Source of the DNA: a virus
DNA: 25,902 bases
IMG/VR virus record: IMGVR_UViG_3300046010_013721
Coordinates: 1-25,902 of that record
Strand: one strand, 5' to 3'
The notes under the pieces were generated by a model. That model was given only the letters and a program-made list of their open reading frames with translations. It did no database searches and was not told where the DNA came from. The position numbers and the translations under genes are program-made. Position 1 is the stretch's first letter. The number at the start of each line of letters is the position of its first letter. Below, one piece after another: positions 1-25,902 of this stretch.

Positions 1-1
1 T

Positions 2-691
2 TTACCAACACCAGATGGTTCATCGCCATTTAAAGAGGCGTGGTACCACGAAATTCAAGTTGGTGGAAAATGGCAAAAATTCTACGATCCAGGAAAAAAT
101 GACAACGAACGTTCACCTTTAAATGAGGTTTATGAAGAGTTGATTTCTACAGGTAAAGAATCAGACAAAGAATTGGCTAAACAATACAGATCACGTAAAT
201 TCTATATTGTTAAATTAATTGATAGAGACCGTGAAGAAGATGGTCCAAAATTTTGGAGATTTAAACACAATTATAAGAACGAAGGTATTTTAGATAAAAT
301 CATTCCAATTTGGAGAAACAAGGGTGATATCACTGATCCTGAAAAAGGTCGTGATCTGATTATTGAATTATCAAAATCTAAAACAGGTAATGGTAAGGAA
401 TATACAACAGTACAAACTATTATGTATGATGATCCAACACCTGTTCATGATGAGGCAGATCAAGCAAAGGCTTGGGTTAATGATGAATTAACTTGGTTAG
501 ATGTTTATTCTAAGAAACCTGTTGAGTATCTTGAGGCAATTGCAAGAGGAGAATCTCCACGTTGGGACAGTGAAAAAGGTGGTTACGTTTACGGTAACGA
601 CGAAGAAGCTACAACATCAATTGGAGGTGTAAAATCACCTATTGTTGATACACAGGCTGACGACGAACCAGATGGTGATTTACCATTCTAA
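2..691 (+). CDS. gp32: gp32-like single-stranded DNA-binding protein, 5' partial
   Basis: This frame is open from the first bases of the window, so the gene starts upstream; 229 residues are visible. It probably coats single-stranded DNA during replication, recombination and repair, and organises the recombinase and helicase encoded next to it. The visible part has the gp32 pattern of an early segment (PDG..PFKEAWYHE) and a central YRSRKFYIVKLIDR followed by GPKFWRFK, like the core OB-fold of T4 gp32 (YWANILVVKD, then GKVFKYRFGKK). The C-terminus is acidic and ends DEPDGDLPF, resembling the acidic protein-docking tip of bacterial SSB (DDDIPF). No cysteine occurs in the visible part, so the zinc site of T4 gp32 appears to be absent. 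An internal TTG at 140 is not a credible start because conserved sequence lies upstream of it. The stop is followed 11 bases later by a hairpin terminator. Family assignment is by remembered motif similarity. Confidence 0.82.
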   Translation, partial: LPTPDGSSPFKEAWYHEIQVGGKWQKFYDPGKNDNERSPLNEVYEELISTGKESDKELAKQYRSRKFYIVKLIDRDREEDGPKFWRFKHNYKNEGILDKIIPIWRNKGDITDPEKGRDLIIELSKSKTGNGKEYTTVQTIMYDDPTPVHDEADQAKAWVNDELTWLDVYSKKPVEYLEAIARGESPRWDSEKGGYVYGNDEEATTSIGGVKSPIVDTQADDEPDGDLPF

Positions 692-702
692 TTTAAAACA
701 CT

Positions 703-733
703 AAAGCATGGACACTACGTCCATGCTTTTATA
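703..733 (+). terminator. Rho-independent terminator after the gp32-like gene
   Basis: There is a perfect 11-bp inverted repeat (AAAGCATGGAC at 703-713 and GTCCATGCTTT at 719-729) with a 5-base loop and a short T run (727-730) followed by ataat. It sits in the 52-base gap between the SSB gene and uvsX. It would end the SSB transcript separately, or reduce read-through into uvsX, which fits the usual need for much more SSB than recombinase. It is the strongest hairpin I found in the window. Confidence 0.85.
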
Positions 734-743
734 ATATCATTAT

Positions 744-1772
744 ATGGCAATCAAGAAGAACAACTTTAATAAAGTTAAAGAGAAGTTTTCAACTTCAGCA
801 AAATATAAGCCTCAAAGATTCCTCGACTTAGGCGAGGACTTCTTAGATGCGGTAGGTCTACCAGGTCCTGCAATCGGACACTTGAACATGTTCTTGGGTC
901 ACTCAGATACAGGTAAAACAACAGCGGCAATCAAAGCGGCGGTAGATAGTCAAAAGAAAAAGATATTACCTGTCTTTATTATTACTGAACAAAAGTGGTC
1001 TTTCGATCACGCAAAACTTATGGGTTTTGAATGTGAGGAAGTGGTTGATGAAGAAACAGGAGAAATGGATTGGGGTGGATTTTTCATCTTCAATAACAAT
1101 TTCAGTTACATTGAACAAATTACTGACTATATCAATTCGTTGTTAGATGCTCAAGAAAAGGGTGAATTAGACTACGAAGATGAAGAAGGGGTACAATCAC
1201 CTAGTTTATGTTTTATATGGGATTCTGTGGGTTCTGTACCGTGTAAGATGACATATGACGGCAAGGGTGGTAAACAACACAATGCGTCTGTGTTATCTGA
1301 TAAGATTGGTATGGGTATCAACCAAAGAATTTCAGGTTCAAGGAAGGCAGATTCTAAATGGGAAAACACTTTGATTATTATCAATCAACCTTGGGTTGAA
1401 TTACCTGATAATCCATTCGGTCAACCGAAGATTATGGCTAAAGGAGGAAACGCGGTATGGTTGAATTCATCATTGGTATTCTTGTTCGGTAATCAAAAAG
1501 GTGCGGGTACGACTAAAATAACTGCGACAAAAGACAAAAGAAGTGTTAAGTTTGCGGTAAGAAGTAAAGTATCAGTATTAAAGAACCACATCAATGGATT
1601 AGGGTTCGATGATGGTAGAATTATTGTTACACCACACGGATTCTTGGCAGGTAAAGAAGCTTCTGAAGAGAAAGCTTCAATTGAGAAATACAAGAAAGAG
1701 TACGCTGAGTATTGGAAAGATATTATCGGTACTGACGGTGACTTTGACTTGAAAGAAGAAAGAGAAGATTGA
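744..1772 (+). CDS. uvsX: UvsX/RecA-like recombinase
   Basis: This is a 342-residue ATPase that should form filaments on single-stranded DNA and catalyse strand exchange, as UvsX does in T4 recombination-dependent replication. A Walker A motif GHSDTGKT lies at residues 52-59 and a Walker B-like segment LCFIWDS at 155-161. A Gly-rich loop region GGNAVWLNSS near 234-243 corresponds in place to the DNA-binding loop 2 region of RecA-type proteins. A Lys/Arg-rich stretch (KDKRSVKFAVRSKVSVLK) follows, and the C-terminus is acidic (DLKEEREDD-like charge pattern). The length is close to T4 UvsX (about 390) and to RecA. It follows a terminator, with 14 bases between the T run and the ATG, and no Shine-Dalgarno sequence is obvious. 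The next gene starts 19 bases after its stop. A KaiC/DnaB-like ATPase is a less likely alternative because of its position beside gp32-like and RNase H-like genes. Confidence 0.85.
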   Translation: MAIKKNNFNKVKEKFSTSAKYKPQRFLDLGEDFLDAVGLPGPAIGHLNMFLGHSDTGKTTAAIKAAVDSQKKKILPVFIITEQKWSFDHAKLMGFECEEVVDEETGEMDWGGFFIFNNNFSYIEQITDYINSLLDAQEKGELDYEDEEGVQSPSLCFIWDSVGSVPCKMTYDGKGGKQHNASVLSDKIGMGINQRISGSRKADSKWENTLIIINQPWVELPDNPFGQPKIMAKGGNAVWLNSSLVFLFGNQKGAGTTKITATKDKRSVKFAVRSKVSVLKNHINGLGFDDGRIIVTPHGFLAGKEASEEKASIEKYKKEYAEYWKDIIGTDGDFDLKEERED

Positions 1773-1791
1773 TAACGTTTAAATAAATTTA

Positions 1792-2790
1792 GTGAACAAA
1801 GCCCTACTGGTTGATGGTGACAACCTATTCAAAATTGGATTTCATGGAGTCAAAGAATTATTCTATGACGGAAACCACATCGGTGGGGTGTATCACTTTA
1901 TTAATACACTAAGAAAATTTTTAGAAGAATATGACTACGATAAAGTAGTTGTGTTTTGGGATGGGGATTCTAACTCATCTCACAGAAAAAGCATTTATCC
2001 ACAATATAAGGCTAACCGTAGAGTGAATATGAATGAATTCAAATACGAGTCTTATCTACAACAAAAAAACAGAGTAAAACAATATCTTGAAGAAGTGTTT
2101 GTTAGGCAAGTAGAAATGGTTAACAACGAAGCGGATGATCTGATTGCATTTTATTGTCAGGTTGCTCGTGACGAGATCATTACAATATTTTCATCTGACA
2201 AAGATTTAACTCAACTAATTGCACCAAACGTTTCAATTTTTTCTCCTATACATAAAATGATATTGAAGTATGGGGATAAGATTAAATTCAAAGATATTTC
2301 AGTTCCCCACGAGAATGTATTGGTATGTAAAATACTAATGGGTGATAAGTCAGACAACATTGAAGGTATCAAATCTTTAGGTGAAAAAACATTGGCAACT
2401 TTGTTCCCACAATTGCTGAAAAAAACCTGCACTATCGAAGAAATATTAGATTATGCACGAAATATCCCTCAAGAAAAACCTGTAAAAGTTATATCAAATA
2501 TTTTGACAGGCAAGACAAAAAGTGGTATACTTGGAGAAGAATACTATCAAATAAACAAAAAGATAGTTGACCTTAGTGAACCACTGATCACCGACGATGG
2601 AAAGGAATTAGTAGAATCCATCTACAGTGAGCACTTAGACCCTACAGACAGAGGATATAAAAATCTGATGAAATACATGATGGAGGACGGATTATTCAAA
2701 TACCTACCTAAAAACGACGAAGCGTGGGTGAATTTTTTGAAACCATTTATGAAACTAACAAGAAAAGAAAAACGAAAATTTAAAAACTAA
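1792..2790 (+). CDS. rnh: RNase H / FEN-type 5'-3' exonuclease
   Basis: This 332-residue protein belongs to the PIN-like/FEN 5' nuclease family, which includes T4 RNase H and the 5' nuclease domain of DNA polymerase I. It should remove RNA primers and flaps on the lagging strand. The acidic metal-binding motifs appear in order: LVDGDNL at 6-12, VVFWDGD at 53-59, an R.YP.YKANR arginine/lysine motif at 65-76, NEADDL at 112-117, SSDKDL at 134-139 and GDKSDNI at 184-190. A helix-hairpin-helix-like SLGEKTLATLFP follows from 195. The start is GTG; an in-frame TAA lies 12 bases upstream at 1780 and no ATG intervenes, so GTG is effectively forced. The intergenic 19 bases are AT-only apart from two G/C. 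The gene lies between recombinase and helicase, as expected for a lagging-strand processing enzyme. Confidence 0.88.
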   Translation: MNKALLVDGDNLFKIGFHGVKELFYDGNHIGGVYHFINTLRKFLEEYDYDKVVVFWDGDSNSSHRKSIYPQYKANRRVNMNEFKYESYLQQKNRVKQYLEEVFVRQVEMVNNEADDLIAFYCQVARDEIITIFSSDKDLTQLIAPNVSIFSPIHKMILKYGDKIKFKDISVPHENVLVCKILMGDKSDNIEGIKSLGEKTLATLFPQLLKKTCTIEEILDYARNIPQEKPVKVISNILTGKTKSGILGEEYYQINKKIVDLSEPLITDDGKELVESIYSEHLDPTDRGYKNLMKYMMEDGLFKYLPKNDEAWVNFLKPFMKLTRKEKRKFKN

Positions 2791-2795
2791 ACAAA

Positions 2796-3245
2796 ATGAG
2801 AGAACAAGATCAAGTTAAGATGGAATTCCTTTTGACACTAAACGATAACATCGTGGTTCAAAGATTCTTCAACGTGAGAGGGTACAACCCTAAGGCTAGA
2901 GTAGCCACAGACCTTTATGAGTATATCTTTGATGTAAAAGAGACTCTTCATCATTATTTGAAAATGAAGACAGTTGTTTATTTGTTAGACAACAAAGATG
3001 CGATTGCACATGATCCAAAAATTATGGATACATCATTCACTGATGGTCCTGAGAATTTCCACATCTATGTTAAGATTGGTGATGAGACAATTTGTCATAG
3101 AATTTTTGACGCAAAACTTTATCCGCCGAAAGTTCGTTATACGGTTGACGTACGACCATTTTTGAAAGATGTCCTTTCTAATTTGACTGACATTTTTTCA
3201 CGTCGTCAATTAAATCACGAATATTGTGGACTTGAGTTGGCTTAA
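2796..3245 (+). CDS. Unknown protein with an internal two-fold duplication
   Basis: I do not recognise this 149-residue protein. It starts 5 bases after the exonuclease stop and is followed by the helicase gene, so it probably belongs to the replication operon. Its two halves resemble each other without gaps at an offset of 79 residues: D17/D96, R23/R102, F25/F104, Y30/Y109, P32/P111, K33/K112, R35/R114, D39/D118, D46/D125 and V47/V126. The core shared pattern is R-x-F-x4-Y-x-P-K-x-R. Hydrophobic positions also match. This points to a duplicated small domain acting as a pseudo-dimer. There is no signal peptide, membrane segment or Walker motif. The position recalls helicase loaders or accessory factors in T4-type phages, but no sequence feature supports that role. 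Confidence 0.85.
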   Translation: MREQDQVKMEFLLTLNDNIVVQRFFNVRGYNPKARVATDLYEYIFDVKETLHHYLKMKTVVYLLDNKDAIAHDPKIMDTSFTDGPENFHIYVKIGDETICHRIFDAKLYPPKVRYTVDVRPFLKDVLSNLTDIFSRRQLNHEYCGLELA

Positions 3246-3249
3246 TGAG

Positions 3250-3257
3250 TATTTATA
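3250..3257 (+). promoter_or_regulatory. TATTTATA motif upstream of the helicase gene
   Basis: TATTTATA lies in the 36-base gap before the helicase start, 24 bases from the ATG. It is one of six copies of a shared heptamer found at gene starts that are not coupled to the gene before. A G/A-rich stretch (ggggtagagag) between the motif and ATG could serve as a ribosome binding site. Promoter function is inferred. Confidence 0.45.
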
Positions 3258-3281
3258 AATCTAAGGGGTAGAGAGAAACAT

Positions 3282-4667
3282 ATGCAGAAAAATTTTGATT
3301 ATTTAGGTAACACATTCCAGATCCAATTATTGAATCAAATTGTGGTAGATAAGGACTTTGCCCACACCATTGTTGATGTGTTAGAAATCAATTATTTTGA
3401 TAATAAGTACTTTAAGATCATTGCACAAATGATTAAAGAGTACTTCACAAAATATCAATCAACGCCCACATTTGATACTCTTGATCAAGTAGCCAAATCA
3501 GAAATCAGTAATGAGATGGCTTGTAAGATTGTTTTAGATACTTTGAAACAAATCAAAGATGCACCATTCGATGGTAGTATATTTGTACAAGAAAAAGCAT
3601 TGAAATTCTGTAAGCAACAAGAGCTTCAGAAAGCAATGAAACAAGCCCAAAAAATTATTGATGAGGGGGACTTCGAATCTTATGATAAGGTTGAAGAATT
3701 GGTGAGAGAAGCAATTCAAGTTGGGGAAAGAGACATGGGTACTGGAGATGTCTTTGAAAACTTGGAAGTCGTATTAGATGACGACTTTAGATCTCCGATA
3801 CCAATGGGTATTAAGGGTATTGATAATCTCCTCAAGGGTGGATTAGCAAAGGGAGAGATTGGGGTTATATTGGCACCTACAGGTGTTGGTAAGACAACAA
3901 TCTTGAGTAAGATAGCAAACACAGCGTTTAACATGGGTTTCAATGTACTTCAAATATTTTTTGAAGATAACCCTAAGATTATACAGAGAAAACATTTCAC
4001 AATGTGGACGGGTATTGAACCAGATAATTTGGTTCTCCACAAAGAGAAAGTATTTGAAAAAATACATGAGATACAGAATTCGATGCAGAATAAATTAATT
4101 CTAAAGAAACTACCTTCTGATTCTCTAACAATGTTACAAATCAAAAACCAATTACGTAAGATGATTGCGGATGGTAATAAAATTGATTTGGTTGTTTTGG
4201 ATTACATTGATTGCGTAATGCCTGAAAAAGCATTAGGTGATGAGTGGAAGAGTGAGGGTTCTGTAATGAGACACTTCGAAGCGATGTGTCATGAATTAGG
4301 TTTGGTTGGTTGGACAGCCACACAAGGTAATAGATCTTCAATATCATCTGAAGTTGTAACAACGGATCAGATGGGTGGATCTATTAAGAAAGCCCAAGTC
4401 GGTCACGTAATCATCTCGGTGGCCAAAACACTCCAACAAAAAGAATTAAACTTGGCTACAATAGCTATTACAAAATCACGTATCGGTAAAGATGGTGTTG
4501 TGTTCGAGAACTGTAAGTTCAACAACGAATTACTTGAAATTGATACTGAAACGTCTGTAACATTCTTAGGGTTCGAAGAGCAACAAGAACAAAAGAAAAG
4601 TGACAGAGTCAAAGAACTATTGGAGAAAAGAAAACAAAGAGAACAACAAACAAAACAAGGGATTTAA
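3282..4667 (+). CDS. gp41: Replicative DNA helicase, gp41/DnaB type
   Basis: This 461-residue protein is a hexameric RecA-fold helicase that should unwind the replication fork 5' to 3'. It has an N-terminal mostly helical domain (1-150). Its ATPase domain opens with the typical PMGIKGIDNLLKGGLAKGE (174-192). Walker A is APTGVGKTT at 198-206, the catalytic-glutamate region is QIFFEDN at 224-230, Walker B is IDLVVLDYID at 301-310, and the DnaB motif 4-like GWTATQGNR is at 343-351. The C-terminus is very charged (repeated K/E/Q), perhaps a contact site for primase or loader. Length matches T4 gp41 (475) and DnaB. No primase gene is visible in the window. The start ATG at 3282 has a plausible G/A-rich ribosome site and a TATTTATA motif upstream. 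Confidence 0.9.
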   Translation: MQKNFDYLGNTFQIQLLNQIVVDKDFAHTIVDVLEINYFDNKYFKIIAQMIKEYFTKYQSTPTFDTLDQVAKSEISNEMACKIVLDTLKQIKDAPFDGSIFVQEKALKFCKQQELQKAMKQAQKIIDEGDFESYDKVEELVREAIQVGERDMGTGDVFENLEVVLDDDFRSPIPMGIKGIDNLLKGGLAKGEIGVILAPTGVGKTTILSKIANTAFNMGFNVLQIFFEDNPKIIQRKHFTMWTGIEPDNLVLHKEKVFEKIHEIQNSMQNKLILKKLPSDSLTMLQIKNQLRKMIADGNKIDLVVLDYIDCVMPEKALGDEWKSEGSVMRHFEAMCHELGLVGWTATQGNRSSISSEVVTTDQMGGSIKKAQVGHVIISVAKTLQQKELNLATIAITKSRIGKDGVVFENCKFNNELLEIDTETSVTFLGFEEQQEQKKSDRVKELLEKRKQREQQTKQGI

Positions 4668-4809
4668 ATATCCTCTTGTTTGAAAAAAAATTTAAAAAAA
4701 ACAAAGATTTTTTTATTGAAAACTTGGGCGTAAGGTCTGCGGACCTATATTTATCATTTAAAATCCCCGATTTTTTAATAAATTTAAAAGTAAAAAAAAT
4801 TACAAAAAC
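4668..4809 (+). other. 142-base AT-rich intergenic region before the reductase gene
   Basis: This is the longest non-coding gap in the window. It contains an A8 run (4694-4701) separated by six bases from a T7 run (4708-4714), a small GC hairpin (AGGTC-TGCG-GACCT, in the range 4732-4746), the TATTTAT motif at 4748-4754, and a 6-bp hairpin AAAATC-CCC-GATTTT at 4760-4774. The A/T pairing or the last hairpin could terminate the helicase transcript, but both are weak. The region most likely separates two transcription units. No small gene was seen. Confidence 0.5.
4748..4754 (+). promoter_or_regulatory. TATTTAT motif upstream of the reductase gene
   Basis: The heptamer TATTTAT is preceded by ccta and followed by C. 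It lies 55 bases before the reductase ATG, the longest spacing of the six copies. It falls inside the main regulatory gap of the window. Promoter function is inferred from recurrence at other gene starts. Confidence 0.4.
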
Positions 4810-6672
4810 ATGGACATTTCAAATCGAATTCTATCGGACATTACAGTATACATGAAGTATGCGAAGTATATCCCAGAATTGAAAAGAAGAGAGACTTGGC
4901 AAGAGCTCGTAACAAGAAACATGGAAATGCATATCAAAAAATTTCCACAATTAGAACAAGAAATCCGTGAGAACTACATGTATGTTTACAAGAAACAAGT
5001 TCTCCCTTCAATGAGATCAATGCAATTCGCAGGAAAGCCAATTGAAATATCACCTAACAGAATTTACAACTGTGCGTTTGCACCTGTGGATGATTGGAGA
5101 GTATTCTCTGAAATCATGTTCCTTCTATTAGGTGGAACAGGGGTTGGTTATTCAGTTCAAAAACATCACGTTGATGTTCTTCCTGAAATCAGAAAACCAA
5201 ACAAAGAGAGAGGTAGAAGATGGTTAGTTGCGGATTCTATTGAAGGATGGGCAGATGCCGTTAAAGTATTGGTTAAGTCTTATTTCTTTGGTGGTTCAAA
5301 GATTGAATTTGATTTCTCAGACATCAGACCTAAAGGAGCACGTCTTGTGACTTCAGGTGGTAAAGCACCGGGTCCTCAACCACTAAAAGAGTGTCTTATC
5401 AAATTGGAAGGAATCCTTGATTCAAAAAATGATGGGGATAAATTAAGACCAATTGAAGTTCATGATATGGTATGTCATATTGCAGATGCAGTATTGGCGG
5501 GTGGTATCAGAAGAGCGGCACTTATTTCATTATTCTCAGCATCAGATGATGAGATGATTGGATGTAAGAGTGGAGCTTGGTGGGAAACAAATCCACAAAG
5601 AGGTAGAGCGAATAACTCTGTAACTCTCATAAGACATAAGATTGATAAAGAATACTTTATGGATCTATGGAAAAGAATTGAGGCGAGTGGATCAGGTGAA
5701 CCTGGTATCTACTTATCAAACGATAAAGATTGGGGAACAAACCCTTGTTGTGAAATTGCACTTAGACCATTCCAATTCTGTAACCTTACAGAAGTGAACG
5801 TATCTAACGTTGTATCACAAGAAGACTACGAATCAAGAGTAAAGGCGGCGGCGTTCATCGGAACACTTCAAGCAGGATACACTGACTTCCACTATCTAAG
5901 ACCAGTATGGCAAAGAACGACTGAGAAAGATGCATTAGTTGGAATCTCAATGACAGGTATCGGATCAGGTGCTGTTCTTGGATTAAACATGAAGGCAGCT
6001 GCTAAGGTTGTTAAAGAAGAAAACGAAAGAGTTGCGAGTATATTAGAAATCAACAAAGCGGCAAGATGTACTACGGTTAAACCAGCAGGAACTACATCAT
6101 TAACTCTTGGTACATCATCGGGCATTCACGCTTGGCATAATGAATATTATATCAGAAGAGTTAGAGTAGGTAAGAATGAATCAATATATGCTTACTTAAA
6201 AGAAAATCATCCTGAATTAGTTGAAGATGAATACTTTAGACCACATGACACAGCTGTTATCGGTATTCCACAAAGAGCTCCTGAAGGATCAATACTTAGA
6301 AACGAATCTCCAATTCAATTATTAGAGAGAGTAAAAAAAGTACATCTCGAGTGGGTTAAAGGTGGACACAGAACAGGAAGTAACACTCACAACGTATCTG
6401 CTACAATATCAATCAGAGAACACGAGTGGCCTGCAGTTGGAGAGTGGATGTGGGAAAACAGAGACCATTACAATGGGCTTTCAGTTTTACCTTACGATGG
6501 AGGAACTTATATTCAAGCACCATTCGAAGATTGTACAGAAGAAAAATATGAAGAGTTGATGGAAACTCTTAAAGACGTTGACCTTTCAAAAATTGTAGAG
6601 ATTGACGATAACACAGATCTATCAGGTGAAGTTGCTTGTGCTGGTGGAGCTTGTGAAATAGTAATGGCGTAA
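4810..6672 (+). CDS. nrdJ: Class II (adenosylcobalamin-dependent) ribonucleoside-triphosphate reductase
   Basis: This 620-residue enzyme should reduce ribonucleotides to deoxyribonucleotides for phage DNA synthesis, using adenosylcobalamin to create the thiyl radical. It aligns by spacing with the monomeric Lactobacillus leichmannii enzyme. C88 (YNCAF) matches C119. The N311-x-C313-x-E315 triad in NPCCEI matches N406/C408/E410. C324 is exactly 11 residues after C313, as C419 is after C408. The C-terminal pair C610/C615 (CAGGAC) has the same spacing as C731/C736. LPSMRSMQFAG (65-75), the Gly-rich LLGGTGVGYSVQ (106-117) and VKPAGTTSLTLG (423-434) are also typical. It is about 120 residues shorter than the Lactobacillus enzyme (739), so part of the N-terminal/allosteric region seems reduced. 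It follows a 142-base gap, and its stop overlaps the next start (TAATG). Confidence 0.9.
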   Translation: MDISNRILSDITVYMKYAKYIPELKRRETWQELVTRNMEMHIKKFPQLEQEIRENYMYVYKKQVLPSMRSMQFAGKPIEISPNRIYNCAFAPVDDWRVFSEIMFLLLGGTGVGYSVQKHHVDVLPEIRKPNKERGRRWLVADSIEGWADAVKVLVKSYFFGGSKIEFDFSDIRPKGARLVTSGGKAPGPQPLKECLIKLEGILDSKNDGDKLRPIEVHDMVCHIADAVLAGGIRRAALISLFSASDDEMIGCKSGAWWETNPQRGRANNSVTLIRHKIDKEYFMDLWKRIEASGSGEPGIYLSNDKDWGTNPCCEIALRPFQFCNLTEVNVSNVVSQEDYESRVKAAAFIGTLQAGYTDFHYLRPVWQRTTEKDALVGISMTGIGSGAVLGLNMKAAAKVVKEENERVASILEINKAARCTTVKPAGTTSLTLGTSSGIHAWHNEYYIRRVRVGKNESIYAYLKENHPELVEDEYFRPHDTAVIGIPQRAPEGSILRNESPIQLLERVKKVHLEWVKGGHRTGSNTHNVSATISIREHEWPAVGEWMWENRDHYNGLSVLPYDGGTYIQAPFEDCTEEKYEELMETLKDVDLSKIVEIDDNTDLSGEVACAGGACEIVMA

Positions 6673-6866
6673 TGGAAAATACAAATAACGTAAATCAAGG
6701 GGAGAAGCCAAAACTTCTCCCTTCTGATTTTTATGAAGAAAACGGAAGAAAAGTTATGACCGAACAATATCATATTCGTAGAGGGTATTGTTGTGGTAAT
6801 GGTTGTAGACATTGTCCTTATATTCCTAAGGCGGTAAAAGGAAATACTACTTTAATTGAAAAATAA
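6672..6866 (+). CDS. Small DUF5522-like Cys-rich protein coupled to the reductase
   Basis: The ATG overlaps the reductase stop by one base (TAATG), which implies translational coupling. The 64 residues end in a compact motif, MTEQYHIRRGYCCGNGCRHCPY (residues 29-50), where the Cys cluster is C40, C41, C45 and C48 with H32 and H47. This resembles DUF5522, a small family of unknown function common in Bacteroidota, as far as I remember it. The cluster could bind zinc or an iron-sulfur cluster, or act as a thiol pair. The tight link with a class II reductase suggests, by context only, a helper for reductase re-reduction or assembly. There is no signal peptide or membrane segment. Family assignment is fairly confident, function is not. 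Confidence 0.75.
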   Translation: MENTNNVNQGEKPKLLPSDFYEENGRKVMTEQYHIRRGYCCGNGCRHCPYIPKAVKGNTTLIEK

Positions 6867-6874
6867 TCCAAGTA

Positions 6875-6882
6875 TATTTATA
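6875..6882 (+). promoter_or_regulatory. TATTTATA motif just before the gp25-like gene
   Basis: TATTTATA lies in the 20-base gap at the switch from nucleotide metabolism to virion genes, with only 4 bases before the ATG at 6887. If it acts as a -10-like element, the transcript would start at or near the ATG and be leaderless. The very short spacing is also the main argument against a conventional promoter with a leader. Confidence 0.4.
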
Positions 6883-6886
6883 ACAT

Positions 6887-7348
6887 ATGGGTGACGGTAC
6901 AACATATGGTATAAATTTTCCATTTAGAAATTCTTTAACAGGAGACTATTTGGAATTGACTAATACTGCAAACCAAGAAATCAGAGCGGATTTAATTAAT
7001 CTTCTTTTAACAAGAAAGGGGTCAAGATATTTCTTACCTGACTTTGGAACAAGATTATATGAATTCATATTTGAACCAATGGATGGTTTAACATTTGATG
7101 CTATCGAATCTGATATAAGAGCAAACGTAGAAAAATATATTCCAAATCTTTTGTTAGACAAAATAACAATTGAACCACTAGACCCAACAGAGGAAGCAAC
7201 TGACGAATTTGCTTCTGTCGATCAACCCTCACCTGTTTATAGATATCCAGGGAAAGGAACTGCAGAATACACTGCAAAAGTAAAAATTGAATATTCTGTT
7301 CAAGATAGCACTTTTGCAACAAGTGATTTTGTAATAATCAATATTTAA
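6887..7348 (+). CDS. gp25: Baseplate wedge protein, gp25-like
   Basis: This 153-residue protein belongs to the gp25/GPW family, a baseplate wedge component that starts sheath assembly in contractile tails and related injection machines. The family pattern is clear: an N-terminal YGINFPFR (8-15), NQEIRADLINLLLTRKGSRYFLPDFGTRLYEFIFEP (about 28-63), where the G-x-R.....FG..L.....EP core lies, then a helix (IESDIRANVEKYIPNLLL) and a strand (KITIEP). The C-terminal strand region is longer than in T4 gp25 (132). The gp6-like gene follows after 5 bases, the usual partner in the wedge. The start is fixed by the short gap and the conserved N-terminal motif. Confidence 0.88.
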   Translation: MGDGTTYGINFPFRNSLTGDYLELTNTANQEIRADLINLLLTRKGSRYFLPDFGTRLYEFIFEPMDGLTFDAIESDIRANVEKYIPNLLLDKITIEPLDPTEEATDEFASVDQPSPVYRYPGKGTAEYTAKVKIEYSVQDSTFATSDFVIINI

Positions 7349-7353
7349 GATAA

Positions 7354-9192
7354 ATGGCTAATCGTAAGATATCATATACAACCAGAGACTTCGAAGGAAT
7401 AAGATCCGAACTTATACAGTACGTTCGTACTTACTATCCTGAACTAATTCAAAACTTCAACGACGCTTCGGTGTTCTCAGTATTTTTGGATTTAAATGCT
7501 GCGGTAGCCGACAACTTACATTACCACATTGATAGAAGTATACAAGAAACTGTGTTACAATACGCACAACAAAGATCTTCTGTCTACAACATTGCCAGAA
7601 CATACGGATTGAAACTACCAGGACAAAGACCATCCGTAGCTCTTGTTGATTTTTCAATAACAGTTCCAGCCTTTGGAGATAAAGAAGATGAAAGATATTT
7701 GGGACAACTTAGAAGAGGTTCTCAAGTTTTAGGTGCAGGACAAGTTTTTGAAAACGTTGAAGATATTGATTTTGCTTCACCGTATAATTCACAAGGATTT
7801 CCAAATAGATTAAAGGTGCCAAACTTCGATTCAAGTAATCGATTAGTAAACTATACAATTACAAAGAGAGAAGTTGTTGTTAATGGATTAACTAAAGTTT
7901 TCAAAAGAGTTATAAGTCCAAGTGATGTAAGACCATTCTTAGAAATTTTCCTACCTGAAAAAAACGTTTTAGGTGTTACAAGTGTTTTATTAAAAGATGG
8001 TACAAGTTACACAACAGTACCAACGGTTAATGAATTCTTAGGATTACAAAACAGATGGTATGAAGTTGACGCTTTAGCTGAAGATAGAATATTCATTGAA
8101 GACCCAACAAAAGTATCGGATCAGCCAGGTATTAAAGTAGGTAGATATATTCAAACACAAGATAGATTCATTACTGAATATACACCTGAAGGATTTTTGA
8201 AAATGACTTTTGGTGGAGGAACAAACACATCACAAGATGCTTTAGACCAATTCACAACCCTTGGAGTTCCTTTGAACTTACAATTGTATCAAAACAACAT
8301 GTCATTAGGATCTGCCTTAAGAGCTAACACAACATTGTTCATTCAATATAGAACGGGTGGAGGATTATCAACTAACTTAGGAACTAATGTAATTAATCAA
8401 ATCGGTACAGTTACATTCTTCGTTAACGGTCCCTCTGAAAATATTAACCAACAAGTTGTTGGATCTTTGAGATGTAACAACGTGACAGCCGCTATTGGTG
8501 GGGCGGGACAACCAACAGTAGAAGAAACAAGAAACTATGTTGCTTTTAACTTCTCATCACAAAACAGAGCGGTGACAGTTAATGACTACGAAGCTATTAT
8601 TAGAAAGATGCCATCTCAGTTTGGAGCACCTGCAAAAGTTGCGATAACTGAAAACAACAATAAGATTCAAGTTCAAATTTTATCATACGATACTTCAGGT
8701 AACCTAACATCAATTGTGTCAAACACTTTGAAACAAAACTTGGCAAATTATTTATCAAACTATAGAATGATGAATGACTATGTTTCAATCGAAACCGCTG
8801 AAGTTATTGATCTTAGTTTTGAAGTTTCAGTTGTATTAGATGCGACACAGAACCAAGGACAAGTTATTACAAATATTATCAATAAGTTGACAACATTCAT
8901 GAATCCACAAACAAGACAACTTGGACAGAACATTTATTTGTCTGAATTGAATAGTTTGATTCAAGATGAAAACGGAGTAATCACTGTTACAGGTATCAAC
9001 GTATTCAATGAAATTGGGGGACAATATTCATCATTCCAAACATCAATGGCTTATTCTGATGACGTTACAAGACAAATCAGACCTGTTGATGACACAATAT
9101 TTGCACAACCAAATCAAGTTTACCAAATCAGATATCCTCAGAAAGATATCAAGGTAAGAGTTAAGAACTTCCAGAACGTTCAGTTCTCTTAA
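7354..9192 (+). CDS. gp6: Baseplate wedge protein, gp6/J-like
   Basis: This 612-residue protein starts 5 bases after the gp25-like gene. Its N-terminus (ISYTTRDFEGIRSELIQYVRTYYPEL, then FNDASVFSVFLDLNAAVADNLHYHIDRSIQE) is the typical opening of gp6-like and baseplate J-like wedge proteins, which form the ring around the tail hub and bind gp25. The middle contains RAVTVNDYEAIIRKMPSQFG (about 409-428), a standard J-family segment. The C-terminal part has repeated strands followed by a QNIYLSELNSLIQDENGV helix, also usual in the family. Length is close to T4 gp6 (660). A TATTTAT heptamer inside the gene (8749-8755) is probably chance. It shares an operon with the gp25-like gene. Confidence 0.85.
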   Translation: MANRKISYTTRDFEGIRSELIQYVRTYYPELIQNFNDASVFSVFLDLNAAVADNLHYHIDRSIQETVLQYAQQRSSVYNIARTYGLKLPGQRPSVALVDFSITVPAFGDKEDERYLGQLRRGSQVLGAGQVFENVEDIDFASPYNSQGFPNRLKVPNFDSSNRLVNYTITKREVVVNGLTKVFKRVISPSDVRPFLEIFLPEKNVLGVTSVLLKDGTSYTTVPTVNEFLGLQNRWYEVDALAEDRIFIEDPTKVSDQPGIKVGRYIQTQDRFITEYTPEGFLKMTFGGGTNTSQDALDQFTTLGVPLNLQLYQNNMSLGSALRANTTLFIQYRTGGGLSTNLGTNVINQIGTVTFFVNGPSENINQQVVGSLRCNNVTAAIGGAGQPTVEETRNYVAFNFSSQNRAVTVNDYEAIIRKMPSQFGAPAKVAITENNNKIQVQILSYDTSGNLTSIVSNTLKQNLANYLSNYRMMNDYVSIETAEVIDLSFEVSVVLDATQNQGQVITNIINKLTTFMNPQTRQLGQNIYLSELNSLIQDENGVITVTGINVFNEIGGQYSSFQTSMAYSDDVTRQIRPVDDTIFAQPNQVYQIRYPQKDIKVRVKNFQNVQFS

Positions 9193-9288
9193 GTTTATTT
9201 ACAATTTTATTAGGTTATTATTAAATTGTACGCCCATTTACATTTCCTTAGAAAATGGGGGTTAAACTATTTATCAAAAAAGAGATGA
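9193..9288 (+). other. 96-base intergenic region with two inverted repeats
   Basis: Two inverted repeats lie in this gap: TACAATTT/AAATTGTA (9200-9207 and 9223-9230, 15-base spacer) and CCCATTT/AAATGGG (9233-9239 and 9253-9259, 13-base spacer). Neither has a T run, so a standard terminator is unlikely. They could be processing or protein-binding sites, or chance in AT-rich DNA. A TATTTAT motif at 9268-9274 follows. No small gene is seen. Confidence 0.4.
9268..9274 (+). promoter_or_regulatory. TATTTAT motif upstream of the 1747-aa tail gene
   Basis: The context aaacTATTTATc is almost the same as at 18099-18110 (aaacTATTTATA). It ends 14 bases before the ATG at 9289, with aaaaaagag between. 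It is one of six copies at gene starts that follow a real gap. Promoter function is inferred. Confidence 0.45.
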
Positions 9289-12200
9289 ATGACCAATTCT
9301 TACAGAATTAAAACACAAGTAGGGTCTGACCAAACAATAAATGTACAGATAGATCAAGAGTTCGACTTCTTAGAGATTCTATCTTTGAAGATTCAAAGTG
9401 ATGATATCTACACAAGAAACTGTGCAGACTATGGTGTTATTGTTGGTCGTGTTACCGCTAACGGAGGATTCGGATTACCAAATGTAAGAGTATCTGTTTT
9501 TGTACCTTTAGAACAAGAAGATGAGAATAACGAAATTATCTCAACACTTTATCCTTACAAATCAACTAATGACAAGAATGAAGATGGGTATAGATACAAT
9601 CTATTACCATATGAAAAATCTTATTCAAAACACGCCGCAACAGGGACATTCCCTTCAAGAAATGATGCTTTAACAAATCCAACAGTCGTTACTGTTTATG
9701 ACAAATACTATAAGTTTACAGTAAAGACTAATGATAGTGGTGACTACATGATCATGGGGGTCCCATTAGGAGACCAAACAGTGTTCATGGATTGTGATTT
9801 ATCTGATATAGGTGAGTTTAGTTTGACTCCACAAGACTTGATAAGAATGGGAATTGCAACAGAAAGTCAACTATCGGGAAATAACTTTAAATCCTCACCC
9901 GACTTACAATCATTACCACAAATCGTTTCACTTCAAGCAAATATAAGTGTGTCACCGTTTTGGGGACAACCTGAAGTTTGTCAATTAGCAATCAATAGAG
10001 TCGACTTCGATTTAAGGGACGATGCAAACATTGATATCCAACCTACTGCGGTATTCATGGGATCCATAATTTCTGCAAGTGACAGAAGAGTTATAAGAAA
10101 GAATTGTAGACCATCGACCGAAGCTGGAAATATCTGTGACTTAGTTTCAGGACCAGGTGAAATTCTTGCGATTAGACAAACTATTGGACAAGATAGTAAT
10201 GGTCGACCTGTATTGGAAGAATACGAATTTGATGGAGGTGCTAAAGTGATAGATGGAGATGGTACGTGGCTAGTAGATTTACCAATGAATTTGGATTACA
10301 TCATAACCAATGAATTTGGTGAAAGAACAATATCCTTAGATCCGACTATCGGTGTACCAACAAAAGGTAAATATAGGTTCAAAGTTAAGTGGGAGCAATC
10401 TCCTGATATGGGTGAGCAAGTGAAAAGAGCATATTATCTTTTACCGAATGTGAGAGAATATGGTTGGAGTTCGGCTTCATTAGACCCATCAATTTTAACC
10501 TCAGCATCTACTTCATATCAACAATATCAAAAGTCCTACGCCTTTTCTTTGGATTGGAACGAATATGCTGATCCAACGACAGCGATTAGTTGTCAGGATA
10601 CCTTTTATGAATTTGGATACAATAGAGTTTACACTCCATCACAATTCATTGACGGATATCATAATGGGTCAAACAGAGGAAGATTCATTGGAATAAAAGA
10701 AATATTAGATTCAACTTGTGACTCGACAAATAATAAGTTTCCGACGAACGATGGGGTTAAGAATTTCGATTTGATTTTTATTCTTTTCAACTTCTTTTTT
10801 AGTTTTATAACGTTGTTACTTATACCATTAATGGTTGTGGTTCACATATTGGCATTCTTATGGCCGATATTGAAAATTTTAATCACTTTTGTTTATGGAA
10901 CTCTAGCAACCTTTGTGTTTGTTTTATGTAAAATTGTTGATGCCATTCCATTTGTTAACATCAATTGTCCAAGACCACCATCGTTCAGAGATATTTTTAA
11001 TTCTTTAGGAGATCCTTTCAAGAATATTGCATTACCAACGATAACATATCCTGATTGTGAACTTTGTTCATGTACTAATGAAACACCTGAATCAAGTGCA
11101 AACGCTCAGGCGTTCGTTCAAGAATCTTTAAGAACGACATCTTTAACATTGTTGGCAGATTCACCAAATCCTGTTTCTTATGGTAATGTATTTGACGAAC
11201 AATATTGTACTGATGATACTTGGTTCAAATATTATAATACAACTTATTTCACCTTAGAACAACAAGATATTTCATGTAGAAAACAAACTGTTGAAAATCC
11301 TGCGAGTGTATACCAAACAGATGTGCAGAGACTTATTGCGGGTAATAACCAAAATATTGTAGGACAAAGAACCCCTGCAACAATTTGGTTTGCGGAGAGA
11401 CCAAGAGCTTCTTTCGATTTGACCTTGACTGAAAGACTTAATTTATTCAATCTTAAAAACCAATACTTTAATACTTCGGGAGGGTTCAACCAAGTTAGAA
11501 CATATGTTGCATCAGATGTTGCCGCTAATGCAGGACAGTATCATTACGACAATACAGTAACAATTTTATGTGATCCTGTTGCATTGGAAAATTTTGTGAC
11601 AGGAAGAGTGATGACATTCCAGAACCCATTCAATTCTTTGGATCCAAACGTGAATGGTGCTGAAACTAATTTCTCAGGATTTTCTTCATCAACAGGATAT
11701 GCTAAGAACCTTAAGGCAATCACAGTGAATTATGCTAATCCTGATAGCCCTGATCAATTATTAACTCAACAATATATTGTCAATCAATCGGCGGATACAA
11801 TACAAAACTGTTGGGTTTCCACAGTGACCGCGGAAACAGGGACACAATGGTATTACACCGATTGTGATGGTGTATATCATTCCGGAAACACATCAATAAC
11901 AGGTACTGTATGTGTAAACGATTTATTACCTTATGAAGGAGTTGCAATAACAAGTGCGAGATGTCAGGAACCTAAGTTTTTAATGTATTCAAAGGTTAAG
12001 TCTGATTGTGAATATTTCCAAGTTATCACAGCGATGACTTATAGTAATTTTTCATCTTTGAATCCACCAGTTTTCACGGGACAAAGAAGTTTGAATGAAA
12101 GATATATTGCAGGTGCAATGTATTTGTGGGAAGAACATCACGTAAAAACAGGATTTTTAGGTCTTGGACGTGGAGCTAAAACTTGGCAACCAATGTATGC

Positions 12201-14532
12201 GACAAGACCATATTATGCAATTCCTGATAACAAGGAGATTTGTGTTGTTGTATTACAAAGAGGTGTCGATCCCAACAGCACAAGACAAACAACAACAGTA
12301 GATATATCAAGAATATGTGGACAACCATATGGAACAGTGCAAGTAACATCAAAATACAAGTTGAACATCCCAATACAACCAGGATTAGTACTACCAAGAC
12401 ATGACCAATATTCTACAAATGAAAGTAGCCCAATATTTTTTGACTCATACATTTTCCAACCAGGTACAAATTATTCAGGATATACGACAAATATGCCTTC
12501 GTACTACTCAAGTTTGGATTCGACTAAAGTTGGGTCATTCCAAGTGAAACCTGGTAATACATATTCTATTTTAGATTCTACAAAGGTAACAGTGAATTCG
12601 GGAAGTAATGGGTCTTATTTGAAGGCTAATACTTCTGTGAATATATTTGGGATGTCACAATATCCAATAGTTAGTTCACAACCGAGGTTTAGTAATGTTG
12701 CTGCTTATTTAAATCCGAATAATGTCAATTGGTATACAGTATTCGGAAGATATTATACCGAAGTTTCACAGGGTAAAGAGATGGTGGGATATTGGAACGA
12801 TGAATATGTTGAGGGAGGTGCGTACTTCTTTGCATCAGTTGGAGGAAGTGTTGAAGAAGGATTGGCTTCTTTAAGATATGATAGATTTGTTTATTTCTCA
12901 CCTGTGTACTCAACTGCAACCACAATGTCTATGCAAGCTCAAACGCAAAAAATTGTTATGAGAACAGATAGACTCCCAACATCAACTTCACGATCAGGAT
13001 ATGAAAACAATAGTTATTTGTTACATCAAAATACTAATTTCAGTTTTTACTTTGTTAGTGATGAAGGTGCTGTTGAGTCTTATGACGATCAGGGTGCATC
13101 ATTTTTAATTAACGAAGCGACAGAAAACTTAAGCCAGTATGAAGAACAATTTACATCAACCTTTACATGCCAAGGATTGGTACCATTACAATGTTATTCT
13201 GGTGATTCAGAATCATTCGGTGTTAAACCATCTACAGATGCTTGTTATAAGAAGGCGGTTGTTAAAGGAGGGTGTTATGTTTTTGTAAGTAGAGTGATAT
13301 TGTCATTACCTAATGACTTCAAACAATTAGGTGAGTATAAAGCGAGAACTAGAGTAAACTTTGCGGCTTGTAGAGGGGTATTTGGACATACCTTTATCAA
13401 TAACTGGGTCAATGGTGTATTATATCATTTCCCTTTTAGAAATTTAAGATTTTTTAAATCTCCTTTAGATCCTGTAGATCCTAATGGACCATATAATGAG
13501 TTCTGTAAGGATACAATTGTCTTACATGAAAAGACTAATAATTTTTATTATAGATCATCACCATACAATTCATCGAGTAAAACATTTGTTGGAAAACAAA
13601 GAACACCTTCACCGAGAAGAAGAAACGAAAAAGAAATTTTATTCCCAACTACAGTCATGGATATGGGACCAAGGGATGCTTTCACTCAAGAGATTTCGTT
13701 GAATGAAGAATTCTATGGATATAATATGACTAATATACCAACGACTACATTCCAAGACCCTGCTGAAATTTTGAATCTTTTTATCATATCGAGACAAGTT
13801 AATTCGAAGTGGTTAGGTAATCTTGTTGGATTAGGAGATGGATCAATTAATGCTTTCTTTACACGAAGTAAGTCAAAGATAGATGGAGACTATGCTCAAA
13901 TGATTTCAATCAATTCAGAACTTGGTGTTCAAGAATTTAATTTTGAAGCATATAGTGCACAATCAGGATCAAGTACAAATAATCCATTCTTTGTTGGACA
14001 AGATAGAAGTGGTAATCCAGTGATTGGTGTTTTCTTTTCTTCTGATACCGTAACAAGAGACTTGGTTACTCCGAGAAGATTGATCAGAAACGACAATGCC
14101 ACATATAACAGTGCAGTTTATGATTATTTACCTGTTAAAACACAAGAAGTTCCATTCTATTCTTGGCAAACAAGAGATAGTAATGCAATCTTTGGTACCG
14201 AAAATAATGATTGGAGAACAGGATCAATTCAAAAAAATCTATATCAGAAGTTGAATAGAACTGATATTACATCAAACTATTTCATGGGTGAAAATCCAAG
14301 AGCAGATTTCATGAAGGGATACATTTATAATAGAAGTAATGTTTTATTCGGACCTGGAACTACAAGTGAAGCTTATCAGTTCGAAGGAGATAAAAACACT
14401 GCCGATTCACCGAGTTACGATCCGGTTAATTTAAATTCTTATTTCACTGTTGGATTACCTTTCCATTTCTATTTTGGATTATCGAGAGGTAAGAGTGCGA
14501 TGAATAGGTTTGTTAAAAAATATGTTGATTAA
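9289..14532 (+). CDS. Very large tail-region protein with a central membrane-like segment
   Basis: This 1747-residue protein is the largest in the window and I do not recognise a whole-protein family. Residues 48-172 look like a carboxypeptidase-regulatory-like beta-sandwich (YGVIVGRVTANGGFGLPNVRVSVFVP, later TNDSGDYMIMGVPLGDQTV), a module common in exposed or secreted proteins. Residues 495-548 form an almost unbroken hydrophobic stretch that could make two transmembrane helices, split by WPILK near 521-525. A Cys group follows (C565 region in NINCPRPP, then C590, C593, C595 in PDCELCSC). The remaining 1100 residues are Tyr/Asn/Ser-rich and look beta-rich. Context (between gp6-like and other tail genes) suggests a baseplate, fibre or host-contact component; the membrane segment could act during DNA entry. 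The start is the ATG at 9289; an ATG four bases earlier is out of frame. The stop overlaps the next start (TAATG). Confidence 0.85.
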   Translation: MTNSYRIKTQVGSDQTINVQIDQEFDFLEILSLKIQSDDIYTRNCADYGVIVGRVTANGGFGLPNVRVSVFVPLEQEDENNEIISTLYPYKSTNDKNEDGYRYNLLPYEKSYSKHAATGTFPSRNDALTNPTVVTVYDKYYKFTVKTNDSGDYMIMGVPLGDQTVFMDCDLSDIGEFSLTPQDLIRMGIATESQLSGNNFKSSPDLQSLPQIVSLQANISVSPFWGQPEVCQLAINRVDFDLRDDANIDIQPTAVFMGSIISASDRRVIRKNCRPSTEAGNICDLVSGPGEILAIRQTIGQDSNGRPVLEEYEFDGGAKVIDGDGTWLVDLPMNLDYIITNEFGERTISLDPTIGVPTKGKYRFKVKWEQSPDMGEQVKRAYYLLPNVREYGWSSASLDPSILTSASTSYQQYQKSYAFSLDWNEYADPTTAISCQDTFYEFGYNRVYTPSQFIDGYHNGSNRGRFIGIKEILDSTCDSTNNKFPTNDGVKNFDLIFILFNFFFSFITLLLIPLMVVVHILAFLWPILKILITFVYGTLATFVFVLCKIVDAIPFVNINCPRPPSFRDIFNSLGDPFKNIALPTITYPDCELCSCTNETPESSANAQAFVQESLRTTSLTLLADSPNPVSYGNVFDEQYCTDDTWFKYYNTTYFTLEQQDISCRKQTVENPASVYQTDVQRLIAGNNQNIVGQRTPATIWFAERPRASFDLTLTERLNLFNLKNQYFNTSGGFNQVRTYVASDVAANAGQYHYDNTVTILCDPVALENFVTGRVMTFQNPFNSLDPNVNGAETNFSGFSSSTGYAKNLKAITVNYANPDSPDQLLTQQYIVNQSADTIQNCWVSTVTAETGTQWYYTDCDGVYHSGNTSITGTVCVNDLLPYEGVAITSARCQEPKFLMYSKVKSDCEYFQVITAMTYSNFSSLNPPVFTGQRSLNERYIAGAMYLWEEHHVKTGFLGLGRGAKTWQPMYATRPYYAIPDNKEICVVVLQRGVDPNSTRQTTTVDISRICGQPYGTVQVTSKYKLNIPIQPGLVLPRHDQYSTNESSPIFFDSYIFQPGTNYSGYTTNMPSYYSSLDSTKVGSFQVKPGNTYSILDSTKVTVNSGSNGSYLKANTSVNIFGMSQYPIVSSQPRFSNVAAYLNPNNVNWYTVFGRYYTEVSQGKEMVGYWNDEYVEGGAYFFASVGGSVEEGLASLRYDRFVYFSPVYSTATTMSMQAQTQKIVMRTDRLPTSTSRSGYENNSYLLHQNTNFSFYFVSDEGAVESYDDQGASFLINEATENLSQYEEQFTSTFTCQGLVPLQCYSGDSESFGVKPSTDACYKKAVVKGGCYVFVSRVILSLPNDFKQLGEYKARTRVNFAACRGVFGHTFINNWVNGVLYHFPFRNLRFFKSPLDPVDPNGPYNEFCKDTIVLHEKTNNFYYRSSPYNSSSKTFVGKQRTPSPRRRNEKEILFPTTVMDMGPRDAFTQEISLNEEFYGYNMTNIPTTTFQDPAEILNLFIISRQVNSKWLGNLVGLGDGSINAFFTRSKSKIDGDYAQMISINSELGVQEFNFEAYSAQSGSSTNNPFFVGQDRSGNPVIGVFFSSDTVTRDLVTPRRLIRNDNATYNSAVYDYLPVKTQEVPFYSWQTRDSNAIFGTENNDWRTGSIQKNLYQKLNRTDITSNYFMGENPRADFMKGYIYNRSNVLFGPGTTSEAYQFEGDKNTADSPSYDPVNLNSYFTVGLPFHFYFGLSRGKSAMNRFVKKYVD

Positions 14533-16238
14533 TGGATAATACAATTATAGTACCAAGTAGATTAAGGTATAAGTCAGCACCAACTGTAAATCAACAAGTT
14601 AGTGTATCAGTAGATTCAAAAACAAATGAAATTACTGAGTATGATAGAATTGCCTCAGTCAATCTGGCAACATTATTTGATGACGAAAGACAGGCGTCAA
14701 CTACATTTAGACCAACATTTAAAGTTGCTCCATTGTATGAGAATGCTTACACAGGGACGACAGAATATGTTCCGTTCTTAAACAACTTATATTATGTGGA
14801 TGCAGAAAGATCTTTATTGAGCGGTATTTGGAAAGGATATCCTCAGTATTATGAGTTCGAGTTTTTCAGACCTAACATCTCTGATCAACACATTCCGTAC
14901 GTTAGTAGAAGTGCCTACACTTATAATTGGACGTATTATTTAACTCTACCGGTAGAAAACAATTATACTCAACAATTGTTTTGGACAAATGGTACTGATG
15001 AAGTTAATTGGTTGGCAGGTGATGGAATACCGTTTATTGTCAATTTAAGGTCGTTTAACGGGACTGATTTCATTTCTTGTAAGTGTATTGCTGAACATAA
15101 CTTACAGATCGGTGATTACGTTGAATTTAACTTTGGTTATGGTAATCAAAAATTATTCCAAGTTAACTTTTTGGGAGATGGCACGTTTGCGTCCGAAACA
15201 TATATTTTTAATTTATTTAATGTGGGTTACACAGGAAACACCTTCACAAATAATAGAAAAGGAGTTTTCAAAAAGATATTAGACATATCCAATTCTGCGG
15301 AAACCAAATCAACGTATTATATCAAAATGCATAAAGTCATAACAAATGTTAATGACTTAGTTGTAACTAAAACAGGATTTGAAGAATTACCATTCTCTTC
15401 AAACAAGAAGTTTGAATTTTCATCTTTAACACCAAATAATATCTCGAGGATTTCTCAGAAGAACGCATCTCAAACATATACGTTTACAATGAATTATGAT
15501 TTGGATATCAAAAATTTGTTGGATAATCAGAAGAGACCTTTGAATGAAATTTTCTTAACCATAATCAATAAGGGTTATTCGGGATACTTTAACAAACCAA
15601 ACCAAGGTACCGGAGTAAAACAAGGATGGCAATTTAATATCACTCAACAAAATAATCTTTATTGGGATGAATCAAATCTTAAATCAAACACTAACATTGG
15701 ATTTTCATCATACACATTAACAAGTGGATCTACGGAAACTTTTTACTATAACTTAGATTTTAAGTCTGGGGATACTATCTGTGGTGATTGGTGTGAATGG
15801 AATAACGTTACTCAAACCGAAAGAATTATTTCACCATATTATCAAAAAATAAAATATAACCAAGATGTGTTTAAATCTTCGGATGTACCGACGACTAACC
15901 CAAATGGTTATTATTATCAGCCTCACATAGGAATGAAGATAAGACAATTTTCAAACTATGTTGAAACAGGGTCAATTGAAAATGCGGATAATGTTCCGTT
16001 TTGGTCATATTACTCTAACAATTATAGAGAGTTTTTTTGGAGAGACCTTTACACTTATGGATTTATAGATGAGGTAGGTAATGGAGTGGATTATCCATTT
16101 GTGAACTCCGCACATTATCCATACATAAACAGTTTCTTTAGGGTTATACCTGAAGGAGCTCAATTCTCACCTATTCAAGGATTTAGTTTGAATACCGAGA
16201 CACTTGTAACAAAACCAATTATAGATGAGTGTGAGTAA
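14532..16238 (+). CDS. Unknown tail-region structural protein, 568 aa
   Basis: I do not recognise this protein. It begins by a one-base TAATG overlap with the 1747-aa gene and ends by a 14-base overlap with the next gene, so it is part of a coupled virion operon. It is rich in Tyr, Phe and Asn, with few Cys (a CKC at about 182-184, a CGDWC at about 417-421 and one near the C-terminus). The sequence looks like alternating strands, as in receptor-binding or baseplate-attached proteins. No signal peptide, membrane segment or known enzymatic motif is visible. A role in the tail tip or fibres is inferred from position only. Confidence 0.82.
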   Translation: MDNTIIVPSRLRYKSAPTVNQQVSVSVDSKTNEITEYDRIASVNLATLFDDERQASTTFRPTFKVAPLYENAYTGTTEYVPFLNNLYYVDAERSLLSGIWKGYPQYYEFEFFRPNISDQHIPYVSRSAYTYNWTYYLTLPVENNYTQQLFWTNGTDEVNWLAGDGIPFIVNLRSFNGTDFISCKCIAEHNLQIGDYVEFNFGYGNQKLFQVNFLGDGTFASETYIFNLFNVGYTGNTFTNNRKGVFKKILDISNSAETKSTYYIKMHKVITNVNDLVVTKTGFEELPFSSNKKFEFSSLTPNNISRISQKNASQTYTFTMNYDLDIKNLLDNQKRPLNEIFLTIINKGYSGYFNKPNQGTGVKQGWQFNITQQNNLYWDESNLKSNTNIGFSSYTLTSGSTETFYYNLDFKSGDTICGDWCEWNNVTQTERIISPYYQKIKYNQDVFKSSDVPTTNPNGYYYQPHIGMKIRQFSNYVETGSIENADNVPFWSYYSNNYREFFWRDLYTYGFIDEVGNGVDYPFVNSAHYPYINSFFRVIPEGAQFSPIQGFSLNTETLVTKPIIDECE

Positions 16239-17013
16239 ACAAATATTATTATCGGGAACAGTTAATAACCAAATCAATATACCAATCAATCTCGATTGGG
16301 AATATCTTGATGTTGAATCAGACATTATTGAGTTTCAGGATATGGCTATCGAGGAACTATTGAAGACTGATAAGGACTTTGAAACAACAAGATTTGTTCA
16401 CAGTGTTTATGAAAATAGAACAGATATAAATTATGAATTCTATTTCTTCGAAGGAAATGGTTTGTCTAATCAAAACAATTGGAAGATAGACTATAGAGCA
16501 GAAGGATTCACAACACAAGAGATTTATTACTATACAAATCAATTCACAAATTCATTCTTTAAGTTAGACCTATACGATAGTCCAATTGAATCACAACAAA
16601 AAAACTACATAACGATTATATTACCCACACAACAAGGTGCGAGAATGTCAACACTAATGCAAAGCACTCAAGTTTTGATTAAAAAGCCACAATTTGTTTT
16701 AGATTATGTTGGGGATAAAGAAGGGTTCTTTATTTATTGGTTGAAAAAAAGAGACTTCCTTGACATCAGTAGATTTTACATGACAGCTAAGTTTTTTGAC
16801 GGGAAGACAGGTCAGTTTGTTAGAATGATGAACAGACCACAATCTTCAGTAGTTGGAAACAAGTATGCATTTAATTCGACTGACTATTTTTATTATAGGG
16901 TTGATTTAGATTATCCGACACACACTTACCAAGTGTTTGATACCTATTCTTTAGTCCCACAAAGAGTGGGAGGGCTAGTACCCATAAAATGGTATGAATA
17001 TGTGAATCCATAA
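16225..17013 (+). CDS. Unknown tail-region protein, 262 aa
   Basis: I do not recognise this protein. The ATG at 16225 lies inside the end of the previous gene (14-base overlap); a GTG at 16231 in the same frame would give an 8-base overlap and is the alternative start. Residues 18-30 (INIPINLDWEYLD) open a mixed strand/helix protein with many aromatic residues. A segment FFKLDLYDSP then NYITIILPTQQG (about 112-140) is the most distinctive part. No enzyme motif, signal peptide or membrane helix is visible. The stop overlaps the next start (TAATG). A TATTTAT at 16731 is internal and probably chance. A structural role is inferred from the operon. Confidence 0.8.
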   Translation: MSVSKQILLSGTVNNQINIPINLDWEYLDVESDIIEFQDMAIEELLKTDKDFETTRFVHSVYENRTDINYEFYFFEGNGLSNQNNWKIDYRAEGFTTQEIYYYTNQFTNSFFKLDLYDSPIESQQKNYITIILPTQQGARMSTLMQSTQVLIKKPQFVLDYVGDKEGFFIYWLKKRDFLDISRFYMTAKFFDGKTGQFVRMMNRPQSSVVGNKYAFNSTDYFYYRVDLDYPTHTYQVFDTYSLVPQRVGGLVPIKWYEYVNP

Positions 17014-18092
17014 TGGCATCAGATTACGTTTATAGAATATCACCTGAAGTAATTCAAGGAGACATTTTCACAGTATATTATTCGGGAAACCCGGTTGGGG
17101 TTTATTCAGGAATGACACAAGTATTATCAGGGGGACCTGGTGGTACCTCACTTCTGACTGGACTTACAATTCCGATTATGATCACCGAAACTGCATTGGA
17201 CTGTGGTTACTATTCACCATTTGATGGAGCTCTTTTACAAAAAGATGTGGTTACCAATTTTATATTCTCATCAACAACAGGATCACCATACACATATTAT
17301 GTTTACAATACTTCAGATGAATTTAAAAAATTCTTGGAGTTATCGACATACACAATAGATTGGGGCGACGGATCACCGGTTAATAACTTTAATCAACTTA
17401 CACCTGCATCAATATCACATCAATATCCTACAGTAGTAAGTGGTTACACGATTACATTATCACAGAAGAATCCGTGGGGAACTAATACAGTGAAGAAACA
17501 AATCGTTACACCATATACCAATCCCATTATATTGAATCAACCAGGAACGGCTTTCTTTACATCAAATACAGGAAGTTGGTCTGCAACACCTATAAGTTAT
17601 AATTTTATTTTCTCAGGTGATGCTGAAAACAATGTTCAAGATCAAAAAACAAGCGCTTACATAACAGTTCCATATACTGTATCGGGTATTACAACATCAA
17701 GAATACAAGAATTAGCTCAATATGGTCCACAGAAATTTATTGTTGGTGCACCTGTAATAAAGAATAATGAAGTGTTTGGGGTTATAAATAACATTTCACC
17801 TCTTTATACAGGATATACCATTCAAAATGTTGACTATTACGACTATGTTGATGATGGAACAATATTCTTTGTAAAAAGTTCTGGATTAACTGAAAATGAA
17901 TTAACTGCAGAATTTTTTTACAAAAACCCTGCACTTCAGAAAACAATTGGGGATGCTGAAATTGTCACTAATTTATATGTTGAGAGGGGAAAAAACTCAG
18001 CATATCAATATATTCAAAGATTAGGAGAGGTTGATAATGTCGGTGACCTACAAAATTATGGTTACGGGTTTTTCAATGTGGAAACCAAATAA
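17013..18092 (+). CDS. Tail-region protein with a PKD-like domain
   Basis: This 359-residue protein is joined to the gene before by TAATG. Residues about 110-165 carry a recognisable PKD-like pattern: TIDWGDGSPV, then SISHQYP, then SGYTITLSQKNPWG. This Ig-like beta-sandwich is usual in surface proteins that bind sugars or proteins. The rest is unknown: an N-terminal part starting YVYRISPEVIQGDIFTVYYSG and a C-terminal part with a YDYVDDGTIFFV segment. No signal peptide or membrane segment is present, as expected for a virion protein. It is probably an exposed tail component. The gene ends 34 bases before the next, with a TATTTATA motif in the gap. Confidence 0.8.
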   Translation: MASDYVYRISPEVIQGDIFTVYYSGNPVGVYSGMTQVLSGGPGGTSLLTGLTIPIMITETALDCGYYSPFDGALLQKDVVTNFIFSSTTGSPYTYYVYNTSDEFKKFLELSTYTIDWGDGSPVNNFNQLTPASISHQYPTVVSGYTITLSQKNPWGTNTVKKQIVTPYTNPIILNQPGTAFFTSNTGSWSATPISYNFIFSGDAENNVQDQKTSAYITVPYTVSGITTSRIQELAQYGPQKFIVGAPVIKNNEVFGVINNISPLYTGYTIQNVDYYDYVDDGTIFFVKSSGLTENELTAEFFYKNPALQKTIGDAEIVTNLYVERGKNSAYQYIQRLGEVDNVGDLQNYGYGFFNVETK

Positions 18093-18102
18093 AGAGATAA
18101 AC

Positions 18103-18110
18103 TATTTATA
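18103..18110 (+). promoter_or_regulatory. TATTTATA motif inside the tail gene cluster
   Basis: TATTTATA in the context aaacTATTTATA lies in the 34-base gap before the 301-aa gene and ends 16 bases before its ATG. The surrounding bases match the copy at 9264-9274. It would allow a second virion transcript to start here. No Shine-Dalgarno sequence lies between the motif and ATG. Confidence 0.45.
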
Positions 18111-18126
18111 GAAAATAAATTAAAAC

Positions 18127-19032
18127 ATGGCAATAGCTTCATACGGTACAATAAGACCATCAGACTGTTCACCAGATGACATGGAGATAATTTTGAATTA
18201 TACTCCCTCAAGAGACGTTACAAGCAACTTCGTATTGAAAAAATTGGATGCCAAGACATTGTTGAGGCCTTATTTTAGTAATCAACAAGTAGGTGGATCA
18301 CCTGTAGAAATATTAGGTGGACTATACAATTTAACCTTACCCGCAACAGAATTTAATGCGTTGGGAATTTACACAATGTTAATTAGACCCGCTCAAATTA
18401 GAACTTCAATTATTGATTGTGGTGTTTTAAGTGCACTTCCAAACGTTAAAGGAATTGTTCTGGATTTATCATTAATACCACAAGAGTATAGGAATAAATT
18501 TGTACCACAAGGATTAGTTGGTTTCAGAATTGAATATTTGAATGAAGATGGGACTAAAATTCCTAACTTCTTTAGAGTAGTTACATCTAACTTTTATTGT
18601 GAACCAGTTGTTACGAACCAAGTAAATGCCCAACAAAAGTCAATTAGATATAGATATGTTGATAGTACTGCAAACTTAATGTTTTTAACGTTATCACCTT
18701 CATCATCACCAACAAACAAACCAAACGCAACTCCATATATTGGACAACCCGATCAAGATATTATTATAACAAACACATTTTTCAATCCTTTGACAATTGA
18801 TATTGAAATGGTTGAATATGATGTTTCATCTCTTGCAATCGCTCTTTACGGTAATCAAACTAAATCAATTGATGACGGTATCTACACAATTTACGACTCT
18901 AATAACAACATTTACAGACAATACAACTTGTTTGAAATTAGAGATCAGTTCAACGAACTTCTATATGAGGTTAGACAGAACAGAGGTGATAATATCGATT
19001 TCAGTAAAAACTTTAATACTATCATTAGTTAA
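18127..19032 (+). CDS. Unknown tail-region protein, 301 aa
   Basis: I do not recognise this protein. It starts after a short gap that holds a TATTTATA motif and ends by a TAATG overlap with the 998-aa gene. It opens MAIASYGTIRPSDCSPDDMEI and has a mixed strand pattern, with a Ser/Pro/Asn stretch (LSPSSSPTNKPNATP, about 195-212) that could be a linker. The C-terminus is polar and helical (YNLFEIRDQFNELLYEVRQNRG, about 264-285). Its direct coupling to the tail-protein-I-like gene suggests the two products are needed in similar amounts. No membrane segment or enzyme motif is visible. Confidence 0.8.
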   Translation: MAIASYGTIRPSDCSPDDMEIILNYTPSRDVTSNFVLKKLDAKTLLRPYFSNQQVGGSPVEILGGLYNLTLPATEFNALGIYTMLIRPAQIRTSIIDCGVLSALPNVKGIVLDLSLIPQEYRNKFVPQGLVGFRIEYLNEDGTKIPNFFRVVTSNFYCEPVVTNQVNAQQKSIRYRYVDSTANLMFLTLSPSSSPTNKPNATPYIGQPDQDIIITNTFFNPLTIDIEMVEYDVSSLAIALYGNQTKSIDDGIYTIYDSNNNIYRQYNLFEIRDQFNELLYEVRQNRGDNIDFSKNFNTIIS

Positions 19033-22028
19033 TGGCAGTAACTCAGAAATATTTTTATCCTCCGAGACCCTCTTCAGGAGTTAATACATTCTCGGACAAC
19101 ATCGTGGGTTTACAACTCGTTGATGGAGGCGGACTTACGCAGGGTAATTTCGAATTTACAACAGCAGTCACTGAAAAGGTTAATAGAACCTTTAACATCG
19201 GTGCGTTCTCCGAACCAATAACTTTAGAGAATCTTGATATCGATAGAATTAATGAAAGTAGATTAATCTTCGCTAAAGAATTTAGAGTTTATCCAAACTT
19301 AGATTTAACCGAGGTTACTAACTTTTCAATGTATGGATCGTTGGCAAAGAGACTTGAAGTTTCAATTACAAGAATTATTAATCATTTTCCGGCTTCTTTG
19401 GATATAAGGTATATGAGTACCGAATCTTTAACAGGGTATACGGCAACAAATATCGTTTATGATTCAGTTAATGATGAAACAACGTTTACAATTGATGTTG
19501 ATAGAATTGTTAATCCATTTGCGATAGATTACTCAATATCTGCGGCAACAAATATAATTGCTAGAGAGATTGTAACATCCCCGTTAAGGAATTTAAACCA
19601 AACTTATTTGGATTATTGTATTGCAATCACTAACACAGGTAATACAACAAATCCTTATGATATCTTCAGAGTATTATCATTCGATCCATCAACAAGTTTA
19701 TCATCAGGATATCTTACGTTCTACGTTTCAGGGTCTCCTTTTGGTACTACGGCAACAACATATCAAAGCAACTTCCAAGTAAGACCTAACGACTTGGTTG
19801 TCGATCAAGTTTTTGCTGAAACTTTTAATGAGGTTGAAAAATTCTTACTTAATAGACTTATTGACCCACCATATACTGCAGTGTTCCAAGTACCTGCGGA
19901 GAATGAGAACGGACAGGTTTATACAAGTATTTCAACTTTAACATGGCCTTTAGATGGGGTTTGGAATTTAGACATTACATCTCCAAGCTTTGAATATTAT
20001 TTGGAACAAATAGGATATGTTGCGGCTGAATTAGACACATATAAGACAGATTTATTATCAAGATTTTTAACTCAAGAATCATTCAAAGAATTTGATACCA
20101 AGGAAAGAAAGGTTGAGAAAATCTTACAAATCTACGGTAGAAGTTTTGATGAGATAAAGAAATTCATTGATGGTATGGCTAACATGACTTCAGTTAACTA
20201 TACGGTACAAGATGATGTCCCTTCGTTATTATTAAAGAACTTGGCGGCTACCTTAGGTTGGGAACCAAATGTATCTCCAATTACTAATGAGAATTTCTTA
20301 GATTCTGTTTTTGGACAAACAAACACACCAACATATCCGGGTTATACAAGAGCCTTAACACCAACAGAGTTGAACTATCAGTTTTATAGAAACTTGATAT
20401 TAAATTCAGGTTATTTGTTTAGATCAAAGGGTACAAGAAAATCGGTTGAATTTTTATTAAGATTGGTTGGCGCACCTGAATCATTAGTTGAGTTCAACGA
20501 GACAATATATCTTGCGGATCAAAGAATCAATATGGAGCAATTTACAACACAATTTGCTCAAATATCAGGAGGTACTTATGCAAACAATGTACCATCCTTA
20601 GCTGCAGGACAAACTTATAAGATACAAGGACAAACTTACACAGGATTTACTTCGACAACCACCTATGAACAAGTTAGACTTGGAGCTTCCGATTATCCTG
20701 TGGACATTTTAGGTTATCCAAGTGCACCAACAGACACAGAAGATTATTTCTTCCAAAAGGGAGCTGGTTGGTATGAAAGTACACCACAACATAGAAGTCC
20801 TGAAATACCATTGGTAACACAAGTATTCACAGGTGCTAACCCTGACATACAAACACAATTAGAGCCGTTCACATATGGACAACTTTACTTAGAAAGATTT
20901 AGAGATTTTCCTTATATGACTGAAGGTTTCAAACTTCAAAAAACAATAGACAATAAAAAGACATGGGTTTCGGATGACGATGACTTAAGAATCTCAACAG
21001 ATGCGGGATATGATGCTTATTACTATATTAATAATGAGAAATTGGTAATGAACGTTAAAAACGTAGATTTATATTTGAATCCTGGTCAAGGTTTAGTTTA
21101 TGATGTTTGGACTCAATCGAGATTATATGACTACCCAATACCTGAAAGTGGAATGACATCACCATTCCCAACACCAGGAGGAGTTGATTGGACATTTATC
21201 AACCCACAACCGAAGAAAAAGACATTCTTTGAATTTGCACAAACATTTTGGCAAAACACAATCAATGTTAGAAATAGAATGTATATCACTGACGGACATA
21301 CCGGAGGTTATCCAACATTATCTTCAATCTTTTGGAAATATTTGGAACAAGAAAATACTATTGGAATCCCTAACAACCAATACACTTATCAGAAACTAAT
21401 TGATTATGTTGAAGGGTTAGGTCCATACTGGATGAAGTTGGTAGAACAAATGATTCCAGCAACAACAATATGGAATACAGGAACAAGATTCGAGAATTCA
21501 ATATTCCAAAAACAAAAGTATGTCTACAGAAGACAAAGAGGATGTCAGTTTGTACCGGTACCTGCAGACTGTTGTTATATCATAGGAAACGTTTTCAATT
21601 ATGACTGTTCAACAGAGTTTGTTGAATTTGGAGTATATCCATGGTTAAATGGAGATGCATCTGTTAGTAACTTCCAAGGAATACTTGCAAACAGATTACA
21701 GAACTTTTTATCTGAGGAAGGACTTACACTTAATGAATGTATAACAAGTACACTTACAACACAGTGGTATGTTGATATGAGAATTGGGGATGAAGTTTTA
21801 ATATTTGCACCTTTCTATGAAGGATTTGGGTTGAATGATGTTCCAAGTAGATCACTTTGGAAAAACACGCTTTCATCAAATTTAGATAATTTATACAATT
21901 ATGGATTGAATTACTTCATTAATGGGAATATATTGAATGTTACGAATATGGATTGTGTTCCAAAAAACCTAGATCAAACTTTGAGTTTGAATGTAGGTAT
22001 AAACTTATCAATAAGTTGTGTTAATTAA
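19032..22028 (+). CDS. Large tail protein with a tail-protein-I-like segment, 998 aa
   Basis: This 998-residue protein is coupled by TAATG on both sides. Its middle part looks like the tail protein I / baseplate family of contractile tails: a helical segment (LLSRFLTQESFKEFDTKERK..KILQIYGRSFDEIKKFIDGM, about 341-385), then LLKNLAATLGWEP (about 402-414), and YRNLILNSGYLFRSKGTRKSVEFLLRLVGAPES (452-484), where the KGT...EFLL core is the most typical feature. Flanking N- and C-terminal regions are unknown and beta-rich. The C-terminal part includes a Cys group (GCQFVPVPADCCY, about 837-849). It probably links the baseplate to fibre or tip proteins. The family resemblance is from memory of motif pattern, so moderate. 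Confidence 0.75.
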   Translation: MAVTQKYFYPPRPSSGVNTFSDNIVGLQLVDGGGLTQGNFEFTTAVTEKVNRTFNIGAFSEPITLENLDIDRINESRLIFAKEFRVYPNLDLTEVTNFSMYGSLAKRLEVSITRIINHFPASLDIRYMSTESLTGYTATNIVYDSVNDETTFTIDVDRIVNPFAIDYSISAATNIIAREIVTSPLRNLNQTYLDYCIAITNTGNTTNPYDIFRVLSFDPSTSLSSGYLTFYVSGSPFGTTATTYQSNFQVRPNDLVVDQVFAETFNEVEKFLLNRLIDPPYTAVFQVPAENENGQVYTSISTLTWPLDGVWNLDITSPSFEYYLEQIGYVAAELDTYKTDLLSRFLTQESFKEFDTKERKVEKILQIYGRSFDEIKKFIDGMANMTSVNYTVQDDVPSLLLKNLAATLGWEPNVSPITNENFLDSVFGQTNTPTYPGYTRALTPTELNYQFYRNLILNSGYLFRSKGTRKSVEFLLRLVGAPESLVEFNETIYLADQRINMEQFTTQFAQISGGTYANNVPSLAAGQTYKIQGQTYTGFTSTTTYEQVRLGASDYPVDILGYPSAPTDTEDYFFQKGAGWYESTPQHRSPEIPLVTQVFTGANPDIQTQLEPFTYGQLYLERFRDFPYMTEGFKLQKTIDNKKTWVSDDDDLRISTDAGYDAYYYINNEKLVMNVKNVDLYLNPGQGLVYDVWTQSRLYDYPIPESGMTSPFPTPGGVDWTFINPQPKKKTFFEFAQTFWQNTINVRNRMYITDGHTGGYPTLSSIFWKYLEQENTIGIPNNQYTYQKLIDYVEGLGPYWMKLVEQMIPATTIWNTGTRFENSIFQKQKYVYRRQRGCQFVPVPADCCYIIGNVFNYDCSTEFVEFGVYPWLNGDASVSNFQGILANRLQNFLSEEGLTLNECITSTLTTQWYVDMRIGDEVLIFAPFYEGFGLNDVPSRSLWKNTLSSNLDNLYNYGLNYFINGNILNVTNMDCVPKNLDQTLSLNVGINLSISCVN

Positions 22029-24208
22029 TGGCGTCGTTTAATTATGTGGTTAATGTTACAGGGGATTGCCAGAACGATGGTACTGGATCAATCCAAGTCG
22101 GATTTTCAGGAGGAACTCCTCCTTATACCGTGCAGTGGATAAGTCCGTATAATAGTGGAGATATCTTCAACTATTTGGCCTATGATTATAGTTTTATTGA
22201 CCCAACATCATATCTTTTAACATATTCGGTCTTAACAAACCTTTCTGCCAATACATATACATTTAGGGTAAACGACTCTACAGTACCTGTCAACTTAGAA
22301 TATGCTGTAAACGTTCCTGTTTCATCAGGAAACTGTACAAGTATTATCGATGTTTCTGCAACAACATGTAATCAAAGTAATGGTAGTGTTACTGCTGATG
22401 CAAGTTCAGATTATTCTGACACAGCCTACATTCTTTTTACTTCAAATAATGAAATGGTTCAATCAGGAATTACTGCATTGGATCAATTAACGTTCCAAGG
22501 ATTATCTGCGGGAACGTATTACGTTTCTTCCATAGATTATGGTGGATGCACAGGTACATCACAATCTTTTGTGGTTAATCCATCAGTTGAAGTCGATTAT
22601 GGATTTTATCCTGTTGATGATACACAATGTGGATCTGCATCAGGTAGAATTATTGTGACGGGTCAGACAGGAGTTCCACCGTGGACATACATTTGGAATG
22701 ATGGAAGTACGGGAAGCACTCTTACAGGATTGACTGCTGGTACATATAGTGTTAAAGTAACAGATGCGACAGGATGTTCCACAATCAAGAGCCAAGCCAT
22801 TGGTCAAATAGACCCTGTAGGTTTAGGAGGGTTTACGGTAGATCAAGTACCAACTTGTTTGAACTCTGATGGTATCATAACAATGACAATAACAGGAGGA
22901 ACAGGTCCATATTACTATTCTGCGTCCACAGGATCAATAGATGTTAGTTATTTAAAGACATTCCAATTAGTTGGAGTTCCTGCAGGATCTTATAACTTCA
23001 TGGTAACAGATGCGGCGTTATGTAAATTCACAACGGGTATCGATTTAGCAACAGAAAATGGTATTTCTGATATTATTCTATCTGTTTCACCAAGTTCATG
23101 TAGTAACGCCGATGGATCTATTTTAGTAACTGCATTGGGAGGAACTTCACCATTTACATTTACCTTAATTTATCCTGACTCATCGACTTTTTCAATAACA
23201 TCCAACGCAGCTTCTTACACTTTTGGTGAATTATCAGGAGGAACCTATACAATCATATTAGAAGACTCCACAGGTTGTTATTTCTTAAGTGAAAGTGCCT
23301 TATTATCAAGTAATTCATTTACTATAACTGCGACTACAACAGGAACAACTTGTTCTGCAAGTAATGGGACCATTGTTGTTGAGAAATCTACAGGTGGTAT
23401 TGCACCATTTGACTACTCACTTGATGGAATTCAAAACATTATAGATACAACAGCGAGTGCTGTTACATTTACTAATGTTACTGCGGGACAACATCAAATT
23501 TCTGTAACTGATTCATCAGGATGTACTCAAACAACTCAAGTTTATATTAGTCCGAGTACACCACTTTCATACAATTTGTATTCAACATCTTGTGGTCAGG
23601 GTTCTGAAGGTACAATTACAGCATTTATCTCTGATGGAATACCTCCGTTCACCTATGAGTGGTCAAGTAACGTTGCATCTAATCCACAAGAGATTAAAGT
23701 AACAGGATTAACTGCGGGAACCTATTCATTAACAGTTATCGATTCAAGTGGATGTAGTCAAACGAGGACAACAACAATCGATTGTGATAAAACATATGTT
23801 TCATATCAAAGTTATGTGATGGGAGCAGAAATATTTTCTGTAGTTGCCGGAACAAAGAGAGGTATGTTACAATTGATGAATGAAGGATTCGATGATTTAA
23901 CACAAGGAAAAACAAACTGTGTCTTAGTTTCCGCTGATTTTACTGCAAAAGTTGAAATACAACCACAAGGTACAGTATTAGAACAATATTTTTATACAAG
24001 CACAAGTTTAGTTCAAGCGCCACCTGATAGTTTATACTATTCTACTGTCGAAACATTACTTGAAAGTATTTGGGGAATTGGTGATGTGACAATCGATCAA
24101 TTAACTAATGAAATTACAATACAGACAGATAGAAGTGAAACATCATTAAATAATCAAGAAGTGAAAGTTGAACTAATTATAGTATACGACATTAAGTGCT
24201 TGACATGA
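22028..24208 (+). CDS. SprB-repeat tail-region protein
   Basis: This 726-residue protein consists of about seven SprB-like repeats followed by a unique C-terminal domain (588-726). Repeats run roughly 5-100, 107-184, 190-262, 267-340, 351-425, 433-508 and 513-587. Each typically opens with a Cys followed by a small-residue/G-rich segment, then GG(T/I)xP(F/Y)xY, then LTAGTYxVxVxDxxGC. Cys pairs at the two ends of repeats (114/174, 201/250, 277/332, 358/417, 442/499, 522/576) fit the family. SprB is the cell-surface adhesin of gliding Flavobacterium, and these repeats are typical of Bacteroidota surface proteins. Here the gene lies in a phage tail operon, coupled by TAATG to the 998-aa gene and by ATGA to the next. 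It is probably a fibre or adhesin-like stalk; the C-terminal domain may bind the virion or the receptor. Confidence 0.85.
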   Translation: MASFNYVVNVTGDCQNDGTGSIQVGFSGGTPPYTVQWISPYNSGDIFNYLAYDYSFIDPTSYLLTYSVLTNLSANTYTFRVNDSTVPVNLEYAVNVPVSSGNCTSIIDVSATTCNQSNGSVTADASSDYSDTAYILFTSNNEMVQSGITALDQLTFQGLSAGTYYVSSIDYGGCTGTSQSFVVNPSVEVDYGFYPVDDTQCGSASGRIIVTGQTGVPPWTYIWNDGSTGSTLTGLTAGTYSVKVTDATGCSTIKSQAIGQIDPVGLGGFTVDQVPTCLNSDGIITMTITGGTGPYYYSASTGSIDVSYLKTFQLVGVPAGSYNFMVTDAALCKFTTGIDLATENGISDIILSVSPSSCSNADGSILVTALGGTSPFTFTLIYPDSSTFSITSNAASYTFGELSGGTYTIILEDSTGCYFLSESALLSSNSFTITATTTGTTCSASNGTIVVEKSTGGIAPFDYSLDGIQNIIDTTASAVTFTNVTAGQHQISVTDSSGCTQTTQVYISPSTPLSYNLYSTSCGQGSEGTITAFISDGIPPFTYEWSSNVASNPQEIKVTGLTAGTYSLTVIDSSGCSQTRTTTIDCDKTYVSYQSYVMGAEIFSVVAGTKRGMLQLMNEGFDDLTQGKTNCVLVSADFTAKVEIQPQGTVLEQYFYTSTSLVQAPPDSLYYSTVETLLESIWGIGDVTIDQLTNEITIQTDRSETSLNNQEVKVELIIVYDIKCLT
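22040..23788 (+). repeat. Seven tandem SprB-like protein repeats (about 75-95 codons each)
   Basis: The repeats are visible at the protein level, with recurring LTAGTY/LSAGTY/LSGGTY/VTAGQH and D(A/S)(T/S)GC signatures. They are divergent in DNA, so this is not a recent duplication. Copies 3, 6 and 7 are closest to the standard pattern; copy 2 lacks the GGTPPY part and copy 1 lacks the closing GC. Confidence 0.75.
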
Positions 24209-24627
24209 CAAGAGTAGAAATTTTAGCGGTAACGGGTACAACCCCAATAAATGTATATGTCTCAGATTATTATGGTAATTATGAGACATTAATTTATACC
24301 ATCACCTCAGGTAGTACGATTCCTCCTGCCACAGGTGCAACTCTATCATCAGTATTTGCAACGGCACCTGCTATTTTGTTGAAAATGGTAGATGCGAATG
24401 GGTGTGAAAAGATAGAATTACTTGAATGTAGATTCGGTTGTTCGTTCTTAATTACAATCCAAGCTGAATCTTGTGTAACAGATATTACAATAAGCACATC
24501 CTCTTGTGATGTGGGAGGTTTGGCGATTGTGGAAGCAAGTTGTGTGACAACATTAAACATTCAAGAACCAAATTGTGGAACATCAATAGTGGTTCAGGAC
24601 CCTAATTGTGGGTTAGTTTTGAACTGA
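24205..24627 (+). CDS. Small virion-operon protein with an 11-residue Cys-led repeat
   Basis: I prefer ATG 24205 (140 residues), whose ATGA overlaps the previous stop; a GTG at 24196 would add three residues. The N-terminal half (1-75) has TTPINVYVSDYYGN and ends in MVDANGCEKIELLEC, recalling the end of a SprB repeat and the first domain of the next gene. From C79 on, cysteines appear at 79, 90, 101, 113, 124 and 135, that is, every 11 residues with one 12. Each unit reads C-x3-(I/L)-x-(I/V)-x4, as in CVTDITISTSS and CGTSIVVQDPN. This suggests a small beta-solenoid-like stack with a cysteine ladder. There is no signal peptide or membrane segment. The role is unknown; position suggests a fibre tip, cap or connector. 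Confidence 0.8.
   Translation: MTRVEILAVTGTTPINVYVSDYYGNYETLIYTITSGSTIPPATGATLSSVFATAPAILLKMVDANGCEKIELLECRFGCSFLITIQAESCVTDITISTSSCDVGGLAIVEASCVTTLNIQEPNCGTSIVVQDPNCGLVLN
24439..24624 (+). repeat. About 5.5 copies of a 33-base (11-residue) Cys-led repeat
   Basis: Codons for Cys at 24439, 24472, 24505, 24541, 24574 and 24607 are spaced 33, 33, 36, 33 and 33 bases apart. All six use TGT. The last two full units share the ending PN and the Cys-Gly start, and so look the youngest. The repeat is obvious in protein but only partly in DNA. Confidence 0.75.
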
Positions 24628-24672
24628 TTTAAATTTTTGTACAAATATGGAAGATAAATTACTAAAAAAAAG

Positions 24673-24680
24673 TATTTATT
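24673..24680 (+). promoter_or_regulatory. TATTTATT motif upstream of the Thr/Pro-rich gene
   Basis: TATTTATT lies in the 66-base gap, 13 bases before the ATG at 24694, between an A-rich run (24664-24671) and a second A run. It is one of the six copies. A 10-base palindrome TTTGTACAAA also lies upstream in the same gap. There is no clear terminator for the gene before. Confidence 0.42.
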
Positions 24681-24693
24681 AAAAAAATCTTGA

Positions 24694-25902
24694 ATGAGCT
24701 TATATTCTATATTTGTTGTTAATACTGCTCCTGGTTGTGATAACTCAATTGAACAACAATTAAATGTTTCTGGTTGTACCAATTATATTGTTAGATTAGC
24801 TTCTAACTCTAACGCGTTAGGTCCGTTCGACATTTATTTGGATGCTATTGCACCTGCTAATATATTATATTCTGCAGTCACAAGATACGACATGTATAAT
24901 GGTGTTGTTGTTGAGTTAGAATGTACTCTTACACCAACTCCAAGTAACACACCAACTCCGACACCTACAGTTACAACAGGATTAACTCCAACACCTACTG
25001 AAACAAATACACCAACACCAACTAATACACCATCAATTTCTGCAACTGAAACAAGTACTCCAACTCCAACAGGTACACCAACTCAAACACCTTCTAATAC
25101 ACCGACAAGTACTGCGGGTGCAACATCAACGCCAACACCTACTGAAACACCAACAACAACACCTACAACAACCACAACACCAACACCTACAACAACTACA
25201 ACATTAACAGCATCGCCAACGCCAACTGAGACATCAACAGCAACTCCAACACAAACACAAACCGCGACACAAACTTCAACACCAACACCTACAACAACCA
25301 CGACATTAACCGCATCACCAACACCAACTGAAACTCCTGCAGCAACCGCAACAGAAACACCTACACCAACACCAACAGAAACACCAACAGAAACACCTAC
25401 ACCTACAGTAACAAACACACCAAGCGTGACTGCATCAGAAACAGAAACTCCAACTCCTACTCCAACGGAAACACCTACAAATACACCAACACCTTCAATA
25501 ACAGCGTCACCTACTGAAACGCCAACACCAACACCTTCGATAACTGCGTCTCCAACTGAGACAATGACACCGACACCGACAGCTACGTTAACACCTACTG
25601 AAACGGTTACACAAACTCCGTCGCCAACGGAAACGGCTACACCAACAATGACACCAACTGAGTCAATGACTCCAACACCTTCAGTGACTGTAACAGCAAC
25701 GCCAAGTATGACTCCTACTGAGTCACCAACTCCTACGGCAACAATAACACCTACAGAGTCACCAACTCCAACACCAACACCGGCTCCATTACAAGGTTAT
25801 CTATTAATAGAACCTCAAGCGGTAAATGCACAGTTTAACGGATGGATGCAATCACAAGGATCATCATGGAGAGGATTTTGGATTAATACACCAACAATTC
25901 TC
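24694..25902 (+). CDS. Thr/Pro-rich stalk protein (probable tail fibre), 3' partial
   Basis: The frame opens with ATG at 24694 and has no stop up to the window end, giving 403 codons. The N-terminal domain (1-79) begins [21 protein letters not shown] and includes [12 protein letters not shown] and VVVELEC. Residues 80-365 are almost purely Thr and Pro with Glu, Ser, Ala and Asn, as in TPTPTETPT. Then a non-repeat domain begins ([19 protein letters not shown]...WRGFWIN). The layout is that of a fibre: an anchor domain, a long extended stalk, and a C-terminal functional domain that continues outside the window. Such Thr-rich stalks in other systems may be glycosylated; nothing here shows that. 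The start is supported by the upstream TATTTATT motif and by the good N-terminal domain. A minus-strand Val/Gly-rich frame at 25083-25418 is only its shadow. Confidence 0.85.
24931..25788 (+). repeat. Low-complexity Thr/Pro tract of about 286 codons
   Basis: The tract is made of irregular (T-P)n and T-E-T units. One 19-residue unit ([19 protein letters not shown]) occurs twice, at 25177-25233 and 25279-25335, and an 11-residue unit ([11 protein letters not shown]) twice, at 25489-25521 and 25531-25563. Thr and Pro codons vary, so the repetition is clearer in protein than in DNA. Confidence 0.85.

Follow-up and report, generated by a model that had tools for sequence, protein, structure and literature searches.

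The locus and its genes

The window, that is, the whole 25,902-nucleotide stretch of viral DNA analysed here, carries near its end a small gene whose 140-residue product terminates in a series of cysteine-led units, referred to below as the ladder. The features of this region are as follows.

22028..24208, + strand: upstream SprB-repeat protein (PF13573, E 8.1e-26)
24205..24627, + strand: gene of the 140-aa ladder protein (open reading frame and translation; homologues at the matching place in a large phage family)
24205..24429, + strand: N-terminal domain of ~75 aa (alignment, AlphaFold2, BFVD matches, PT-stalk fusions in relatives)
24439..24624, + strand: cysteine-led ladder of five complete units followed by a shorter final one (translation, relatives)
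24439..24471, + strand: unit 1, CSFLITIQAES (11 residues)
24472..24504, + strand: unit 2, CVTDITISTSS (11 residues)
24505..24540, + strand: unit 3, CDVGGLAIVEAS (12 residues)
24541..24573, + strand: unit 4, CVTTLNIQEPN (11 residues)
24574..24606, + strand: unit 5, CGTSIVVQDPN (11 residues)
24607..24624, + strand: last, short unit, CGLVLN
24694..25902, + strand: downstream PT-rich stalk protein, running off the window (phrog_15511, E 2.2e-13)

The start ATG of the ladder gene at 24205 overlaps the stop of the SprB-repeat gene as ATGA, and a GTG at 24196 offers an in-frame alternative start. SprB repeats are known from Bacteroidota gliding adhesins; those at 22028-24208 lie inside a phage tail gene cluster. 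Baseplate wedge proteins are encoded upstream of the ladder gene, and one of them (7354-9192) shares 26% identity with its counterpart in Flavobacterium phage immuto. The tail genes also include one for 1747 residues (9289-14532) with no significant Pfam match. On the downstream side, the PT-rich protein begins with a domain of ~77 residues that is well conserved in relatives, and its stalk varies.

A conserved cysteine-led repeat

The eight cysteines of the window protein are residues 67, 75, 79, 90, 101, 113, 124 and 135. The last six are spaced by 11, 11, 12, 11 and 11 residues, with residue 79 at nucleotide 24439 and residue 140 ending at 24624; both the spacing and the coordinates reported for them in the first-pass annotation proved exact on retranslation. 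Its description of a repeat with alternating hydrophobic residues that closes the protein is likewise borne out by the window protein and by relatives. When eight cysteines were placed at random in 140 positions, a run of at least six at 11-12 spacing arose in 8 of 2,000,000 placements, a frequency that applies to a period picked after the fact.

IMG/VR scans that started from the window protein, from alignments of its family or from the upstream 998-aa gene yielded 78 distinct homologues, 61 of which carry the ladder. Within these 61, the next cysteine falls at +11 or +12 in 170 of the 173 testable positions (ladder cysteines with at least 12 residues after them), so that relatives keep both the cysteines and the spacing, the feature on which the first-pass annotation had staked its reading. 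The unit consensus, drawn from 90 distinct 11-mers and 19 distinct 12-mers, is C-x-[F/V/T]-x-[I/L/V]-x-[I/V/L]-[Q/E]-x-[P/S/A]-[S/N], with cysteine at position 1 and hydrophobics at 3, 5 and 7; the 12-residue units have a single residue inserted ahead of the second hydrophobic. Cysteine is retained far more strictly than all other ladder residues. Its codons are mixed, TGT and TGC both being used, and pS exceeds pN in the ladder tails of the six pairs compared (a comparison confined to the tails, some out-of-register N-domain figures being left out). The excess of synonymous divergence and the mixed codons together indicate that selection acts on the protein. The ladder of ~11-residue units is a true repeat under purifying selection. 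Its composition (about 34% I, V, L and F combined, no arginine, 0.3% lysine, 0.1% histidine) and strict alternation look like short beta-strands as far as sequence can tell.

The window protein has no Pfam, PHROG or NCBIfam match at E<=1, and the best PHROG match among 58 relatives (E 0.0042) has no function. PDB sequence searches that started from the window protein, from the profile of its family and from either ladder, the second of which is described below, returned nothing significant, in keeping with the earlier statement that the repeat belongs to no known family. No paper on a cysteine-led 11-residue repeat of this kind was found in the literature. Two further scans were set aside: a degenerate DNA pattern of five cysteines at 11 spacing hit at least 118 genome stretches that appeared to be wrong-frame, low-complexity or short tandem repeats rather than genuine ladders, and a pattern for 12-residue units returned only the known ladder family and noise.

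Changes in unit number and alternative tails

The survey of copy number that had been suggested for relatives revealed one to six units per protein, differing by whole units: among the 61 ladder homologues, two have one unit, ten have 2, 14 have 3, 16 have 4, 11 have 5 and eight have 6. A sister phage (L003) differs from the window by a clean, in-frame gap of 33 nt, exactly one unit, which falls within units 4-5 between near-identical flanks. A quick tree built from the 998-aa neighbour in 46 phages implies that the number of units changed at least 25 times, a count that recombination could inflate.

The ladder can also be replaced altogether, its slot in relatives then holding PT stalks, LamG-like tails or others. 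At the matching locus, its place is taken by an ITQ[N/S]G tail in three relatives (L022, L024, L040), by an FQNxDDDYVFQFMD tail in three others (L039, L070, L074), and by a PT-rich stalk leading into a large C-terminal domain in four more (L076, L080, L081, L083). The N-terminal domain is retained whichever tail is carried, and also forms the base of the four PT-stalk proteins. Tandem duplicates of the small gene occur in L052, L053, L054 and L082; in L053 and L054, one copy has ladder units and the other has none. Strand-like short repeats (ITQNG and FQNxDDDYVFQFMD in the relatives just named, LQEDYxxLxQED in L402 and L401, reverse strand) end proteins in the ladder's slot or in neighbouring genes, and such short C-terminal tails possibly form a wider class of terminal beta-tags.

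The N-terminal domain (residues 1-75) is modelled by AlphaFold2 as mainly beta, with pLDDT mostly 60-80, and is probably a small beta-sandwich. A homologue (L094) matches three predicted structures in BFVD from uncultured Caudovirales phage (A0A6J5L8W1, A0A6J5L892 and A0A6J5L5Q5; E<=3.4e-4); the entries are uncharacterised, and two of the three match over about the length of this domain. PDB fold searches gave no match at E<=0.001, leaving scattered Ig/transthyretin-like and T9SS-CTD-like hints. Kinship with the N-terminal part of the PT protein encoded downstream was considered and dropped, the hhalign probability being only 16%. In a 322-kb phage (G020), the domain occurs three times (L385, L387, L388), once ahead of the PT stalk of a protein of >500 aa.

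A second carrier of the ladder

A pattern scan for four cysteines 11 residues apart with intervening hydrophobics retrieved the small-protein family and only one other protein. This second carrier is a 677-aa protein encoded on a 297-kb contig (L196), with the ladder again at its C-terminus (for example CNFGFDVVDEG CAFGFDVVDTD CGVGFSVSNPN C); its relatives have 3-6 ladder cysteines or none. Its gene ends 19 bp before the next, which encodes a PT-rich protein of 1674 aa containing Laminin_G_3 domains (E 1.1e-35); both ladder carriers sit directly upstream of PT-rich genes. The 998-aa neighbour is ~50% identical between the window and the phages of L196 and L357, which places them in one wider lineage. 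The small protein was not found in the L196 phage, and where the small protein bears the ladder, PT stalks or other domains close the homologue of the 677-aa protein instead. Among the records scanned, several of which are fragments, no genome had the ladder on both proteins according to a pattern that misses 12-residue units and some others. The ladder is thus borne by two proteins unrelated to each other in one phage lineage. Since the small-family profile reaches the ladder of the second carrier at E 0.0028, a shared origin of the module is possible.

Its position immediately ahead of a fibre gene might suggest that the small gene encodes a helper or chaperone, which assists assembly of the neighbouring fibres and stays out of the virion. 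Such a role is scarcely credible: in relatives, the N-terminal domain is joined to PT stalks that carry large C-terminal domains, and the second carrier is of structural type and large in its own right. The neighbouring genes and the exchanges with PT stalks and lectin-like domains make a tail-fibre setting likely, and the ladder itself probably belongs to a tail fibre as one of its modules.

Both carriers also have a CxxxC or CxxC head before the ladder. Conceivably, successive cysteines and the head (C-x7-C-x3-C, or CPNC) bind metal or an Fe-S centre in a column along the axis, and the far stricter conservation of cysteine would suit this arrangement. With one cysteine per unit and almost no histidine, any ligands would have to be cysteines only and a site would need several chains; moreover, CPNC is kept in two relatives whose ladder is missing (L365, L369). 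A metal column accordingly seems quite improbable.

Phages and hosts

The ribosomal protein bS21 (PF01165) is encoded by all tested contigs of at least 297 kb, as well as by a 149-kb contig whose ladder protein is 80% identical to that of the window. Freshwater Bacteroidetes bS21 jumbo phages have been described (PMC9723584), and bS21 on the long contigs of relatives fits such phages. The carriers are large lake viruses of bacteria, jumbo phages whose hosts are probably freshwater Bacteroidota; the window, a 25.9-kb fragment, would be expected to share both bS21 and host. Neither the named phages of the phage collection nor the bacterial and archaeal genomes searched contained a relative of the ladder protein.

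From single chain to a proposed oligomeric fibre

The first-pass annotation envisaged a stacked beta-solenoid. Solenoids are often predicted well from one chain. In two AlphaFold2 monomer runs, based on alignments of 41 and 58 sequences, the ladder came out as coil at pLDDT 33-58; this lends the solenoid no support, at a confidence too low to exclude coils, and equally fails to amount to the confidently disordered tail named earlier as the contrary outcome. A single-chain solenoid or beta-meander with a cysteine ladder on one face, possibly with each coil made of two 11-residue units, would account for the regular period, the alternating hydrophobics and the cysteines, which share the parity of the inward-pointing residues. 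However, the two models lack strands, a single strand per coil is too short, and ladders with odd and with even numbers of units are both frequent, which fits poorly with pairs of units in each coil. On these grounds a solenoid appears unlikely.

One strand of ~7 residues and one turn of ~4 residues per unit would be too short for an ordinary coil of one chain. The total number of cysteines is odd in 25 of the 61 ladder proteins and even in the rest, which argues against obligatory intrachain pairing and is better accommodated by rings between chains. Together with the tolerance of every unit number, these features make an interchain structure the simplest reading.

It could instead be argued that the tail is mostly flexible and that its cysteines serve as sticky ends, forming interchain disulfides or attaching by their thiols to another protein, for example the neighbouring PT stalk, with strands appearing only on partner binding. 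Low-confidence coil in the models, tolerance of 1-6 units and the PT-rich genes directly downstream of both carriers are all compatible with this idea, but the composition is hydrophobic and beta-branched, unlike that of a disordered tail, and sticky cysteines would not need strict spacing. A sticky tail is hence also unlikely.

The favoured explanation is an oligomeric beta-fibre. The N-terminal domain would serve as the anchor on the tail or baseplate, and several copies of the ladder chain would associate. Each unit would contribute one inward-facing strand (cysteine at 1 and hydrophobics at 3, 5 and 7) followed by a turn (residues 8-11), thereby building one storey of a thin, parallel-chain beta-fibre in which the cysteines of all chains form a ring. 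Burial could stabilise these rings, as could metal or disulfides between chains that form once the phage is released into oxic water, and fibre length would be tuned by unit number. The strand-plus-turn pattern of the units, the gain and loss of whole units, the two carriers and the replacement of the ladder by PT stalks or short tails are direct observations; a place in the virion, the beta-fibre, its oligomeric state and the cysteine rings would follow from the model.

Against such a fibre stand the single-chain AlphaFold2 runs, which form no ladder strands and may, as monomer runs, miss an interchain fold, and also ladders of only 1-2 units, which are short for a fibre. On tail-associated proteins of bS21 jumbo phages, the ladder acts as a C-terminal module that varies in length and can be swapped for other tails; that it is built as an oligomeric beta-fibre with one cysteine ring per storey comes close to an even prospect. 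The bolder proposal, of a new fold of this type serving as a tip or shaft, portable and of tunable length, which jumbo phages shuttle between unrelated tail proteins in place of PT stalks and lectin-like domains, is tentative and on balance rather doubtful.

Phage tail fibres draw on a limited range of known repeat folds, and the cysteine-led 11-residue unit is missing from the libraries searched. Natural variants of 1 to 6 units would constitute a ready series for the effects of fibre length and cysteine chemistry on assembly and adsorption, and the ladder provides an example of a short terminal module on two unrelated proteins of a single phage lineage.

Comparison with known systems

Among the known repeats, SprB (PF13573) is of surface or tail type and lies in the same gene cluster as the ladder. 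Its 37-position model is longer than the ladder unit, and the ladder protein has no Pfam match.

The beta-helix of Tenebrio and other beetle antifreeze proteins (TmAFP) is built on a 12-residue TCTxSxNCxxAx repeat (PMC8038014), and thus resembles the ladder in being a cysteine-bearing repeat of near-equal length, with regular cysteine spacing and a variable number of repeats. In each of its coils, two cysteines are joined by a disulfide inside the core, and the ice-binding face is of TCT type, whereas the ladder has neither TCT nor TCTxSxNCxxAx, only one cysteine per unit, and odd cysteine totals in many proteins.

T4 gp5 carries a triple-stranded beta-helix with a VxGxxxxx repeat (PMC4576200), formed by a trimer of intertwined chains. 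As in the ladder, this is a C-terminal repeat of a phage tail protein whose unit number sets its length, and its tip part holds a metal ion. The VxGxxxxx pattern is not matched by the ladder, where the period is 11 or 12 and glycine is not conserved; gp5 has no cysteine-led unit and belongs to a different part of the baseplate.

A parallel in construction is the beta-bracelet of the Orsay virus delta protein, a pentameric fibre in which each repeat, a 5-residue strand with inward hydrophobics and a 3-residue loop, forms one barrel (PMC7565637). With 8 residues per repeat and no cysteine in its consensus, delta differs from the 11-12 residues and obligatory cysteine of the ladder, and no kinship is claimed. 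The likeness, which is one of sequence pattern, lies in the alternating hydrophobics (3, 5 and 7, with cysteine at 1) and in the logic of a short strand and turn, the loop of delta being short and acidic or polar and each of its repeats adding one storey. Delta demonstrates that repeats of such logic can stack, each unit making a small barrel to which five chains contribute.
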